NCBI RefSeq assembly: GCF_022808855.1
Contig: NZ_JAKZLF010000002.1
Coordinates: 1 to 64,000 of the forward strand
Source: Anaeromyxobacter soli
Lineage (GTDB): Bacteria; Myxococcota; Myxococcia; Myxococcales; Anaeromyxobacteraceae
Reading direction: 5' to 3'
DNA: 64,000 bases
Shown here: in pieces, positions 1-64,000 of the stretch
Layout: each line of letters opens with the position of its first letter
Position numbering within the stretch: the first letter of the stretch is position 1
Notes under the pieces: model-generated
The model's input: only the letters and a program-made list of their open reading frames with translations
What the model was told of the DNA's origin: nothing
Databases searched by the model: none
Position numbers and translations under genes: made by a program

Positions 1-97
1 CGCGCCCCGCCGCCGCGGCGCGGGCGCGAGGCGCAAGAGCGCCGCCAGCCGCCGCCGCGCGGGCGGGCGCGGCACGCGCCGCGCCGGCCGCCGCTAG
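1..97 (+). CDS. C-terminal end of an arginine-rich protein (truncated, tentative)
   Basis: One plus-strand frame is open from the window edge to a TAG at 95-97. It encodes about 31 residues that are almost only Arg, Ala, Gly and Ser, ending in ..RRAGRR. Such basic tails occur on DNA- or RNA-binding proteins, but GC-rich noncoding DNA gives the same residues by chance. The rest lies outside the window, so no function can be given. The bases from 98 to 192 hold nothing I recognise. Confidence 0.25.
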   Translation, partial: APRRRGAGARRKSAASRRRAGGRGTRRAGRR

Positions 98-192
98 CGG
101 ATTCGACCGCGAGTCGCCGTCGCCGGACGGTCCGGGCGCCGTCGAGACGCGCGCGCCCGGCCGCCCCGGGGATCGCAGGAGGGGAGCGCTCC

Positions 193-666
193 TCAGCGCT
201 CGCGTCCGGCCGCCTCGCGCTCCCCGGGCAGCTCGAAGCTGAGGGTGGAGACCGCGATGAGGATCTCGCGCAGGAAGAGGACGAGCGCGGAGACGAACGC
301 GCCCATGGCGGCGATGAACAGCACGGCGAGGAAGATCGAGAAGTCGACGCCGACGAGGTAGCCGACGAAGGCGCTCGCGATGAGCACGCACACGAGGAGC
401 GCGGCGCTCGTGCCGGAGGTGATGGCGAGGTTCACGAGCTGGCGCCTGCGCAGGAGCGTCTCGATCTCCCGCTCGATCCAGCCGAGCTCCTCCCGCGGGA
501 GCTTCGACGCGCGGTCGATGAGGATGCGGACGCGGTCCACGATGCGGGCGAGCCGCCCGGACAGGACCGAGAGGATCGTGCCGATCGCGGTGAGGAGGAA
601 CACGGGCGCGACCGCGAGCTGGATCACGCGGGCGATGTCGGTGATGTGGGCGGCGTCGCCTTGCAC
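193..666 (-). CDS. DUF2721 family small membrane protein
   Basis: A protein of about 157 residues with three hydrophobic segments. The N-terminal part (ITDIARVIQLAVAPVFLLT, then a basic ARIVDRVR stretch) is the typical DUF2721 beginning. A charged cytoplasmic segment with EREIETLLRRR follows, then two more membrane spans (around LLVCVLIASAFVGYLV and FLAVLFIAAMGAFVSALVLF). The family has no established function. I chose the GTG at 664-666 because it lies 4 bases after the stop of the upstream gene. An ATG at 721-723 in the same frame would add 19 atypical residues and overlap that gene by 53 bases. It is probably co-transcribed with the TIGR02206-like gene upstream on the minus strand. Confidence 0.75.
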   Translation of the reverse strand: MQGDAAHITDIARVIQLAVAPVFLLTAIGTILSVLSGRLARIVDRVRILIDRASKLPREELGWIEREIETLLRRRQLVNLAITSGTSAALLVCVLIASAFVGYLVGVDFSIFLAVLFIAAMGAFVSALVLFLREILIAVSTLSFELPGEREAAGRER

Positions 667-670
667 CCGC

Positions 671-1384
671 TCATGGTAGCCGAAGCTCGCCCGGCGCGCG
701 GCTCCGTCGACCCTTCCCGCCACGGAATGGGAGGGAGAGGAGGAACAGGAGCACGGCCGCGACGGCGTCCGCGCCGAGGATGTAGACGGGCCACGGGCCG
801 AGCAGGTCGAGGAGCGTCCCCGAGCGCGGCCTCTCGCACAGGTACATGTAGTTCGTGCCGAAGCGCGCGTTCACGACCCCCACGGCCAGCGCGTAGGCGT
901 TCACGCCGAGGAGCGTGCGCCACCACGCCCCCGGCCGCGGGCGGAGGAGCCCCGCGAGGACCAAGAACAGCACCGAGGCGACGATCGCCCCGTGCGCGAG
1001 GAAGAACTGGATGGCGGCGTAGGACGGGAACGGCACGTCCGCCAGGTCCGGCGTGACGAGCGCCATGCCGCTCCCGGCGAGGCCGAGGAAGTAGACCGCC
1101 TCGAGCGCCCAGGGCCTGAGCGTCGCGAGCGCGTACACCGCGAGCCAGAGCACGACGTCGCACAGGTCGAGCGGCAGCCCGTGCGGAGGGTTCAGCCAGC
1201 CGAGCGACACGCCGTGCCGGTACCAGACGAGCTCGTTCACGGCGATCACCGCGGCGATGGCGCGGCAGAGGGGCCGCGCGAGGCTGGGCCGGGCGCGGGC
1301 CGCCGCCGCGAGCGCCGCGGCCACGACGGGGACGGCGGCGAGGATCGCGAGGTGCGTCGCGCCGAAGAGGCGGAGCGTGCCCAC
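671..1384 (-). CDS. TIGR02206/YwaF-like integral membrane protein
   Basis: About 237 residues with roughly seven membrane spans. Features of the YwaF/TIGR02206 family are visible: an early FGATHLAIL segment, NELVWYRHG in the second or third span, LPLDLCDVVLWLAVYAL, and the C-terminal GTNYMYLCERPRSGTLLDLL with PWPVYIL. The family has no firmly assigned biochemical role. The frame stays open far upstream, but those residues are only Arg/Ala/Pro-rich shadow sequence, so I placed the start at the GTG at 1382-1384, just before the first conserved segment. This start has no clear Shine-Dalgarno sequence and is uncertain. The DUF2721 gene follows at once on the same strand, which suggests a two-gene operon. 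Confidence 0.8.
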   Translation of the reverse strand: MGTLRLFGATHLAILAAVPVVAAALAAAARARPSLARPLCRAIAAVIAVNELVWYRHGVSLGWLNPPHGLPLDLCDVVLWLAVYALATLRPWALEAVYFLGLAGSGMALVTPDLADVPFPSYAAIQFFLAHGAIVASVLFLVLAGLLRPRPGAWWRTLLGVNAYALAVGVVNARFGTNYMYLCERPRSGTLLDLLGPWPVYILGADAVAAVLLFLLSLPFRGGKGRRSRAPGELRLP

Positions 1385-1548
1385 GGAGGATGCGATAGCG
1401 CGGCGGCGCGCCCGCCGCCCCACCCTCCCCCGCGCGGTCCCCCCCCGGCTGCGCGCGACCGCGCGGGCATCGCCCCGTCCGGTCGCGCCGCGATGACGCC
1501 CCGGTGACGCGGTCACCGCAACTCTCGAGAGAGGACGGAGGAGCGGCG

Positions 1549-2217
1549 ATGGCGGGGGAGCGGATGGCAGGGGTGACGGAGGTGGCGCGCGTGAAGCCGC
1601 GGCTCCGCGGCGTCTCACACGAGATCGCCGCGTACCTCGCGGCTCCGGCCTGGGCGCTGCTGTTCGTCCACGCGGAGACGGGCACCGCGCGCACCGGGGC
1701 ACTCACCTACGGAGCGAGCCTGTTCGCGCTCTTCCTCGCGAGCGCCGTGTACCACCGCCCCACCTGGTCTGCCCGGGCGCGGCGAATCCTCTGGCGCGTC
1801 GATCACTCCGCGATCTTCCTCCTCATCGCCGGGACCTACACGCCCCTGTGCCTCCTGCTCGGCGACCGCGGGCGACCGCTGCTCGCCGCGGTCTGGCTCG
1901 GCGCCGCCGCGGGGGTGGGGCTCTCGATCGCCTGGGTGACCGCCCCCAAGGCGCTCATGGCCGCGCTGTACGTGCTGCTCGGGTGGCTCGTCGTGCCGGT
2001 GGTGCCGGCGCTCCACGCCGCCATCGGCCCCGCGGCCCTGGCGCTCCTCCTCGGCGGCGGGCTCCTGTACACGGTGGGTGCGGTGATCTACGCGCTGCGA
2101 CGGCCGGATCCGTTCCCCGCGGTGTTCGGGTTCCACGAGATCTTCCATTTGCTCGTGGTGGCCGCGGCGGCCTGCCACTTCGCCGTGGTCGCCGGCGCGA
2201 TCCGCGCGCTGCGCTGA
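1549..2217 (+). CDS. Hemolysin III / PAQR family membrane protein
   Basis: A 222-residue seven-span membrane protein of the HlyIII (YqfA, PAQR) family. The three conserved motifs are present: SAVYHR near residue 70, DHSAIFLLIAGTYTP near 85-99, and HEIFHLLVV with a further His near the C terminus (AACHF). In the PAQR superfamily these Ser/His/Asp residues form a zinc site, and a hydrolase-like activity has been proposed. Despite the name, haemolysis is not established for most members. The ATG at 1549 is preceded by GGACGGAGGAG at good spacing, so I preferred it to an in-frame ATG 45 bases upstream. It is divergent from the TIGR02206-like gene and converges on the next gene. Confidence 0.9.
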   Translation: MAGERMAGVTEVARVKPRLRGVSHEIAAYLAAPAWALLFVHAETGTARTGALTYGASLFALFLASAVYHRPTWSARARRILWRVDHSAIFLLIAGTYTPLCLLLGDRGRPLLAAVWLGAAAGVGLSIAWVTAPKALMAALYVLLGWLVVPVVPALHAAIGPAALALLLGGGLLYTVGAVIYALRRPDPFPAVFGFHEIFHLLVVAAAACHFAVVAGAIRALR

Positions 2218-2241
2218 CCGCCCCGAGCCCGCGCCTCGCCG

Positions 2242-2763
2242 TCAGGTGCGCGCGCGCAGGAGCGCCTCGCGGAGCGTGACGAGCCCGTCCGCGTCCACTC
2301 CCCTCCGCAGGCGCGCCGCGATCGCCGCGGCGATGGCGGGCCACGCCGGGTCGAACCACGCGCTCGACGTCCGCCCGCCCTCGTCGTGCACGCGATCGAG
2401 CGCGGCGCGGATCTCGATCACCGCCGCATCCTCGAGCCGGTCCGCCTGCGCGAGCTCGAGCGGCACCTCCCGCAGCACCCGGTCGCAGACGCGAGCCGCG
2501 AGGACGCGCGCCTCGACGTAGGACAGCCCGCGGATGTCCTCCGCCGTGAACCAGCGCTCGCCCCGGGCGCGGCTCTCGAGCTGCGCCTCGACGTCGGCGA
2601 CCGGCCGCGCGCGATCGCCGAGGACGGCGCGCGCGGCGCGGAGGGCGCCGTCCGGATCGGCGCCGGGCGCGAGCTCGAGCAGGAACAGCCGGCCGGCGGC
2701 GTCCACCTGGGCGCGCGCGAGCTCGGGGAGCAGGGACAGGCGCGCCAGCACGGGCGCGAGCAC
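2242..2763 (-). CDS. Hypothetical soluble protein
   Basis: A 173-residue predicted soluble, mostly helical protein that I do not recognise. It has no signal peptide or membrane span. The N terminus (MLAPVLARLSLLPELARAQV) leads into a possible alpha/beta segment (DAAGRLFLLELAPGADPDG). A region rich in Glu, Arg and Ala follows, with RWFTAEDIRGLSYVEAR and WFDPAWPAIAAAIAARL. The GTG at 2761-2763 has GAGG a few bases upstream. It sits alone between convergent hlyIII and the divergent small membrane gene. Codon use matches its neighbours, which supports a real gene. Confidence 0.6.
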   Translation of the reverse strand: MLAPVLARLSLLPELARAQVDAAGRLFLLELAPGADPDGALRAARAVLGDRARPVADVEAQLESRARGERWFTAEDIRGLSYVEARVLAARVCDRVLREVPLELAQADRLEDAAVIEIRAALDRVHDEGGRTSSAWFDPAWPAIAAAIAARLRRGVDADGLVTLREALLRART

Positions 2764-3017
2764 GGTGCCTCAGCCGAGGCCCGCCACGGGGCCTCAGGAG
2801 AAGCCGCTCGCCCGCAGGAGGAGCCGTCGATCGGGGGTCTTCACGCGTGCGACTCTACACCGGCCCCCTCGGGATCCAGGGGCCCGGTGCAGGCGAGGCG
2901 AAGGGCGCCCGGAGGCACGGACGCCCGCGACCGCGTCCCGCGTCCGAGCGGCTCCGGGAGGCCACCTCGACGCGGGCCACCGATCGGCCGACGCTCGTTC
3001 GCGGAAGGAGGCTGTCG

Positions 3018-3347
3018 ATGCGCTTCGTCACCCTGAACCTGATCTTTGCGACGTGGCTGCTCATCTCCGCCTTCGCGTTCCCGCAGACGCCGTTCTCCAC
3101 CGCGTTCACGGCCATCTCGGCGCTCGTCGTCGCCGTCGCCGCGTTCGCCGCGCAGGGCAAGCCAGGCCTGCGCTACGTGATCTCGGTGGTCGCGGTGCTG
3201 CTCGCGATCGGGGCACTGTTCCTCACCAACGTCTCGGGCATCGCCCGCGTCAGCAACGCGCTCGTCGGCGCCGTGCTGTTCGCCATCTCGCTCGTCCGCC
3301 CGGGGCACGCGGCGACGCCGCAGACCCCCGCGGCCTCGTCGCCCTGA
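3018..3347 (+). CDS. Small four-span membrane protein, SPW-like
   Basis: A 109-residue protein with four closely spaced hydrophobic segments: LNLIFATWLLISAFAF, STAFTAISALVVAVAAFAA, LRYVISVVAVLLAIGALF and VSNALVGAVLFAISLV. The tail is short and polar. The layout and the N(x)WL(x)SAF element resemble SPW-repeat proteins (Pfam SPW), although the exact Ser-Pro-Trp triplet is absent. No function is known. The ATG at 3018 has an excellent ribosome binding site (GGAAGGAG, 7 bases away). The upstream extension of the same frame is Arg/Gly-rich and not credible. The 255-base gap to the previous gene presumably holds its promoter, but I see no clear -35/-10 pair. Confidence 0.65.
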   Translation: MRFVTLNLIFATWLLISAFAFPQTPFSTAFTAISALVVAVAAFAAQGKPGLRYVISVVAVLLAIGALFLTNVSGIARVSNALVGAVLFAISLVRPGHAATPQTPAASSP

Positions 3348-3532
3348 AGGCGCGGCCGTCCCGTCTCCGGACCCCCCGCGCCCGAGCGGCGGGGCCCGCG
3401 AACGCGTGCCCGCGGCGCTTCGACGCGAGCGCCCGCCGGCCGGCTCCCCGCCCGCGGGGACCGCCCACGCGAGCCGCCGCGAGGGAGGCGCGTCGGCCGC
3501 AGAATGCGCATGTACGGCAAGGAGGACGGGCC

Positions 3533-4018
3533 ATGATCCCATCGCTGATCGAGACGCACCTGCGCGAGAGCCATCGCGGGTACGAGCACCACACCCACCG
3601 CACGGCGATGTCCGCGCAGGAGCTCGCCGCTGCCGAGCACGTGAGCGGCCACCGCGTCGCCAAGCCGGTCGTCGTCAGCCTCGACGGCCTCATCGCGTTC
3701 GCCGTCGTGGCGGCCACCGACCGCGTGAGCCTCGCGGCCCTCGAGGAGGCGACGGGGCGCCCGGCCGAGCTCGTCGCGGAGTCGGAGTTCACGCCGCGCT
3801 TCGAGCCGTGCGAGGCCGGGGCGGAGCCGCCGTTCGCGATGTTCGGCGTGCCGATCTTCGTTGACGAGGTGCTCCTGCAGGAGCGGAAGCTCGTGATGCC
3901 GGCGGGCACGCACGAGGACGCGGTCGTGCTCGACACCGGCGAGTGGATGCGCTGCGAGGGTGTCACCCCCATCGCCGGCCTCGGCATGGCGTCCGCCCGC
4001 TCCGAGTTCGGCGGATGA
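3533..4018 (+). CDS. YbaK/EbsC-type aminoacyl-tRNA deacylase domain protein
   Basis: A 161-residue single-domain protein of the YbaK/ProX/INS superfamily, which hydrolyses mischarged aminoacyl-tRNAs in trans. Visible family features are the N-terminal YEHHTHRTAMSAQELAAAEH helix region and KPVVVSLDGLIAFAVVAATD, a variant of the VVV(x)DG..A strand around the catalytic lysine region. Further on are AALEEATGRPAELVAESEF and a C-terminal VFVDE-like strand (PIFVDEVLLQERKLVMPAGT) and THEDAVVLD. The substrate tRNA cannot be told from sequence. The start ATG at 3533 has AAGGAGG 8 bases upstream. It stands alone and converges on the alcohol dehydrogenase gene. Confidence 0.8.
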   Translation: MIPSLIETHLRESHRGYEHHTHRTAMSAQELAAAEHVSGHRVAKPVVVSLDGLIAFAVVAATDRVSLAALEEATGRPAELVAESEFTPRFEPCEAGAEPPFAMFGVPIFVDEVLLQERKLVMPAGTHEDAVVLDTGEWMRCEGVTPIAGLGMASARSEFGG

Positions 4019-4049
4019 GCGCGGCGGCCTAGCGCCACCCGCGCCAACC

Positions 4050-5066
4050 TCAGGGCTTCAGGACGGCCCGGCCGAGGAGGGTCCCGTCCGCGAGCGCGTC
4101 CACGCCCTCCTGGAAGCGCTCGAGCGGGAGCACGCGGTCGACCATCGTCCTCACCCGCCCCTGGGCGACGAGCTCGACCGCCTCCCGCAGCTCGGCGAGC
4201 GTGTTCCCCACCGAGCCGAGGACGCTCTGCTCGCCGACCACGAGCTGGATCGGGTGGATCTCGAGCGCGTCCTCGGAGTAGCCGACGAAGACGAGCCGGC
4301 CGCGCTTCGCGAGGCAGCGCGCGCTCGCGGCCATCGTCTCTCGCGTCGCGACGAGCTCGAACACCACGTCGGCGCCCCGGCCAGAGGTGAGCTCGCGGAC
4401 GCGCGCGGCGACGTCCTCCTCGCCGGCGCGCACCGTGGCGTCGGCGCCGAGCGCGCGGGCGGCCTCGAGCTTCCGCGGGGTCCGGCCGACGGCGATCACG
4501 CGCGCGCCGCGCAGCCGCGCCACCTGGACGAGCCCGAACCCCACCGCCCCCACGCCGTACACGACCACCCAGTCCCCGAGGCCCACGCGCGCGAGGCCGG
4601 CCGCGTGGACCGCGGTGGTGACGCCGCAGCCGATCGGCGCCGCGTCGGCGTCGGAGATCGCGTCCGGGAGCGGGACCGCGTTCCGCGCGGGGACCCGCAC
4701 GTACTCGGCGAAGCCGCCGTCGGTGACGAAGCCGTGCTCCGCCCGGAGGGCGTCACACAGGTTCTCGTCGCCGCGCAGGCAGTGCAGGCAGCGGCCGCAG
4801 CCGGAGTAGTAGTAGACGATGACCCGCTCCCCCACGCGCGCCGGCTCGACCCCCTCCCCCACGCGCTCGATCCGTCCGACGATCTCGTGGCCGAGGGTGA
4901 GCGGCGCCACGCCGAGGTCGAGCAGGCCGGACAGGAAGTGGAGCTCGGTGTGGCACACGCCCGCCGCGGTCACCCGGACCCGCACCTCGCCGGGGCCGGG
5001 AGCGGGGGTGGCGATCTCCTCGAGCTGCAGCGGCTTCTTCGGACCGTGATAGCGGATGGCGCGCAT
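4050..5066 (-). CDS. Zinc-dependent alcohol dehydrogenase (MDR family)
   Basis: A 338-residue medium-chain dehydrogenase/reductase. The N-terminal GroES-like domain carries catalytic-zinc ligands Cys38 (GVCHTE) and His60-Glu61 (LGHEIVG), with Cys147 (PIGCGVTTA) as the third. The structural-zinc loop has Cys90, 93, 96 and 104 (CGRCLHCLRGDENLC). The Rossmann dinucleotide motif GVGAVG is at 171-176. It should oxidise an alcohol or reduce an aldehyde with NAD(P); the substrate is not evident. The ATG at 5064-5066 matches the usual MDR N terminus (MRAIRYHGPKKPLQ), and in-frame sequence upstream is not conserved-looking. The gene stands alone, with a 92-base gap to the next minus-strand gene. Confidence 0.92.
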   Translation of the reverse strand: MRAIRYHGPKKPLQLEEIATPAPGPGEVRVRVTAAGVCHTELHFLSGLLDLGVAPLTLGHEIVGRIERVGEGVEPARVGERVIVYYYSGCGRCLHCLRGDENLCDALRAEHGFVTDGGFAEYVRVPARNAVPLPDAISDADAAPIGCGVTTAVHAAGLARVGLGDWVVVYGVGAVGFGLVQVARLRGARVIAVGRTPRKLEAARALGADATVRAGEEDVAARVRELTSGRGADVVFELVATRETMAASARCLAKRGRLVFVGYSEDALEIHPIQLVVGEQSVLGSVGNTLAELREAVELVAQGRVRTMVDRVLPLERFQEGVDALADGTLLGRAVLKP

Positions 5067-5158
5067 GAGGGCCTCGGACGTTCGTTTCGGGATCCCCGCC
5101 GGCCTCCAACTAACCGTGCGGACGTGGCCCGGCCACTCTCCATGGCCACGCCGGCCGC

Positions 5159-5356
5159 TCACTCTCCGCGCATCGGGCAGCCGTGCGCGACCACCTCCAC
5201 GGTCGCCTCCGGGTGGCGCTCGCGCAGGAGCCGCGCGTAGTCCTCCGCGCGGTCGCGGTTGCGGGTGCCGCAGACGGGCGGCTCGAGCCGCTCGTCCGGA
5301 CCGAGGAGGGAGGAGGTGCAGGCGGGGCTGCCGTCCACGGTGACGTGCCAGACCAT
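5159..5356 (-). CDS. Small hypothetical protein
   Basis: A 65-residue polar protein starting MVWHVTVDGSPACTS. Three cysteines (CTSS, VCGTRN, HGCPMRG) are spread along it and there is no membrane span. The segment RAEDYARLLRERHPEATVEVV looks like one helix followed by a strand, possibly a small ferredoxin-like alpha/beta fold. The frame continues upstream for another hundred codons but would then cover the start of the oppositely oriented dksA-like gene, so I stop at the ATG at 5354-5356, preceded by GGGG. I do not recognise the family. Confidence 0.55.
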   Translation of the reverse strand: MVWHVTVDGSPACTSSLLGPDERLEPPVCGTRNRDRAEDYARLLRERHPEATVEVVAHGCPMRGE

Positions 5357-5432
5357 GGCCCCGGAGAATACCTCGACCGGGCCGCGGCTCCGGCTGGCGC
5401 CCGGCGCCGGCTTCCGGTAGTCGTGTACCGGA

Positions 5433-5825
5433 ATGACCCCAGGGCAGCGCGCGAACGTGAAGAAGACGCTCGAGCGGCTCCGCGCCGAGCTCCTCCGGAC
5501 CGGCCCGGCCCGGATCGAGCCCAACCGGACGGATCCCGCCACGACCGGCGTGGCGGACGAGGACGCGCAGGCGCTCTCCGAGATGCTCCAGGTGCTCGCC
5601 TCGCAGCGCAACAAGGGCCAGGCGGAGCTCGTCGCGCGGATCGATCGGGCCCTCGCGAAGCTCGCGAACACCCCCGAGGACTTCGGGCTGTGCGAGGACT
5701 GCGACGAGGAGATCGCGCCCGGGCGGCTCGCGGTGATGCCCTACGCGACCCGTTGCCCGGCGTGCCAGGCGAAGACCGAGCCGCGGCTCGGCGGCACGCG
5801 CCGCAAGCTCACCGACTACCGCTGA
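5433..5825 (+). CDS. DksA/TraR family zinc-finger protein
   Basis: A 130-residue protein with the DksA/TraR architecture: an N-terminal coiled-coil helix pair and a C-terminal four-cysteine zinc finger. The helices run from about residues 5 to 80, with an acidic turn ADEDAQALSE near 41-50. The finger is Cys87-x2-Cys90 (LCEDCDEEI) and Cys108-x2-Cys111 (RCPACQAK). Family members bind in the RNA polymerase secondary channel, often with ppGpp, or act as looser DksA-like proteins. It is shorter than E. coli DksA (151 residues), so I do not assign the symbol. It is divergent from the small Cys protein and is followed after 27 bases by the DedA gene. Confidence 0.88.
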   Translation: MTPGQRANVKKTLERLRAELLRTGPARIEPNRTDPATTGVADEDAQALSEMLQVLASQRNKGQAELVARIDRALAKLANTPEDFGLCEDCDEEIAPGRLAVMPYATRCPACQAKTEPRLGGTRRKLTDYR

Positions 5826-5852
5826 CCGCCGCGAGGGCTACCTTACCGTTCG

Positions 5853-6476
5853 ATGGTCGAGCGGTTCGTCGAGCACTTCGGCTACGGGGCCATCCTGGCG
5901 CTCCTCGTGGGAGCGGGCGTCGGCGTGCCCCTGCCCGAGGAGCTCACCCAGCTCACCGCCGGCGTCCTCGCGCACCAGGGCTACCTCCGGTTCGTGCCGT
6001 CGGTCGTCGCCTGCTGGGTCGGGATCGTCGGCGGCGACTTCCTCTTCTACTCGCTCGCCCGGCGGCACGGCGACGCGGTCATGGAGAGCCGGCCGGTGCG
6101 GCGCGTGCTCACGCCGGGGCGGCGCGCGTGGCTCGAGCGGCACTTCGAGCGCCACGCGTTCTGGACCATCGTGGTCGCGCGCCACACCTCCGGGCTCCGC
6201 CTGCCGGCCTTCGCGCTCGCGGGGACCCACGGCGTCGGGCGTCTGACCTTCCTCCTCGCGGACGGGCTCTCCGCGCTCGTCTCCGTCCCCCTCGTCGTCA
6301 CGGTCGGCTACCTCGCCTCGCACCACCTCGCGGAGGCCCACCGCGACCTGCGGCGCGTCGAGCTCGGGATCCTCGCGGCCGTGGCGCTCGCGGCCCTCGT
6401 CGCCTGGGCGGTGCGCGCGCGCCGTCGCCGGGCCGCGGCGGCGCGCGGTCCCGGCGAGGCCGTCACGGAGCGGTGA
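5853..6476 (+). CDS. DedA family membrane protein (VTT domain)
   Basis: A 207-residue integral membrane protein with the DedA/SNARE-associated (VTT) pattern. The re-entrant first segment is GVPLPEELTQLTAGVLAHQG, followed by VGIVGGDFLFYSLARRHG. The central signature (FERHAFWTIVVARHTSGLRLPAFALAG) includes the R(x)(T/H)..R..(P)..AG residues typical of the family. The C terminus ends in an Arg-rich stretch. DedA proteins are linked to lipid scrambling or undecaprenyl-phosphate recycling and to proton-motive-force homeostasis; the exact role here is not evident. The stop codon region overlaps the end of the convergent beta-propeller lipoprotein gene by 14 bases. It may be co-transcribed with the dksA-like gene. 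Confidence 0.88.
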   Translation: MVERFVEHFGYGAILALLVGAGVGVPLPEELTQLTAGVLAHQGYLRFVPSVVACWVGIVGGDFLFYSLARRHGDAVMESRPVRRVLTPGRRAWLERHFERHAFWTIVVARHTSGLRLPAFALAGTHGVGRLTFLLADGLSALVSVPLVVTVGYLASHHLAEAHRDLRRVELGILAAVALAALVAWAVRARRRRAAAARGPGEAVTER

Positions 6477-8607
6477 AGTCGATCCGCGCGAGATCCGCGC
6501 CGAGCGAGCGCGTGTCCTGGACACGCACCTCGCCGTCCGTGAACGACAGCACGAAGTCCTCGAGGAACAGGCTGCGCTTCACCGGCGTGCTCGCGTCGGT
6601 CCACCAGCCGGAGCACGCGTCGCGGAAGGTCTCGGGCGTCTCCGGCGTCGCGTGCGCCACGCCCCCGAGGTAGGTGAAGCCCGCGTCGGCGCGGACGCGG
6701 TAGACCCGCAGCCCGCTGAAGGTCATGAGGTCGCCGTAGCCGCCGGCCGGGTCGCCGCCCTCGCAGATGACGATGGGCAGCGCGAGGAGCGCCTTCTCCG
6801 CGAAGTAGTTGAAGGCGAGGTGGTCGGTCACCGCCTGCGAGGTGGACCCGCGCGTACCGATGAGCTCCCGGTACGCGAGCGCCGGCGCGGCGGGATCGGC
6901 GACGTCGAAGAGCTGGAGCTGGATCCCGGTGAACCAGGCGAACCCGCCCTGGTCCGACGCGTCGTAGCCGAGGGTGAGGAGGTGGTCCGGATCCATGAGG
7001 TGCAGGTAGGTGGAGAAGCCCGGGACCTTCAGCTCCCCGGCGATGGCGGGCGCCGCCTGATCCGCGAGGTCGAGCACGAACAGCGGATCGGTCTTCTTGA
7101 AGGTCACGACGAACCCGCGCGCGCCGTCGAAGCGGACGGAGCGGATGTCCTCCGAGGGGGCGATGCCGTCCACCCGCCCGACCTCCTCGAGGACCCCGCC
7201 CGCGTCCCGCAGCACCGCCACCGCGCTGTGCGCGGCGGGATCCGGCGAGTGGCCGGTCGTGGTGGCGATCCGGAGCGCCCCCGCGTGCTCGTCCAGCGAG
7301 AACGAGCTCAGCACCCGCCCCTCGACGACGCCGCTCGCGCGGTACTCGGCGCGCGGCCCGGGAGCGTCCGCGAGCTGGAACGCGTGCACGGTCGTGGCCT
7401 CGGGGGAGGCCTCTGGCTCCCCCCAGAACCAGCTCCCGCCGCCGCGCCAGGCGTGCGGCGACGCGACGTACAGCGCCGCCGGCGCGGCGTAGACGAAGCC
7501 CGGCCGGCCGAGCACGGTCGTCACCGAGAGCGGGCCCTCGCCGTCCGTCGAGAGCGAGGCGATCGAGACGAACCCGACCCCCAGCCCCTCCGCCGAGGCG
7601 TGGAAGCCGGGGCAGGCCCCGAGCACGTCCGCGTCCACGGCGTCGCCGCCGGCGTCGTGGCGGACGTCGCGGACCGCGGGCACGAAGGCGCCGAGCTCCG
7701 CGCCCTCGATGAGGGCGCGGTTCGCGCGGCGGAGCTCCTCGAAGGCCTCGCGGATCGCCCGGGGCGACGTGCCGTCACCGCATACGAACGTGCTCGGCCA
7801 GTACGCGAGGCCCGGCACCGTCCGCTCGGGCAGCGCGAGGACGGCGTGGACGGACGCGCCGATCCTCCGGGCCGCGAGGTACGAGCCGTTGAAGGTCACC
7901 TCGCGGAGCACGCGCGGCCGGGCCGGGTCCGAGACGTCGAGCACGGTGATCTTCGAGGGGTTCCCGTCGCCCGTGGGCACGCAGTCGTAGCCGTAGGTGC
8001 AGTCGCCGGCCGGCACGGCGACCGGGCTCGCGGTCGTGCCCCCCGGCACGGGCACCCCGCCGCCGCCCGAGGGCGGGACCGGGGTCGGGCCGGGCTCCGG
8101 GGTGGGCGCCGAGAGCGACGAGAACACGACGACGCGGCCCTCGTTGAGGAGGAGCCGCCGCGGCGTCCCCTCGACCTCGACCGCCGCGATCCGGTGCGCC
8201 TCCGCGGCGGGCCAGGCGTCCACGATCTGGAGGCGCCCGTCGCCGATCGCGTAGACGAGGTTCCCGTCGGTCTTCACGAGGTCCGGCTCGTCCACGCCCG
8301 CGACCTGGACGTTCGTGTCGGAAAAGGCCTTCGCGCCGCCCCCGTCGCCCGCGTCGCCCGCGGGCGCGAGGGGCGGGACCGCGCCGCCGTAGGCCCAGCA
8401 GCGCCCCTCGAGCGCGGTCGCCAGGTTCGCGTCCAGGGCGCGGTCCATGTCTGCGACGAGGCGATCCCGGAGGGCGCGGGCGAGGTCCTCGCACCCGGCG
8501 ATGGGGTCGAGGCCGACGCGGGCGATCGCGACCTCCGGCCCGCCCGCGCCGGAGTGACAGCCGGCCAGGGCGAGGCCGGCGAGGACGAGAGCGGCGGTGG
8601 CACGCAC
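6463..8607 (-). CDS. Secreted beta-propeller lipoprotein (COG4880-like)
   Basis: About 714 residues. The N terminus is a lipoprotein signal (hydrophobic ALVLAGLALAG followed by Cys), so the mature protein is probably lipid-anchored outside the inner membrane. An early segment has FSDTNVQVAGVDEPDLVKTD, the hallmark of the Beta_propel domain family of secreted proteins distantly related to WD40 repeats. Repeated strand motifs follow (VYAIGDGRLQIVDAW, ITVLDVSDPARPRVL, LFVLDLADQAAPAIAGEL, LQLFDVADPAAPAL). A Gly/Pro-rich spacer near residues 165-195 (PTPEPGPTPVPPSGGGG) interrupts the first blades. No enzymatic residues are evident. The GTG at 8605-8607 has GAGGAGG 8 bases upstream, so I preferred it to an upstream in-frame start. 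It lies 127 bases downstream of the kinase gene on the same strand. Confidence 0.85.
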   Translation of the reverse strand: MRATAALVLAGLALAGCHSGAGGPEVAIARVGLDPIAGCEDLARALRDRLVADMDRALDANLATALEGRCWAYGGAVPPLAPAGDAGDGGGAKAFSDTNVQVAGVDEPDLVKTDGNLVYAIGDGRLQIVDAWPAAEAHRIAAVEVEGTPRRLLLNEGRVVVFSSLSAPTPEPGPTPVPPSGGGGVPVPGGTTASPVAVPAGDCTYGYDCVPTGDGNPSKITVLDVSDPARPRVLREVTFNGSYLAARRIGASVHAVLALPERTVPGLAYWPSTFVCGDGTSPRAIREAFEELRRANRALIEGAELGAFVPAVRDVRHDAGGDAVDADVLGACPGFHASAEGLGVGFVSIASLSTDGEGPLSVTTVLGRPGFVYAAPAALYVASPHAWRGGGSWFWGEPEASPEATTVHAFQLADAPGPRAEYRASGVVEGRVLSSFSLDEHAGALRIATTTGHSPDPAAHSAVAVLRDAGGVLEEVGRVDGIAPSEDIRSVRFDGARGFVVTFKKTDPLFVLDLADQAAPAIAGELKVPGFSTYLHLMDPDHLLTLGYDASDQGGFAWFTGIQLQLFDVADPAAPALAYRELIGTRGSTSQAVTDHLAFNYFAEKALLALPIVICEGGDPAGGYGDLMTFSGLRVYRVRADAGFTYLGGVAHATPETPETFRDACSGWWTDASTPVKRSLFLEDFVLSFTDGEVRVQDTRSLGADLARIDFTAP

Positions 8608-8734
8608 GGGAGATCCTCCTCGACGAGGCGGGAGCACACGCCGCGTGCGTCGAGGATACGCTCACCCTCCTCGCCGGCCGTCCGCCGTACGGGGGCGGCT
8701 CGTCCGGGTCGGCGGCGACGGAGTCGCGGCCGTG

Positions 8735-10198
8735 TTACCCCGCGCGGCGGGACGCGCCCGGGTCGCTCCCGGCCAGGACCGGCAGCGCGGACGCGGCGCG
8801 CACCGGGAGCTGGATCACGAAGCGGGCTCCGTTCGTGTAGCCGCCGTCGAGGAACATGGCCCCGCCGTGGCGCTCGACGATCTGGTAGCTCATCGCGAGC
8901 CCCAGCCCGGTGCCCTTCCCGACGCCCTTCGTCGTGAAGAAAGGCTCGAAGAGGCGCGCCTGGTGCTCCCGCGCGACACCCGGCCCGCTGTCCGCGACGG
9001 TGACCTCGATCCGGTCGCCGACCGCGCGCGCCCGGACCGTGACGGTGCCCGCGTCCCCGACGGCGTCGAGCGCGTTCTGGACGAGGTTGTGCCAGACCTG
9101 GTTGAGCTGTCCGGGCTGGAAGGCAGTCCGCGGGAGCGGGCCCACGTCCACCTCCACGCGGACCGCCTCCGGCAACCTGCGCGAGAGGAGCGTCGCGGTC
9201 GCGCGGAGCCCCTCCCCGGGATCGCCCAGCACCATGCCGGGCGCGTCCCCGCGGATGAAGGCCCGCAGATCGGCGTGAACCTGCCGCACCCGCTCCATCG
9301 CCGCGCGCATCATCTCGGTCGCGTCCCGGACGTCCTTCGAGGTGGTGTCCACGTCGAGCTCGGCGCATCGCCGGCGCAGCGCGGGCAGGTCCGCGGCCGT
9401 CGCGGCCTCGGCGGCGCGCGCGACCTCGAGCAAGCCTCCGAGCGAGGCGCCGAGCGGGTCGAGGTTGTTGTGGAGCACGTTCAGCGGGTTGTTGATCTCG
9501 TGGGAGAGGCCGGCGAGGAGCCGCCCGAGCGCGGTGAGCTTCTCCGAGGCGACGAGGCGCGCCTGCGCGTCGCGGAGCTGCTCGAGCGTGCGCTCGACGT
9601 CGGCGTTGCGCATCGCGAGCTCGTGCGACACGACGAAGCCGTCGCGCACGAGCTGGCTGCGCACGAGCGTCATGATCGTCGCGATGACCCCCGCGCTGCC
9701 GATGTAGAAGCCGGCCGCCACGAAGTCCGCGAGCTCGCGGGCGTCCGGCCACACGGCGAACCCCGCGGACATCACGGCGAGCAGGAACCCGAACAGCGCG
9801 AGGGACCACCGGGCCGGCCAGGAGAACATCGCCCCCGCCCCCCAGAAGAAGAGCGAGAAGCCGAAGACGTAGGCCGGGAAGTGCCGGACGTGCGGCAGCA
9901 TCAGGGCGATCGACGCGCCGCCCACCGCCAGCGCCAGCACGACCCACGCGCGCAGCCCGCGGGTCGTCCGCGCCCGGCGGATGGCGACCACGCAGATCGA
10001 GGCCACCGCGGTCGCCGCGAGGCGCATGGCGGTGAAGGGCTGCACCCACTCCGGCTCGAGCAGCGCGTCGAAGACGATCCAGAGCGGGATGAGCACCGCG
10101 GAGAGGACGACCGCGGTCGTGCCCTCCCAGCGCTCCCGCGCGAGGCACGAGGCCTCGAAGCCGGCCTCGAGGTCCGGGCTCGCGGCTCCGGCGCTCAC
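8735..10198 (-). CDS. Membrane sensor histidine kinase
   Basis: A 487-residue kinase. Six or so membrane spans occupy about residues 30-180 and form the sensor part, with no PAS or periplasmic domain. A coiled-coil linker (VERTLEQLRDAQARLVASEKLTALGRLLAG) leads to the dimerisation box with His233 (LSHEINNPLN). The ATPase domain has Asn375 (NLVQNALDAV), the G1 box DSGPG at 403-407, an F box (LFEPFFTTK) and the G2 box GTGLGL near 429-434. The intact catalytic set predicts an active kinase. Its GTG start overlaps the stop of the upstream response-regulator gene by four bases (GTGA), so the two are translationally coupled. The signal is unknown. Confidence 0.9.
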   Translation of the reverse strand: MSAGAASPDLEAGFEASCLARERWEGTTAVVLSAVLIPLWIVFDALLEPEWVQPFTAMRLAATAVASICVVAIRRARTTRGLRAWVVLALAVGGASIALMLPHVRHFPAYVFGFSLFFWGAGAMFSWPARWSLALFGFLLAVMSAGFAVWPDARELADFVAAGFYIGSAGVIATIMTLVRSQLVRDGFVVSHELAMRNADVERTLEQLRDAQARLVASEKLTALGRLLAGLSHEINNPLNVLHNNLDPLGASLGGLLEVARAAEAATAADLPALRRRCAELDVDTTSKDVRDATEMMRAAMERVRQVHADLRAFIRGDAPGMVLGDPGEGLRATATLLSRRLPEAVRVEVDVGPLPRTAFQPGQLNQVWHNLVQNALDAVGDAGTVTVRARAVGDRIEVTVADSGPGVAREHQARLFEPFFTTKGVGKGTGLGLAMSYQIVERHGGAMFLDGGYTNGARFVIQLPVRAASALPVLAGSDPGASRRAG

Positions 10199-10614
10199 GG
10201 CGCGTCGCCGCCGGAGGCCCCCGCGCGCCGCGCCCGCGCGATCCGGACCTGCTCGTCGAGCGTGCGCTGGAGGTCGTCGCGATCCCACGGCTTCATGACG
10301 ACCGCCGCGGCGATCCCGGTGCGCGCGGCCTCGGCGAGCTCCGGGTGATCGGGGTAGCCGGTCACCATGACGCGGCCGACCTCCGGGTGCGCCCGCTGCA
10401 TCCGGACGAGCAGCTCGAGCCCGTTCATGCCCGGCATCGCGTAGTCCACGAGCGCGACGTCGAAGCTCCCCGCGGCCAGCTCGGAGAGGGCCTCGTCTCC
10501 GGACAGGGCGAGCGTCGCGTCGTATTCCGCCCGGAACACGATGCGAAACGTGCGCAGGTTGGCGTGATCGTCGTCGACCACCAGGACCCTCGGCTTCGGC
10601 ACCTCCGCAGGCAT
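10195..10614 (-). CDS. Receiver-only response regulator
   Basis: A 139-residue protein with one receiver domain and no output domain. The acidic pocket is VVDDDH (Asp14-16), the phosphoacceptor is Asp57 (VALVDYAMPGMNG), the switch Thr is at 85 (VMVTGYPD) and the conserved Lys is at 108 (VVMKPWD). The tail is short and basic. It is encoded directly before the membrane histidine kinase with a GTGA overlap and is its most likely partner. With no DNA-binding domain it must act through protein contact or as a phosphate relay. The AMPGMNG and KPW signatures resemble receivers of RpfG/HD-GYP-type regulators, but no HD-GYP domain is present. Confidence 0.9.
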   Translation of the reverse strand: MPAEVPKPRVLVVDDDHANLRTFRIVFRAEYDATLALSGDEALSELAAGSFDVALVDYAMPGMNGLELLVRMQRAHPEVGRVMVTGYPDHPELAEAARTGIAAAVVMKPWDRDDLQRTLDEQVRIARARRAGASGGDAP

Positions 10615-10647
10615 ACCGGCGCAGGATAGCGGAACCGGGGCGGCGGC

Positions 10648-10671
10648 CGAAGGGGGCCCGGGCGCCCTTCG
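10648..10671. terminator. Inverted repeat, possible terminator of the glg operon
   Basis: The arms CGAAGGG and CCCTTCG flank a GC-rich centre that is itself palindromic (GCCCGGGC). It lies about 100 bases beyond the end of the maltokinase-glgB gene and 34 bases before the response-regulator start. No T-run follows on the minus strand, so intrinsic termination is uncertain. The rest of the 10615-10767 gap shows nothing clear. Confidence 0.3.
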
Positions 10672-10767
10672 CCCGCCGCGGGCCGGGAGGTCCGGGGCGC
10701 CGGCGGACGCGACGGGTGCTGCCCGCCCGCCCGCCTTGGTCCGGCAGGGCGCCGGAGGGTCGGGGCG

Positions 10768-13700
10768 TCAGGCGCCCGGCTCGCGGCGGAAGAACAGCGC
10801 CCCGAGGGGCGGGAGCGTGAGGGTGAGCGAGTGTAGCCGTCCGTGCGCGCCCACCGGCGCCGCCTCCTGCCCGCCCAGGTTGCCGAAGCCGGCGCCGCCG
10901 TAGCGGGACGCGTCGCTGTTCAGGACCTCGCGCCAGAACCCGCCGCGCGGCACGCCCACCCGGTAGTTCTGGCGCGGCACCGGCGTGAAGTTGAGGACGA
11001 CGAGGATCTCGGGATCGGCCTCCCCTCCCCTGCGCAGGAACGACAGCACGCTCGCCTCGGCGTCGTTCGCGTCGATCCACTCGAAGCCGCCCGCGTCGAA
11101 GTCGCGGACGTGCAGGGCGGGGCTCTCGCGCATGAGCCGGTTCAGGTCCTCGACCCAGGCCCTCACGCCCTCGTGCTGCTCCCGCTCGAGCAGGTGCCAG
11201 TCGAGGCTCCGCTCGTGGCTCCACTCCTGGCCCTGCGCGAGCTCACCGCCCATGAAGAGGAGCTTCTTGCCCGACTGCGCCCACTGGTACGCGAAGAGGA
11301 GGCGCAGGTTCGCGAACTTCTGCCGGCCCTCGCCCGGCATCCGGTCGAGCAGGGATCGCTTCCCGTGGACCACCTCGTCGTGCGACAGCGCGAGGACGAA
11401 GTTCTCGGAGAACGCGTACATCATCCGGAACGTCACCTCGTTGTGGTGGAAGCGCCGGAACACGGGATCGTGGCCCATGTACGCGAGGGTGTCGTGCATC
11501 CACCCCATGTCCCACTTCATCCCGAACCCGAGGCCGCCGACGTAGAGGGGGCGCGAGACCATCGGCCACGAGGTGGACTCCTCGGCGATGGTCTGGACGT
11601 CGGGGTGCTCCGCGTACACGACCTCGTTGAAGCGGCGGAGGAACGCGATCGCCTCGAGGTTCTCGCGGCCGCCGTAACGGTTCGGGATCCACTCGCCCGC
11701 CTTGCGCGAGTAGTCGAGGTAGAGCATCGAGGCGACCGCGTCCACGCGCAGGCCGTCCACGTGGTACGCGTCGAGCCAGAACATCGCCGAGGAGAGCAGG
11801 AAGCTCCGCACCTCGTTGCGCCCGTAGTTGAAGATGAAGCTGTCCCAGTCCGGGTGGTGGCCCTGGCGTCGGTCCGCGTGCTCGAACAGGTGCGTGCCGT
11901 CGAAGTACGCGAGCCCGTGCGCGTCGGTCGGGAAGTGCGACGGGACCCAGTCCAGGATCACCCCGAGGCCCCGCTGGTGGAGCGTGTCCACGAGGAACAT
12001 GAAGTCCTGCGGCGTGCCGTAGCGGCTCGTCGGCGCGAAGTAGCCCGTCGTCTGGTAGCCCCACGATCCGTAGAACGGGTGCTCGGTGATCGGGAGCAGC
12101 TCGACGTGGGTGAAGCCCATCCTCGCGGCGTGATCTGCGAGGAGTGGCGCGAGCTCGCGGTAAGTGAGCGACCGGTTTCCCTCCTCCGGGACGCGCCGCC
12201 ACGAGCCGAGGTGCACCTCGTAGATGCTCATCGGGCTCGCGAGCCCGTTCCGCTCGCGCCGCGAGCGCATCCAGGCGTCGTCGCCCCAGTCGTACGCGAG
12301 GTCCCACACGACGGACTGCGTCCCCGGCGCGGCCTCGTGCATGAGGCCGAACGGATCCGCCTTGTCCACCTCGTAGCCGCGCTCGCGCGATCGCAGGTGG
12401 TACTTGTAGACCGCGCCCTTCTTCACGCCGGGCAAGAAGCCCTGCCACAGCCCGGAGTCGTCGAGGCGGCGGAGCGGGTGGCGCGCCTTGTCCCAGCCGT
12501 TGAAGTCTCCGATCACGGAGACGCGCTCGGCGTTCGGCGCCCAGACCGTGAAGGACGCGCCCTCGACGCCGTCGAACGCGCCGAGGTGCGCGCCGAGCGT
12601 CCGGTAGGCGCGGTGGTTCGTCCCCTCGTTCCACAGGTGCCGGTCGAGCTCTCCGGGACCACCGCGCGCGAGCACCTCGCCCGGCGCGTCTTCCTGCGCC
12701 CGCCCTGCGGCGCGCGCGGCGGCGCGCGGCGCGTCCCTCGTTCCCTTCCTCGGCAAGCTCTCCTCCCCTTCCCGGTCTCGATCCGGCTCGGTGGCGAGGA
12801 GCCCGGCGATCCCGAGCAGCGGCAGCCCCACCCACTCCGGCCGGTTGTTGAGCTCGTACGCGAGCTCGTACAGCGCCTTCTCAGTGAGGTGCAGCTCGAG
12901 CAGCGCGCGCACCTCCGCGCCGGCCCGGGGGAGGAAGCGCCCGCCCTCGGCGACGTCGAGGTACGCGCGGAGGAACGCCGCCGCGACCCAGGGATACCAC
13001 ACCCGCGCCCACGCCTCGGCCCGGCCCCCGTCCTCTGGGCGACCCCCCGCGCTCGCCGGGCGCCGAGCAGCCCCCTGGCACGACGCGTAGTGGAAAGAGC
13101 GGATCATCCCTGCCACGTCCCGCAGCGGCGACCCCTTCGCGCGCCGGGCCGCGAGCGGCGCCGCGGGCTCGCCCTCGAAGTCGATGACGACGAAGTCACG
13201 CCCCGTCCAGAGCACCTGGCCGAGGTGGTAGTCGCCGTGCGTCCGCGTGCGCAGCGCGGTGAGCGGTCGCTCGAGGACGAAGCGCAGGCGCCGCTCGAGG
13301 TCGTCCTCGCGCGCGAGGATCGCCTCGGCGCGCGCGCGCACGTCCGGCGCGAGCGTCCCGAGCCGCGCGCGGAGGAGCGCGAGCGCGCCGCGGACCTGAC
13401 GGACCGCCCCGTCGTGGAGCGCGCGCCGGTCCTCCGGCGAGTACGGCTCCGGCCGGAACGCCTCGTCGTCCGATCCGCGCGCGAGGGCGAGGTGCAGCTC
13501 CGCGGTCCGGCGGCCGAGCAGCCCGGCCGAGTCGAGCGACGGCGCCGCGAGCGTGCGGAGCTCCGGCGGCGGCGCCCGGCCGGCGAGCTCGACGAGGGGA
13601 CCGGCGGGAGGCGCGGGCGGCGCGGTGCCGGCGGCGCGCTCGAGGAACGCGGCGAGCTCGCCGAGCGTGAAGGTCCAGGCGTCGCCCTGGTTCGGGACGA

Positions 13701-14427
13701 ACGCCTGCAGGAGCGCCAGCGCGCGGGGCTCGCCGCTCGACGGCCGGTACTCCACCGCGCCGAGCACCGGCGGGACGTTCGGGAACGCGGCCCGCTCGGT
13801 GAGGTACTCGCCGACCTCGAGCTCCGGGTTCGCGCCCGCCTCCGTGCGACGGAAGAGCTTCAGGACGAGCCGCTCGCCGAAGCGGATGGAGGTGTTGCTC
13901 TGCTCTGCGCCGAGCGGCGCCGGGGCGAGCGCCTCGACCCCGGGCGCCTCGCGCGCGAACGCCTGCGTCGGCCAGGCGACGAGCGTGCCGGCGCGCGCCC
14001 GGAACGTGCGGCCGTGCGCGATGGCGTCGAGGAGCGCGCGCGAGAAGGCCGGGTCGCGATCCGTCGCGTAGAGGAGGCCCGGCTGACCGCCGGCGCGGAG
14101 CGCCGCGACCCCCGCTCCGGGGAGGTCCGCGCGGACGCGGTCCGCCGCTGCGCCGGAGGCGAAGGCGAGCGGGAGCGAGTAGACCTCCGGCGCGCCCTCG
14201 GCGTACGAGACGGCGAGGAGCACGAGGCTCGGCGCTCCCGGCCCCGAGCCGATCCGCGCGACGTCCAGGACCGCCACCCGCAGGATGTGGCGGGCCTTCC
14301 CGCCGAACCACCGCCGGCCCAGGAGGTAGCGCGGCAGCACCTCCTCGAGGCGCTCCCGCGCCGGGCCGGGCTCCAGGATCCCGTCCCACGGCCCACCCGT
14401 CGTGATCGTCGCGAGCGACTCCTCCAT
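10768..14427 (-). CDS. glgB: Maltokinase-glycogen branching enzyme fusion (Mak-GlgB)
   Basis: A single open frame of 1219 residues with two enzymes. Residues 1 to about 545 match maltokinase (Pep2/Mak), which makes maltose 1-phosphate from maltose and ATP. Visible signs are the N-terminal [15 protein letters not shown] cap motif, [20 protein letters not shown], the kinase-like catalytic loop [13 protein letters not shown] and the metal motif VIDFEGEP. A charged linker (about 545-590) joins it to a GlgB lacking the N1 domain: a CBM48 module from [17 protein letters not shown], then the GH13 barrel. The barrel has nucleophile Asp in [13 protein letters not shown] (about 895), acid/base Glu in IAEESTSWP (about 950) and the third Asp in [10 protein letters not shown] (about 1014). 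It follows glgE by 17 bases with GAGGGGG before the ATG. No stop or convincing internal start separates the two parts. Confidence 0.92.
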
Positions 14428-14444
14428 CTGCCCCCTCGGCCCGT

Positions 14445-16466
14445 TCACATGAAGTAGTCGAAGTCGCGCTCGGTCCGGACCCGGCGGCGGATGCGGAAGA
14501 TCTGGGCCGGCGCGCTCGCCGGATCGAGCTCCACGTAGTTCCGCGCGCCGTGCCAGAGGTACCGGCCGCCGCCGAGCAGGTCGTGGACCTGGTACGGCTC
14601 GTCGCCGCGCAGCCCGAGCAGCTCGAGCGGGAGCTCCAGCCAGCCGGCGTGGACGTGGTGCGGGTCGAGGTTCACCACCACGAGCACGAGATCGGAGAGG
14701 TCCTCGCTCGCCTTGGAGTAGGCGATGAGCTGCTCGTTGTCGATCGGGTGGAACGCGAGGCGCTCGTTCGACTGGAGGGCCGGGTGCTCCCGGCGGATGC
14801 GGTTCACGCGCGCGATGAAGTCGCGCAGGCTGTCCTCGCGGTCGAGCTGCCAGCTGCGCAGCTGGTACTTCTCCGAGTCGAGGTACTCCTCGCTCCCGGA
14901 GCGCACGGCGCGCCCCTCCATGTGCTCGAACGCGGCGCCGTAGATCCCGTAGCTCGCCGCGAGCGTCGCGGCGAGCACGAGCCGCGCCTGGAACATCGGC
15001 CGGCCGCCGTACTGGAGGGGCTCGGGGAGGATGTCCGGCGTGTTGGGCCAGAAGCTCGGGCGGAAGAAGTCCTTCACCGGGCTGCGCGTGAGCTCGGTGA
15101 GGTACTGCGTGAGCTCCCCCTTCGTGTTGCGCCAGCTGAAGTAGGTGTAGGACTGCGTGAAGCCGAGCTTCGCGAGGTGGTACATCACCTTCGGCCGCGT
15201 GAACGCCTCGGCGAGGAACACGAGGTCGGGCCGCGTCCGCCGCGCCTCGGCGATGAGCCACTCCCAGAAGCGGAACGGCTTCGTGTGGGGGTTGTCGACC
15301 CGGAAGATCCGCACCCCCTCGTCCGCCCAGTGCAGGACGACGTCGAGGAGCGCCGACCAGAGCGCGCGCCAGTCCGGGTTGTCGAACTCGAGCGGGTAGA
15401 CGTCCTGGTACTTCTTGGGAGGGTTCTCCGCGTACTGGACGCTCCCGTCCGGGCGGCGCCGGAACCACTGCGGATGCTCCTTCACCCACGGGTGATCCGG
15501 CGAGCACTGGAACGCGACGTCGAGGGCGAGCTCCAGGCCGAGCTCGCGCGCCCGCGAGACCAGCCGCCGGAAGTCCTCCGCCGTGCCGAGCTCCGGGTGG
15601 ATCGCGGTGTGCCCGCCTTCGGGCCCGCCGATCGCCCACGGGCTGCCGACGTCCACCGGCGTCGCCTCCGTGCTGTTGTTCCGGCCCTTGCGGAAGGCGC
15701 GCCCGATCGGGTGAATGGGCGGGAGGTAGAGGACGTCGAAGCCCATCGAGGCGACGTATGGCAGCCGATCGACCACGTCCCTCAGGGTCCCGTGGCGGCC
15801 GGGCTCGGGCGACGCCGAGCGCGGGAACAGCTCGTACCAGGCGCTGAAGCGACCGCGCTCGCGATCCACCGAGACGACGAGCTCCCGCGCATGGCGCGCC
15901 GCGCCGCTGCGATCCGGGTGACGGGCGACGGCGAGCCGGAGCTCCGGATCGAGCGCCTGCCGCGCCCGCTCCTCGAGCGGCGCATCCCCCCGGAGCGCCG
16001 CCGCAGAGCCCCGCAGCCGCGCGCCCTCGTCGCCCTCCGCCCGCGCTGCCGCCTGCTCGACGAGCTCGGCCCCGACGAGCAGGTCCACGGGCTCGACCGC
16101 GCCGGCCGCCAGCTTCCTCTCGAAGCCGTGCGCCCAGCTCCCGAACGCGTCCACCCAGGCCTCGATCGTGTAGCGGTGCGGCTCGAGCGCCCGGACGGCG
16201 AAGGACGCGCGCCAGCGGTCGTTCCCCACCGGCGCCATCGCGACCTCCGTCCAGGAGGGCTCGCCCTCGCGCCGGTGGCGCAGGACGGCCACGAGCGCGT
16301 CGTGCCCCTCCGTGAACACGTCCGCCTCGACGACGACCTGCTCCCCCACCGTCCGCTTCACCGGGAAGCGGCCGGCGTCGATCTCCGGGGCGACGTTCTC
16401 GATGACGACGCGTGGCGGGCGCTCGGCCGGCGGCTGGGCCGCCTCCGGGCGTGCGCGCTTGGCCAT
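14445..16466 (-). CDS. glgE: Alpha-1,4-glucan:maltose-1-phosphate maltosyltransferase (GlgE)
   Basis: A 673-residue GH13_3 enzyme that transfers maltosyl units from maltose 1-phosphate to the end of an alpha-1,4-glucan. An N-terminal beta-sandwich domain (residues about 15-120) contains [20 protein letters not shown], a typical GlgE opening, with [11 protein letters not shown] and ERKLAAG further on. The barrel carries [32 protein letters not shown], the phosphate/maltose-site stretch [12 protein letters not shown], the nucleophile motif [11 protein letters not shown] and the acid/base motif FLAEAFTRP. Length is close to the usual 660-700. It is first in the operon and feeds linear glucan to the GlgB half of the next gene; maltose 1-phosphate comes from the maltokinase half. 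The ATG has GAGAGGTGG upstream. Confidence 0.95.
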
Positions 16467-16587
16467 GTCCACCTCTCGGGCGCGGGGCTCGAGTGCAATC
16501 TGTGGGTGGCCCACCGCGCCGCGCATGGCGCGCTGCCGTCCGGCGCGGGAGCGGCCGGGCGGACATCTCCCGTTCGCGGGCGGGCAG

Positions 16588-16631
16588 GGGTCGAGGTTCG
16601 AGGTCGAGGTCGGGTCGCGGTCGCGGTCGCC
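16588..16631. repeat. Short GGTCGA/GGTCGC hexamer repeat
   Basis: The glgE-malQ divergent region (16467-16721) contains about seven imperfect head-to-tail copies of a GGTCG(A/C) hexamer. A polypyrimidine stretch with runs of seven and five C follows. I see no convincing -35/-10 pair in this 255-base gap. The hexamer may be slippage-generated, or a helically phased binding site. Confidence 0.5.
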
Positions 16632-16721
16632 CGCCCCCTCGCCCATTTCCCCCCCGTCCGCCCTCCCGCTCCCCCGCCGTGCAAGGTCTCCGCTCGTGGT
16701 CCGTGCTAGCCTCTCGCCGCC

Positions 16722-18620
16722 TTGTCCCCCCCCGCCCGGCGGCTCGTCCGTGAGGCGCTCGAAGCGCTCGGCATCCGCCGCCTCCTCCTCGGCGTCCACG
16801 ACGCCGCCTTCCCCACTCTCCCCGGCGAGGACGTGGGCCGCGGCTCGCCCTCGGCCGACGGCGCTGTCGAGCTGCTCGAGCTCGCCTCCGCGCTCGGCTT
16901 CGACGGCCTCCAGCTCGGCCCCTCGGGCGCCACCTCCGCGTCGAATCCGTCGCCCTACGACGGCACCCTCTTCTCTCGCAATCCGCTCTCGATCGCGCTC
17001 GCGCCGCTCACGCGCCCGGAGTGGGCGTGCCTGCTCCGGGAGGAGACGCTCGCCGAGCTCGTCGCCGCGCGGCCGGGCGGCGACCGGGTGGCGTACGGTT
17101 ACGCGTTCGCCGCGATGCGGCGCGCCCTCGCAGAGGTCGCCGCGCGGTTCCGCGCCGCGCGCGCGGCGGGCGCGGGGGGCCCTGTTGCGGAGCTCGCGGC
17201 GCGGCTCACGGCATTCCGCGCGGAGCACGCCGGCTGGCTCGTCCCGGACGCGCTGTACGAGGTGCTCGAGCGGGAGCACGGTGGCGCGAGCTGGCGCGCG
17301 TGGCCGAGCCGCGAGGACCGCGAGCTCTTCGCCCCGGGGCCCGGCGCCGGGGCGGCCGGCGCGAGCCGCCGGGAGGCCCTGCTCGCGCGCCACCGCGGCG
17401 AGGTCGAGGACCACGCCCTCGTGCAGCTCCTCGCGCACGAGCAGCACGCCGCGTTCCGCGCTCGCGCCCGCGCCCTCGGGCTCGCGCTCCACGCCGACCT
17501 CCAGGTGGGGATGTCCGAGCGCGACGTCTGGGCGGCGCAGGGGCTCGTCCTCGACGGATGGCGCATGGGCGCGCCGCCGAGCAGGACCGACCCGGAGGGC
17601 CAGCCGTGGGGGTTCGCGGTGCTCGATCCGCGCGGCTACTTCGAGACGGACGCGTCGGGCGGGCGCGCGGACGGGCCGGTCGTCCGGTTCCTGCGCGCGC
17701 GAGTCCGCAAGGTGCTCGCGGAGCACGACGGGCTCCGCGTCGATCACCCGCACGGCCTCGTCGCGCCGTGGGTCTACCGCGCCGGCGGCGAGCCCGGCGC
17801 GGCGGTCCGGGCGGGGGCGCGGCTCTTCTGCTCTCCCGAGCTGCCGGAGCTCGCCGCCCTCGCGATCGCGCGCGCCGACCAGGTGAACCCCGGCGTGCCA
17901 CGGCACGCGGACGACCGGGTGGTCTCGCTCGACGAGGACCAGGTCGCGCGCTACGGGGCGCTCTTCGACGTGATCATGGATGCGGTGCCCGAGCCGCGCG
18001 ACGTCGCCTGCGAGATCCTGAGCACGCAGCCGTACCCGCTCGCGCGCGTCATCGCGCGGCACGGCCTCGGCCGGTTCCGCGTGACCCAGAAGGCGAACCT
18101 CGACGATCCTCGCGACGTCTATCGCGGGGAGAACGCCAAACCCGAGGACTGGATCATGCTCGGGAACCACGACACGCCCACCGTGTGGACGAAGGCGGAG
18201 CGCTGGGTCGAGACGGGAGCGTCCGGGCGGCACGCCGAGCACCTCGCGTCGCGTCTCCTCGCGGAGAACGAGGATCGCGCGGCCTGGGCGCGCGCCATCG
18301 CGGCGGATCCTGCCGCGCTCGCGCAGGCGCGCTTCGCGGAGCTGTTCGTCGGGCCGGCGCGGCACGTGATGGTCCACTTCACGGACCTCCTCGGCTCGCG
18401 AGCGCCGTACAACGTGCCGGGGACGGTGTCCGGCGCGAACTGGTCGCTCCGCATCCCGCACGACGTCCGGACCGAGCACGCCGCGCGCGTCCGGGCGAAC
18501 CGCGCGCTCGATCTCCCGGGCGCGCTCGCCCGGGCGCTCCGCGCGCGGGGCGCCGGGTTCGTCGCCCTTCACCGCGAGCTCCTCGCCGGGCTCGACGCCG
18601 CGGCGCGCCCGGCGCGCTGA
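16722..18620 (+). CDS. malQ: 4-alpha-glucanotransferase (amylomaltase, GH77)
   Basis: A 632-residue GH77 enzyme that disproportionates maltodextrins. Family landmarks are present in order: [12 protein letters not shown] near the N terminus, [16 protein letters not shown], and [16 protein letters not shown] (the GAPPD..GQ.WG motif). The nucleophile motif is [10 protein letters not shown] near residue 340, the acid/base Glu is in [11 protein letters not shown] near 430, and GNHDTPT is near 483. The nucleophile motif reads VDHPHG where most MalQ have IDHFRG, so the family assignment is firm but the subgroup is divergent. The start is a TTG with no strong ribosome binding site. Divergent from glgE, it probably recycles maltose and short glucans for the GlgE pathway. 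Confidence 0.87.
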
Positions 18621-18683
18621 GCGGACGCTCGGCAGGCGAACGTCCCGCCGCGGGCGGCCGACGGCGCCGGCAGGCCAGCCGCA

Positions 18684-18706
18684 CCTCGCCGCGCTCGCGA
18701 GCGAGG
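18684..18706. terminator. Dyad between convergent malQ and GMC oxidoreductase genes
   Basis: CCTCGC and GCGAGG flank, and partly overlap, a 12-base perfect palindrome (CGCTCGCGAGCG, 18692-18703) in the middle of the 120-base convergent gap. The position suits a bidirectional terminator, but there is no T-run, so the call is weak. Confidence 0.3.
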
Positions 18707-18740
18707 CGCTCGACCGCGACCTCGACCGCCCACCCATCCG

Positions 18741-20354
18741 TCACCCCGGCCGCGGCGCCGGCTTCCCCGCACCCTCCCCGCTCACCGGGATCCCGCTCAT
18801 CACGTGCTCGGCCAGCGCCGTGATGGTGAGCGACGGGTTCACGCCCAGGTTCGCCGGCACGAGGCTCCCGTCCGCCACGTAGAGGTCCTCGTACCCGAAG
18901 ATCCGCCCCGTCCGATCGCACACCCCGTCCTCCGGCGTGGCACCCATCGTCGCGCCGCCGAGGATGTGCGCCGTGCTGGAGGCGCCGAGGAACACCTCGT
19001 GGAGGCCGCTCTGCGGGACGCCGCCCATCTTCCGCGCCATCCGCGCGGCGAGGGCGTTCGCGAGGGGCATGTACGTCGGGGGCCGCGCCTGGCCCCGGGC
19101 GAGCTCGCTCGAGAGCGCCCTGCCCCAGGGCCGCCGCGCGAGCCGCAGCCGCATGTGGCTCGAGAGCGGCTGCATCACGAGGAGGATCGCCGTGCGTCGC
19201 GCCCAGCCGAAAGGCCAGTGGGCGCGGACGAAGTCGAGGGGATGGCGGACCGCGTTGCCGAGCCAGCGGAGCCAGCGCGGCCAGGGCGGTCCGGCGCCGG
19301 TGAGGTGCGTCGACAGGAGCGCCATCGCGTCGTGGCCCTTGCCGTAGCGGACGATCTCCACGTGGGTGTCCGCGTCGGCGTCGATCCCGGAGGTGATGGC
19401 GATCCCGCGGCTGTAGTCGACGGCGTCCCCCCGCGCGGTGACCGCGAGGAGCGCCTCGCTGTTCGTCCGCACGTAGTCGCCGAGCGGCGCGGCGAGGCGC
19501 GGGAGGCTGCCGCGCTCCCGGCAGCGCAGGAGCAGGTTCACCGTCCCGAGCGCGCCGGCGGCGAAGACCACGCCCCGCGCGCGGAGCACCCGCGTCCGCC
19601 GCGAGAGCGGGCGCGTGGAGCGGACGGTGCGGACCTCGTAGCCGCCGCCCGGCGCCGGCCGCACGTCGAGGACCTTCGTCTCCGGGTGGATGACGCAGCC
19701 GCGCCGCTCGGCGAGGAAGAGGTAGTTCCGGTCGAGGGTGTTCTTCGCGCCGTGCTTGCACCCCGTCATGCAGCCGCCGCACAGCGTGCAGCCGGTGCGC
19801 GGAGGCCCCTCCCCGCCGAAGAACGGATCCGGATCCGTCCGGCCCGCCTCGCCGAAGTACACGCCCACCGTGTGGCGCGCGAACGTGCTCCCGCGCCCCG
19901 TCTCCTCCTCCACCACCTGCCGCAAGAGCTCGTCGGCCGGGAACGTCTCCGGCGCCGGGGTCGCCCCCAGCATGAAGCGCGCGGTCCTGTAGTGGGGCGC
20001 GAGCGACGCCGCCCAGTCCACGCCCGCCGGCCAGCGCGGGTCCTCGAACGCGCGCGCCGGCGGCTCGAGCAGCGTGTTCGCGTAGACGAGGCTGCCACCG
20101 CCCACGCCCGCGCCGTGCAGCACGAGCACGTGCTTCAGGACCGAGATCTGCTGGATGCCGTAGCAGAGCAGCCGCGGCATCCAGAGGGACTTGCGGACGT
20201 TCCAGTTCGTGGCCGCGAAGTCATCCGGACCCCAGCGCTTCCCCATCTCGAGCACCGCGACGCGGTAGCCCTTCTCGCTGAGCCGGAGGGCGGAGACGGC
20301 GCCGCCGAAGCCGGAGCCGATGACGATGAAGTCGTAGTCGAGCGCGTCGCGCAC
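18741..20354 (-). CDS. GMC family oxidoreductase (cholesterol oxidase-like) with Cys cluster
   Basis: A 537-residue FAD-dependent oxidoreductase. The N-terminal Rossmann motif is IVIGSGFGGAVSALRL (residues about 10-25), and a GMC-type loop follows (HGAGVGGGSLVYANTL). At about 188-203 is a cysteine cluster, CTLCGGCMTGCKHGAKNT, with the CxxCxxCxxxC spacing of a ferredoxin-like site. The C-terminal signature is HILGGATMGATPEDGV, then YVADGSLVPANLGVNPSLTI. The family oxidises alcohols or sterol-like substrates; the real substrate is unknown. The Cys motif is typical of one bacterial GMC subgroup. The GTG at 20352-20354 starts VRDALDYDF, immediately before the FAD motif. It lies downstream of, and on the same strand as, the LysR gene. 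Confidence 0.88.
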   Translation of the reverse strand: MRDALDYDFIVIGSGFGGAVSALRLSEKGYRVAVLEMGKRWGPDDFAATNWNVRKSLWMPRLLCYGIQQISVLKHVLVLHGAGVGGGSLVYANTLLEPPARAFEDPRWPAGVDWAASLAPHYRTARFMLGATPAPETFPADELLRQVVEEETGRGSTFARHTVGVYFGEAGRTDPDPFFGGEGPPRTGCTLCGGCMTGCKHGAKNTLDRNYLFLAERRGCVIHPETKVLDVRPAPGGGYEVRTVRSTRPLSRRTRVLRARGVVFAAGALGTVNLLLRCRERGSLPRLAAPLGDYVRTNSEALLAVTARGDAVDYSRGIAITSGIDADADTHVEIVRYGKGHDAMALLSTHLTGAGPPWPRWLRWLGNAVRHPLDFVRAHWPFGWARRTAILLVMQPLSSHMRLRLARRPWGRALSSELARGQARPPTYMPLANALAARMARKMGGVPQSGLHEVFLGASSTAHILGGATMGATPEDGVCDRTGRIFGYEDLYVADGSLVPANLGVNPSLTITALAEHVMSGIPVSGEGAGKPAPRPG

Positions 20355-20512
20355 GCCCGCAGTCTGCCAGAGCGGGCGGGCCGCGCGCGAGCGGAGCCTC
20401 GCCTGCCAGGGCAGCCGGCCCGGGTCCCGGTTGCGCCGCCCGCGAGGGCCCCCGCCCGTCCGCTGGAAGGGCGGCGCCGCGCGCGCTCCCGTGGCCAGGA
20501 AGTGAACGTCGC

Positions 20513-21415
20513 TCAGCCGCGCCCGCCCGCGCCCGCGCCGATCACCTCGTGCGCGACCGCGAGGAAGCGCTGCACCACCGGGCGCGGGTCCTCGGGCCGG
20601 TGGATGGCGACGAGGCGCGTGCGCGGGGCGGGGCTCCGCAGCGGCCGGTAGACCACGCCGGGGAGCCGGACCGTCTGCGCCGACTCGGGGACGAGCGTGA
20701 TGCCGATCCCGGCCGCGACGAGGGCGACGGTGGTCGACAGCTCGAGCGTCTCCTGCGCGACCTCGGGGCGGAAGCCCGCCGCGCGGCAGGCGTTCACGAC
20801 CTCGTCCGCCCAGCCCGGCCGTGGCTGGCGCGGGAAGAGCACGAACGGCTCCTCGGCGAGCGCGTGCAGGGAGAGCGCGCGGCGCGCGGCGAGGGGGTGG
20901 CGTGCCGCGAGCGCCACGACGAGCGGCTCCTCCGCGAGCGGGTCCTCCCGGAGCGTCTCGTCGCCGACGGGCGGCCGGGCGAGGCCGAGCTGGATCGAGC
21001 CCGCCCGGATCGCCGCCACCTGCTCGGCGGTGGAGAGCTCGGTGAGCGTGAGCGCGATCTCGGGGTGGCGCTGCCGGAACGTCCGGACGAGGCGCGGGAG
21101 CAGCGCGTAGGTGGCGGACGCGACGAACCCCACCGCGAGCGACCCCACCTCGCCGCGCGCCACCCGGCGCGCCGACTCGGCCGCCCGGGAGACGCGCTCG
21201 AGGATGCCCCGCGCGTCCAGCAGGAAGGTCCCGCCCGCCTCGGTGAGCCGGACCCGCCGGTTCGTCCGGAGGAACAGCTCGAAGCCGAGCTCGCGCTCGA
21301 GCTGCCGGATCTGCTGGCTGAGCGGCGGCTGCGCGATGTGGAGCCGCGCCGCGGCGCGGCCGAAGTGCAGCTCCTCGGCGACGGCCACGAAGTAGCGGAG
21401 GTGTCGGAGCTCCAC
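20513..21415 (-). CDS. LysR-type transcriptional regulator
   Basis: A 300-residue LTTR. The N-terminal winged helix-turn-helix (residues 1-60) has the standard sequence MELRHLRYFVAVAEELHFG..AARLHIAQPPLSQQIRQLE. The substrate-binding domain follows from about residue 90 (GSLAVGFVASATYALLPRLV). The N-terminal MELRHLRYF, AQPPLSQQI and EPFVLFPRQ elements are like BenM/CatM and related regulators of aromatic or drug-efflux genes. It is divergent from the MFS transporter with a 99-base gap containing an AT-rich dyad, the classic arrangement for an LTTR that controls its neighbour and itself. The effector is not known. Confidence 0.93.
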   Translation of the reverse strand: MELRHLRYFVAVAEELHFGRAAARLHIAQPPLSQQIRQLERELGFELFLRTNRRVRLTEAGGTFLLDARGILERVSRAAESARRVARGEVGSLAVGFVASATYALLPRLVRTFRQRHPEIALTLTELSTAEQVAAIRAGSIQLGLARPPVGDETLREDPLAEEPLVVALAARHPLAARRALSLHALAEEPFVLFPRQPRPGWADEVVNACRAAGFRPEVAQETLELSTTVALVAAGIGITLVPESAQTVRLPGVVYRPLRSPAPRTRLVAIHRPEDPRPVVQRFLAVAHEVIGAGAGGRG

Positions 21416-21431
21416 GGTGAGACCTCCAGAG

Positions 21432-21452
21432 TATCATTCGCGACGAAAGATA
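21432..21452. promoter_or_regulatory. Candidate LysR operator in the divergent promoter
   Basis: TATC and GATA arms spaced by 13 bases lie in a strikingly AT-rich island (to about 21456, ending in TATATT) of an otherwise GC-rich region. It begins 16 bases upstream of the LysR gene start codon and about 62 bases before the transporter start. The position and dyad suit an LTTR box; the arms are too short for certainty. Confidence 0.4.
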
Positions 21453-21514
21453 TATTGGACGTCTTGCTGACCGCCGCGGCAAGTTCACGCGTCCCGGGCC
21501 GCGCCCGGTCAGCG

Positions 21515-22744
21515 ATGCCCTCCCGCCCTCTCCCGCCCCAGGCTCCCCGGCCACCCGGCCCGGTCGCCGCGCTCCTCTCGCTCGCGCTCGCCGGGATCTG
21601 CGCGTTCCTGAACGTCTACGCGACGCAGCCGCTCCTGCCGCTCCTCGGCGTGGCCTTCGGCGTCTCCAAGGCCGCTGCGGCCCTCACGGTGAGCGCCCCG
21701 CCCATCGCCATCGCGCTCGCCTCGCCGTTCGTGGGCGCGCTGGCGGAGCGCGTGGGGCGGCGCCGGCTCATCGTGGGGTCGCTGTTCGCGCTGTCCGTCC
21801 CCACCCTGCTCGCCGCGACGGCCCCCGGCATGCGGTCGCTCCTCGCGTGGCGGTTCGCGCAGGGCCTCGCCGTCCCGGGCGTGTACGCCGTCTCGATCTC
21901 GTACGTCGCGGCGGAGTGGGCGGAGGGCGGCCTGGCGCGCGGGATGGCGATCGTCGTGAGCGGCAACGTCGTGGGCGGGTTCCTCGGCCGCGTGGTCGCG
22001 GCGCTCGTGGCCGAGCGCGCTGGCTGGCGCGCCGCCTTCGTCGCCCTCGGCGCGATCACGCTCGCGGGCGCGCTCGCCGTCGCCCGCGGCCTCCCGCCGG
22101 AGCGCCGCCCGGCTCCGCGGCGCGGCCCGCCGCTCGCGGCGCTGCGCGCCCTCGCCGGCCGCCTCGACGATCCGCGCCTGCTCGCGACGTTCGCGGTGGG
22201 CTTCAACGTCCTCTTCACGCTCGTCGCCACCTTCACGTACGTGACCCTCTACCTCTCCGAGCCGCCGTTCCGGCTCGGGGCCGGCGCGCTCAGCTGGATG
22301 TTCTCGGTCTACCTCGTCGGCGCGCTCGTGGTCCCGTTCGCGGGCCGCTGGATCGACCGCGTCGGCCCGCGCGCCGGCCTCGCCGCGGCGCTCGCCGGAG
22401 CGCTGGCGGGCGGGGGCCTCACGCTCGTACATTCCCTGTGGGTGATCGGGATCGGCCTCGCGCTCTCGTGCTCCGCCGCGTTCGTGAGCCAGTCCGCCTC
22501 CACGAGCCACCTCCAGGCCGCCGCGCCCGCCGAGATGCGCTCCGCCGCCTCCGGTGTGTACGTCTCCTGCTACTACCTCGGCGGCAGCGCGGGCGGCGCG
22601 CTCCCCGCGCTCGCGTGGCACGCGGGCGGCTGGCCCGCCTGCGTGGCGCTCGTCGCCGTCGTGCAGCTCGCGACGCTCGCGCTCGCGCTGCGCTTCTGGC
22701 GGCGCCCCGCCACGGCAGTCGCCCCCTCGGCCGCGGCGGCCTGA
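21515..22744 (+). CDS. Major facilitator superfamily transporter
   Basis: A 409-residue, roughly 12-span MFS permease, similar in layout to YnfM-type and drug-efflux members. The A-motif between spans 2 and 3 is GALAERVGRRRLIVGS. The N-terminal span ends in FLNVYATQPLLPLLGVAFG, the YATQPLLP being characteristic of the YnfM/arabinose-efflux-like group. A second A-like motif (GRWIDRVGPRAGL) occurs in the C-terminal half. No substrate can be inferred. The ATG at 21515 follows a poor Shine-Dalgarno sequence; the frame upstream is LysR antisense. Divergent from the LysR gene, by which it is likely regulated. Confidence 0.9.
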   Translation: MPSRPLPPQAPRPPGPVAALLSLALAGICAFLNVYATQPLLPLLGVAFGVSKAAAALTVSAPPIAIALASPFVGALAERVGRRRLIVGSLFALSVPTLLAATAPGMRSLLAWRFAQGLAVPGVYAVSISYVAAEWAEGGLARGMAIVVSGNVVGGFLGRVVAALVAERAGWRAAFVALGAITLAGALAVARGLPPERRPAPRRGPPLAALRALAGRLDDPRLLATFAVGFNVLFTLVATFTYVTLYLSEPPFRLGAGALSWMFSVYLVGALVVPFAGRWIDRVGPRAGLAAALAGALAGGGLTLVHSLWVIGIGLALSCSAAFVSQSASTSHLQAAAPAEMRSAASGVYVSCYYLGGSAGGALPALAWHAGGWPACVALVAVVQLATLALALRFWRRPATAVAPSAAAA

Positions 22745-22941
22745 AGCTCTCCTCCATCCTGCGCGAACGGAGCCCCTCGGGCGGGCGTGGCGCAGGCCGC
22801 CGCCCGCTCACCGGGCGCCGCTCCGGCCGCGCCAGGTCCGCGCGGGCGAATGCGCGAGGGGCTTTGCGGCGCCGGTCGCGGATCACCACCGTCGAGCCGA
22901 CCCATCCACGCGGGCGTGCGCGACACGCCGCGGAACCATGC

Positions 22942-22957
22942 CCGGACGCGAGTCCGG
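22942..22957 (+). promoter_or_regulatory. GNRA-capped hairpin abutting the hsp20 ribosome binding site
   Basis: CCGGAC and GTCCGG form a perfect 6-bp stem around a GCGA tetraloop, and the 3' arm runs straight into the Shine-Dalgarno sequence GGAAGGAG (22956-22963), sharing its first two G. It may affect translation of the heat-shock gene. No CIRCE element and no obvious sigma-32 promoter was found in the 224-base upstream gap. Confidence 0.35.
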
Positions 22958-22968
22958 AAGGAGCGGTC

Positions 22969-23646
22969 ATGGCGAACGAGAACCCGGCGGGAGCGGAGCA
23001 GAAGAAGGCGCAGGGGCAGGCGGGGGGCGAGCAGCGGGCGGCGAAGGCGGGCGAGACGCCGAAGCAGCAGGGGATGGAGCGCGCCGGGGAGCAGCGGACG
23101 GGCGGAGGCCTCTCCCGCAGGGAGGCGCGAGCGCCGATGCTCCGGGGCTCCGATCTCTTCACGATGAGCCCGTTCTCGCTGATGCGCCGGATGATGGACG
23201 ACTTCGATCGCATGTTCGAGGACGCGGGGTTCGGGATGGGCGGGCTCATGCCGCGGGGTGAGCGGGGGGGCGAGGCGCTCTCCCGCGGCGGGCTCTGGAC
23301 TCCCGAGATCGACGTCCTCGAGCGCGAGGGCCACCTCGTGGTCCGGGCCGACCTGCCGGGGCTCTCCAAGGACGATCTCCACGTCGAGGTGAAGGACGAT
23401 GCGCTCGTCATCGAGGGCGAGCGCCGGCGCGAGCAGAAGGAGGAGGGGGCGGGGTTCTACCGCTCCGAGCGGAGCTACGGATCCTTCCGGCGCGCCATCC
23501 CGCTCCCCGAGGGCGTGGATCCCGAGCAGGCCGACGCGCGGTTCGAGAACGGAGTGCTCGAGGTCTCCCTGCCCCTTCCGAAGGGACGCGCGCAGAGCAA
23601 GCGCATCGAGATCCGGGGAGGCGGCGAGGGGAAGAGCGTTCACTGA
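22969..23646 (+). CDS. Small heat-shock protein (Hsp20/alpha-crystallin family)
   Basis: A 225-residue ATP-independent chaperone. The alpha-crystallin domain runs from about residue 108 to 205: WTPEIDVLEREGHLVVRADLPG, DDLHVEVKDDALVIEGER, and the C-terminal signature RFENGVLEVSLPLPK with RIEIRGG. The N terminus is unusual: about 55 residues that are Gln, Lys, Gly and Ala-rich and probably disordered (GAEQKKAQGQAGGEQRAAKA). A more typical FSLMRRMMDDFDRMFEDAGF segment follows. The family holds unfolding proteins in large oligomers. The ATG at 22969 has GGAAGGAG 6 bases upstream. It is monocistronic as far as can be seen. Confidence 0.93.
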   Translation: MANENPAGAEQKKAQGQAGGEQRAAKAGETPKQQGMERAGEQRTGGGLSRREARAPMLRGSDLFTMSPFSLMRRMMDDFDRMFEDAGFGMGGLMPRGERGGEALSRGGLWTPEIDVLEREGHLVVRADLPGLSKDDLHVEVKDDALVIEGERRREQKEEGAGFYRSERSYGSFRRAIPLPEGVDPEQADARFENGVLEVSLPLPKGRAQSKRIEIRGGGEGKSVH

Positions 23647-23769
23647 CCGCGGCGGCTTGCCGCGCGCGCAGCTCGGCGCACCGGCGCCCGCCGGGGGGCC
23701 GCAGAGCCCCGTCTTTGCAGCGGCGCCAGGCGCTCCGGAGCGACTGCGACGCGCTACCCTCGCGCGCCG

Positions 23770-25338
23770 ATGGAACCCTCGCCGTCCACGGCGCCGGACT
23801 CCGCGCGCGCGACCGCGCCGCCGCTCGTCGCGCGCGCCGGCGTGGGCGGAGCGCCCCTCGCCTCGCGCTCCGCGGCCGCGCCCGCCCGCGCGAGCGTGCC
23901 CGTCCGGGCGCCCGCGCGCTCGCACGTGCTCGCGGCCGCGGCCGTGGCGGTCCTCTTCCTCCTCCGGCTCGCGATCCTCCCGTGGCTCGGGCTGTTCAAC
24001 GACGAGGCGTATTACTGGGAGTGGTCGCGCCGGCTCGCCGCGAGCTACTACGATCACCCGCCGCTCGTCGCGTGGATCCTGGCGGTCTCGACGCGCCTCC
24101 TCGGACACGGCACCCTCGCCGTCCACCTCCCGGCCCTCCTCTTCACCGCCGCCACCTCGCTCGTCCTCCTCCGCCTGTCGCTCGACCTCGTCCCGGGCCG
24201 GCGCGACGTGGCGTGGGGCGCGGTCCTGCTCTGCAACGCCGCGCCGCTCTTCGGGCTCGGCGCCGTGTTCACCACGCCGGATGCGCCGGCCACGTTCTTC
24301 TGGATCCTCACCGCCTGGCTCGCGTGGCGGGCGGTGAACGGAGCGCCGCGCCTGTGGTACGCGGCCGGCCTCGCGGCCGGGCTCGGCCTCCTGTCCAAGT
24401 ACACCGACGTCTTCCTCCTGCCGGGGATCCTCCTCTTCCTGCTCCTCACCCCGCACCGGGCGTGGCTGCGGCGCAAGGAGCCGTACCTCGCGCTCGCCAT
24501 CGCGGCGCTCGCGTTCGCGCCGGTCGTGCTGTGGAACGCCCGGCACGGCTGGGAGTCGTTCCTGTTCCAGCTCGTGGAGCGCCACGGCGGCGCGTTCCGC
24601 CCGTGGCGGACCGTCCCGCGCTTCCTGGCCGCCCAGCAGAGCCTGTCCCCGCTCGTCTGGGCGGCGTGCCTCGTCGGGCTCGCGCGGAGCGGGCGCGCCG
24701 CGCGCGCGGGCAGCGCTGCGGCCGCGCTCGTCTTCGGGTGTGCCGCGCCTTCCCTCGCCTTCTTCACCGTGGCCTCGCTGTTCACCTACGTGAACCCGAA
24801 CTGGTTCGGCCCCGCCTTCCTGACCCTCATGATCCCCGCGTCGGCGGCGCTGCTCGAGAGCCGCTCGCGGCTCGTGCGCCTCGCGCCCGCGGGGCTCGGC
24901 CTCGCCCTCTCGCTCGTGTTCTACGTCCAGGCGATCTCGCTCGCGCTGCCGCTCCCGCCGCGCCTCGACTTCGCGACGGACCTCGTCGGCTGGGAGGAGG
25001 TCGGCGCGCGGCTGCGCGGGCTCCAGGCCTCCGGCGCCGGCGCGCGGCCGTTCGTGTTCTCGCGGCGACTCCAGCTCTCCGCGCTCGCCGCCTTCTACGG
25101 CGGCGACGGCCTCGAGGTGACCCGCCTCGGCGGGCGCCGCGATCAGTACGACGAGTGGACCTCCCCGGAGGCGCTCCGCGGACGGGACGCGGTCTACTTC
25201 TGCGACGACCTCAAGTTCCGGGCGCCGGACGAGCTCCCGTTCCAGCGCTGCGAGGCCGCGGGCGAGCTCCCCATCGTGCGCCACGGCCGGACGGTCCGGC
25301 GCTTCTTCTTCTGGCGGTGCTTCGCGTATCAGCCCTGA
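23770..25338 (+). CDS. Family 39 glycosyltransferase-like membrane protein (PMT_2/ArnT type)
   Basis: A 522-residue protein with about 10-12 membrane spans. The first extracytoplasmic loop carries LFNDEAYYWEWSRRLAASYY near residue 77, with the acidic pair typical of GT39/GT-C enzymes, followed by YDHPPLVAWIL. Such enzymes use lipid-linked sugars (dolichyl- or undecaprenyl-phosphate sugar) to modify proteins, lipid A or other glycans outside the membrane. A large extracytoplasmic C-terminal part (about 400-522) includes VFSRRLQLSALAAFYGGD and YFCDDLKFRAPDE. The first 55 residues are a low-complexity Ala/Arg stretch, so the real start may be further downstream. Acceptor and donor are unknown. 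It converges with the DUF3943 gene. Confidence 0.82.
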   Translation: MEPSPSTAPDSARATAPPLVARAGVGGAPLASRSAAAPARASVPVRAPARSHVLAAAAVAVLFLLRLAILPWLGLFNDEAYYWEWSRRLAASYYDHPPLVAWILAVSTRLLGHGTLAVHLPALLFTAATSLVLLRLSLDLVPGRRDVAWGAVLLCNAAPLFGLGAVFTTPDAPATFFWILTAWLAWRAVNGAPRLWYAAGLAAGLGLLSKYTDVFLLPGILLFLLLTPHRAWLRRKEPYLALAIAALAFAPVVLWNARHGWESFLFQLVERHGGAFRPWRTVPRFLAAQQSLSPLVWAACLVGLARSGRAARAGSAAAALVFGCAAPSLAFFTVASLFTYVNPNWFGPAFLTLMIPASAALLESRSRLVRLAPAGLGLALSLVFYVQAISLALPLPPRLDFATDLVGWEEVGARLRGLQASGAGARPFVFSRRLQLSALAAFYGGDGLEVTRLGGRRDQYDEWTSPEALRGRDAVYFCDDLKFRAPDELPFQRCEAAGELPIVRHGRTVRRFFFWRCFAYQP

Positions 25339-25356
25339 CGCCGCGTGGCGGGGGGC

Positions 25357-26949
25357 TCACCGCACCCCGGCCGTGAACGCGTAGTACGCGCGGAGCTCCG
25401 TGCCCGTCTCGGAGCGCGCGGGCGCGCCTCCCCCCGCGTCGCCCGCGTGGTGCGAGAGGAGCCCCTCCACGCCGAGCGCGTGCGGGCCGACGACGCGCAG
25501 CTCGAGCGCGCCCGTGACGGTCGAGACGCGCTCGAGGCCGGGGAGGGATCCCAGGCCGGCGATGAGGTACTGACGCGCGACGAGCCGCGCGGCGATGCGA
25601 CCGAGCGCCCGCAGCTGGGCCTCGAGGTGCGCCTGTCCCCCCGGGCCCATCCGGTAGCTGCGATCGTGCACCGGCCGGCCTCCCAGGTAGCCGGCGGCGC
25701 CGAGGAGCACCGCCGACGCGGTCGCGGCGCCCTCGAGCGCGACGCGCGGCGCCAGCTCCCAGCGCCCCTCCGCGGAGAGCCCCACCGCGCTCGTGGAGAC
25801 GCTGTGGCGACGCAGCGCCGAGAAGTCGAACTGGAGCGCGACGCCGGCGAGGCCTCGCACCCGCTCTCCCTCGAACGTCCGCCCGGCCAGCACGCCGCGG
25901 GCGAAGAGCGTCGCGAGGGGGTCCTTCTCCGTCGAGTACGTGGATTCGAGCTCGAAGTGGTCGAACGGCCGCTCGAACCGAAAGCGCGGATCGCCGGGGA
26001 GGCCGTAGCTCAGGCGGACGCCGAGCTCCGGCACCACCCCCTCGTTCCCGCCGGCGCGGAGGTCCGGATCGAAGGACAGCGCGCCGACGCGGAGCTGCAC
26101 GCGCGAGGGCGGCGTGGGAGCCGGCGGGTCCGTGCCGACGAGGGCCCGGTTCATGCTCTCGATGGGCGCGAAGGTCGTCGCGGCCGCGAGGCGCCAGCCG
26201 CTGCGGGGCCCGTCGAGGATCATGCCCGACACCCGGTGGAACATTTCCCCGAGCACGACCCCGGCGAGCGGCGTGGTGATCTGGTCGTTCACCGACGGGA
26301 GCGTGGTCTCGCCGACGATCTCCCAGATCGCGCTCGCGGCGAACGGGTACGGGGTCGACGCCCAGAACCCCAGGCCCGACGAGCGCGCCGCGCTGTACGG
26401 GAAGATGCCCTGGAACGGGTGACCGATCTGGTTGATCCAGAAGCGATCCTCGTCGAGCACCCAGCTGCCCCGGAGGTTCCGTCCGATGGTGTGCGCGGTC
26501 ACTCGCGCCCAGGGCGCGCCGCCGATGGAGACGTTCCAGCCGAGCATCACGCCCGTGATGACGCCCGTCTCGAGGGCGGGGAGGAGGTGCCCTCTCGGCA
26601 GCAGCCCTCGGCGCTGCGGCGGCCGGAACGTGAGGTCCGGGACGCCACTCGCTACCGATCCCGCGCCGTCCTCGGATTCCCCCGCTCCGGCGGGCCTCGC
26701 GCCCCCCGCGCTCGCCGCCGGCTTCGCGCTCGCGGCGCCGGGGGAGTCGCCACCCCCCTCCTCCTGCGCCGCGCCCGCCGCGGGCTTCGCGCCGCCGCAG
26801 TCCATCCCTTCCCCGGCCTGCGCCTCGTCTTGCTCCCGCGGCGCGGTGGGCACGTCCGCACCCGCCGGCCGGGCGAGCGCGATGCCGCAGAGCGCCGCCA
26901 GGGCGAGGAGGGACGCGTGGCCGCGAGGCGAGATCACACGAGCGAGCAT
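25357..26949 (-). CDS. DUF3943 domain outer-membrane-type protein
   Basis: A 530-residue exported protein with an N-terminal signal peptide (LLALAALCGIALARPAGADV) and then about 80 low-complexity Ala/Gly/Glu residues. The DUF3943 core is visible: WINQIGHPFQGIFPYSAARS, LGFWASTPYPFAASAIWEIV, ETTLPSVNDQITTPLAGVVL and GEMFHRVSGMILD. The C-terminal half alternates hydrophobic and polar residues, as in outer-membrane beta strands, and ends in a short aromatic-containing strand (ELRAYYAFTAGVR). The function of the family is not known; an outer-membrane location is inference. The ATG at 26947-26949 is chosen because it gives a good signal peptide. Confidence 0.8.
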   Translation of the reverse strand: MLARVISPRGHASLLALAALCGIALARPAGADVPTAPREQDEAQAGEGMDCGGAKPAAGAAQEEGGGDSPGAASAKPAASAGGARPAGAGESEDGAGSVASGVPDLTFRPPQRRGLLPRGHLLPALETGVITGVMLGWNVSIGGAPWARVTAHTIGRNLRGSWVLDEDRFWINQIGHPFQGIFPYSAARSSGLGFWASTPYPFAASAIWEIVGETTLPSVNDQITTPLAGVVLGEMFHRVSGMILDGPRSGWRLAAATTFAPIESMNRALVGTDPPAPTPPSRVQLRVGALSFDPDLRAGGNEGVVPELGVRLSYGLPGDPRFRFERPFDHFELESTYSTEKDPLATLFARGVLAGRTFEGERVRGLAGVALQFDFSALRRHSVSTSAVGLSAEGRWELAPRVALEGAATASAVLLGAAGYLGGRPVHDRSYRMGPGGQAHLEAQLRALGRIAARLVARQYLIAGLGSLPGLERVSTVTGALELRVVGPHALGVEGLLSHHAGDAGGGAPARSETGTELRAYYAFTAGVR

Positions 26950-27138
26950 CAGCGGTATCCACCGCGGATCGTAGCGACCTGGACCCGACGCCGGCACGTG
27001 CGTCTCCGGCCCCCCGACATCCACCCGAGCGCCCGTTCGGGCCGCTTCCGCCCCCGGCGGTGCTCGAGCTTCACCCGAGTTCGGTTTTCACGCGCGTGGC
27101 GGTTTGCCGCGCAGGAGCCCTCACGGCGGCCAGAGACG

Positions 27139-27171
27139 CGTCGGGCCGGTCCGCGCTGGACCGGCCCGACG
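27139..27171 (-). terminator. Strong perfect stem-loop, terminator for the protease gene
   Basis: Two 14-base arms, CGTCGGGCCGGTCC and GGACCGGCCCGACG, form a perfect stem around GCGCT. It lies 62 bases beyond the stop of the subtilisin-like protease gene. On the plus strand GTTTCAT follows and on the minus strand TCTCT appears shortly after. The remaining gap up to 26950 contains the upstream region of the DUF3943 gene; no clear promoter is seen. Confidence 0.6.
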
Positions 27172-27233
27172 GTTTCATCGGCGACTCCGTGCGCGCGGCG
27201 CCGGACACCGGCGCGGCGTCGACGGACCCGCGA

Positions 27234-29822
27234 TCAAGGCCGCGCGAGGGTGACCACGGGCGACGTCCAGCGCTCCCAGTCGGAGGGGTTCGCCGGATCC
27301 CCGAGCGCCTTCAGCACGGACAGGGTGACGAGGTAGCTGCCGTTCGGCACGACGTAGCTCCTCGTGCCGGCGGCGGTCGTGCCGTCCCAGGCGAGCGCGA
27401 AGAAGCCGGCGCTCGTCGCGTTGCGCGGCAGGTAATCCTCGGCGAGCGCGGTGTGCCACGCCTTGCCGCTCGCGGCGTCGGTCACGTCGAGGCGCAGGGC
27501 GCGCGACGGGTGATCGAGGTGGACGAGGACGAACGGGACGTCGTCGCCCGCCATCGTGAACGTGCCGCCGGCGGGCCGCGCCTCGTAGCTCGACTCCACG
27601 AGCTGAGCCAGCACCGGCAGCCCGGCGCCGGCCGGCGTGAGGACCTTGATCGACTGGTAGTCACCGACGAAGCCGGCGTACGGCACCCGCAGGATCTCGC
27701 CGCCGCCCGAGGGCGTGAGCACCACGTAGCCGCCGTACTGCGCCTTGTCCGGCCCGGTCGGAGGCGTCACGGTGAGCTCGACGGTCGCGCTCCCTTGCGC
27801 GGGGACCGTCACCGTCGGCGCGCCGAAGGAGACGCTCGCGTTCGACGTGTTGAACACCGGCGAGAACGTCCCCCGCGCCGAGAGGGCGTTCACGAACGAG
27901 AGCGCGTAGGTGACCGGCGCGTCGGCGGAGCTCGTGACCGTGAGCGTGCGCGCGACCGGCCCCGCCTGGCTCTCGCCGAGCGAGAGCTTCGCCGGCTCGA
28001 CGCTGGTGGTGGCGAGGATGGCGCGATCGATCCGGAGCATGCCCGCGCCCTGGCGGCCCACCGTCTCGAGGAAACCGAGCGTCGGGTCCCGCCACCAGAG
28101 CTTCGGCTCTGCGGTGTTCTGGAGGATCGTCCGGACCCGCTGCGACGGCGTGCTCGGCCGCGCCTCGAGCAGGAGCGCCACCGCGCCCGCGACGTGCGGC
28201 GACGACATGGAGGTGCCGCTGAGGCTCGCGTAGCCACCGAGCTCCAGGGGGTAGGTCGAGTAGATGTACCCGCCGGGCGCGCCGAGATCGGGCTTCAGGG
28301 CGAGATCGGGCGAGAGGCCGTAGGAGCTGAAGTCGGAGATGAGGTTCCCGGTGGAGTTCGGGAAGCTCCCGAGGTCCGAGGTCCAGGTGAGGTCCACGGA
28401 GCCGGCGGCCAGCCTGGAGTCGATGAGCGCCCCCTCCGCGGCGGAGACGGCGACCACCGGGATGGTGATCGCGACCGCCCCGGCGACGGTGGGGCTCACG
28501 CGGCCCGTGGTGCTGTTGTAGAGCACGACCGCGGCCGCGCCCGCGTTCTGGGCGTTCAAGGCCTTCTGGTAGAACGAGCATGTCCCTCGCCGGACGAGCG
28601 CCGCCTTTCCGGCGAGGCTTCCGGACGGAAGCGCGGCGCAGGCGTCGGCCGTCGAGCTCGGGGTGCCGGTGCGGGCCATCGGGAGCGTGCCCGTGTACGG
28701 CGCCGGCGGAGCGGCGGTCGCGTTCGTGTAGCCGATGGCCGTCCCGTCCGGCGAGATCGTGAGCTCCTTCAGCATGGCGTGCGTGTTGTCGAACGACGCG
28801 ACGCCGATGACCTTCTCGCCGAGGCCCGGGGCGCCGGCGGCCCACAGCCCGTTCGCGCCGCTGTTCCCGATCGAGGCGACCACCACCACGCCGAGGTTCA
28901 CGAGGCGCGTCGCCGCCATGGCCGTCGGGTACTGGGGCCACTGGTAGGCGGATCCGATGCTCATGTTCACGACCTGCATGCCGTCGGCGAGCGCCGCCTC
29001 CATCGCTGCGATCATCACGTCCGCGCTGGTCGAGCCCTCGCACCCGAAGACGCGATAGGCGCCGAGCTGCGCGTCCGGCGCGACGCCGCGCGCCCTCCCG
29101 TTCGCGCCGATGATCCCGGCGACGTGCGTGCCGTGGCCGGCGCAGTCGTCGGGGTACGCGTCCGGAACCGTCGTCGGGTCGTACGTCGCCGAGCTCGAGT
29201 CGGCGTTGAACGCGTCGCCGACGAAGTCCCAGCCGGCGACGATGCGGCTGCCGGGGAACGGGCTGTTGGCGCGCGGGACCCCGTCGCCGCCGAGGTCCAC
29301 GTGATCGTAGTCGATGCCGGTGTCGATGACGCCGACCTTCACGCCGCGCCCGGTGAACCCGAGCTCCTCCTGCGCGGCGTCGGCGCCGGTCATGGCGATG
29401 GCGGTGAGGAGGTCCGGCTCGGAGACCTCGGCCGGCTCCGGCATCGCGATCGTCTCGACCGGGTAGACCGCCTTCACGCCCGCGATCCGCGCGAGGCGTC
29501 CGAGCTGGGCGGGCGGCACCGACACGGAGACGCCGTTGAAGAGCACGTCGAACGAGAAGCGCTCGGAGTAGCGGACGCCCGCCTTCGCGGCGGCCGCGCG
29601 GAACGCGCTCTTCTGGGCGCGCACCGTGGCGAGGCTCGAGCCCTCCGAGGTGGGCGGGCTCGCGAGCTCGACGAACCAGAGGTGCGCGGATTCGTCCACG
29701 AGCGCGCCCGTCTCCGCGGAAGGCGCGAGGCCGGACGGCTCGAGGGCAACGACGTCGTCTGCGAGAGCTCGCGAGGCGAGCGCCAGCAGGGGCAAGAGCA
29801 GCAAGGCGTTCTTCTTGGCCAT
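27234..29822 (-). CDS. Secreted subtilisin-like serine protease (S8 family, PA domain)
   Basis: An 862-residue exported protease with a signal peptide (MAKKNALLLLPLLALASRALA) and an I9-like propeptide up to about residue 140 (RYSERFSFDVLFNGVSVSV, GVKAVYPVETIAM). The S8 catalytic triad is complete: Asp in VGVIDTGIDYDH (about 167), His in DCAGHGTHVAGI (about 230) and Ser in LSGTSMSSPHVAGA (about 536), with the oxyanion Asn in ASIGNSGANG. A protease-associated (PA) insert lies between His and Ser (about 375-460, CSFYQKALNAQNAGAAAVVL). After the catalytic domain there are two beta-sandwich-like regions, the first with TVTVPAQGSATVELTVTPP. The layout resembles Bacillus Vpr. It stands alone with its own terminator. 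Confidence 0.95.
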   Translation of the reverse strand: MAKKNALLLLPLLALASRALADDVVALEPSGLAPSAETGALVDESAHLWFVELASPPTSEGSSLATVRAQKSAFRAAAAKAGVRYSERFSFDVLFNGVSVSVPPAQLGRLARIAGVKAVYPVETIAMPEPAEVSEPDLLTAIAMTGADAAQEELGFTGRGVKVGVIDTGIDYDHVDLGGDGVPRANSPFPGSRIVAGWDFVGDAFNADSSSATYDPTTVPDAYPDDCAGHGTHVAGIIGANGRARGVAPDAQLGAYRVFGCEGSTSADVMIAAMEAALADGMQVVNMSIGSAYQWPQYPTAMAATRLVNLGVVVVASIGNSGANGLWAAGAPGLGEKVIGVASFDNTHAMLKELTISPDGTAIGYTNATAAPPAPYTGTLPMARTGTPSSTADACAALPSGSLAGKAALVRRGTCSFYQKALNAQNAGAAAVVLYNSTTGRVSPTVAGAVAITIPVVAVSAAEGALIDSRLAAGSVDLTWTSDLGSFPNSTGNLISDFSSYGLSPDLALKPDLGAPGGYIYSTYPLELGGYASLSGTSMSSPHVAGAVALLLEARPSTPSQRVRTILQNTAEPKLWWRDPTLGFLETVGRQGAGMLRIDRAILATTSVEPAKLSLGESQAGPVARTLTVTSSADAPVTYALSFVNALSARGTFSPVFNTSNASVSFGAPTVTVPAQGSATVELTVTPPTGPDKAQYGGYVVLTPSGGGEILRVPYAGFVGDYQSIKVLTPAGAGLPVLAQLVESSYEARPAGGTFTMAGDDVPFVLVHLDHPSRALRLDVTDAASGKAWHTALAEDYLPRNATSAGFFALAWDGTTAAGTRSYVVPNGSYLVTLSVLKALGDPANPSDWERWTSPVVTLARP

Positions 29823-29983
29823 TTCGGTCCTCGGAGTGCGAGTTCGCCGCGTCCTTCACCTGCCCGGCACGCGTGGGCTCACCTGCGCGCCGGAGGTCCG
29901 TGCAAGGGAGCGAGGAGCCTACACTGAAGGTAGGAGTCGCAAACAAGGGGAGCCCCGGAGTGGGCACGGCCGCCGGGCCCCGT

Positions 29984-30036
29984 TCAGGGCTCAGGGCAGG
30001 GCTCAGGGCGAGGGTCAGGGCACAGGGCTCAGGAGC
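29984..30036 (+). repeat. TCAGGGC repeat with G-quadruplex potential
   Basis: Six exact or near copies of TCAGGGC at 29984, 29991, 30003, 30015, 30022 and 30029 (spacings 7 and 12). Seven runs of three G separated by 2-4 bases meet the G3-N1-7 quadruplex rule on the plus strand. It lies between the stop of the DUF2339 gene and the upstream region of the protease gene, both read leftward. The rest of the 29823-30045 gap shows nothing else clear. Confidence 0.6.
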
Positions 30037-30045
30037 TCGGGTGGC

Positions 30046-31785
30046 TCAGGCGGCGCTCCGCGCTGCCGGCGCCTCCGCGCGCCGCCGGCGGATGCGCGGG
30101 ACCAGGATGAGCGCGGCGCCGTAGCAGGCGAAGGCCACGAGCAGCGTCGCCGGCCGTCCTCGGGGGAGATCCTCGAGCACGATCTTGAGCCCGATGGCGG
30201 CGAGCGCGGGGTACGCGAGCGCGGCTCCGTCGGACCAGGCCGGGAGCCTGCCGAGCGACGCGAGGCCGAGCGTCACGCAGACGAGGAGCGTCGTGCGGAC
30301 CGCCGCGAGCTCGCCGGCGTCCGCGCCCGGGCCGGGGAGGCCCGCGACCGCGGGGGCGATCCAGCCGATCGCCACCCCCGCGAGCCCCGCGGCGAGCGTC
30401 GCGAGGAGCACGATCCGCGGCACGCGCTGGGCGCGGGTGTGCCTGCCTCCCTCGGCGCCGATCCAGGCGACGGCGAGGAGCCCCGCGAGGACGGCGAGCG
30501 CTGGAGGCGTCACCGGCGTCCACGGGACGCGCGGCGACGCGAGCGACGTCTCGGCCGCGTGGGCGACGAGCCCGCTCGCGATCGCGGCCGCCGCGGCGTA
30601 CCCCGCCGCGTGTGCCGCGAGGGTGAGCCGGCCCTGTCGCCTTCCGAGCGCGCCAGCGGCGACGGCGAGCGCGATCCAGGCGACGGGCAGGGCGGGCCCG
30701 TCGAGGAGGAGGCCCGTCCCGGCGAGCACGAGCAGCGCCGCCGCGGAGGTGTAGAAGACGAAGTTCCGGCGGCGGTCCAGGGGGCGCTCGAGGAACGCGA
30801 ACGCCACCGCGTAGGCGGCGAGCCCGAGCACCGTGACCGCAGCGCCGATGGCGGACGCGCCGGCGCCCGAGCGGGTCGCCACGAACGCCGCGCCGCCGAG
30901 GCCGACGGCGATCGCCGCCGCGCTCTGGGCGATCTCGAACGCCAGCACGTCGCGGCGGAGCAGGAGCGTGCGGGTGGCGACGGTCCCGAGATAGAGCGCC
31001 ATGAGCGGCGTGAGCACGGCGAACGCGGCGAGGGCCCCCTCCCCGCCTCGCGCGAGGCCCACCCGCACCGCGAGCACCGCCGCGGCGAGGTCGGCGGCGA
31101 CCGCCGGCAGCGCGCGGAGCGAGAACCAGTCGAGCACGTAGCTGAGCCACAGCGTCGCGACGCCGAGGAGGACCAGGAAGAGCGCGGGGGGGCCGAGCCG
31201 CCCGGTGGCGGCCGCGAGGGCGACGGCCGTGGCGATGCCTCCGAGCGTCACGATCCACGCGAGCGCCTCGAGCCGGCGCCGCGCCGCGACGGCGAGCGCC
31301 GCGGCGGTGAAGAGGGTGAGCAGCGCCGCGGCCGCCGGGGGAGAGGCGAGCCCGAAGCGCGACGCCGCCTCGTAGACGAGCGGGAAGCCCACGAGCGCGG
31401 CGGCGGTGCCGTGGAACGCGGCGCTCGCCGTCGCGCCCGCCTTCGCCCCGGCCCGCAGGGCGAACCCGAGCCACGTGGCGGCGTACGCGAGGCCGAGGGC
31501 GACGCCGACCGCGGCCGGGAGCGTCCCCGCGTCGGCGAGCGCGCGCAGGACGAAGGCCCCCGCCAGGACGAGCAGCGTGCGCCCTACGAGCGAGACGCTC
31601 CCGAGCGCCGCGGCGAGCTCCTGGCCCGGCGGCGCGGCGGCGGGCGACCGGGGGGTCCCCGCGCGGCCCGCGGCGCGCGCCCGGCCCGGAGCGCCCTCGA
31701 GGGCCGCCAGGCGCTGCTCCAGGCGCCGGAGCCGCTCCTCCGTCTCCGCGTGCCTCGCCTCGAGCTCCGCCAGCCGATCCGTCAC
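30046..31785 (-). CDS. DUF2339 multi-span membrane protein
   Basis: A 579-residue protein with an N-terminal coiled coil (RLAELEARHAETEERLRRLEQRLAALE). A Pro/Ala linker follows, then some 16 or more membrane spans. The first span region (GSVSLVGRTLLVLAGAFVLRALADAG) followed by LGLAYAATWLGFALRAG is the DUF2339 signature. The role of the family is unknown; the membrane part looks like a polytopic scaffold or transporter. The tail is short and basic (RIRRRRAEAP). The ATG at 31785 is preceded by a weak GGAGGCG. It lies downstream of the nrfD-like gene on the same strand with a 57-base gap, so it could be read from the same operon. Confidence 0.8.
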   Translation of the reverse strand: MTDRLAELEARHAETEERLRRLEQRLAALEGAPGRARAAGRAGTPRSPAAAPPGQELAAALGSVSLVGRTLLVLAGAFVLRALADAGTLPAAVGVALGLAYAATWLGFALRAGAKAGATASAAFHGTAAALVGFPLVYEAASRFGLASPPAAAALLTLFTAAALAVAARRRLEALAWIVTLGGIATAVALAAATGRLGPPALFLVLLGVATLWLSYVLDWFSLRALPAVAADLAAAVLAVRVGLARGGEGALAAFAVLTPLMALYLGTVATRTLLLRRDVLAFEIAQSAAAIAVGLGGAAFVATRSGAGASAIGAAVTVLGLAAYAVAFAFLERPLDRRRNFVFYTSAAALLVLAGTGLLLDGPALPVAWIALAVAAGALGRRQGRLTLAAHAAGYAAAAAIASGLVAHAAETSLASPRVPWTPVTPPALAVLAGLLAVAWIGAEGGRHTRAQRVPRIVLLATLAAGLAGVAIGWIAPAVAGLPGPGADAGELAAVRTTLLVCVTLGLASLGRLPAWSDGAALAYPALAAIGLKIVLEDLPRGRPATLLVAFACYGAALILVPRIRRRRAEAPAARSAA

Positions 31786-31842
31786 GGGCGCCTCCCCGGT
31801 AGAGCGAGGACGCCGGACCCGCCCCGGCGGCCCTCGCGCGCG

Positions 31843-33054
31843 TCACGCCGTGCGGCGCGCGGGCTCCGCCGCGGGCTCGCGGCTCGGCTCCGCCGGCGGG
31901 GCCGCGCGCTCGATGGGCAGCACGCGATCGAACACCCACAGGAGCACGAACGGCAGGACGAACAGCGCGATCGCGACGATGACCCCCTCCCGGCCGAAGA
32001 GCGACGGCTGGTACCCGGAGCGCAGGCCGCGGAACGACTTCGAGAGCAGCTGCCCGCCGATGACGACGTTCCAGCGCATCGAGAACACCTGCACGAGGAG
32101 GAGCAGCGAGGCGACCGAGGCGAGCGTGTTCCGCACCCGGTCGTGCAGGTAGGCGTTCATCGTCACCACGATCGCGAGGAGGATGAACGGGACGAGGCTC
32201 CCGCCGATCATCTGCACGGAGATGAAGGAGAACTCGAGCCGCGTGGTGAGGAGCTGGGAGATGATGTGCCAGGCGTCGGAGTTCTCGTACGCGAGCAGCA
32301 CGATCTCGAGCAGCTCGAGGGTGACGGTGAGGATGAGGAAGAACCAGAGCCAGCGCGCCATCGCCTGCACCGTCTCCCGCTCGATCGGGCGCCGCCCGAG
32401 CTTCGCGGTCACCTGGTAGAGGAGCACGAGCAGCGCGATGCCGGACACCGCCGCCGAGAGCAGGAAGATGACCGGCATGAGCGGCGTCGACCACCAGGGG
32501 TTCGCCTTGATCCCGCCGAAGATGAAGCCGACGTAGCCGTGCAGCATGCACGCCGCGGGCAGGCCGAACGCGGAGAGGAGCTTCACCGCGCGATGATCGA
32601 CCTCGAGCGCCTCGGGCGAGGTGTCGTAGGTGCCGAGCGCGAGGGCGGCGTAGAACGCGCGCTTCACGCCGCGGCTCCGGCGCGCGGTCTCGATGATCTC
32701 GCGCCGGTACACGAACCAGACCTCGAGCAGCAGGATGACGAAGTACCCGGAGTAGAGCAGGCCGAAGCCCGCCATCGCCGAGGAGAAGTGCGGCGTCACG
32801 ACGACGTTGAAGGCGCGCTCGGCGTGACCGAGGTGGAGGTTCAGGGGGAACGTCGCGATGGCCATGAAGCAGAAGGAGGTCGCGAGCGCGAGCCGCGCCA
32901 CCGGCTCGAACTCCTTCTTTCCGAAGAGGTGGTAGAGCGCGGTGACGATGAACGCTCCCGCCACGAAGCCCGTGATGTACGGGTACATCACGATCATCAG
33001 GCTCCAGTGGACGTGCACGTCGTTCGGAAACGCGTAGCCGCTGATCTCCGGCAT
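31843..33054 (-). CDS. NrfD/PsrC-type quinol-interacting membrane subunit
   Basis: A 403-residue integral membrane protein of the NrfD family with about ten spans. Typical features are the first span with VHVHWSLMIVMYPYITGFVAGAF, FNLHLGHAERAFNVVVTPHFSS-like sequence in the second and third (PLNLHLGHAERAFN), and acidic and His residues close to the periplasmic face (LHGYVGFIFGGIKANPWW). NrfD proteins bind menaquinone and pass electrons to an Fe-S partner or take them from it; they carry no haem. The start overlaps the stop of the Fe-S gene by one base (TGATG), so it is translationally coupled to the ferredoxin partner. The direction of electron flow cannot be read from sequence. Confidence 0.92.
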   Translation of the reverse strand: MPEISGYAFPNDVHVHWSLMIVMYPYITGFVAGAFIVTALYHLFGKKEFEPVARLALATSFCFMAIATFPLNLHLGHAERAFNVVVTPHFSSAMAGFGLLYSGYFVILLLEVWFVYRREIIETARRSRGVKRAFYAALALGTYDTSPEALEVDHRAVKLLSAFGLPAACMLHGYVGFIFGGIKANPWWSTPLMPVIFLLSAAVSGIALLVLLYQVTAKLGRRPIERETVQAMARWLWFFLILTVTLELLEIVLLAYENSDAWHIISQLLTTRLEFSFISVQMIGGSLVPFILLAIVVTMNAYLHDRVRNTLASVASLLLLVQVFSMRWNVVIGGQLLSKSFRGLRSGYQPSLFGREGVIVAIALFVLPFVLLWVFDRVLPIERAAPPAEPSREPAAEPARRTA

Positions 33055-33848
33055 CACCGCACCTCCTTGTCGAGGCCGAGGTAGAAGCACTGCGGCTCCG
33101 TGAGCAGGTGCGGCTGCAGCACGCTCACGCGCCCGTGCGCGATGGCGAGCCGGACGGGATCGTCCTCGCGGCGCATGTCCCCGAACTGGCGCGTGGCGGT
33201 CGGGCAGACCTCGACGCAGGCGGGCTTCAGGCCCTTCGTGACGCGGTGGTAGCACCAGGTGCACTTCTCGGCGGTGTGCGTCGTCGGCGACAGGAACCGG
33301 CTGCCGTAGGGGCACGCCTGGACGCAGTAGCCGCAGCCGATGCAGCGCTCGGCGTCCACCAGCACGAGGCCGTCCTGCGTGCGGTACGAGGCGCCGACCG
33401 GGCAGACCTGGACGCAGGGCGTCTCCTTGCAGTGGTTGCACATCTTCGGGACGAAGAAGGACTTGGTCGGCGTGAACGGCGTCTGGATCGGGGGGAACCC
33501 GTCGAGCCCGCCCTTCGGCGAGTCCACGTGCGAGGCCTCCGGCGAGACGACGTAGCGCTCCACCCACGTCCGGAAGAAGCCGTCGGGGACGCCGTTCTCG
33601 GCCTTGCACGCGCGGACGCAGGAGCCGCAGCCGATGCACTTCTCGGTGTCGATGAGGTAGGCGTAGCGGTGCTGCGTCCAGTCGTAGCCCTCCGCCACGT
33701 GGTCCTCTCCGAGCGCGGGGGCGCCGGAGAGGAACACGAGCACCCCGCCGCCGAGGCGGAGCGCGTTCGCGAGGAACTCCCGGCGGCCGACGGGCTCCGG
33801 CGCCGGCGGCGGGGCGGGTGCGCGGGCGTCGCTCTCGGTCTCGTCCAT
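33054..33848 (-). CDS. Four-cluster 4Fe-4S ferredoxin subunit with twin-arginine signal
   Basis: A 264-residue electron-transfer subunit like NrfC/PsrB/HybA. The N terminus has a twin-arginine motif (GRREFLANALRLGGGVLVFL), so folded export to the periplasm is likely, although the motif is not the strict consensus. Cysteine sets for four 4Fe-4S clusters are present: CIGCGSCVRAC, CNHCKETPCVQVC, CIGCGYCVQAC, and CTWCYHRVTKGLKPAC with a further VCP. It sits between the tetraheme cytochrome (12 bases upstream) and NrfD (one-base overlap), and should bridge haem and quinone. No molybdopterin catalytic subunit is encoded nearby. Confidence 0.93.
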   Translation of the reverse strand: MDETESDARAPAPPPAPEPVGRREFLANALRLGGGVLVFLSGAPALGEDHVAEGYDWTQHRYAYLIDTEKCIGCGSCVRACKAENGVPDGFFRTWVERYVVSPEASHVDSPKGGLDGFPPIQTPFTPTKSFFVPKMCNHCKETPCVQVCPVGASYRTQDGLVLVDAERCIGCGYCVQACPYGSRFLSPTTHTAEKCTWCYHRVTKGLKPACVEVCPTATRQFGDMRREDDPVRLAIAHGRVSVLQPHLLTEPQCFYLGLDKEVR

Positions 33849-33860
33849 CGTGGCCTCCTG

Positions 33861-34322
33861 TCAGAGCTTCGGGGAGTGCGGCTCGTGGCAGTCGATGCAG
33901 GCGGTCCCCTCGACGCCGCCCTGGTGCTGGGCGAGGACGATCTGGGGGAACGCGGCGGGGCGCCCCTCGATGCGGCGATGGCACCGCGCACAGAGCGTGA
34001 ACGACCGGTCCACCGGCATCGGCGCGCTCCTGGCGCCGTCCCGGACGTGCCTCGCGAGCGGCGCGTGGCACACCTCGCAGCCGACCTTGCGGTGCGCGCC
34101 GGCGGTGACCGCCTTCAGCCGCTCCGCGTGGCACGCGCCGCACGACGCCGAGCCGCCGTGCTGCGGCGGGCGGACGGCGGCCTGCTCCGCGACGTTGTCG
34201 AAGCGGTACGGGCCGTAGGCCCCGTACGACTTCGGCACGAGGAAGGTCCGGCCGACCGAGAAGATCACGACGACCACGAGGAGCAGGAACAGGACGCGGA
34301 AGACGTGTCGGGCGGATTCCAT
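33861..34322 (-). CDS. Membrane-anchored tetraheme cytochrome c
   Basis: A 153-residue protein with one N-terminal membrane anchor (VLFLLLVVVVIFSVG) and four CxxCH haem-binding motifs: CGACH at 61-65, CEVCH at 82-86, CARCH at 111-115 and CIDCH at 142-146. Extra His residues (GAHRKVG, ARHVRD, AQHQGG, EPHSPKL) can supply distal ligands. Similar small multiheme proteins accept or deliver electrons in NrfH-like and cytochrome c7-like systems. The gene comes before the ferredoxin and NrfD genes in one operon, so it is likely the periplasmic exit or entry point of the module. Confidence 0.93.
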   Translation of the reverse strand: MESARHVFRVLFLLLVVVVIFSVGRTFLVPKSYGAYGPYRFDNVAEQAAVRPPQHGGSASCGACHAERLKAVTAGAHRKVGCEVCHAPLARHVRDGARSAPMPVDRSFTLCARCHRRIEGRPAAFPQIVLAQHQGGVEGTACIDCHEPHSPKL

Positions 34323-34334
34323 GGGCGCCTCCTC

Positions 34335-34652
34335 CTACGGCGGGTCGAGCGGCTCGAGGCCGAAGAGCCAGCGCATCCAGCGGGCGCGGCGCGCGCGCGG
34401 CGGCGCGGCGGGGGCGCGAGAGAGCGGCTCCACCGCGAAGAGGAGCCGGAGCCAGCCGCGCCTCGCGGGCCGCGGCACCTCCGGATCCTTGGGGAGCGGC
34501 TCCGGCGAGAGGAGCGTGCGCAAGAGGCCGCGCCCCCTGCCCGCCGCGAGCGCCGGGGAGGGCGGCCCGAGGCGCTCGATCGCGAAGATCTTGCGCAACG
34601 ACGAAAATGTCGCAGCCCATTTTTGCGTCACGACGCAAAGCAACCACAACAC
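34335..34652 (-). CDS. Small protein of four tandem LxxLFxxEPL-type repeats
   Basis: About 105 residues, first gene of the respiratory operon and 12 bases before the cytochrome gene. Most of it is four imperfect copies of one unit, read as LRKIFAIERLGPP, LLRTLLSPEPLPKDP, WLRLLFAVEPLSRAP and WMRWLFGLEPLDPP. Each unit is a short amphipathic helix ending in Glu-Pro-Leu-x-Pro, joined by Pro/Arg-rich linkers. There is no Cys pair or membrane span beyond a weak N-terminal hydrophobic stretch. The GTG at 34650-34652 follows GGAGGGG, which decided the start; TTG codons at 34667 and 34598 are alternatives. The family is unknown to me. Its place suggests a role in assembly or membrane attachment of the complex. 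Confidence 0.6.
   Translation of the reverse strand: MLWLLCVVTQKWAATFSSLRKIFAIERLGPPSPALAAGRGRGLLRTLLSPEPLPKDPEVPRPARRGWLRLLFAVEPLSRAPAAPPRARRARWMRWLFGLEPLDPP
34622..34639. promoter_or_regulatory. Perfect inverted repeat at the start of the cytochrome operon
   Basis: TTTGCGTC and GACGCAAA separated by AC form an 18-base palindrome, inside an AT-richer stretch. Its size fits a Crp/Fnr-superfamily or other dimeric regulator site. It overlaps the first codons if the GTG at 34652 is the start, or lies upstream of the gene if the TTG at 34598 is used. On the minus strand a possible -10 (TAGCTAAT) lies around 34676-34683. Confidence 0.35.
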
Positions 34653-34789
34653 CGCACCCCTCCGCAATGTGCCCCGAATTAGCTATCCACAGGCGGTTCG
34701 AGGCTTTTCCGGTATTCGCGGAAGAGGCATCCGGCCGAATTCACTGCGCTCTCCAGGGCTCGGGGTGCGCGTTTGAGCGCAGGTCTCAA

Positions 34790-34803
34790 TTGATAGCGAT
34801 CAA
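34790..34803. promoter_or_regulatory. Perfect FNR-type box
   Basis: TTGATAGCGATCAA is an exact match to the FNR consensus TTGAT-N4-ATCAA. It is 98 bases upstream of the 38-residue peptide gene on the plus strand and about 140 bases upstream of the leftward respiratory operon. A regulator bound here could serve either or both. A class II promoter would put transcription start near 34838 for the plus-strand gene. The region is clearly less GC-rich than its surroundings. Confidence 0.7.
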
Positions 34804-34901
34804 TGTCACACGCATTCGAGGCATGGACAGGATTGCGCAGCAGGCGCCCACTCGCACCGACGGCGAAGTCCCCGGCCGCCGCAGGAAGAACGGAGGTCAC
34901 C

Positions 34902-35018
34902 ATGCCCTTCGCATCCGTCGTGCGGAACGCCTGGCGCGAGCACGGGACCGACTACGCGCTGGTCGGCGCCGCGCTCATCGCGCTCCTCGGGAGCGCGATG
35001 CTGTTCCTGAGCTTCTGA
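34902..35018 (+). CDS. 38-residue single-span membrane peptide
   Basis: A very short protein that starts MPFASVVRNAWREHGTDYA and ends in one hydrophobic span (LVGAALIALLGSAMLFLSF). The E-x-G-x-D-Y-A-L-V pattern before the span faintly resembles the Flp/Fap pilin segment (..GATAIEYALI..), but the protein is shorter and has no prepilin peptidase context, so I treat it as a membrane peptide of unknown role. The ATG has an excellent ribosome binding site (CGGAGG, 6 bases upstream), which together with the FNR-type box about 100 bases further upstream argues for a real, oxygen-responsive gene. It is divergent from the respiratory operon. Confidence 0.6.
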   Translation: MPFASVVRNAWREHGTDYALVGAALIALLGSAMLFLSF

Positions 35019-35055
35019 TCGGACGGAGGACGCGCCTCTTGGGCGCGCTCGCTTC

Positions 35056-35076
35056 GCCCGCGGGTGGACCGCGGGC
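35056..35076 (+). terminator. Stem-loop downstream of the membrane peptide gene
   Basis: GCCCGCGG and CCGCGGGC form a perfect 8-bp stem with a GTGGA loop, 37 bases after the stop. A second small dyad (ACCTCG/CGAGGT, 35099-35114) follows. No T-run, so the termination role is inferred from position between convergent genes. Confidence 0.4.
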
Positions 35077-35113
35077 GTCGCGGCCGCGCAGCGCGATCAC
35101 CTCGCTCGCGAGG

Positions 35114-35335
35114 TCATGACGCCGTTCCGCGCGAACGGAGCGCGCTCGGGCCTCGCAAGAGCCGCGCCGGGAAGAGCAGGATCGCCCCGAGGAGCGCGAG
35201 CACGCCGTTCACCGCGACGCCGAGGATCCGGAACGGGAGCAGCAGGATCCAGACGAGCGGATAGAGGATCAGCGCCGCGAGCGCGAGCGGCCAGCACACG
35301 AGGAGCAGCGCGAGCCAGACGAGGAAGGTGAGCAT
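35114..35335 (-). CDS. Small two-span membrane protein
   Basis: A 73-residue, very hydrophobic protein: MLTFLVWLALLLVCWPLALA followed directly by ALILYPLVWILLLPFRILG and then VNGVLALLGAILLFPARLL with an Arg-rich tail. The Pro-containing WPLALAALILYPLVW stretch suggests two or three closely packed membrane segments. I know no function. The ATG is at 35333-35335 and the gene lies 24 bases after the lipoprotein gene on the same strand, so they may form one transcript. Confidence 0.6.
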   Translation of the reverse strand: MLTFLVWLALLLVCWPLALAALILYPLVWILLLPFRILGVAVNGVLALLGAILLFPARLLRGPSALRSRGTAS

Positions 35336-35359
35336 CGCTTTCTCCCGGTACGCGCGGGC

Positions 35360-36220
35360 TCAGCCGATATTTCGTCCGGCGGAGCTCGATTCGCTGCGGG
35401 GCTCCCGCGCGTCGGGCGCCTGCGCCGGCGCGGCGAGCAGCCGCCGCGCCTCCACCACCCACTCCGGCGCGTCCGGCTCTCCCGCCGCCGCGCGCCGCTC
35501 CGCGAGCGCGAGCGCCCGCCCGGCGGCGGCGCGGCCCGCTGCGGGATCGCCGTTCGCGGCGAGCGCCTCCGCGAGCGCGAGCAGGTTCGGCGGGAACTCC
35601 GGGGCGCGCGAGGCGGCCTTCTTCGCCTCCGCGAGCCCCGCCTCGGGATCCCCGGGCCCGAGCGGCCACCCCGGCGCGCGCAGCAGGAGGAGCGCCAGCA
35701 CGCGCTCGGGCCCCGCCTCGTCGAGCGCGGGGTCCCGCGCGGCGGCGCGGCGGAGCCGCTCCACCATGAGCTTCAGCCCCTCCGCGGCCGTGCTCCTCCG
35801 CTCGCGCGCCTGGATGCCGAGCCCGAGCGCGAGGGCGTACGCGCAGCGCGCCTCCTCCGGCGCGCGCGCCTCGCAGAGCTGGCCGAGCTCGACCGCGGAG
35901 GTCGCGAGCCGCGCGCGCTCTGCCGCGGAGCGCTCGTGCTCGGCGAGCCAGATCACGGCGCGCGCCGCGCCGTAGGGTCCCTCCACGGCGCCGGGGTCCG
36001 CCTGCGCCGCCTCGCGGTACAGCGCCTCCGCGCGGCGCACCGCGGCCGGATCGGGCCTCCGCCCGAAGGCCGCGTCCGCGTCGGCGAGGAGCCTCGCCGC
36101 GGCCGCCGCCCCTGCCCCGCGAGTGGCCGGCGGGAGGACCGCAGGCTTCCGGAGCGCCGGCGCGCAGGCGGCGAGCGCGAGGCCGAGCACGAGGACGAGC
36201 GGGAGCGAGACGCCGCGCAT
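35360..36220 (-). CDS. TPR-like lipoprotein (TatT-like)
   Basis: A 286-residue exported lipoprotein. The signal is hydrophobic with a lipobox (LVLGLALAAC) and the mature protein starts at Cys19. The rest is Ala/Arg/Glu-rich paired helices resembling tetratricopeptide repeats: AEALYREAAQADPGAVEGPYG, ARAVIWLAEHE, GPERVLALLLLRAPG and ALAEALAANGDPAAGRAAAG. A similar layout occurs in TatT-type periplasmic components and in uncharacterised myxobacterial lipoproteins. The function is unknown. The ATG at 36218-36220 begins the signal peptide. It is divergent from the RND exporter gene with a 170-base gap. Confidence 0.7.
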   Translation of the reverse strand: MRGVSLPLVLVLGLALAACAPALRKPAVLPPATRGAGAAAAARLLADADAAFGRRPDPAAVRRAEALYREAAQADPGAVEGPYGAARAVIWLAEHERSAAERARLATSAVELGQLCEARAPEEARCAYALALGLGIQARERRSTAAEGLKLMVERLRRAAARDPALDEAGPERVLALLLLRAPGWPLGPGDPEAGLAEAKKAASRAPEFPPNLLALAEALAANGDPAAGRAAAGRALALAERRAAAGEPDAPEWVVEARRLLAAPAQAPDAREPRSESSSAGRNIG

Positions 36221-36390
36221 CCCCGCACGGTATGCGCGCGTCGGGCGTCCCGGAACGTCATGAGCGAGGTGAGCCCACCGGGGTCGCGACACTCGAGGTG
36301 TCTGCCCGCGCGCGGCCCCTCGCCGCAGCCGCGCGCCCCCACCGCGACGGGACCCGCGGCGCGGGCGGGCGCGGTGCTACTCTCCCGCGG

Positions 36391-38679
36391 ATGCCCCGCT
36401 CGCGGATCGAGCGCGTCTTCGGCGCGATCGTGGCGCTCCGCGTCCCCATCCTCGTGCTCTACGCGCTCGCGGTGCCGGTGGCCGCGTGGCTCGCCGCGGG
36501 GATCCCGTCGGAGGGGGCCATCGACCGGCTCGTGGTCCCCTCGGACCCGGACTTCGTCGCGACCCGCGAGTTCCAGCGCATCTTCCCCGAGCGCCCGACC
36601 GTCATGCTGCTCCTCGAGGCGGACGAGCCCTTTCGCCCGCGCGCGCTCGCGCAGGTCGCCGCCGTGGAGGACGCCCTGCGGGCGCTGCCGGGCACGACGC
36701 CCGTCTCGATCCTCGACGCGTACGCGCGGGCGCGCCCCGGAACGTCGCCGACCGCCGACCCCGCCGCGGCCGAGGCGCTCCGCCGGTTCGCGAGCGGGAC
36801 CGGCTTCTTCGCACGGCAGGGGCTCGTCGGCGACCGCTTCCTGGGGGTCGCGGTGACGTTCGACGCGGCGACGTCCGCCGCGCGCGACGCCGCGCTCGCC
36901 CGGATCGACGCGGCGGTGGAGCGGTCGCGCGGCGACGCCCTCACGGGCGTGCGCCGCGTGGGCGGGCCCTACGTCGACGCCTGGATCGAGCGCGAGTCGC
37001 GCGAGGCGTCGCGGCGCAACTTCCCGGTGTTCGGGCTCCTCGTGGTCGCGGTCGCGCTGTTCCTCTACCGCTCGGTGCGCGCGCTCGTGGCGCTCCTGCT
37101 GACGCTGGGCGCGGCGGTGGCCCTCGCCACCGCCGCGGGGCGGCTCCTCGGGTTCCCCTTCACGATCGTCTCGACCCTCGTGCCGCTCACGGTCCTCGTG
37201 ACGACGCTCGCCTCGCTCGTGTACCTGCACTCGCGGTTCGTGGACGCCCCCGAGGGCGTGGACCCCGCCCGTCACCAGCTCGCCGCGCTCGCGAACAAGC
37301 TCCTGCCGGTGACCGCGTCCAGCGCCGCCGCCGTGCTCGGCTTCGCGGCGCTCGCCGTCTCCCGCATCCGCCCGGTGCGCGAGATGGGGATCTGGACCGC
37401 CACCGGGCTCGCGATCGCCTGGGTCGTGGTCTTCACGCTCTTCCCCGCCCTCCAGCGCGCGCTCCGCACGCCCACGCGGCGGACCGTGGAGATCCGCGCC
37501 CACCTGTACGACCGGCTCGCGGCGGCGCTGCCGCGGTTCACCTGGCGCTGGCGCTGGCCGCTCGTCGCCGGGGCGCTGGGCCTCGCCGCCGCCGGGCTGG
37601 TGGCGCTCCTCGGCGTGCCCGGGCGGCTCGCGCCCATGGGCGTCGGGCTCGACGTGCTCGAGTACGTGGACCCCGCCTCGCCCGTGCACCGGGACCTGGT
37701 GTTCTTCCGCCGGAACGTCGGAGGGCTGAACGTCGCGCGCCTGTGGGTGCGGACGCCGCCCGGCGCCGTCACCGATCCCGAGGTGCTCCGGCCGCTCGAT
37801 CGGTTCACCCGGCGCGTGGAGGCGATCCCCGGCGTCACCTCGGTCGTCGGACCGACCTCGATCCTGCGGATGCGTCGCTACGCCGCCGGCCAGGGCGAGT
37901 CGCTCCCGGAGGACCCGGCCGCGTTCGCCGCGGCGGTCGCGGACCTCGAGCAGCTCCTCCTCGCCGGGCCCGAGCTCCGCGGCTTCGTCGACGTCGGGAC
38001 GCTCGCCAGCGCGCAGCTCACCGTCGTGTTCGAGCGCGGCGACGGGCCCGGCGTGGCGGCGCTCACCGCCGCGGCGCGCGATGCGTGGGAACGGACCGTC
38101 GCGGAGGCGCCCGCGCTGCGCGGCGCCGAGCTCCGGGTCGTCGGGGAGTCGATCCTCGCCGGGAAGGTCGGGGCGAGCCTCGTGCCGACGCTCGGCGAGA
38201 GCTTCGCCATCACCGCCGCGCTCATCTTCGCGGCCTTCCTCGCGGTGTTCCGGTCGGCGTCGGCGCGGCTCATGGCCATGATCCCATCGGTGTTCGCGAT
38301 CCTCGTCACGTTCCTCGCGATGCGCCTCGCGGGCGCGTCCCTCAACGTGGCGACGATCCTCGTCGCCACCACCCTGCTCGGGACCACCGAGAACGACCCG
38401 GACCACTTCGTCCACCACCAGCACGCGGGCGGGGGGGCCGGGGGCCTCGACGGCGCGCTCCGCCACACGCTCCGCGTGGCCGGCCGGGCCATCGTGTTCG
38501 CGACCCTCATCGACGCCGCGGGCTTCCTCGCGCTCGCCCTCTCGCGGTTCCCGCCCCTCCGCCAGTTCGGGATGGTCACCGCGGGCGCGTTCCTCCTCGC
38601 CATGCTCGCCGACTTCACCGCGCTGCCGGCGGCGCTCTGGATCGTGCGGCGCGAGGCGCCGGAGAAGCCCCCAGCCTGA
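36391..38679 (+). CDS. RND superfamily (MMPL-type) exporter
   Basis: A 762-residue protein with the two-fold RND/MMPL layout: span 1 (VFGAIVALRVPILVLYALAV), a large extracytoplasmic loop (about 45-210), spans 2-6 with LLVVAVALFLYRSVRALVALL, then a repeat of the pattern from about residue 380. The second half has FAAFLAVFRSASARLMAM, LLGTTENDPDHFVHH and AIVFATLIDAAGFLAL. It belongs to the predicted exporters of COG1033, which move lipids, hopanoids or other hydrophobic compounds by proton motive force. There is no HAE1-type partner (no membrane fusion or outer-membrane gene) in the window. The ATG at 36391 starts right before the first span. The substrate is unknown. Confidence 0.88.
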   Translation: MPRSRIERVFGAIVALRVPILVLYALAVPVAAWLAAGIPSEGAIDRLVVPSDPDFVATREFQRIFPERPTVMLLLEADEPFRPRALAQVAAVEDALRALPGTTPVSILDAYARARPGTSPTADPAAAEALRRFASGTGFFARQGLVGDRFLGVAVTFDAATSAARDAALARIDAAVERSRGDALTGVRRVGGPYVDAWIERESREASRRNFPVFGLLVVAVALFLYRSVRALVALLLTLGAAVALATAAGRLLGFPFTIVSTLVPLTVLVTTLASLVYLHSRFVDAPEGVDPARHQLAALANKLLPVTASSAAAVLGFAALAVSRIRPVREMGIWTATGLAIAWVVVFTLFPALQRALRTPTRRTVEIRAHLYDRLAAALPRFTWRWRWPLVAGALGLAAAGLVALLGVPGRLAPMGVGLDVLEYVDPASPVHRDLVFFRRNVGGLNVARLWVRTPPGAVTDPEVLRPLDRFTRRVEAIPGVTSVVGPTSILRMRRYAAGQGESLPEDPAAFAAAVADLEQLLLAGPELRGFVDVGTLASAQLTVVFERGDGPGVAALTAAARDAWERTVAEAPALRGAELRVVGESILAGKVGASLVPTLGESFAITAALIFAAFLAVFRSASARLMAMIPSVFAILVTFLAMRLAGASLNVATILVATTLLGTTENDPDHFVHHQHAGGGAGGLDGALRHTLRVAGRAIVFATLIDAAGFLALALSRFPPLRQFGMVTAGAFLLAMLADFTALPAALWIVRREAPEKPPA

Positions 38680-38744
38680 GCCCGCAACGGCCCGGGATCC
38701 CTCCCCGACCTCCCACCGCTCGCCGAGGCCCCACCGCTCGGTGG

Positions 38745-38773
38745 TTGTGAAACGCGACTGGGCCGGATATGGT
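38745..38773 (+). promoter_or_regulatory. Candidate sigma-70 promoter of the DAHP synthase gene
   Basis: TTGTGA and TATGGT are separated by 17 bases, each matching the consensus hexamer at four of six positions, in a locally AT-richer stretch after the RND gene. Transcription would start near 38780, giving a leader of about 200 bases ahead of the coding region. Confidence 0.4.
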
Positions 38774-38779
38774 GGCTCC

Positions 38780-38860
38780 GTGATCCTTCGGTTCGTGAGC
38801 GCGTATCGATTTAGCAGCCCCCCGCCCCGGCCTGGGCGCTGGGTGGGCTCCTACGCGTAG
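38780..38860 (+). CDS. Putative aromatic-rich leader peptide
   Basis: A 26-codon frame from GTG to TAG lies 123 bases upstream of the chorismate mutase-DAHP synthase gene. It reads in part LRFVSAYRFSSPPP and PGRWVGSYA, with Phe, Tyr, Phe, Trp and Tyr among 26 residues and Trp and Tyr close to the stop. In-frame GTG codons at 38747 and 38741 would extend it and add another Trp and Tyr. A weak GGTGG precedes the GTG at 38780; that start would be leaderless if the proposed promoter is right. A ribosome that slows at these codons would sense Phe/Tyr/Trp supply. This is inference from composition and position; translation is unproven. Confidence 0.4.
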   Translation: MILRFVSAYRFSSPPPRPGRWVGSYA

Positions 38861-38889
38861 CGAAGGACCACCCCGCACCATCGAGATCG

Positions 38890-38974
38890 CTCGGGCCTGG
38901 ACGGGGGGGACGCTTCGCTCCTGCTCCCGCCTCACTCCGTCCGCCGCTCCGGACGGCCGCCACCTTCGCCCGAG
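38890..38974 (+). promoter_or_regulatory. Possible attenuator structures in the DAHP synthase leader
   Basis: Between the leader frame and the gene are a 7-bp hairpin, CCGTCCG and CGGACGG around CCGCTC (38937-38956), and a long-range pair, CTCGGGC (38890-38896) with GCCCGAG (38968-38974). The latter arm includes the first bases of the GAGGG that precedes the GTG start, so the pairing could mask the ribosome binding site. No T-run follows the hairpin. Confidence 0.3.
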
Positions 38975-38983
38975 GGCTCAGCC

Positions 38984-40405
38984 GTGAACGACGAAAAGAA
39001 ACGTGGAATCTCGCTGCCGGACTGCATGACGCTGCGCGACGTGCGCGCGTCCATCGACGACGTGGACCGCCGCATCGTCGCCCTGCTCGCCGAGCGCCGC
39101 GGCTACGCGCTCCAGGCGGCCCGCTTCAAGAGCGCCGCAGACGGCGTGAAGGACCCCGCCCGCGAGGAGCAGGTCGTGCGGAACGTGCGGGCGCTCGCCG
39201 GCGAGGAAGGCATCGAGCCCGAGCTCGTCGAGACGCTCTACCGCGACATGATCGCCGGCTTCGTCCGCGTGGAGCTCACGTCGGCGGGGCACCGCGGTCC
39301 TCCCGCCCTGGAGAACCTGAACGTCGCCGCGTTCGACGCGATGCTGCCGCCCGAGGAGGTGAAGCTGCGGATCCCGGCCTCGGAGCGCGCCGCGCGGACG
39401 GTGGCCGAGGGGCGCCGGACGATGGAGGCGATCCTCGACCGCCGCGACCCGCGGCTCGCGGTCGTCGTGGGCCCGTGCTCGATCCACGACACCGACGCCG
39501 GGCTCGACTACGCGCGGCGCCTGCGCGAGCTCGCGGACGAGGTCTCCGACACGCTGTACCTCGTCATGCGCGTGTACTTCGAGAAGCCCCGCACCTCCGT
39601 CGGATGGGAGGGGCTCACGAACGATCCGCGGATGAACGACTCCTTCCAGGTGAAGGAGGGCATGGAGCTGGCCCGCCGCTTCCTCCTGGAGGTGGCCGAG
39701 CTCGGGCTCCCCACCGGGACCGAGGCGCTCGATCCCATCGCGCCCCACTACCGCGGCGACCTCATCACCTGGACGGCGATCGGGGCGCGGACCTCCGAAT
39801 CGCAGACGCACCGGAACCTCGCCTCCGGGCTCTCGACCCCCATCGGCTTCAAGAACGGCACCGACGGCGAGGTCGACGGCGCGGTGAACGCGATCCTCTC
39901 CGCCGCGCGGCCGCACGCTTTCCTGGGCATCAACGACCAGGGGCGCTCGTCGGTCATCCGCACCCGCGGCAACCGGTACGGCCACCTCGTCCTGCGCGGC
40001 GGCGGCGGCCGGCCGAACTTCGACAGCGTCTCGGTCGCCATCGCCGAGCAGGCGCTCGCGAAGGCCGGGCTCCCGCAGACGATCGTCATCGACTGCTCGC
40101 ACGCGAACTCCTGGAAGAAGCCGGAGCTCCAGCCGCTCGTGATGCGCGACGTGGCGAGCCAGATCCGCCAGGGGAACCGCTCCATCGTGGGCGTCATGAT
40201 GGAGAGCTTCCTCGAGACGGGGAGCCAGCCGATGTCGGCGGAGCTCTCGCAGCTCAGGTACGGGTGCTCGGTGACGGACCCCTGCCTCGGCTGGGACCAG
40301 ACGGTCGAGGCGCTGCGCGAGGCCCGCGCGCTCCTGCGCGAGGCGGTGGACGAGCGCCGCCAGGCGGGCGCGCCCGCCCCCGCGCAGCGCGCCACGGCGA
40401 GCTGA
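38984..40405 (+). CDS. Chorismate mutase-DAHP synthase fusion
   Basis: A 473-residue bifunctional enzyme of the shikimate pathway. Residues about 15-98 are an AroQ-type chorismate mutase helix bundle; aligned with the E. coli domain, Arg21, Arg38, Lys49, Asp57, Arg60 and Glu61 are kept. From about residue 110 there is a class I (E. coli AroF/G/H-like) 3-deoxy-7-phosphoheptulonate synthase, with VVVGPCSIHD, MRVYFEKPRTSVGWEGL, SQTHRNLASGLSTPIGFKNG, IVIDCSHANSWK and IVGVMMESFLETGSQ, covering the PEP, E4P and metal sites. Fusion of the mutase may allow prephenate or chorismate feedback on entry into the pathway. The GTG start is preceded by GAGGG. It is monocistronic, with leader elements upstream and a strong hairpin downstream. 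Confidence 0.95.
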   Translation: MNDEKKRGISLPDCMTLRDVRASIDDVDRRIVALLAERRGYALQAARFKSAADGVKDPAREEQVVRNVRALAGEEGIEPELVETLYRDMIAGFVRVELTSAGHRGPPALENLNVAAFDAMLPPEEVKLRIPASERAARTVAEGRRTMEAILDRRDPRLAVVVGPCSIHDTDAGLDYARRLRELADEVSDTLYLVMRVYFEKPRTSVGWEGLTNDPRMNDSFQVKEGMELARRFLLEVAELGLPTGTEALDPIAPHYRGDLITWTAIGARTSESQTHRNLASGLSTPIGFKNGTDGEVDGAVNAILSAARPHAFLGINDQGRSSVIRTRGNRYGHLVLRGGGGRPNFDSVSVAIAEQALAKAGLPQTIVIDCSHANSWKKPELQPLVMRDVASQIRQGNRSIVGVMMESFLETGSQPMSAELSQLRYGCSVTDPCLGWDQTVEALREARALLREAVDERRQAGAPAPAQRATAS

Positions 40406-40425
40406 ACGACCGATCCGGATCCGCA

Positions 40426-40481
40426 GAACGACGGCGCGATGCGCGACGCCGAAGGTGCTCGCGCATCGCGAGCCGTCGTTC
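40426..40481. terminator. Long bidirectional stem-loop terminator
   Basis: Two 10-base blocks, GAACGACGGC and GCGATGCGCG, are mirrored by CGCGCATCGC and GCCGTCGTTC with only a 2-base bulge, giving a 20-bp stem around a 14-base loop. It sits 20 bases after the DAHP synthase stop and 63 bases from the stop of the convergent secreted-protein gene, so it probably ends both transcripts. Confidence 0.65.
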
Positions 40482-40544
40482 ATCGGCCCCGCGCGGCTCC
40501 GGCCGCCGCCGGGGCGGGCCCGCGATTCAGGTGTGCCCGGCGCA

Positions 40545-41060
40545 TCACTTGCGGTGCGCCAGGCCGCTCACGTACCGCTGGTACTCCCCGCCGGGCGGGG
40601 CGACGAAGAACGTGACCTCCACGACGTCCCCGGCCTTCTGCTCGTAGACGAGCTTGAACCGCGGGCCGGGGGCCGCCGGGGCGGCGGACTCGAAGATGGC
40701 GCGGCCCGGCTCGGATCGCACGCCGTACTCGATCACGTGCCCCTCGTCGTCCCAGTAGGTGGCGCGGAGCCCCGCCGCGCCGGGGGAGAGGACCATCAGA
40801 TCCTCGTGCTTCGCCCCCTGCTTCTGCCCGGGCTTCGGGGCGAACTTGGCGCGCGCGTGGCGGACGGCGACGTGCCCGTCGAGGCCGAGCGAGAACGAGA
40901 AGCTCCCGGCCGTCTGCTCGCCGGGCTTGCCGCTGCCCTCGCTCGCGAGCCAGTCGCCGAACAGGAAGCGGACGCCGGCGAAGGGATCCCCCGCCGGCGG
41001 CGCCGCGAGCGGCATCGCGGGGAGCGAGAGCAGGCACAGCAGGGAGACGGCGAGCTTCAT
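40545..41060 (-). CDS. Exported hypothetical protein
   Basis: A 171-residue protein with a clear signal peptide (MKLAVSLLCLLSLPAMPLA, then AAPP). The mature part opens with PFAGVRFLFGDWLASEGSGK, which resembles the F-x-G-x-W opening of DUF1579-like and lipocalin-like beta-barrels that assess a small molecule. Alternating strands follow (FSFSLGLDGHVAVRHARAKF, LRATYWDDEGHVIEYGV, FKLVYEQKAGDVVEVTFFV). A small beta-barrel or sandwich is likely. The function is not known. It converges with the DAHP synthase gene and is divergent from the DUF4870-like gene. Confidence 0.65.
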   Translation of the reverse strand: MKLAVSLLCLLSLPAMPLAAPPAGDPFAGVRFLFGDWLASEGSGKPGEQTAGSFSFSLGLDGHVAVRHARAKFAPKPGQKQGAKHEDLMVLSPGAAGLRATYWDDEGHVIEYGVRSEPGRAIFESAAPAAPGPRFKLVYEQKAGDVVEVTFFVAPPGGEYQRYVSGLAHRK

Positions 41061-41214
41061 GAGGGTGCCTCTGTCGTGGAGGTTCGAGGATGGCTGTGGC
41101 GAGGATTCTACAGCCTCGGCGGAGCGGGCCGGGGCTTCGTCGAATGGACGGCGTCGGACGGCGCGCTCCGGGTAACATCCGGCGCACGTCCACCGCCTTC
41201 AGCCCGGAGCCTCG

Positions 41215-41592
41215 ATGGAGCCCACCCAGAGCACCGCCCTCCCCGCCGCGACCGCCGAGCAGGTCGCGAAGGCGGAGTCCATGGCGAAGCTCGTGTACGT
41301 CCTGTACCTCGCGTCGCTCGTCGTGGGCGTGACCTCGCTCGTCGGCGTCGTGATCGCGTACGTCTACCAGGGCGATGCGCCCGAGGGGCTGCGGACGCAC
41401 TTCCGGCTGCAGATCCGGACGTTCTGGATCGGCCTCCTCTACGCGTTCCTGGGCCTGCTCCTCTCGCTCGCCGTGATCGGGGTCGCGCTGCTCGCCTTCG
41501 TCGCGATCTGGCTCATCGTACGCTGCGTGAAAGGCCTCCGGTACCTCGATCGGCGCGAGCCGTATCCTTCTCCCGGCACCTGGCTCTGGTAG
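41215..41592 (+). CDS. DUF4870/COG3671-like small membrane protein
   Basis: A 125-residue protein with three membrane segments: KLVYVLYLASLVVGVTSLVG, IRTFWIGLLYAFLGLLLSLA and VIGVALLAFVAIWLIVRCVKG. The central GLRTHFRLQIRTFWIGLL and the C-terminal IVRCVKGLRYLDRREP match the pattern of the DUF4870-like predicted membrane proteins (COG3671), in which H-F..Q..TFW and R..KGL are conserved. No function is established. The ATG at 41215 has weak upstream GGAG. It is followed by a 350-base gap before ackA. Confidence 0.7.
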   Translation: MEPTQSTALPAATAEQVAKAESMAKLVYVLYLASLVVGVTSLVGVVIAYVYQGDAPEGLRTHFRLQIRTFWIGLLYAFLGLLLSLAVIGVALLAFVAIWLIVRCVKGLRYLDRREPYPSPGTWLW

Positions 41593-41942
41593 GCGAGCGC
41601 CCGGAAAGCGAGCCGCTCGAGGACCTCGCCGGGCCATTGCCGTTTGATTGCGGTCAATCTCGCGTCGCCGCCGCGGGGGCTCGCGCTCGTCCTCGATCGC
41701 TCGAGTCGCCCCGATCGCGGTAGCGACGCGATGCGTCGTCCGCGCGAGGGATGCGGAAAAATCCCGGCGCGACCTCTTGCGCGCGCCGATCGCGATGTGC
41801 GAATCGTGTTGGTCCGAAGCCATCGAGTCGTCCGCGAGGCTTACGGATCCCGGATCAATCGTCGTCCATCCTGTCGCGTCCTCGGGAACGGGGCGCGGCC
41901 GAGCCGGTGTCGGCTCGTGGATCCCGTACCGCGGAGGCTGCC
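41593..41942 (+). promoter_or_regulatory. ackA upstream region with an FNR-type box and a 5' hairpin
   Basis: This 350-base gap has no convincing gene. At 41644-41657 is TTGATTGCGGTCAA, one base from the perfect FNR dyad TTGAT-N4-ATCAA, 285 bases before the ackA start. Near the start, CGAGCCG and CGGCTCG form a 7-bp hairpin with a GTGT loop (41900-41917), ending 14 bases before the GGAGG ribosome binding site. Base composition around 41640-41660 and 41750-41870 is less GC-rich than in coding neighbours. Confidence 0.6.
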
Positions 41943-43139
41943 TTGAACATCCTCGTCCTGAACTGCGGAAGCTCGTCGGCGAAGTTCGCCGTCATCGACT
42001 CCGGGTCCGGCGCGGAGCGCATCTCGGGCATCGCCCAGCGCCTCGACTCGGCGCACGCCACGCTCGACTGGAAGCTCGACGGCCACCGCCACAGCCGCGA
42101 CCTGAACCACGCCGATCACGACCAGGCGCTGCGCGCGGTGGTCGAGCTGCTCCGGGGCATCGGGCTCGCCGAGGGGCTGGCCGGCGTGGGCCACCGCGTC
42201 GTGCACGGCGGCGCGCGCTTCTCCGGCTCGATGCCGATCACCGAGGAGGTGGTCGCGAAGATCCGCGAGTGCATCCCGCTCGGCCCCCTGCACAACCCGC
42301 CCAACCTGCGCGGCATCGAGATCTCCCAGGAGCTCTTCCCCGAGCTGCCGCAGGTGGCGGTGTTCGACACCGCCTTCCACCAGACGATGCCGCCGCGCGC
42401 CTACCTGTACGCGGTGCCGTACGAGTGGTTCGAGCATCACGAGGTCCGGCGCTACGGGTTCCACGGCACGAGCCACCGCTACGTCTCGGAGCAGGCGGCG
42501 CAGCTCCTCGAGCTGCCGCCGCACGACCACTGCATCGTGACCGCCCACCTCGGGAACGGCTGCTCGCTGGCGGCGGTCCGCAACGGCCAGAGCGTCGACA
42601 CGACCATGGGCCTCACGCCGCTCGACGGCGTGGTGATGGGCACGCGCTCCGGGTCCATCGACCCGTCGATCATCGCGCACATGAAGAAGGCCCTGCACCG
42701 CGACGCCAGCCACGTGATGGACCAGCTCAACAAGCGCTCCGGCCTCCTCGGCATCTCCGGCCTGTCGAACGACATGCGCACGCTGCAGGACGCGGCGGCG
42801 AGCGGGCACGAGCGCGCCGCCCTGGCCATCGAGAAGTTCTGCTACTCGGTGGCCAAGGCCGCCGCCGGGATGGTGGTCTCGCTCGGGCGGCTCGACGCCT
42901 TCGTCTTCACGGGCGGCATCGGCGAGAACGCCACCCTCGTGCGCGCGAAGGTCGTCGAGCTCCTCGGCTTCCTCGGCTTCACGCTCGATCCGGAGCTGAA
43001 CGCGGTCGCCGGCAAGGGCAACCGGGGCGTCATCACGCGGCCGGGCGGGCCGCGGGTCATCGTGGTGCCCACGAACGAGGAGCTCATGATCGCCATGGAC
43101 ACCGCCCAGATCGTCGCCGCCCGGCGCTGCGCCGCCTAG
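41943..43139 (+). CDS. ackA: Acetate kinase
   Basis: A 398-residue acetokinase that interconverts acetyl phosphate plus ADP and acetate plus ATP. The ASKHA-fold signatures are complete: the N-terminal NILVLNCGSSSAKFAVID, GHRVVHGG, the substrate-site Asp/His-containing VFDTAFHQTMPPRAYLYAVP, YGFHGTSHRYVS, ITAHLGNGCS-like (VTAHLGNGCSLAAVRNG), DTTMGLTPLDGVVMGTRSG and FTGGIGENA. The start is a TTG at 41943-41945 six bases after GGAGG; no better start is in frame. It overlaps nothing and is 25 bases ahead of pta, with which it forms the acetate operon. The FNR-type box upstream suggests oxygen control. Confidence 0.96.
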   Translation: MNILVLNCGSSSAKFAVIDSGSGAERISGIAQRLDSAHATLDWKLDGHRHSRDLNHADHDQALRAVVELLRGIGLAEGLAGVGHRVVHGGARFSGSMPITEEVVAKIRECIPLGPLHNPPNLRGIEISQELFPELPQVAVFDTAFHQTMPPRAYLYAVPYEWFEHHEVRRYGFHGTSHRYVSEQAAQLLELPPHDHCIVTAHLGNGCSLAAVRNGQSVDTTMGLTPLDGVVMGTRSGSIDPSIIAHMKKALHRDASHVMDQLNKRSGLLGISGLSNDMRTLQDAAASGHERAALAIEKFCYSVAKAAAGMVVSLGRLDAFVFTGGIGENATLVRAKVVELLGFLGFTLDPELNAVAGKGNRGVITRPGGPRVIVVPTNEELMIAMDTAQIVAARRCAA

Positions 43140-43164
43140 CCCCCGCTGCCTCCCGAAGGTCCGA

Positions 43165-45309
43165 ATGCCCCGCACCCTCCTCGTCGCCCCCGCCGGCCGC
43201 CAGGTCGGCGTCACCACCGTCTGCATCGGCCTCGTCCGCGCGCTCGACCGCCTCGGCGTCCGCGTCGCGTTCGCGAAGCCGATCGCCCCGCGCGGCGAGA
43301 ACCGCGCGGCGGCCCTCGTGCGGCTCGGCGCCCAGCTCGATCCGCCGGAGCCCATCGCCCGCGCGGAGGCGGAGGAGCTGCTCGCGACCGGCGACGACCA
43401 GACGCTCATGGAGCGCGTGGTTGCGCTCTGCGCCCGCGCCGCCGAGGGCGCGGACGTGCTCGTCGTCGAGGGGATGGCGCCCGAGCCGGGCATGGTCTAC
43501 TCGACGCGCGTCAACGCGCTCATGCTGAAGGCGCTCGACGCGGAGCTCGTCGTGGTGGGCTCGCCGCGCGGCGAGACGCCCGCCGAGCTCGCGAACGCGG
43601 TGGCGATCGCGGCCCGCGGCCTCGGCGCCGACGTGGACGGGGGCGCAGTCGGCTGCGTCCTGAACCGCGTCACGGGCGCCGGAGCGGCGGGCGCCTCCCC
43701 CACGGCGGAGGGGCGCACGCACTGGGTGGACGCCGCCGCCGAGGCGGAGGACGTGCCGGCCGCCGAGCTCGACGCCTACGCGGCCGCGCTCCGCGGCGAG
43801 AAGCTCCGGCCCATCGGGATCGTCCCCTCCCGCGGCGACCTCGCCGCGCCCCGCGTGAAGGATCTCGCCGGAGCCCTCGGCGCCAGGGTGCTGCGCGCGG
43901 GCGATCACGAGCACCGGCGGATCAGCAGCGTGGCGCTGTGCGCGATGAGCGTGCCCGGCTCCATCAAGGTGTTCCGCCCCGGGACGCTCATCATCACCCC
44001 CGGTGACCGGAGCGACATCGTCGTCGCCGCCTCCCTGGCGGTGCTGAACGGCATGCCGCTCGCGGGGCTCCTCCTCACCGGCGGCGTCGTGCCGGAGGAG
44101 CACGTCTTCGCCATGTGCGAGCCGGCGCTCGCGACCGGCCTCCCCGTGCTCGCGGTGGAGGACGGCAGCTACGCGGCGGCGAGCGCCGTCGCGGCGATGA
44201 ACCTGCAGATCCCTCCGGACGACGTGGAGCGGGTGGAGCGGGTCATGAACGCGGTCGCCGACCGCATCGACGGCGAGTGGCTCTCGGGGGTCGTCCGCGC
44301 GCAGCGCAAGCGGCGGCTCTCGCCCCCCGCGTTCCGCCACCGCCTCGTCGAGGCGGCGCGCGCGGCGAACAAGCGCATCGTGCTCCCCGAGGGGACCGAG
44401 CCGCGCACCATCGCGGCCGCCTCGATCGTGCAGGAGCGCGGGATCGCGCGCTGCGTGCTCCTCGGGGCGCCCGACGAGGTCCGGGACGTCGCCCGGAAGC
44501 ACGGCGTGACGCTGCCGGCGTCGCTCGAGATCGTCGACCCGGTGAAGATCGCGCCGCGCTACGTGGAGCCGCTCGTCGAGCGCCGCCGGAGCAAGGGCAT
44601 GACGCCCGAGGTCGCCGCCGGCGAGCTCGGCGACAGCATCATGGTGGGGACGATGATGATGGCGCTCGACGAGGCGGACGGCCTCGTGTCGGGCGCCCTC
44701 CACACCACCGCGCACACCATCCGCCCGGCGCTGCAGATCATCCGGACGGTGCCCGGCTGCGAGCTCGTCTCCAGCGTCTTCTTCATGTGCCTGCCCGAGC
44801 AGGTGCTCGTGTTCGGCGACTGCGCGGTGAACCCGAACCCCACCGCCGAGCAGCTCGCCGACATCGCCATCCAGAGCGCCGACTCCGCGCGCGCGTTCGG
44901 GATCGAGCCGCGCGTGGCGATGCTCTCCTACTCGACCGGGACGAGCGGCGCGGGCGCCGACGTCGAGAAGGTGAAGCGCGCGACCGACCTCGCGCGCGCC
45001 CAGCGGCCGGACCTGCCGATCGACGGGCCCCTCCAGTACGACGCCGCCATCGTGCCCGCCGTCGGGCGCCAGAAGGCGCCGAAGTCGGAGGTGGCGGGCC
45101 AGGCCACCGTGTTCGTGTTCCCCGACCTCAACACCGGCAACGTCACCTACAAGGCCGTCCAGCGCAGCGCCAACGTGGTGAGCATCGGCCCGATGCTGCA
45201 GGGGCTCGCGAAGCCCGTGAACGACCTCAGCCGCGGCTGCCTCGTCGAGGACATCGTCTTCACGATCACTCTCACCGCCATCCAGGCGCAGCAGCGCGCG
45301 GCGCGCTGA
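43165..45309 (+). CDS. pta: Phosphate acetyltransferase (long form)
   Basis: A 714-residue Pta that converts acetyl-CoA and phosphate to acetyl phosphate. It has three parts: an N-terminal P-loop-like domain (VAPAGRQVGVTTVCIGLVRA, close to the degenerate loop of E. coli Pta), a central DRTGG domain (about 220-340, containing VFRPGTLIITPGDRSDIV) and the C-terminal catalytic PTA_PTB domain from about 390. Catalytic-domain landmarks include KRIVLPEGTEPRTIAAASIV, DSIMVGTMMMALDEADGLVSG (written across GDSIMVGTMMM), RVAMLSYSTGTSGAGADVEK, PAVGRQKAPKSEVAGQATVF and PDLNTGNVTYKAVQRSANV. Length matches the E. coli type, not the short Bacillus type. GAAGG precedes the ATG. It completes the ackA-pta pathway. 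Confidence 0.96.
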   Translation: MPRTLLVAPAGRQVGVTTVCIGLVRALDRLGVRVAFAKPIAPRGENRAAALVRLGAQLDPPEPIARAEAEELLATGDDQTLMERVVALCARAAEGADVLVVEGMAPEPGMVYSTRVNALMLKALDAELVVVGSPRGETPAELANAVAIAARGLGADVDGGAVGCVLNRVTGAGAAGASPTAEGRTHWVDAAAEAEDVPAAELDAYAAALRGEKLRPIGIVPSRGDLAAPRVKDLAGALGARVLRAGDHEHRRISSVALCAMSVPGSIKVFRPGTLIITPGDRSDIVVAASLAVLNGMPLAGLLLTGGVVPEEHVFAMCEPALATGLPVLAVEDGSYAAASAVAAMNLQIPPDDVERVERVMNAVADRIDGEWLSGVVRAQRKRRLSPPAFRHRLVEAARAANKRIVLPEGTEPRTIAAASIVQERGIARCVLLGAPDEVRDVARKHGVTLPASLEIVDPVKIAPRYVEPLVERRRSKGMTPEVAAGELGDSIMVGTMMMALDEADGLVSGALHTTAHTIRPALQIIRTVPGCELVSSVFFMCLPEQVLVFGDCAVNPNPTAEQLADIAIQSADSARAFGIEPRVAMLSYSTGTSGAGADVEKVKRATDLARAQRPDLPIDGPLQYDAAIVPAVGRQKAPKSEVAGQATVFVFPDLNTGNVTYKAVQRSANVVSIGPMLQGLAKPVNDLSRGCLVEDIVFTITLTAIQAQQRAAR

Positions 45310-45562
45310 CCCGATCCGACCTGACGTATCGCCGCATCTCCACGAGGGGATGCGTGCGCGCGGGCGAGACGCGGTCGCGTCGATTGCCGGGTCGACGTGG
45401 CGCGGAGCTGGGTGCGAAGCGCCGGAACACGCAGGGGCGCAGCTCCGCCGCCTCGCGCCCTCGAGCACCGCGAGATGGCGTCTCGCTCCGCGCCGCGCGC
45501 GGCGCGCGACCGCCCGCCTGCCTGAATTTGCCCGCGCGGCCGGAGCGTGGCAAACGGGCGGC

Positions 45563-45919
45563 ATGCGGCAGCGCGTGCTCGTGGTGGACGACGATCAGGA
45601 TCTCCGGGATGCCCTCGCGCACCGACTCTCGAACGAGGGGTTCTCGGTCGATCTCGCGCGCGACGGCGCGGAGGCGCTCGCGCAGCTCGACACCGGGCTC
45701 AGCCCCGTGGCGATCGTGCTCGACCTCGGCATGCCCACCATGAGCGGCTGGCAGTTCCGCGACCTGCAGAAGCGGAACCCCCGGCTCGCGGAGATCCCCG
45801 TCGTGGTGATGACCGGCCAGGCGCCGCTCGGGATCGACGTGCAGCACGTGCTCGAGAAGCCGTTCGCGATCGAGCGCCTCGTCGAGACCATCCGTCGCGT
45901 CGCCGTCGTGAGCTCGTAG
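45563..45919 (+). CDS. Receiver-only response regulator
   Basis: A 118-residue single receiver domain. The acidic pair is in VLVVDDDQDLRD, the phosphoacceptor is Asp54 (IVLDLGMPTMSGWQF), the switch Thr is in VVVMTGQAP and the Lys in HVLEKPFAIE. It has no DNA-binding output, and no kinase is adjacent. The ATG at 45563 is the first that gives a normal receiver start; the in-frame upstream sequence is Arg/Ala-rich. It follows pta by 253 bases that contain no other recognisable element, so co-regulation with pta is uncertain. Confidence 0.88.
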   Translation: MRQRVLVVDDDQDLRDALAHRLSNEGFSVDLARDGAEALAQLDTGLSPVAIVLDLGMPTMSGWQFRDLQKRNPRLAEIPVVVMTGQAPLGIDVQHVLEKPFAIERLVETIRRVAVVSS

Positions 45920-46126
45920 GACCCTTCGCTCCGTCCCGCACCGCTTCGACCGCGCCCGAGCGCGCGGACAGGCCGCGGCGCGTGCGCGCGCCAGGGCGTT
46001 CGCTGCCTTGCGGGGCCCCGCGCCCGTCCCCAGGATCCCCTCGCAACGGAAACCACACGACGCTCGCGCGGCGGTCGCCAAGGCCGCGGGCCCCGGCCGC
46101 CTCGCCTCGTCGAGAGGAGAGCGGCC

Positions 46127-46711
46127 ATGACGTACCTGTTGCTGGCGGATCGGTGGTGGGCCCTCGCGCTCCGCGGCGTGGCGGCGATCGTGTTCGGCGT
46201 CCTGACGTTCGTCGCTCCGCAGGCGAGCCTCTTCGCCCTCGTGGTGCTCTTCGGCGTGTACGCGATCGTGAACGGGGCGATCCTCCTCGCGCTCGCCTTC
46301 CGGCGCCCGAGCGGCGAGCCGCGCTGGGGATCGCTCGCCTTCGAGGGGATCCTGAGCATCCTCGCCGGCGCCGTCGCGCTCGGCTGGCCCGGCATCGGCG
46401 CCCTAGCGCTCGTCTTCGTCGTGGCGAGCTGGGCCGTGGTGACGGGGCTCGCCCAGATCGTCGCGGCCGTGCGCCTGCGCAAGCGCATCCGCGGAGAGTG
46501 GCTGCTCGGCCTCTCCGGCGCGCTGTCCGTGGCCTTCGGCGTCCTGCTCTTCGCCGCTCCTGCGGCCGGCGCGCTCGCGCTCGCGCTCTGGGTGGGCGCG
46601 TACGCCGTGCTGTTCGGGGCGCTGCTCCTCGCGCTGGGCCTGCGCCTGCGCGCCTGGGGCCGCTCGCCGGCCCACCGGGTGCCGCCCGGCGGCATCCCGG
46701 CGACCACCTGA
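46127..46711 (+). CDS. HdeD family (DUF308) membrane protein
   Basis: A 194-residue protein with six membrane spans in two DUF308 repeats. The first has WWALALRGVAAIVFGVLTFV and LFALVVLFGVYAIVNGAILL; the second has RWGSLAFEGILSILAGAVAL, LVFVVASWAVVTGLAQIVAA, GEWLLGLSGALSVAFGVLLF and LALWVGAYAVLFGALLLAL. The G-I-x-x-I-(x)-F-G pattern in alternate spans is the HdeD mark. E. coli HdeD is linked to acid resistance; in other bacteria the role is open. The ATG has GAGAGGAGAG upstream. It converges on the KimA-like gene. Confidence 0.9.
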   Translation: MTYLLLADRWWALALRGVAAIVFGVLTFVAPQASLFALVVLFGVYAIVNGAILLALAFRRPSGEPRWGSLAFEGILSILAGAVALGWPGIGALALVFVVASWAVVTGLAQIVAAVRLRKRIRGEWLLGLSGALSVAFGVLLFAAPAAGALALALWVGAYAVLFGALLLALGLRLRAWGRSPAHRVPPGGIPATT

Positions 46712-46804
46712 CGCGACCCGCGACTTGGGCTGCGGTCTCGTCGCGGTCGAGCTCCCGGGGGGCGGTCGGGGCGCGGCGGCTCGGGGATGGAGCGCCGCGC
46801 CGGC

Positions 46805-48871
46805 TCACCCCCCGTCGGCGAGCACCCGCACCGGCATCACCATCGCGGAGAGCCCGCGGAACTGGAGCCGGCGCTGGAGCGCGTAGGCGGTCTCGTTGTG
46901 GAGCAGCCGCTGGAACCAGCGCTCCTTCTGGAAGACGAGCTTGCCGGCGAAGAACACCGCGCGCGGGAACTCCTGGGCGATGGACGCGCAGAGCCGCTCC
47001 CCCACGTCCACCGCCTCGGTCCCGAGGTCCATGCGCCAGTCCGCGGCGAGCTTCAGCCGGTGCGCGAGCTCCACGTACTGCTCGAGGCTCGCCTGGGTGC
47101 GCGCCCGCACGCGATCGACCTCCTCGATCCCCTTCATCGCGGCGGAGTCCACCACCCCGACCGAGATGAAGACGAAGTTCTTGAAGAAGTTGGGGAACGT
47201 GCGCTGCACGGTGAGGAGCGCGTGCACGCCGAGGCCGCTGTAGCCCCCGACGAGGAGCACCGCGGTGGGCGCGCGCGGGTCCATGGCCGGCCGGGGACCA
47301 CCCGGCGCCGGCGGCAGGACCTCGAGGATCGCGTCGAGCCGCTTCAGGCTGTCCTGCACGGCCCGGTAGTGCCGCCGGATCACGAAGCAGAGCCCGACGA
47401 CGAGCCCCGTCACGGCGATGGTGATCCAGCCGCCCTGCTCGCCCTTCTCGTAGATCGTGCCCGCGAGGATCGACGCGCAGAGCGCGAAGGCGACCCCGTG
47501 GATGGCGAGCCCGCGCCGGCGGCCGGCCGTCCGGGTGCGACGCCAGTAGCGCAGCATGGCGAACTGGGAGATCGAGAACGTCACGAACACGTTGATCGCG
47601 TACATCGTGACGAGCCGGGTGATGTCTCCCCGCGTGTAGTAGAGCGTCGCGAGCGACGCCGCGCCCATGAGCAGCACGCCGTTCTGCGTGGTGAGCCGGT
47701 CGGAGAGCTGGGCGAACCGGTGCGGCAGCCATGAGTCGGTGGCCATGTTCGCCATCACGCGCGGACCGTCGATGAAGCCGGCCTGCGCGGCCACCACGAG
47801 GAGCGCGGCCTCGGCGAGCAGCGTGACGACCACGAACCCGTGGCCCACGGCGAGACCGCCGGGCCGGAAGCCGCCGGCGAACCGCTCGAGCAGCACGGCG
47901 TTCATGGTCTTGCCCGGCTCCGGCGCCGCGCGGAAGAGCAGGTAGCAGACGAGGATCCCGGCGGCCGTCACCGCGAGCGAGACCGCCATGTAGGTCATGG
48001 TCCGGCGGGCCGTCGCGACCTTCGGCTCGCGCATGATCTGGATGCCGTTCGAGACGGCCTCGATGCCGGTGTACGTCCCGGCGCCCATCGAGTAGGCGCG
48101 GAGGAAGACCGCGAAGAGGCCCACCGCGCCGAGCTCGGCGACGCCGGCGCGCAGGCCATGCGTGACCTCCCCCGCGACGCGGGGCACCTCGGTGACGTGC
48201 GAGCCGACGCCGCCGGCGATCAGGATCACGTGGGTGACGAGGAACAGGCCGAAGATCGGCGCGAGGAAGGAGACGGACTCCTTCACGCCGCGGAGGTTGA
48301 GGACGACGAGCAGCGCGATGGCGGCGATCTCGGCGGGCAGCTTCCACGGGCTGGAGCCGCCGGAGAGGAAGCTCCAGATCGCGTCCCCGCTCGAGGCGAT
48401 CGACACGGAGATCGTGAGCACGTAGTCCACGAGCAGCGCCGCCCCGGACACGACCCCCACCCGCGCCCCGAGCAGCTCGGTCGCGACCACGTACCCGCCG
48501 CCGCCGAAGGGGAAGCGCTTGATGATCTGCCCGTAGGCGACCGAGATGATGAGGACCGTGAGGCCGGTGGCGAGCGCGAGCGCGACCGCGAGCGACGTGT
48601 GGTGGCCGAGCGCCCGGAATGCCTCGTCGGGACCGTAGGCGGACGACGAGAGCCCGTCGGCCCCGAGGCCCACCCACGCGAGGAGCGCGACGAGCGAGAT
48701 GCCGTGATGCGTGCGCGGGTCCTGGACGTCCCTCGGCGCTCCGAACAGCACGCGTCGAAGGCGGGCGCCGAGGGTCGCCGGGCTCTCCGCCTGGGAAGGT
48801 GCCGTCTCGGCCGGCGCCGGTGCGCCGTTCCCTTTGCGTCCTTGGAGGGGCTCTAGCGGGGGGTTTGCCAT
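46805..48871 (-). CDS. KimA-like APC superfamily transporter (possible K+ importer)
   Basis: About 688 residues. Twelve spans fill residues about 60-480, and a cytoplasmic C-terminal domain (about 500-688) follows. The opening LVALLAWVGLGADGLSSSAYGPDEAF is close to the KimA/KUP-like subgroup motif (S-S-x-AYGPEE) that binds K+ in B. subtilis KimA. Also visible are FPFGGGGYVVATELLGARVG, RAYSMGAGTYTGIEAVSNG and FFKNFVFISVGVVDSAAMKG in the soluble domain. Amino-acid transport is the alternative. The gene is divergent from the kdp operon, which supports a potassium role. The ATG at 48869-48871 is preferred over a GTG two codons upstream; neither has a strong ribosome binding site. I found no c-di-AMP (ydaO) riboswitch pattern upstream. 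Confidence 0.8.
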   Translation of the reverse strand: MANPPLEPLQGRKGNGAPAPAETAPSQAESPATLGARLRRVLFGAPRDVQDPRTHHGISLVALLAWVGLGADGLSSSAYGPDEAFRALGHHTSLAVALALATGLTVLIISVAYGQIIKRFPFGGGGYVVATELLGARVGVVSGAALLVDYVLTISVSIASSGDAIWSFLSGGSSPWKLPAEIAAIALLVVLNLRGVKESVSFLAPIFGLFLVTHVILIAGGVGSHVTEVPRVAGEVTHGLRAGVAELGAVGLFAVFLRAYSMGAGTYTGIEAVSNGIQIMREPKVATARRTMTYMAVSLAVTAAGILVCYLLFRAAPEPGKTMNAVLLERFAGGFRPGGLAVGHGFVVVTLLAEAALLVVAAQAGFIDGPRVMANMATDSWLPHRFAQLSDRLTTQNGVLLMGAASLATLYYTRGDITRLVTMYAINVFVTFSISQFAMLRYWRRTRTAGRRRGLAIHGVAFALCASILAGTIYEKGEQGGWITIAVTGLVVGLCFVIRRHYRAVQDSLKRLDAILEVLPPAPGGPRPAMDPRAPTAVLLVGGYSGLGVHALLTVQRTFPNFFKNFVFISVGVVDSAAMKGIEEVDRVRARTQASLEQYVELAHRLKLAADWRMDLGTEAVDVGERLCASIAQEFPRAVFFAGKLVFQKERWFQRLLHNETAYALQRRLQFRGLSAMVMPVRVLADGG

Positions 48872-48910
48872 GTGCACGGAGAGCTTCGCGGCCGGGACCT
48901 CGGCCCGGCA

Positions 48911-49041
48911 TCAAGACTGCGCATGCCCGTATCAAGGCGGCGTCAAGGTGCCCGGTGCCGGGCGAGCGCGACCTCCGCCGGCCGCCGTGTTCGTTGACGG
49001 GACGCTGACGGCGCGGCGACGAAGCTTGACCCGGCGCTGAC
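48911..49041. promoter_or_regulatory. Phased TCAAG/TTGAC half-sites between the KimA-like and kdp genes
   Basis: The 205-base divergent region contains TCAAG at 48911, 48932 and 48943 (each in a CGGC/CCGT-like context) and the inverse TTGAC at 48994 and 49026. The last two form a 16-base direct repeat, TTGAC-N4-CGCTGAC, 32 bases apart. Spacings of 21, 11, 51 and 32 are close to whole helical turns, placing the sites on one DNA face. KdpE is the obvious candidate binder; the AT-rich E. coli kdp site is not seen. Confidence 0.45.
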
Positions 49042-49076
49042 CTCCCCGCCCGTACGCTCCAGGGTGAGGAGAGATT

Positions 49077-49337
49077 ATGCCGTCACGACCCGGCCGACTT
49101 CGACTCGTCGTCACCTCGCGAGAGGGCACCGCGGCCGCGTCCGTGCCCGCCCGCGGAGATCTGGTGCTCCTGGCCATGCTCCTCGCGGTGAACCTCGTCC
49201 CCGTGATCGGGGAGATCGCTCACCTTGGCCGCTGGGGCGGCTCGACGCTCGGCTTCGCGACGGCGTGCGTGCTCGTCACGGGCCGGGAGCTCTGGCTCGA
49301 GGTCCGGGCGTTCGCCCGCGCCCGGAGGACCGCGTGA
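49077..49337 (+). CDS. Small membrane protein leading the kdp operon
   Basis: An 86-residue protein, first gene of the operon. The N-terminal 25 residues are basic and soluble (RPGRLRLVVTSREGTAAASV). Two hydrophobic stretches follow: GDLVLLAMLLAVNLVPVIGE and TLGFATACVLVTGRELWLEV. It has no resemblance to a known Kdp subunit that I recognise. Its stop overlaps the kdpF GTG by four bases (GTGA), so it is translationally coupled to kdpF. GAGGAGAG lies 5 bases before the ATG. The ordered position suggests a role linked to KdpFABC. Confidence 0.65.
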   Translation: MPSRPGRLRLVVTSREGTAAASVPARGDLVLLAMLLAVNLVPVIGEIAHLGRWGGSTLGFATACVLVTGRELWLEVRAFARARRTA

Positions 49338-49426
49338 CGATCCTCACCTCGATCGCCGGCGCGCTCGCGCTCGGCCTGACCGTGTACCTCGTGTTCGCGC
49401 TGCTCTTCCCGGAGAGGCTCTCGTGA
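49334..49426 (+). CDS. kdpF: K+-transporting ATPase subunit KdpF
   Basis: A 30-residue single-span peptide, MTILTSIAGALALGLTVYLV then FALLFPERLS. The hydrophobic span followed by Y-L-x-x-A-L-L-x-P-E-(R/K) is the classical KdpF pattern. It stabilises the KdpFABC complex. The GTG start overlaps the stop of the preceding gene and its own stop overlaps the kdpA start, both as GTGA. It is too short for most gene finders and is easily missed. Confidence 0.88.
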   Translation: MTILTSIAGALALGLTVYLVFALLFPERLS

Positions 49427-51168
49427 CCGGGGCGGCGTACGCCGAGATCGCGGTGTTCTTCGGCACGCTCACGGTGCTGGCCGTCCCGCTCGGCGGCTGG
49501 ATCGGCCGCGCGATGCGCGGCGAGGCCCCGCTCGTGGGACGTCTGCTGGGCCCCGTGGAGCGCGCGGTCTACCGGCTCGCCGGCGTCGATCCCGCGGAGG
49601 AGATGAGCTGGCGCCGTTACGCGGCGGCCGTGCTCGCCTTCAACGGTGCCGGGCTCCTGCTGCTCTACGCGCTGCAGCGGCTCCAGCCGGCGCTGCCGCT
49701 CGACCCGGGGCGGCTCGCCGCGGTCCCGCGCGACGTCGCCGTGAACACCGCCGTGAGCTTCGTCACCAACACCAACTGGCAGAGCTACGGCGGCGAGGCG
49801 ACGCTGAGCCCGCTCGTCCAGATGGCAGGGCTCGCGGTCCAGAACTTCCTCTCGGCGGCGACGGGGATCGCGGTGCTCGCCGCGCTCACGCGCGGGCTCG
49901 TGCGCCGCTCGACGCAGGGGCTCGGCAGCTTCTGGGTCGACCTGACGCGGAGCACGCTGCACGTCCTGCTCCCCCTGTCGCTCGGCCTCGCCCTGCTGCT
50001 CGCCGGGCAGGGGGTGGTCCAGTCCTTCGGTGGCGTGGGGCGATGGCCGCTCCGCGACCCGGTGCCCGACGCGAGCGGTCGGCCGGTCGTCGAGCAGGCC
50101 ATCCCGATGGGCCCCGTGGCCTCGCAGGTCGCGATCAAGCAGCTCGGCACCAACGGAGGCGGCTACTACGCCGCGAACTCGACGCATCCCTTCGAGAACC
50201 CGACGCCGCTCACGAACCTCGCGGAGGCGCTCGCCATCCTCCTCGTGCCGGCGGCGCTGTGCTTCACCTTCGGCGGGTGGGTGGGGGATCGGCGGCACGC
50301 GTGGACGCTGTACTCGGCCATGCTCGTCATCCTCGTTCCGCTCACCATGGCGACCGTCGCCGCCGAGCAGGCCGGTAACCCGGCGATCACGGCGGTCGGC
50401 GTGGACGAGCAGCCCGGGCCGCTCCAGGCGGGCGGAAACATGGAGGGCAAGGAGGCGCGCCTCGGACCGGTGGACGCCGGGATCTGGGCGGCGGCGACGA
50501 CGGCCGCGTCGAACGGCTCCGTCGACGCGCAGCACGACAGCCTCACGCCGCTCGGCGGCCTCTGGCCCATGTGGCTCATGCAGCTCGGCGAGGTCGTGTT
50601 CGGCGGCGTCGGCTCCGGGCTGTACGGGATGCTCCTGTTCGTCGTCGTGGCGGTGTTCGTCTCCGGCCTGATGGTCGGCCGCACCCCCGAGTACCTCGGC
50701 AAGAAGATCGAGGCTCGGGAGATCAAGCTGGCGAGCGTCGCCATCCTCCTGCCGTCGGCGGTCGTCCTCGGCGGTACGGCGCTCGCGTGCCTCGTCCCCT
50801 CCGCGGCGGCCGCGGCGGCGAACCCCGGGGCCCACGGGTTCAGCGAGCTCCTCTACGCCTTCTCCTCGGCGGCGAACAACAACGGCTCCGCGTTCGGCGG
50901 CTTGACCGCGGACGGACCGTTCTGGACGCGCGCGACGGACGTCGCGATGCTCGTCGGTCGTTACGGGGTGCTCGTCCCCGTCCTCGCCATGGCGGGAGCG
51001 CTCGCGCAGAAGCGCACCGTTCCGCCGAGCGCAGGGACGCTCCCGACCCATGGCCCGCTCTTCGCCGGGCTGCTCGTGGGGACCGTCCTCCTCGTGGGCG
51101 CCCTCACGTTCCTGCCTGCGCTCGCGCTCGGGCCGATCGTGGAGCACCTGCAGCTCCACTCCTGGTGA
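49423..51168 (+). CDS. kdpA: K+-transporting ATPase subunit KdpA
   Basis: A 581-residue potassium-channel-like subunit with ten or so spans. Four selectivity-filter-like loops are visible: VSFVTNTNWQSYGGE, KQLGTNGGGYYAANSTHPFE, a GEVVFGGVGSGLYGML segment and AFSSAANNNGSAFGGLT. The C-terminal FLPALALGPIVEHLQ is also typical. It selects and takes up K+ in the KdpFABC P-type ATPase of the inner membrane. The GTG start is in the GTGA overlap with kdpF. Length is near the usual 560-590. kdpB starts 3 bases after its stop. Confidence 0.97.
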   Translation: MTGAAYAEIAVFFGTLTVLAVPLGGWIGRAMRGEAPLVGRLLGPVERAVYRLAGVDPAEEMSWRRYAAAVLAFNGAGLLLLYALQRLQPALPLDPGRLAAVPRDVAVNTAVSFVTNTNWQSYGGEATLSPLVQMAGLAVQNFLSAATGIAVLAALTRGLVRRSTQGLGSFWVDLTRSTLHVLLPLSLGLALLLAGQGVVQSFGGVGRWPLRDPVPDASGRPVVEQAIPMGPVASQVAIKQLGTNGGGYYAANSTHPFENPTPLTNLAEALAILLVPAALCFTFGGWVGDRRHAWTLYSAMLVILVPLTMATVAAEQAGNPAITAVGVDEQPGPLQAGGNMEGKEARLGPVDAGIWAAATTAASNGSVDAQHDSLTPLGGLWPMWLMQLGEVVFGGVGSGLYGMLLFVVVAVFVSGLMVGRTPEYLGKKIEAREIKLASVAILLPSAVVLGGTALACLVPSAAAAAANPGAHGFSELLYAFSSAANNNGSAFGGLTADGPFWTRATDVAMLVGRYGVLVPVLAMAGALAQKRTVPPSAGTLPTHGPLFAGLLVGTVLLVGALTFLPALALGPIVEHLQLHSW

Positions 51169-51171
51169 TCC

Positions 51172-53256
51172 ATGGACGTCGCCGCCCATCCGCCTGCCCG
51201 AAGCCGGACGCTGCTTCCACGAACGGTCGTCGGGGCCGCTCTGCTCGACGCGCTGCGGAAGCTCGACCCGCGAACCCTGGTCCGCAACCCCGTGATGTTC
51301 ACGGTGGAGGTCGGCAGCGCCTTCACGACCGCGCTCTTCCTCCACGCGCTCGTGACCGGGCGGGGCGACGCGCCCGCCGGGTTCATCCTCGCCGTCGCCG
51401 CCTGGCTCTGGTTCACCGTGCTGTTCTCGAACTTCGCCGAGGCGATCGCCGAGGGGCGCGGGAAGGCGCAGGCCGACACGCTGCGCCGCGCCCGCCGCGA
51501 GGTGGTGGCGACGCGGCTCGCGACCCCGTCCCGCGCCTCGCCGCGCGAGGACGTCCCCGCCGCTCGCCTCCGCCCGGGGGACGTCGTCTGGGTGGAGGCT
51601 GGCCAGATCGTGCCCGGCGACGGCGAGGTGATCGAGGGGATCGCGTCGGTGGACGAGAGCGCCATCACCGGCGAGAGCGCCCCCGTCATCCGCGAGAGCG
51701 GCGGAGATCGGAGCGCGGTCACGGGCGGGACGCGCCTCCTCTCCGACTGGCTCGTGGTCCGCATCACCGCCGAGCCTGGCGGGTCGTTCCTCGACCGGAT
51801 GATCGGGCTCGTGGAGGGCGCGAAGCGCCAGAAGACCCCCAACGAGATCGCGCTCGACATCCTGCTCGCCGCGCTCACGCTGGTCTTCCTCCTCGCGACC
51901 GCCACGCTCCTGCCGTTCTCGGTCCACGCGGTCCGGACGGCCGGCGCCGGGGCGCCGGTGGGGCTGACGGTGCTCGTCGCGCTCCTCGTGTGCCTCATCC
52001 CAACGACCATCGGCGGGCTCCTCTCCGCGATCGGGATCGCCGGGATGGACCGGATGATCCGCGCGAACGTGATCGCCACCTCCGGCCGCGCCGTCGAGGC
52101 CGCCGGCGACGTGGACGTGCTCCTCCTCGACAAGACGGGGACGATCACCCTCGGGAACCGCCAGGCCACTGCGTTCCTGCCGGGCGACGGCGTCGCGGAG
52201 CGAGCGCTCGCCGACGCGGCGCAGCTCGCGTCCCTCGCGGACGAGACGCCGGAGGGGCGCAGCATCGTGGTGCTCGCGAAGGAGCGGCACGGGCTCCGCG
52301 GGCGGACGCTCGAGCCCGGCGCGCTGTTCGTCCCCTTCGCCGCCCAGACGCGGATGAGCGGCGTCGACGTCGGCGCCCGCCGCGTGCGGAAGGGGGCGCT
52401 GGACGCCGTCGCCCGGTTCGTCGAGGCGGAGGGTGGACGCCTCCCGGACACCGTGCGCACGATCGCCGAGGACGTCGCGCGCCGCGGGGCGACGCCGCTC
52501 GTGGTCGCCGACGGGAGCAGGGCGCTCGGCGTGATCGAGCTGAAGGACGTCGTGAAGGGCGGCATCGCGGAGAAGTTCGCCGAGCTGCGGCGAATGGGGA
52601 TCCGCACCGTCATGATCACCGGCGACAACGCCCTCACCGCGGCCTCCATCGCCGCGGAGGCAGGCGTCGACGACTTCCTGGCCGAGGCCACGCCGGAGAT
52701 GAAGCTCGCGCACATCCGCGGCTGGCAGGCGAAGGGCCACCTCGTGGCCATGACCGGCGACGGCACGAACGACGCGCCTGCCCTCGCCCAGGCCGACGTC
52801 GCCGTCGCCATGCACACGGGCACGCAGGCGGCGAAGGAGGCCGGCAACATGGTCGACCTCGACTCGAACCCGACGAAGCTCATCCAGATCGTCGAGATCG
52901 GAAAGCAGCTCCTCATGACGCGCGGGGCGCTCACGACCTTCAGCATCGCGAACGACGTGGCCAAGTACTTCGCCATCATCCCCGCGGCGTTCGCCACGAC
53001 CTACCCGCCCCTCCGCGCGCTCGACGTCATGCGGCTCCACTCGCCCGCGAGCGCGATCCTGTCGGCCGTCATCTTCAACGCGCTCGTGATCGTCGCGCTC
53101 ATCCCGCTCGCGCTCCGCGGCATCGCCTACCGTCCCGCGCCGGCGAGCGCGATCCTCGCGCGGCACCTGCTGCTCTACGGGCTGGGGGGGCTCGTCCTGC
53201 CCTTCGCGGGCATCAAGCTCATCGACCTCGCGCTCGCTGCGCTCCACCTGGCCTAG
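51172..53256 (+). CDS. kdpB: K+-transporting ATPase catalytic subunit KdpB
   Basis: A 694-residue P-type ATPase of type IA. The phosphorylation motif is DKTGTIT near residue 320, the actuator domain has [12 protein letters not shown], the nucleotide and hinge regions have [15 protein letters not shown] and [20 protein letters not shown], and the membrane part contains [20 protein letters not shown]. It hydrolyses ATP to drive K+ through KdpA. The ATG begins 3 bases after kdpA. All catalytic residues are intact, so an active pump is expected. Confidence 0.97.
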
Positions 53257-53264
53257 AGGTGCCC

Positions 53265-53831
53265 GTGATCCGCGCCGTCTCCGTGCTGCTCGCCGCCTTC
53301 ACCCTCCTCCTCGGCGGCGTCTACCCGGCCGTGGTGACCGGCCTGTCGCGCGTGCTGTTCCCCGCGCAGGCGACCGGCAGCGTCGTGAGCGCCGGCGCTC
53401 GCCCCGCCGGCTCGGCGCTCGTCGGGCAGCCATTCACCTCGCCGCGGTACTTCTGGAGCCGGCCCTCCGCGACGACCCGCGTGCCCTACGACGGCCTCGC
53501 GTCCGCGGGATCGAACCTGGGCCCGACGAGCCCCGCGCTCGTCGCGGCCGTTCGCCGCCGCGTCGAGGCGCTCCGGACGGCCGACCCCGGGAACGTCGCG
53601 CCCGTGCCGGTGGATCTCGTGACCGCCTCCGGCAGCGGGCTCGACCCGCACGTGTCGCCCGCCGCGGCGCTCTATCAAGTGCGGCGCATCGCGCGCGCGC
53701 GCGGCCTTCCGCCGGACCGGGTGCGCGCGCTCGTCGAGGCGCACGTCGAGCGGCCGCTCCTCGGGCTCTTCGGGGCTCCCCGGGTGAACGTCCTCGCGCT
53801 CAACCTGGCGCTTGACGGGCTCGGCCAGTGA
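53265..53831 (+). CDS. kdpC: K+-transporting ATPase subunit KdpC
   Basis: A 188-residue subunit with one N-terminal membrane anchor (IRAVSVLLAAFTLLLGGVYP, then AVVTGLSRVLFP) and a periplasmic domain. Conserved features are GSALVGQPFTSPRYFWSRPS, the SNLGPTSPAL stretch, DLVTASGSGLDPHVSPAAA and the C-terminal LLGLFGAPRVNVLALNLAL. KdpC is thought to act as a catalytic chaperone raising the ATP affinity of KdpB. The GTG at 53265 has GAGGTG upstream; a GTG two codons earlier is also possible. It follows kdpB by 8 bases. Confidence 0.96.
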   Translation: MIRAVSVLLAAFTLLLGGVYPAVVTGLSRVLFPAQATGSVVSAGARPAGSALVGQPFTSPRYFWSRPSATTRVPYDGLASAGSNLGPTSPALVAAVRRRVEALRTADPGNVAPVPVDLVTASGSGLDPHVSPAAALYQVRRIARARGLPPDRVRALVEAHVERPLLGLFGAPRVNVLALNLALDGLGQ

Positions 53832-53864
53832 TGGCTTGGGTTCGGAGGTGACTGGAGCGCGGCC

Positions 53865-56561
53865 ATGACACGGCAGCCGGGGCGCCCGGATCCGGACGCG
53901 CTCCTCGCGCGCGTCACGGCCGAGGCGCGGCGCGAGGCGCGCACGCGGTTCAAGATCTTCTTCGGCTTCGCGCCCGGCGTGGGCAAGACGTATCGCATGC
54001 TGCAGGTCGCGCGGGACCTCGAGGCCGAGGGGGTCGACGTGGTGATCGGCGCGATCGAGACCCACGGCCGCTACGACACGGCCGGCCTCATGCTCGGGCT
54101 CGAGATGCTGCCGCGGCGTGCGCTGCCGTATCGCGGCCGGGTGCTCGAGGAGTTCGACCTCGACGCCGCGCTCGCACGCCGCCCCCGCATCCTCCTCCTC
54201 GACGAGCTCGCGCACACGAACGCCCCCGGCTCGCGCCACGCGAAGCGCTGGCAGGACGTGGTCGAGCTGCTCGACGCGGGCGTCGAGGTGTACACGACCC
54301 TCAACGTCCAGCACGTCGAGAGCCTGAACGACGTGGTGGAGCAGATCACGCACGTCCCCGTGCGCGAGACGGTGCCCGACTCCATCCTGGAGCGCGCGGA
54401 CGAGGTGGAGATCGTGGACGTCGCGCCGGAGGAGCTCCTCCAGCGCCTCCGGGAAGGCAAGGTGTACCTGCCCGAGCAGGCGGAGCGCGCCCGGGAGCAC
54501 TTCTTCCAGCGCGGGAACCTGCTCGCGCTCCGCGAGCTCGCCCTGCGCCGCATGGCGGAGCGCGTGGACTCCGACGTCCTCGAGTATCGCGCGGAGCACG
54601 GGGTGGACGTGCCCTGGCCCACCGCGGAGCGCGTCCTCGTGTGCGTCGGCCCCGCGCCCGACTCGGCCCGGCTCGTCCGCGCCGCGCGCCGGATCGCGGC
54701 GGGCCTGCGAGCTCCCTGGGTCGCCGCGTCGGTGCAGGCCTCGGGGAGGCCGCCGCTCGGCGACGAGGATCGCGAACGCCTCGAGGCCCACCTGCGCCTC
54801 GCCGAGTCGCTCGGCGCGGAGGTCGCGCGGCTCACGGGGGTGGGCGTCCCGGACGCGATCCTGGAGTTCGCCCGGCGGCGCAACGTCACGCGCATCGTGC
54901 TCGGCAAGCCGCGCCACCCGCGCTGGCGCGACCGGCTTCGCGGCTCCCTCCTCGACGACATCATCCGCGGCAGCGGGGACATCGAGGTGACCGTGCTCGC
55001 CGGCGGGGCCGACGAGGATCACGAGCGCGTTTCTGCGGTGCAGCGAGCGCCCGCGCGCGGCGCCGGCTACCTGCGGGCGCTCGTCGTCATCGCGCTGACC
55101 ACCGCCGTGGCGCGCGCGGCGCGGGCGCTCCTCGGCGTCCCCGACGTCGAGATGCTGTTCCTGCTCGGGGTGATGATCGCGGCGCTCACCACCGGACGCC
55201 GCGCCTCCGTCCTGGCGGCGGCGCTGGCGGTCGTCTCGTACGACTTCTTCTTCGTGCCGCCGCCGTACACGCTGAACGTGTCCGACGCGCGTTACCTCCT
55301 CACCTTCGTGATGCTCTTCGGCGTGAGCGTCGTCATCGGCACCCTCACGCTGCGGCTGCGCGAGCAGCAGGCGGCGGCGGTCGGCCGCGAGCGCAGGACC
55401 TCGGCGCTGTATGGGATCAGCCGCGAGCTCGGCGCGGCCCTCGACGACGAGGGCGTCGCGGCCGTGTGCGCCAGGGCGATCGCCGAGGCGTTCGACGTCG
55501 AGGTCGTGTTCCTGCGCGTACGTGGCGACGGCGATCTCTCCGACCTCGCGGCGGTTCCGCGCGAGGCGGCGCTCAGCCCGTCCGAGCGCGCGGTCGCGCA
55601 GTGGGTCGCCGCGCACGGGCAGCCCGCCGGGCGCGGGACCGACACCCTCCCCGGGGAGCCGGTGATCTGCGCACCCGTGCGCGCGTGGGGTGACGTCCTC
55701 GCGGTGCTCGCCCTTCGGACCGAGGGCGAGCGCGGGCTCGGCGCAGAGCAGCACACGCTGCTCGAGGCGCTCGCGCGCCAGGTGGCGCTCGCCCTCGATC
55801 GCGTGCGGCTCGCCGCGGAGGCGCGTCAGGCTGCGCTGCGGGCGAAGACCGAGGAGCTGCGCAGCGGGCTCCTCTCCTCGGTCTCCCACGATCTCCGGAC
55901 GCCGCTCGCGGCCATCACTGGGGCCGCCTCGACGCTGCGCGCCGAGGCGGAGCTGGATGCCGCCACGCGGAGGGATCTCACGGACGCGATCTGCGAGGAG
56001 GCGGAGCGGCTCGAGCGGCTCGTCGCGAACCTGCTCGACATGACCCGGCTCGACTCCGGCACCGTGGAGCCGAAGCGCGAGTGGGTGCCGCTCGTCGAGG
56101 TGATCGGCGGGGCGCTCACCCGGCTCGAGCGCCGGCTCGCGGGGAGGCCCGTCACGACCACGCTGCCGGACGATCTGCCGCTCGTCTCGATCGATCCGGT
56201 GCTGCTCGAGCAGCTGTTCAGGAACCTCCTCGAGAACGCCGCGAAGTACACGCCCCCGGGCTCGCCGCTCGACATCCGCGCGGAGCGCGACGGGGGTACG
56301 CTCTCCGTGGACGTGGCGGACCGCGGCCCCGGGATCCCCTCGGGCGACGAGGAGCGGATCTTCGAGCGGTTCCACCGCGGCGCGCACGCCGGGGTCCGGG
56401 GCGTCGGCCTGGGCCTGCCCATCGCCCGCGCCATCGCCCAGGTGCACGGGGGCAGGCTCGTCGCCGCCAATCGCCCCGGCGGGGGCGCCGTGTTCCGGCT
56501 CACCCTGCCCTTGCCGTCCGAGCGGCCGCCGCCCGCCGAGCCCGCGGAAGGCAGCGCATGA
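53865..56561 (+). CDS. kdpD: Sensor histidine kinase KdpD
   Basis: An 898-residue sensor for K+ limitation. The N-terminal KdpD domain has Walker A at about 34-42 (GFAPGVGKTYRM), HGRYDT, a Walker B-like RILLLDELAHTNAPGSRH and the USP domain after it (about 245-365, ILEFARRRNVTRIVLG). Four membrane spans follow (about 395-500), then a GAF domain (about 510-650). The kinase core has His in SVSHDLRTPLAAITG (about 675), the N box NLLENAAKYTPPGSPL, DRGPGIP and GLGLPIARAIAQVHGG. Length matches E. coli KdpD (894). The ATG at 53865 lies 33 bases after kdpC and its stop overlaps kdpE by ATGA. Confidence 0.97.
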   Translation: MTRQPGRPDPDALLARVTAEARREARTRFKIFFGFAPGVGKTYRMLQVARDLEAEGVDVVIGAIETHGRYDTAGLMLGLEMLPRRALPYRGRVLEEFDLDAALARRPRILLLDELAHTNAPGSRHAKRWQDVVELLDAGVEVYTTLNVQHVESLNDVVEQITHVPVRETVPDSILERADEVEIVDVAPEELLQRLREGKVYLPEQAERAREHFFQRGNLLALRELALRRMAERVDSDVLEYRAEHGVDVPWPTAERVLVCVGPAPDSARLVRAARRIAAGLRAPWVAASVQASGRPPLGDEDRERLEAHLRLAESLGAEVARLTGVGVPDAILEFARRRNVTRIVLGKPRHPRWRDRLRGSLLDDIIRGSGDIEVTVLAGGADEDHERVSAVQRAPARGAGYLRALVVIALTTAVARAARALLGVPDVEMLFLLGVMIAALTTGRRASVLAAALAVVSYDFFFVPPPYTLNVSDARYLLTFVMLFGVSVVIGTLTLRLREQQAAAVGRERRTSALYGISRELGAALDDEGVAAVCARAIAEAFDVEVVFLRVRGDGDLSDLAAVPREAALSPSERAVAQWVAAHGQPAGRGTDTLPGEPVICAPVRAWGDVLAVLALRTEGERGLGAEQHTLLEALARQVALALDRVRLAAEARQAALRAKTEELRSGLLSSVSHDLRTPLAAITGAASTLRAEAELDAATRRDLTDAICEEAERLERLVANLLDMTRLDSGTVEPKREWVPLVEVIGGALTRLERRLAGRPVTTTLPDDLPLVSIDPVLLEQLFRNLLENAAKYTPPGSPLDIRAERDGGTLSVDVADRGPGIPSGDEERIFERFHRGAHAGVRGVGLGLPIARAIAQVHGGRLVAANRPGGGAVFRLTLPLPSERPPPAEPAEGSA

Positions 56562-57259
56562 CGGCGACCGGACCGCTCGTGCTCGTCGTCGACGACGAGG
56601 CGCAGGTGCGCCGGTTCCTGCGCGCCGCCCTCACCTCGCGGGGGTACCGGCTCCTCGAGGCCGAGACGGCGCGCGAGGCCGAGCAGCTCGCGACGAGCCA
56701 CACCCCCGACGTCTACCTCCTCGACCTCACGCTGCCGGACGGCGACGGGGTGGATCTGGCGCGGCGCCTGCGCGAGTGGACGACGGCGCCGATCGTCGTG
56801 CTGTCGGCGCGAGGCCGCGAGGAGGACAAGGTGAACGCCCTCGACGCGGGCGCGGACGACTACCTCACGAAGCCGTTCGGCGTGAACGAGCTGCTCGCCA
56901 GGCTCCGGGTCGCGCTGCGGCATGCCCAGGCGCGGCCCGGCGAGCCCGCCGTGATCGAGGCCGGACCGCTCCGCGTGGACCTCGCCCGGCGCGAGGTGAC
57001 CGTGGACGGTCGCGAGGTGCGGCTCACGCCGACCGAGTTCCGCCTCCTCGCGCTGCTCGCGCGACACGCCGGAAAGGTGCTCACCCACCGTCAGATCCTG
57101 CGGGAGGTGTGGGGTCCGAACGCGACGGAGGCGCACTACGTCCGCGTGCACATGGCCGAGCTCCGCAAGAAGGTCGAGGCGGACCCCGCCCGGCCCCGCC
57201 TGCTCGTCACCGAGCCGGGCGTCGGCTACCGGCTCCGCGACCGCGTCGAGGGCGCCTGA
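56558..57259 (+). CDS. kdpE: Response regulator KdpE
   Basis: A 233-residue OmpR-family regulator. The receiver has VLVVDDEAQ, phosphoacceptor Asp56 (VYLLDLTLPDGDGV), switch residues in VLSARGREEDKV and Lys in YLTKPFG near 105. The C-terminal winged helix has LTPTEFRLLALLARHAGKVL, ILREVWGP and VGYRLR. It should activate the kdp operon under K+ starvation when phosphorylated by KdpD. The ATGA overlap with kdpD shows coupling. Its likely target is the phased half-site region upstream of the operon. Confidence 0.96.
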   Translation: MTATGPLVLVVDDEAQVRRFLRAALTSRGYRLLEAETAREAEQLATSHTPDVYLLDLTLPDGDGVDLARRLREWTTAPIVVLSARGREEDKVNALDAGADDYLTKPFGVNELLARLRVALRHAQARPGEPAVIEAGPLRVDLARREVTVDGREVRLTPTEFRLLALLARHAGKVLTHRQILREVWGPNATEAHYVRVHMAELRKKVEADPARPRLLVTEPGVGYRLRDRVEGA

Positions 57260-57343
57260 AGCGTTCGCCGCGGGGCGCACGGGCCGCGCCGGTGGCCGCC
57301 CGCCGAGCGCGAGGCCACCTTCTCTGCAGGGAGGGAGAAGATC

Positions 57344-57724
57344 ATGCGACTGTCACTGTTCGTGTCGGCGCTCGTCCTCGCCGCGGGGCTCGCGGGCTGC
57401 GCGACGTCCACGCGCGAGACCCAGCGGCCCGCCAGCCCGGCGGCCGCTCGCTCGCCCATCGCCAGCGACCATCCGTTCGAGGTGAAGGGCACCGTGAAGT
57501 CGGTCGGCGATGGGCTCCTCGGGATGGGGCGCAGCGTCACCATCGCGCGCGAGGGCGCGCCCGCCGCAGAGCTTCACGTGGCGGAGGAGACCCGCGTGAC
57601 GCTCGACGACCGTCCGGCCAAGCTGTCGGACCTGCGCGAGGGAGACGAGATCCGCGCGCGCTTCGACTTCGACAAGAGCACGCCGGTGGCGATCGAGCTC
57701 CAGGCGAAGCCGAAGCGACGCTGA
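57344..57724 (+). CDS. Small lipoprotein with an OB-like domain
   Basis: A 126-residue exported lipoprotein. The signal is MRLSLFVSALVLAAGLAG followed by Cys19, a classical lipobox. After a 25-residue Ala/Arg/Ser linker a compact domain starts (PFEVKGTVKSVGDGLLGMGR), with strands VTIAREGAPAAELHVAEETR and VTLDDRPAKLSDLREGDEIR. The GTV..V..., VT, and L..GD.I.A patterns resemble DUF5666-like or OB-fold periplasmic domains. The function is unknown. GGAGGGAGAAG is before the ATG. It lies 84 bases after kdpE and may be read from the kdp transcript. Confidence 0.75.
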   Translation: MRLSLFVSALVLAAGLAGCATSTRETQRPASPAAARSPIASDHPFEVKGTVKSVGDGLLGMGRSVTIAREGAPAAELHVAEETRVTLDDRPAKLSDLREGDEIRARFDFDKSTPVAIELQAKPKRR

Positions 57725-57757
57725 CGCGCCGGGCGCCTCGCCGGCTCGACCGATGTT

Positions 57758-59257
57758 CTACCCGCGCCTGCGGTGCGGGTGACGGCGCTCGTGCTGGGGG
57801 GACGGCCCCTCCCCGCGCGGAGCGCCGGGAGGCGGACCGGAGGGTCTGCCCTGCTGCGGTGCGACGGGTGCAGCCGGGCCGAGCGGCGGACGACTCACGC
57901 GGATCACCTCCGGCGCGGGAGCGTCGCGGCGACGGGCCGGTCCGCCACGTCCAGGCTGCCGCGGTCCGCCCGCGCGCGGCGCGTTCTGCGGCTGGCGCGG
58001 TCCGGACTGCTGCTGCGGCTGGCGCTGTCCGGGCTGCTGCGGCTGGCGTGGCCCGGACTGCTGCTGCGGCTGGCGCTGTCCGGGCTGCTGCGGCTGGCGC
58101 GGTCCGGGCTGCTGCGGCTGGCGCGGCCCGGACTGCTGCTGCTGCTGGCGCGGCCCGGACTGCTGCTGCTGGCGCGGCCCGGACTGCTGCTGGCGCTGTC
58201 CCGGCTGCTGCTGCTGGCGCTGTCCGGGCTGCGCCGGACGCTGTCCGGCCTGCTGCGTGGTCGGCTCGTGGCGTGCGCCGGGCGAAAGGTGCGAAATCTG
58301 CCGCGGCCCGGACCCGGAGGGCTCGTGGTGGGCGCGCGGCTGCGCGGGCGCGTGGGTCTCGCGCGCCGGGGGCGCGTGCGCCGGCCGCTCCCGCCGTTCC
58401 TGCCAGACGCGATCCCGGCGCGGCTCCTGCTGCTGCGGCCGCTGCGGGTGACGCTCGCCGTGACCGCGCCCGTGCCGCTGTCCCTGCCTCTCGCCTCCCC
58501 GCGCGGCGGGCTCCGGCGGCCGGCCACTCGGCACGAAGTCGGAGCTGAGCTCGCGCCGTACGTACGCGCGCCAGATCTCGTGCCCGTCCCCGGAGGCGGC
58601 GTGGAGCTCGGGGGCGATGCCGGCGAAGAACCGCCGCACGTTCTCGAGGTCGCGCTGGAAGAACGACTCCGCCTGGCTGTTGTGCGCGGCGCCGACCACC
58701 TGCGGGAAGTCGATCACCACCGGGCCGTTCCAGCCGAGGAGGATGTTGTAGGGCGAGAGATCGCCGTGGATGAGATCGCACCCGAGCATCCGGACGATCT
58801 GGCTGCGCAGGTCGGCGTAGAGCGCCGCCGCCTCCTCGGGCGCGACCTGCGCGTCCACGAGGCGCGGCGCTGGGTGTCCGTTCGCGTCGACGACGAGCTC
58901 CATGAGGAGCACGCCCTCGTAGAACATCACCGGCCTGGGGACCCGGACGCCGGCGGCGTGCAGCGCGTGGAGCGCGTCGGCCTCCTTCGCCTTCCACGCC
59001 TCCTCGGCGGCGGCCTGCCCGAAGCGGCTGCCCCGGTCCATCGCGCGCTGCATGCGCGAGTCGCGGACCTGCCGCCCTTCCTTGTAGCCGGCGTTGTTCC
59101 GGAAGCTCCGCGCCTCGCGCGCCTTGTAGACCTTGGCGGCGACGACCTCGCCGCCGTGGCGGACGAGCCAGAGGTCCGCCTCCTTGCCGCTCTTGAGGCG
59201 CGCGCAGACCTCTTCGATGACGCCGTCCGCCAGGAGCGGTGCGAGGGGATCGTGCAT
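57758..59257 (-). CDS. RIO-type protein kinase with a Pro/Gln-rich repeat tail
   Basis: A 499-residue protein. Residues 1-245 are a RIO-family kinase: the flexible nucleotide loop LKSGKEADLW (22-30), Lys42 in VVAAKVYKAREARSF, the catalytic loop IHGDLSPYNIL with Asp166 and the metal-binding motif VIDFPQ with Asp183. All catalytic residues are kept, so an active kinase or ATPase is likely. The RNA-helix insertion seen in RIO1 is present in reduced form (YKEGRQVRDSRMQRAM). Residues about 250-499 are disordered and low in complexity, with units such as QPGQRQPQQQSGPRQ repeated around 10 times. It is 27 bases downstream of the RGG protein gene, in the same operon. Bacterial RIO kinases have poorly known targets, possibly the ribosome. 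Confidence 0.9.
   Translation of the reverse strand: MHDPLAPLLADGVIEEVCARLKSGKEADLWLVRHGGEVVAAKVYKAREARSFRNNAGYKEGRQVRDSRMQRAMDRGSRFGQAAAEEAWKAKEADALHALHAAGVRVPRPVMFYEGVLLMELVVDANGHPAPRLVDAQVAPEEAAALYADLRSQIVRMLGCDLIHGDLSPYNILLGWNGPVVIDFPQVVGAAHNSQAESFFQRDLENVRRFFAGIAPELHAASGDGHEIWRAYVRRELSSDFVPSGRPPEPAARGGERQGQRHGRGHGERHPQRPQQQEPRRDRVWQERRERPAHAPPARETHAPAQPRAHHEPSGSGPRQISHLSPGARHEPTTQQAGQRPAQPGQRQQQQPGQRQQQSGPRQQQQSGPRQQQQQSGPRQPQQPGPRQPQQPGQRQPQQQSGPRQPQQPGQRQPQQQSGPRQPQNAPRAGGPRQPGRGGPARRRDAPAPEVIRVSRPPLGPAAPVAPQQGRPSGPPPGAPRGEGPSPQHERRHPHRRRG
57986..58255. repeat. In-frame 24-27-base tandem repeat inside the RIO kinase gene
   Basis: About 10-11 imperfect copies of a 21- to 30-base unit built on CTGCGGCTGGCGCGGTCCGG (plus-strand reading) encode the Pro/Gln/Arg tail repeats of the kinase. 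Units differ by internal CTG insertions, so copy number and Gln-run length probably vary between strains. Confidence 0.75.
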
Positions 59258-59284
59258 GCTCGTCGGGTGGGTCCTTGCGCGAGG

Positions 59285-60040
59285 CTACTTCTTCGGGGCA
59301 CCGCCCGGACGACCGCCACCGGCGCCGCCACCCGGCCTCCGGCCACCGCCGCCCGGCCGTCCGCGACCGCGCTCGTTCTTGCGATCCTCGCGGAGCGAGT
59401 CCATCGAGAAGCCGCCGGTCGCGCCGGCCTTGGTGCCGCCAGCGCCGCGGCCGCCACCGCCGCCTCCCCGACCGCCGCCGGGTCCACCGCGACCGCCACG
59501 GCCACCGCGGCCGCCGCGCTCGTCGCGGGGAGAGCTCACGGTCTGCTTCATGCTCTGCGGGAAGAAGTCCACGAGGTACTGGTGACCGCCGCTCGTCTTC
59601 GCGCCCGGGACCGGCTCCTCGACGCCGAACACGCGGACGAGCCGCACGTCCTCGGCCCGGCGCCCCACCACCTCGACGGCGGCGCGAAGCATGGCGAGCC
59701 GATCGCCCGACAGGCCCGTGGCCGTCGCCACTGCGGCGTCGAGCGCGGCCTTGACCGCCTCGCTCTCTCCCTCCGCCGCGGGCTTCGGCGCCTCTGCCGT
59801 CGCCGCGGGCGCTGCCTCCGCCGTCTCGGCGGGCGCAGCGGCCTCGACCGGCGCGGCCTCCTGCGCCTCGGTGGGCGCCTCGGCGACAGCGCCCTCCGGC
59901 GCGGCCGGGGCCGGCGCCTCGGCGGCCGCGGCGACGGGGGCGGCCGGCTTCTCCTCGGCCGGGAGTGAACGCCGGGCCTGGGCGACCGCGGCCGCCGCCG
60001 TCCTAATCAGGGATCCGCTGAGCTCGGTGAGCGTCTTCAT
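59285..60040 (-). CDS. RGG-rich protein with an Ala/Pro/Glu spacer
   Basis: A 251-residue protein I do not recognise. It has three parts: a 25-residue N-terminal helix (MKTLTELSGSLIRTAAAAVA), a long disordered Ala/Pro/Glu segment (about 30-95), a small folded core (about 95-165; LSGDRLAMLRAAVEVVGRRA and RLVRVFGVEEPVPG, ending YLVDFFPQSMKQTV), and a Gly/Arg C terminus with RGGRGGRGG and GGGRGGGGGGRG. RGG repeats typically bind RNA and favour condensate formation. The ATG at 60038-60040 is chosen because it starts the helix. It precedes the RIO kinase gene by 27 bases, which suggests a kinase-substrate or partner pair, perhaps around RNA or ribosomes. A 6-bp dyad (ACACCG/CGGTGT, 60055-60072) lies just upstream. 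Confidence 0.7.
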   Translation of the reverse strand: MKTLTELSGSLIRTAAAAVAQARRSLPAEEKPAAPVAAAAEAPAPAAPEGAVAEAPTEAQEAAPVEAAAPAETAEAAPAATAEAPKPAAEGESEAVKAALDAAVATATGLSGDRLAMLRAAVEVVGRRAEDVRLVRVFGVEEPVPGAKTSGGHQYLVDFFPQSMKQTVSSPRDERGGRGGRGGRGGPGGGRGGGGGGRGAGGTKAGATGGFSMDSLREDRKNERGRGRPGGGGRRPGGGAGGGRPGGAPKK

Positions 60041-60173
60041 GCGGGCGTAGCCATACACCGTCCGGGCGGTGTCGGCAAAGGGCTGCCTGGCGCGAGCGCT
60101 CGTCTGCCGGCTCCGCGAACCCGGCGACGCGAGAGGAGCGGGGCCTGGTCCGGCGCCGGCCGGTCGAGGTTCG

Positions 60174-61193
60174 TCACCTCTTCGCGGCGAGAAGCGCGTT
60201 CACCTTCTCCATCACCGCGAAGGCGTCCGCCACGTACAGCACGTCCGCCTTGCCCCTCGCCCACCCGCAGCCCGCGTCGAGGTTCACCGCGCGCCGCTCG
60301 CGGATGAAGCGCCAGCCGACGACGTGCGGCTCCTCACCGTGGCAGCAGGTCGCGAGCCCCTTGGGATGGCGAGGGGTGGAGCCGGTCTGGCCGACCTGGT
60401 TCAGGTGTGTCATGAACTCGAACACCTTCTGCCCCTCCCCCGCCTGATCCACGAGCGACTTGGACGAACCGAGCGAGGCGCCGGCGCTTCGCAGGAGGCC
60501 GAGGATGAGCTGCTCGGCGCGCTCCGGCTCGGGCTTCCCGGACGCCTGCTTCTTCGTCCAGCCCGCCCCGGCGACGAAGAGGAGCTTCGCGTCGGGGCGG
60601 ATCGTCTGCTCGCCCGACGAGGGCGCCCGCAGCCCCAGGACCTTCGTCCGCGTCAGGCCGTCGGCGGAGAGCGCGAGCCGCTCGACCACGGGGGAGGCGC
60701 CGCCTTCGACCGTCGCCGCGGGGTACGCGCCCGGATCGACGAGCAGCACCCAGGGGCGCTCCTCGCGCCGGAGCTTCGCCTCGATGCGCTGCTTGTAGAA
60801 CCAGCGGGTGATGGCGACGCCGCCGTCGGACGCGACCTGCGTCACGTGGGTGTCCACGCGCCCGCCGAGCCGCTGCGCGACCCCGGCCGCCACGCGCGCC
60901 ATTCGGCTCGTCGCGGGCGCGACGACGACGGTCGCGCCGGAGGCCTTGGCGAGCGCCGTGGCGGCCGCCGCGTCGGTGCCGTAACGCGGGTCGTCGAAGG
61001 CGGGGCCCTCGACGGCGAGCACCTTCGTGGCGCCTGCGCCCGCGAGCGCCGCGGCCGCCCGCTCGACGGAGGCGCCGAACAGGCCGACGGCGAGCGGCCC
61101 GCCGACAGCGCGCGCCGCGGAGAGCGCCTCGAGCGCGGCGCGCGGGAGGCCGCCATCGGCCTCGGTGTGGGTGAGGAGGAGGACGGTGTCCAT
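60174..61193 (-). CDS. etfA: Divergent electron-transfer flavoprotein alpha subunit
   Basis: A 339-residue EtfA-like protein. The N-terminal part (residues 1-200) has the ETF alpha/beta fold: VLLLTHTEADGGLPRAALEA, VLAVEGPAFDDPRYGTDAAA, VVVAPATSRMARVAAGVAQR and DTHVTQVASDGGVAITRWFY. The C-terminal FAD domain keeps only part of the family pattern: QVGQTGSTPRHP is there, but where canonical EtfA has PELYIAVGISGAIQH this one has LATCCHGEEPHVVGWRFIRE, including an adjacent Cys pair. The C-terminal VADVLYVADAFAVMEK region is ETF-like. It should bind FAD and pass electrons between a flavoprotein and the quinone reductase next door. GAGGGAG precedes the ATG. It is third in the operon. Confidence 0.82.
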   Translation of the reverse strand: MDTVLLLTHTEADGGLPRAALEALSAARAVGGPLAVGLFGASVERAAAALAGAGATKVLAVEGPAFDDPRYGTDAAAATALAKASGATVVVAPATSRMARVAAGVAQRLGGRVDTHVTQVASDGGVAITRWFYKQRIEAKLRREERPWVLLVDPGAYPAATVEGGASPVVERLALSADGLTRTKVLGLRAPSSGEQTIRPDAKLLFVAGAGWTKKQASGKPEPERAEQLILGLLRSAGASLGSSKSLVDQAGEGQKVFEFMTHLNQVGQTGSTPRHPKGLATCCHGEEPHVVGWRFIRERRAVNLDAGCGWARGKADVLYVADAFAVMEKVNALLAAKR

Positions 61194-61210
61194 GGTCGGG
61201 CTCCCTCGCG

Positions 61211-62023
61211 CTAGTCCTGGGCGATCCACTCGACGAGCTCGCGCGCGACGTCGTCGGGGCTCATGTCCTTCACGATGCGGGTCTCGCGCTGCGTCCTCGG
61301 CACGGCGACCGAGAGGTACTCGACGCGACCGGTGCCGACCGGCGCGGGCGCGGCCTTCTGCAGGGCCGGCATGATCGCGCGCATGTTGGCCATGCCGACC
61401 TGCGGGTTGTTCTTGGGCTCGCCGAGGCTGCCGGTCGCCCAGCCGAGCACCGCGGGGGCGCCGGCGCAGGAGGACACCTGGTGCCTCCCGCCCTCCACGC
61501 GCTCGAGCACCTCGAACGCGCCGTCCGGACCTGGCGTGAGCTGGTCGACGCCCTGGAACTGATCGGGGATCTCGAGCCGCTCGCCGACGAGCTGGAGGGT
61601 GACGCCCGCACCGCGCGAGGCCGACTCCCAGCCGCCGAACAGGAGCAGCCGGGAGCGATCGAGGCCGGGGAGCGCCTTCACGGCGTCGGCGAGCCTCGCC
61701 GCGACCTCGTGGGGATCGGTGAAGCCGCCGGCGGGGCCGTCGAGCGCGACGAGCTCGAAGGGGACCCGCTGGCCGACCGCCATCATGACCTGCTGGAGCT
61801 TCGCCTTCGGGCCGAGCGAGAGGAGCGTCACCTTCGAGCCCGGCGTTCGCGCCGCGAGGTTCGCCGCCTCGTACAGCGCGTGGGCGGCCCACGGGTCGAG
61901 CACGTGCGGCAGCATGAGCTCGTTCTTGAGGCCCGGCCCCTGCGGCGTCTGGGCGGGCTCGAGGGTCTGGAGCGGGTCCGGGACGACGCTCCCGAGGACG
62001 ACGATCTGGTATCCGGTGCTCAT
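61211..62023 (-). CDS. etfB: Electron-transfer flavoprotein beta subunit
   Basis: A 270-residue EtfB-like protein. It starts YQIVVLGSVVPDPLQTLEPA, unlike the KR/VPDT opening of common EtfB, and then follows the fold with LPHVLDPWAAHALYEAANLA, VTLLSLGPKAKLQQVMMAVG and LLLFGGWESASRGAGVTLQL. The C-terminal KNNPQVGMANMRAIMPALQK segment fits the arm that contacts EtfA. GAGGAG precedes the ATG. Its stop is 17 bases before etfA, and it follows the quinone oxidoreductase gene by 52 bases. With etfA it should form the FAD-containing heterodimer. Confidence 0.85.
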   Translation of the reverse strand: MSTGYQIVVLGSVVPDPLQTLEPAQTPQGPGLKNELMLPHVLDPWAAHALYEAANLAARTPGSKVTLLSLGPKAKLQQVMMAVGQRVPFELVALDGPAGGFTDPHEVAARLADAVKALPGLDRSRLLLFGGWESASRGAGVTLQLVGERLEIPDQFQGVDQLTPGPDGAFEVLERVEGGRHQVSSCAGAPAVLGWATGSLGEPKNNPQVGMANMRAIMPALQKAAPAPVGTGRVEYLSVAVPRTQRETRIVKDMSPDDVARELVEWIAQD

Positions 62024-62075
62024 GGGCTCCTCGTCGTGCGCGCCCGCCGGCGAGCGGCGGGGGCGGGGTTTGCGA

Positions 62076-63896
62076 TCAGTTCTCCGCGGAGTGAAGCCCG
62101 CCCGTCCCGGCGCGGAGCTCGAGGTTCACCTCGTCGGTCCCCTCGAGGCGTCCGGTGCAGCTCCACAGGCACGCGCCGCAGTGGACGCACTTCTCGCGAT
62201 CGAAGCTCGGCACGCCGTCGGCGCCCGGCCGGAGCGCCTCGGCCGAGCAGATCTCGACGCAGACGCGCTTGCCGCAGGCGCGGCAGCGCTCGGCGGAGCG
62301 GAACCCGACGTGATCCGCGTAGCCGGGGGGCGCCTGGACCTTGCCGCCCATGAGGAGCGCGTCCTGCTGCGACACGAGGAGCTTCCCGTCGAGCGGCACG
62401 GCCGGCCAGCCGGCGCGATCCATGAGCGCGTCGTGCAGCGGGACGCCCCTCGCCTCGCACTCCGCCCGCAGCCGCGCGAGCTCCTCGGCCGGGATCCGGC
62501 CCGCGTAGAAGTCCTCCAGCGTGCCGACCGCGTCGGCCGGGTGCGGCGGCTCGTGGCCGAGCGACACCCTGCCGCGCGTGAGGCCCGCGAGCGCCATCCC
62601 GACGAGGCCGGGCACGAACCCGCGCTGGAAGCCGTCGCGCGCCTTCTCGGCGATCCTCGCCTCCGCCTCGATCCAGCTCGCGCGGCGACGGGCGACGTAG
62701 GCCTCCTCCAGGCCCTCCTTCGTGAGCGGCCTCCCCGCCTCTAGGAGCGCGATGACGCCCTCCGCGAGCTGGACGCCCGTCGTGAAGGCCTCGTCCACGC
62801 CCGAGGACGTGAGGACGTTCGTCGAGCCGGAGCCCTCGCCGATCCGCGCGAACCCGTCGCCCGCGAGGAACGGCTCGCCGCGCCGCCCGGACTCGAGGAG
62901 CGACTTCGCCCCCCAGGACCGGAGGCGCGCGCCCTCGAGGTGCCGCCAGATCGCGGGGTGCTGGACGTAGTGCTGTAGGTAGCGATAGGTCGTGCGCGCC
63001 GGCGACGCGAAGCCGCTCGGGACGAAGATGCCGACCGACGCGACGTGATCCGGGTGGACGTACAGGAACCCGAAGATCTCCGGCTCCGGGAACCCGAGCG
63101 TGTGGAGCACCGTGCCCGGCTCGAGGCGCGTTTCCTCCGGGAGGTCGACCACGAACTTCATGCCGACCGCCCACTCGCGCCGCGCGTTCCCGGGGGGCAT
63201 GCCGAGCTCGGCGTCGAGCTGGCGCCCGACCGCGCCGACCGGCCCGTCGCCGACGACGGTCAGCGCGGCCCGGACGTCCATGCCCGGCATGAACGCGGCG
63301 TCCGGGAGCCCCTGGCGATCGACGCCCTGGTCGACGAGGCGGACGCCCCGGACCTTGCCGTCCTCGACGAGCGCCCGCGCGACGGGTGTCCCCGGCCAGA
63401 GCTGGACCGCGCCGGACGCGAGCACCTGGGCGCTCATCCACTGCATGAGCTGGCCCATCGAGAAGACGAAACCGTCCTGCTTGTGCAGGAACTCGGGCGT
63501 GAAGGGGAGCTCGAGCGCCTCGTCGGCGAAGGGCAGCACGCCGCGCAGCGCGCGGATGGTCCGATCCGCCGCGCGCAGCGAGGCCGACCGGCGGCTCGCG
63601 CCGAGGGGATCGAGCAGGTAGAGGACGCGCTCGTCCTTCACCCTCGCCGCCATGGGGATCTGCGCGCCGTCGAGGTCCGGGAACGCGGCGCGCAGGCCGC
63701 GGGCGCGCGTCACGACGCCCGACACGCCGAAGCCGAGGTCGTCGGCGCGCTCGTAGCAGACCACCTGCAGCGGCAGGCCCGGCGCCGCGGCGCTCTCGAG
63801 TGGCGGGAGGTCGGACGCGGAGAGGCGGCGCGACAGGGTGGTGAGGAAGCCGGCCGTGGCCGGCCCGAAGCCGACGCAGGCGATGTCCACGGACAT
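62076..63896 (-). CDS. ETF-quinone oxidoreductase-like flavoprotein with two 4Fe-4S cysteine sets
   Basis: A 606-residue flavoprotein of the FixC/ETF-QO family. The FAD motif is at the N terminus (IACVGFGPATAGFLTTLSRR). The middle has FSMGQLMQWMSAQVLASGA, LTVVGDGPVGAVGRQLDAEL and, near residue 355, a second FAD-contact segment (IGEGSGSTNVLTSSGVDEAF). At the C terminus are two cysteine sets, CRACGKRVCVEIC and CVHCGACLWSC, where human ETF-QO has one cluster; the ending GGLHSAEN is like its partner. It probably passes ETF electrons to menaquinone at the membrane surface. The ATG at 63894-63896 has GGAG upstream and starts just before the FAD motif; an in-frame TTG 14 codons earlier is less likely. 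Confidence 0.85.
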   Translation of the reverse strand: MSVDIACVGFGPATAGFLTTLSRRLSASDLPPLESAAAPGLPLQVVCYERADDLGFGVSGVVTRARGLRAAFPDLDGAQIPMAARVKDERVLYLLDPLGASRRSASLRAADRTIRALRGVLPFADEALELPFTPEFLHKQDGFVFSMGQLMQWMSAQVLASGAVQLWPGTPVARALVEDGKVRGVRLVDQGVDRQGLPDAAFMPGMDVRAALTVVGDGPVGAVGRQLDAELGMPPGNARREWAVGMKFVVDLPEETRLEPGTVLHTLGFPEPEIFGFLYVHPDHVASVGIFVPSGFASPARTTYRYLQHYVQHPAIWRHLEGARLRSWGAKSLLESGRRGEPFLAGDGFARIGEGSGSTNVLTSSGVDEAFTTGVQLAEGVIALLEAGRPLTKEGLEEAYVARRRASWIEAEARIAEKARDGFQRGFVPGLVGMALAGLTRGRVSLGHEPPHPADAVGTLEDFYAGRIPAEELARLRAECEARGVPLHDALMDRAGWPAVPLDGKLLVSQQDALLMGGKVQAPPGYADHVGFRSAERCRACGKRVCVEICSAEALRPGADGVPSFDREKCVHCGACLWSCTGRLEGTDEVNLELRAGTGGLHSAEN

Positions 63897-63970
63897 CGTC
63901 TGGCGCTCCGGCTGTTCCTGGGTCCCGAGGGGCTGCAATGGCGTCTCCCTGGCGACGAAGGCCGCCGCGG

Positions 63971-64000
63971 CTACTGCGGGTAGTCGAGCGCCTCGGGGAT
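63971..64000 (-). CDS. C-terminal end of an upstream gene of the ETF operon (truncated)
   Basis: The last 30 bases, read on the minus strand, encode IPEALDYPQ and a TAG stop at 63971-63973. The frame runs off the window. The 74-base gap to the flavoprotein gene and the same strand suggest it belongs to the ETF operon. Nine residues do not allow identification. Confidence 0.4.
   Translation of the reverse strand: MPEALDYPQ

Follow-up and report, generated by a model that had tools for sequence, protein, structure and literature searches.

The CM-DAHPS locus and its leader frame

The window, a stretch of 64,000 nucleotides of Anaeromyxobacter soli DNA, carries at positions 38984-40405 a gene whose product of 473 amino acids shows domain matches to a chorismate mutase (CM_2) fused to a DAHP synthase (DAHP_synth_1), called CM-DAHPS below. 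This enzyme feeds the synthesis of phenylalanine and tyrosine and is not free of phenylalanine itself (10 Phe in 473 residues). The gene 5' of the leader region encodes an MMPL-family transporter and ends at 38679; CM-DAHPS and the leader elements of the window described below are on the plus strand. A second DAHP synthase of the genome (G000:C1:240655-241764), 74% identical, has no copy of the leader and apparently lacks the mutase domain, since the match spans only residues 101-468.

In the region between both genes, a frame of 26 codons runs from a GTG at 38780 to a TAG at 38860 and encodes MILRFVSAYRFSSPPPRPGRWVGSYA. A preliminary description of this DNA had pointed to this frame as an aromatic-rich leader peptide, extendable to 37 or 39 codons. 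The frame is kept in relatives and is part of a leader (38768-38909) conserved in Anaeromyxobacter. The extensions do exist, the longest reaching in frame a GTG at 38741 (39 codons), but the longer starts (38741 and 38747) precede the predicted start of transcription (around 38780) and are not conserved in relatives, so the 37- and 39-codon forms were discarded. The promoter candidate proposed for the frame, TTGTGA (38745-38750) and TATGGT (38768-38773) separated by 17 nt, is present and conserved in relatives, with equal spacing in loci L032 and L114, and was absent from a strict consensus scan because it matches at only 8 of 12 positions. In each of the three species that carry the leader before CM-DAHPS, the GTG follows the TATGGT box at a distance of exactly 6 nt, indicating that the leader mRNA is probably leaderless, and a TATnnT-like box is located 6-8 nt 5' of the ATG or GTG start codon in other Anaeromyxobacteraceae.

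The Shine-Dalgarno region of CM-DAHPS (GCCCGAGGG, 38968-38976) includes the GAGGG at 38972-38976. As had been noticed, a long-range pair could cover part of it: CTCGGGC (38890-38896) is complementary to GCCCGAG (38968-38974). No T-run terminator, a class feature of intrinsic-terminator attenuators, was found between the leader and CM-DAHPS, in agreement with the preliminary description; an intrinsic terminator was thus rejected, as no GC-rich hairpin with a T-run precedes the gene.

The same leader is present in two further Anaeromyxobacter species that have the fusion (proteins 95% and 86% identical; L032/L003 and L004). The segment 38804-38913 is 97% and 91% identical in these species, and the remaining intergenic DNA has diverged. 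The three species show almost no differences from TATCGATTTA through GGACGGGGGGG, with diverged intergenic DNA adjoining this block, and the leader block is more conserved than the CM-DAHPS gene downstream. The expected conservation upstream of related fusion genes was therefore found in two further Anaeromyxobacter species but did not extend to other genera, where no leader was found before the fusion genes L005, L006 and L007. Hence, the leader does not come with the fusion gene in general.

Distribution of the leader and its association with srmL

The element recurs in eight of the nine Anaeromyxobacter genomes searched, the ninth being 66% complete; together with the conservation of 38804-38913, this exceeds what chance would give. 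In a DNA search of the family, five more Anaeromyxobacter species were found to have one copy per genome, away from DAHP synthase genes. In these five species, as well as in srmL-carrying Myxococcaceae, the leader precedes srmL, whose product belongs to NCBIfam family NF051887 ('PheS-related mystery ligase SrmL', a name that states no function) with 432-541 bits against a curated cut-off of 300. The initial proposal of a leader peptide before the fusion gene, with a codon that senses an aromatic amino acid, is supported by its conservation before that gene in two further species and by its recurrence before a PheS-like gene.

Among 195 Myxococcota genomes surveyed, 43 carry srmL, and the leader or a reduced form of it was present before all 43 genes; the reduced forms of the diverged loci L206 and L207 and the remote form of L205 were identified by eye. 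When the same 195 genomes were scanned with the core pattern CGATTTAGCNGCCCCCCG, allowing one mismatch, the core was detected in 41 of them, at srmL leaders, at the three CM-DAHPS leaders and at two stray one-mismatch sites, compared to one match for the reversed pattern used as control. Core matches are therefore located essentially only before srmL or CM-DAHPS. A repeat or mobile element was rejected, as there is one copy per genome, at these genes. The exact 32-base core had no match in viral contigs, and neither the leader peptide nor its RNA had a match in NCBIfam, Pfam or Rfam.

In the survey of 195 genomes, no srmL was found in the three that carry the CM-DAHPS leader, and the CM-DAHPS locus differs from the srmL locus. 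In one of the three (G003), two genes homologous to neighbours of srmL in other genomes are separated by about 0.5 kb, in a genome with neither srmL nor a second leader. The ancestral association of the leader was probably with srmL, and today it stands before CM-DAHPS in three species without srmL; the simplest history would be that one lineage lost srmL and re-used the leader for CM-DAHPS, a direction that we infer.

Within Anaeromyxobacter, srmL (G001, G002, G004, G005 and G006) and the CM-DAHPS fusion (G000, G003 and G007) were mutually exclusive, each of these eight genomes having just one of the two, in every case behind the leader.

SrmL is PheRS-like, with tRNA-synt_2d and FDX-ACB domains; it keeps the motif-2 arginine region (VYRRD) and motif 3 (GMGLDR) and shows HPY where PheS has its FPF motif. 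The 43 Myxococcota proteins (loci L169-L207 and L139-L145) contain one Phe in 15,935 residues, within a C-terminal extension, compared to 13-19 Phe per 240 residues in the homologous PheS catalytic core of the same phylum. SrmL does contain Tyr, Trp, Cys, Met, Asn and Lys. Amino-acid biosynthetic enzymes are known to show low cognate-amino-acid bias (PMC4209129), and the absence of Phe from SrmL is an extreme form of it: in both cases a protein needed in starvation avoids the scarce amino acid, although in SrmL the absence is essentially complete and the protein is synthetase-like and not a biosynthetic enzyme. As a Phe-free protein encoded behind a leader with an invariant Phe codon (see below), SrmL matches the expectation for a function required once Phe-tRNA has run out.

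That the leader accompanies a ligase-like gene in all of 43 genomes could also be expected if the leader peptide were a substrate or partner of SrmL and modified by it. This is very improbable, as three species without srmL retain a near-invariant leader before a different gene and the peptide before the sensor is not under amino-acid selection.

Candidate sensor codon and RNA structure

The leader peptides MHLVVSARRFSRPPAPFGSREAVLFD, MILLTCQRRFSRPPSPTRCREAVLRR, MILVNATRRFRSPPPRTGRWVGSRAR and that of the window have in common an Arg-Phe pair at residues 9-10 or 10-11, encoded by CGA-TTT (Arg10-Phe11, 38807-38812, in the window). The TTT codon was invariant in the 42 rows of alignment A1, usually as CGA-TTT, and TTC never takes its place, whereas TTT is rare in ordinary genes, amounting to 1 of 61 Phe codons in three genes of the window (60 TTC) and 21 of 200 in PheS regions (179 TTC). 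The Trp and Tyr codons near the end of the frame, taken initially as sensors of general aromatic supply, are not common to relatives (they are lost, for example, in MILVNATRRFRSPPPRTGRWVGSRAR and MASSIVTRRFSSPPPRTGRRVGTRAR), and of the five aromatic residues of the 26-codon frame only F11 (TTT) is kept. Given this loss and the single invariant Phe codon, sensing of Trp, Tyr or general aromatic supply was rejected.

The distance from the start codon to the sensor is 24 or 27 nt in most leaders, shrinks to 21 and 9 nt in the two reduced ones, which are the most diverged, and is, for the second sensor copy of duplicated leaders, 81 nt in G001 and G005 and 78 nt in G002; all these values are multiples of three.

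The duplicated leaders are those of G002, G005 and G001 (L174, L179 and L142, respectively), in which the sensor segment is tandemly repeated within the leader ORF. The duplication produces two R-[YF] motifs (RRYCGPSSRPGA...RRFSGPPSRPGA); it is of 54 nt, in frame, in G005 and G001, and in G002 the repeat is 3 nt shorter. The reduced leaders upstream of srmL in L206 and L207 encode MPHLISLRFRRPRV and MTLRFR before the stop, each with a TTT and, 3' of it, a strong hairpin (z -3.2 and -2.8). In one species (L181:1248-1461), five instead of six C follow the sensor, so that the rest of the frame is shifted with CGA-TTT intact.

No peptide-level selection was detected on codons 2-8 (omega ~1.08, no lower than in column permutations), and purifying selection on the peptide was rejected for these codons. 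This bears on an arrest-peptide leader, in which the nascent peptide would halt the ribosome on a small molecule (an antibiotic or an SrmL-related metabolite) and not on charged tRNA. After the sensor the peptide is rich in proline (PPPRP, PPAP) and shows good conservation inside families, and even the remote member L205 keeps FTDPASPLGCR, as such a leader would require, but this conserved stretch after TTT coincides with RNA helices, two srmL leaders stop soon after the sensor, and a synonymous TTC is never found. We consider an arrest peptide unlikely, since the invariance of TTT, the triplet distances and the unconstrained codons 2-8 fit a sensor-codon leader better.

The minimum-energy fold of the leader is one long-range helix in two parts, also apparent in the alignment. 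P1 pairs 38818-38824 (CCCCCCG, which in nearly all relatives begins about 5 nt 3' of TTT) with 38902-38908, its aligned 3' strand being CGGGGGGG (38902-38909), and P2 pairs GGCCTGGGCG (38829-38838) with CGCTCGGGCC (38888-38897), the latter including the possible anti-Shine-Dalgarno CTCGGGC. The hairpin is larger than the 7 bp of the preliminary description, as 38818-38838 pairs with 38888-38908. In a 42-sequence alignment, P1-P3 were paired in 82.2% of the cells compared to 47-64% for slid versions, and changes on both sides of a pair were detected in 67 cells compared to 19.8 ± 4.4 in shuffles, mostly in P2, where the covariation is strongest (7 of 10 pairs changed on both sides). The fold in the window is only mildly better than shuffles (z -1.84), and divergent relatives show a similar long hairpin with z of -2.0 to -4.0. 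RNAalifold alone, on a MAFFT alignment, picks a local hairpin and not P1/P2; as both use the same C strand, two mutually exclusive structures are possible.

Strong structure and covariation, together with an invariance of CGATTTAGC that exceeds coding needs, would also be found in a pure RNA element, such as a riboswitch or a tRNA-binding leader, with the short frame incidental. Such an element is improbable considering that nearly every member has a start codon on or adjacent to the predicted transcription start, that the distances from start to sensor are multiples of three and that the 54-nt duplication of G001 and G005 is in frame. T-box leaders, located upstream of synthetase and biosynthesis genes, respond to the charging state of tRNA; the leader described here is, in contrast, probably translated and would not bind tRNA directly. 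A scan of the window against Rfam gave no family at gathering thresholds, T-box included, and a T-box or other known RNA family was rejected on this basis.

The spacer from TTT to the helix, of about 5 nt, has a length typical of frameshift sites. If the helix stimulated programmed frameshifting at TTT, this could in principle couple the leader to the downstream gene, and in the window and L114 the +1 frame ends on a TGA that overlaps the CM-DAHPS start. However, in many relatives the +1 frame ends far from the gene, and the frame of the gene relative to the leader varies among species (0, 1, 2). A frameshift into the downstream gene was thus rejected, and programmed frameshifting as a whole has very little probability.

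The anti-Shine-Dalgarno duplex is present in L113 and L114, and in Myxococcaceae CCTCTCG can pair with CGAGAGG; duplex energies compared to those of shuffled leaders were suggestive only. Masking of the Shine-Dalgarno, as proposed earlier, is possible, yet partition-function folding with simulated ribosome positions revealed no consistent change in its accessibility. With blocked folding, the unpaired values were 0.19 for a ribosome stalled at Phe and 0.21 for one arriving at the stop, so a Shine-Dalgarno switch by blocked folding is unsupported.

A putative phenylalanine-sensing attenuator

From the above results, this region is likely to function as a ribosome-mediated attenuator leader for phenylalanine, which it would most likely sense in the form of charged tRNA-Phe. 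A short frame with a codon for the sensed amino acid lies upstream of the gene, its translation being indicated by conservation of the frame, and the combination of an invariant Phe codon, a conserved hairpin and a downstream gene that is usually srmL, with its almost Phe-free product, suggests that the genes are probably switched on when phenylalanine runs out. Transcription would start at or very near the GTG, allowing immediate translation of the leader, and the ribosome would meet the slow CGA-TTT pair just 5' of the base of the P1/P2 helix. With enough Phe-tRNA it would proceed to the TAG, whereas with scarce Phe-tRNA it would stall at TTT, altering the choice of helices and increasing expression of the downstream gene. 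We infer that Phe-tRNA is the signal and stalling the ON state, with an output either on the Shine-Dalgarno or on transcription termination without a T-run; candidate outputs include the Shine-Dalgarno, T-run-less termination, Rho and mRNA stability. Points against this reading are the missing T-run terminator, the lack of a consistent effect of simulated ribosome positions, the local hairpin chosen by RNAalifold, the mild z score of the fold in the window and the broken frame of L181.

Phe-codon leader peptides are known from the pheM-pheST and pheL-pheA attenuators of enterobacteria. As in these, a short leader ORF with Phe codon(s) precedes a PheRS or Phe-pathway gene, and helix formation probably depends on the position of the ribosome. 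The present leader differs in having one invariant Phe codon instead of a run, a leaderless start and no T-run terminator, and it belongs to another phylum and is unrelated in sequence. Several tandem regulatory codons are typical of the class, although not strictly required, and only one invariant Phe codon is present here. In a modelling study that names pheA among the attenuators, several regulatory codons were predicted to give sensitive control (PMC1183508); the single codon is thus either a point against an attenuator or a sign of a different output. With respect to the SrmL (NF051887) leaders, in which srmL is the usual downstream gene, the genome of the window differs in having no srmL and CM-DAHPS in its place.

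As a tentative idea, the leader and srmL may constitute a bootstrapping circuit, in which the disappearance of charged tRNA-Phe, for instance when PheRS is inhibited, would stall the ribosome at the single Phe codon and turn on a Phe-less synthetase-like protein that restores tRNA-Phe charging or otherwise handles tRNA-Phe; one Anaeromyxobacter lineage would then have re-used the sensor for the first enzyme of aromatic synthesis.

In the open-licence literature, full-text searches turned up no publication about SrmL or about attenuation by leader peptides in myxobacteria, and no such leader for a CM-DAHPS fusion was found, as judged by titles and abstracts. The uncertain 26-codon frame becomes a member of a leader family with dozens of members, and a testable mechanism is offered for Myxococcota, for which no leader-peptide attenuator was found described in that literature. 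It also gives a functional clue to the unexplained ligase SrmL, encoded behind a Phe codon and itself nearly without phenylalanine, and shows one putative regulatory leader in use for two genes that are unrelated but both concern the same amino acid.
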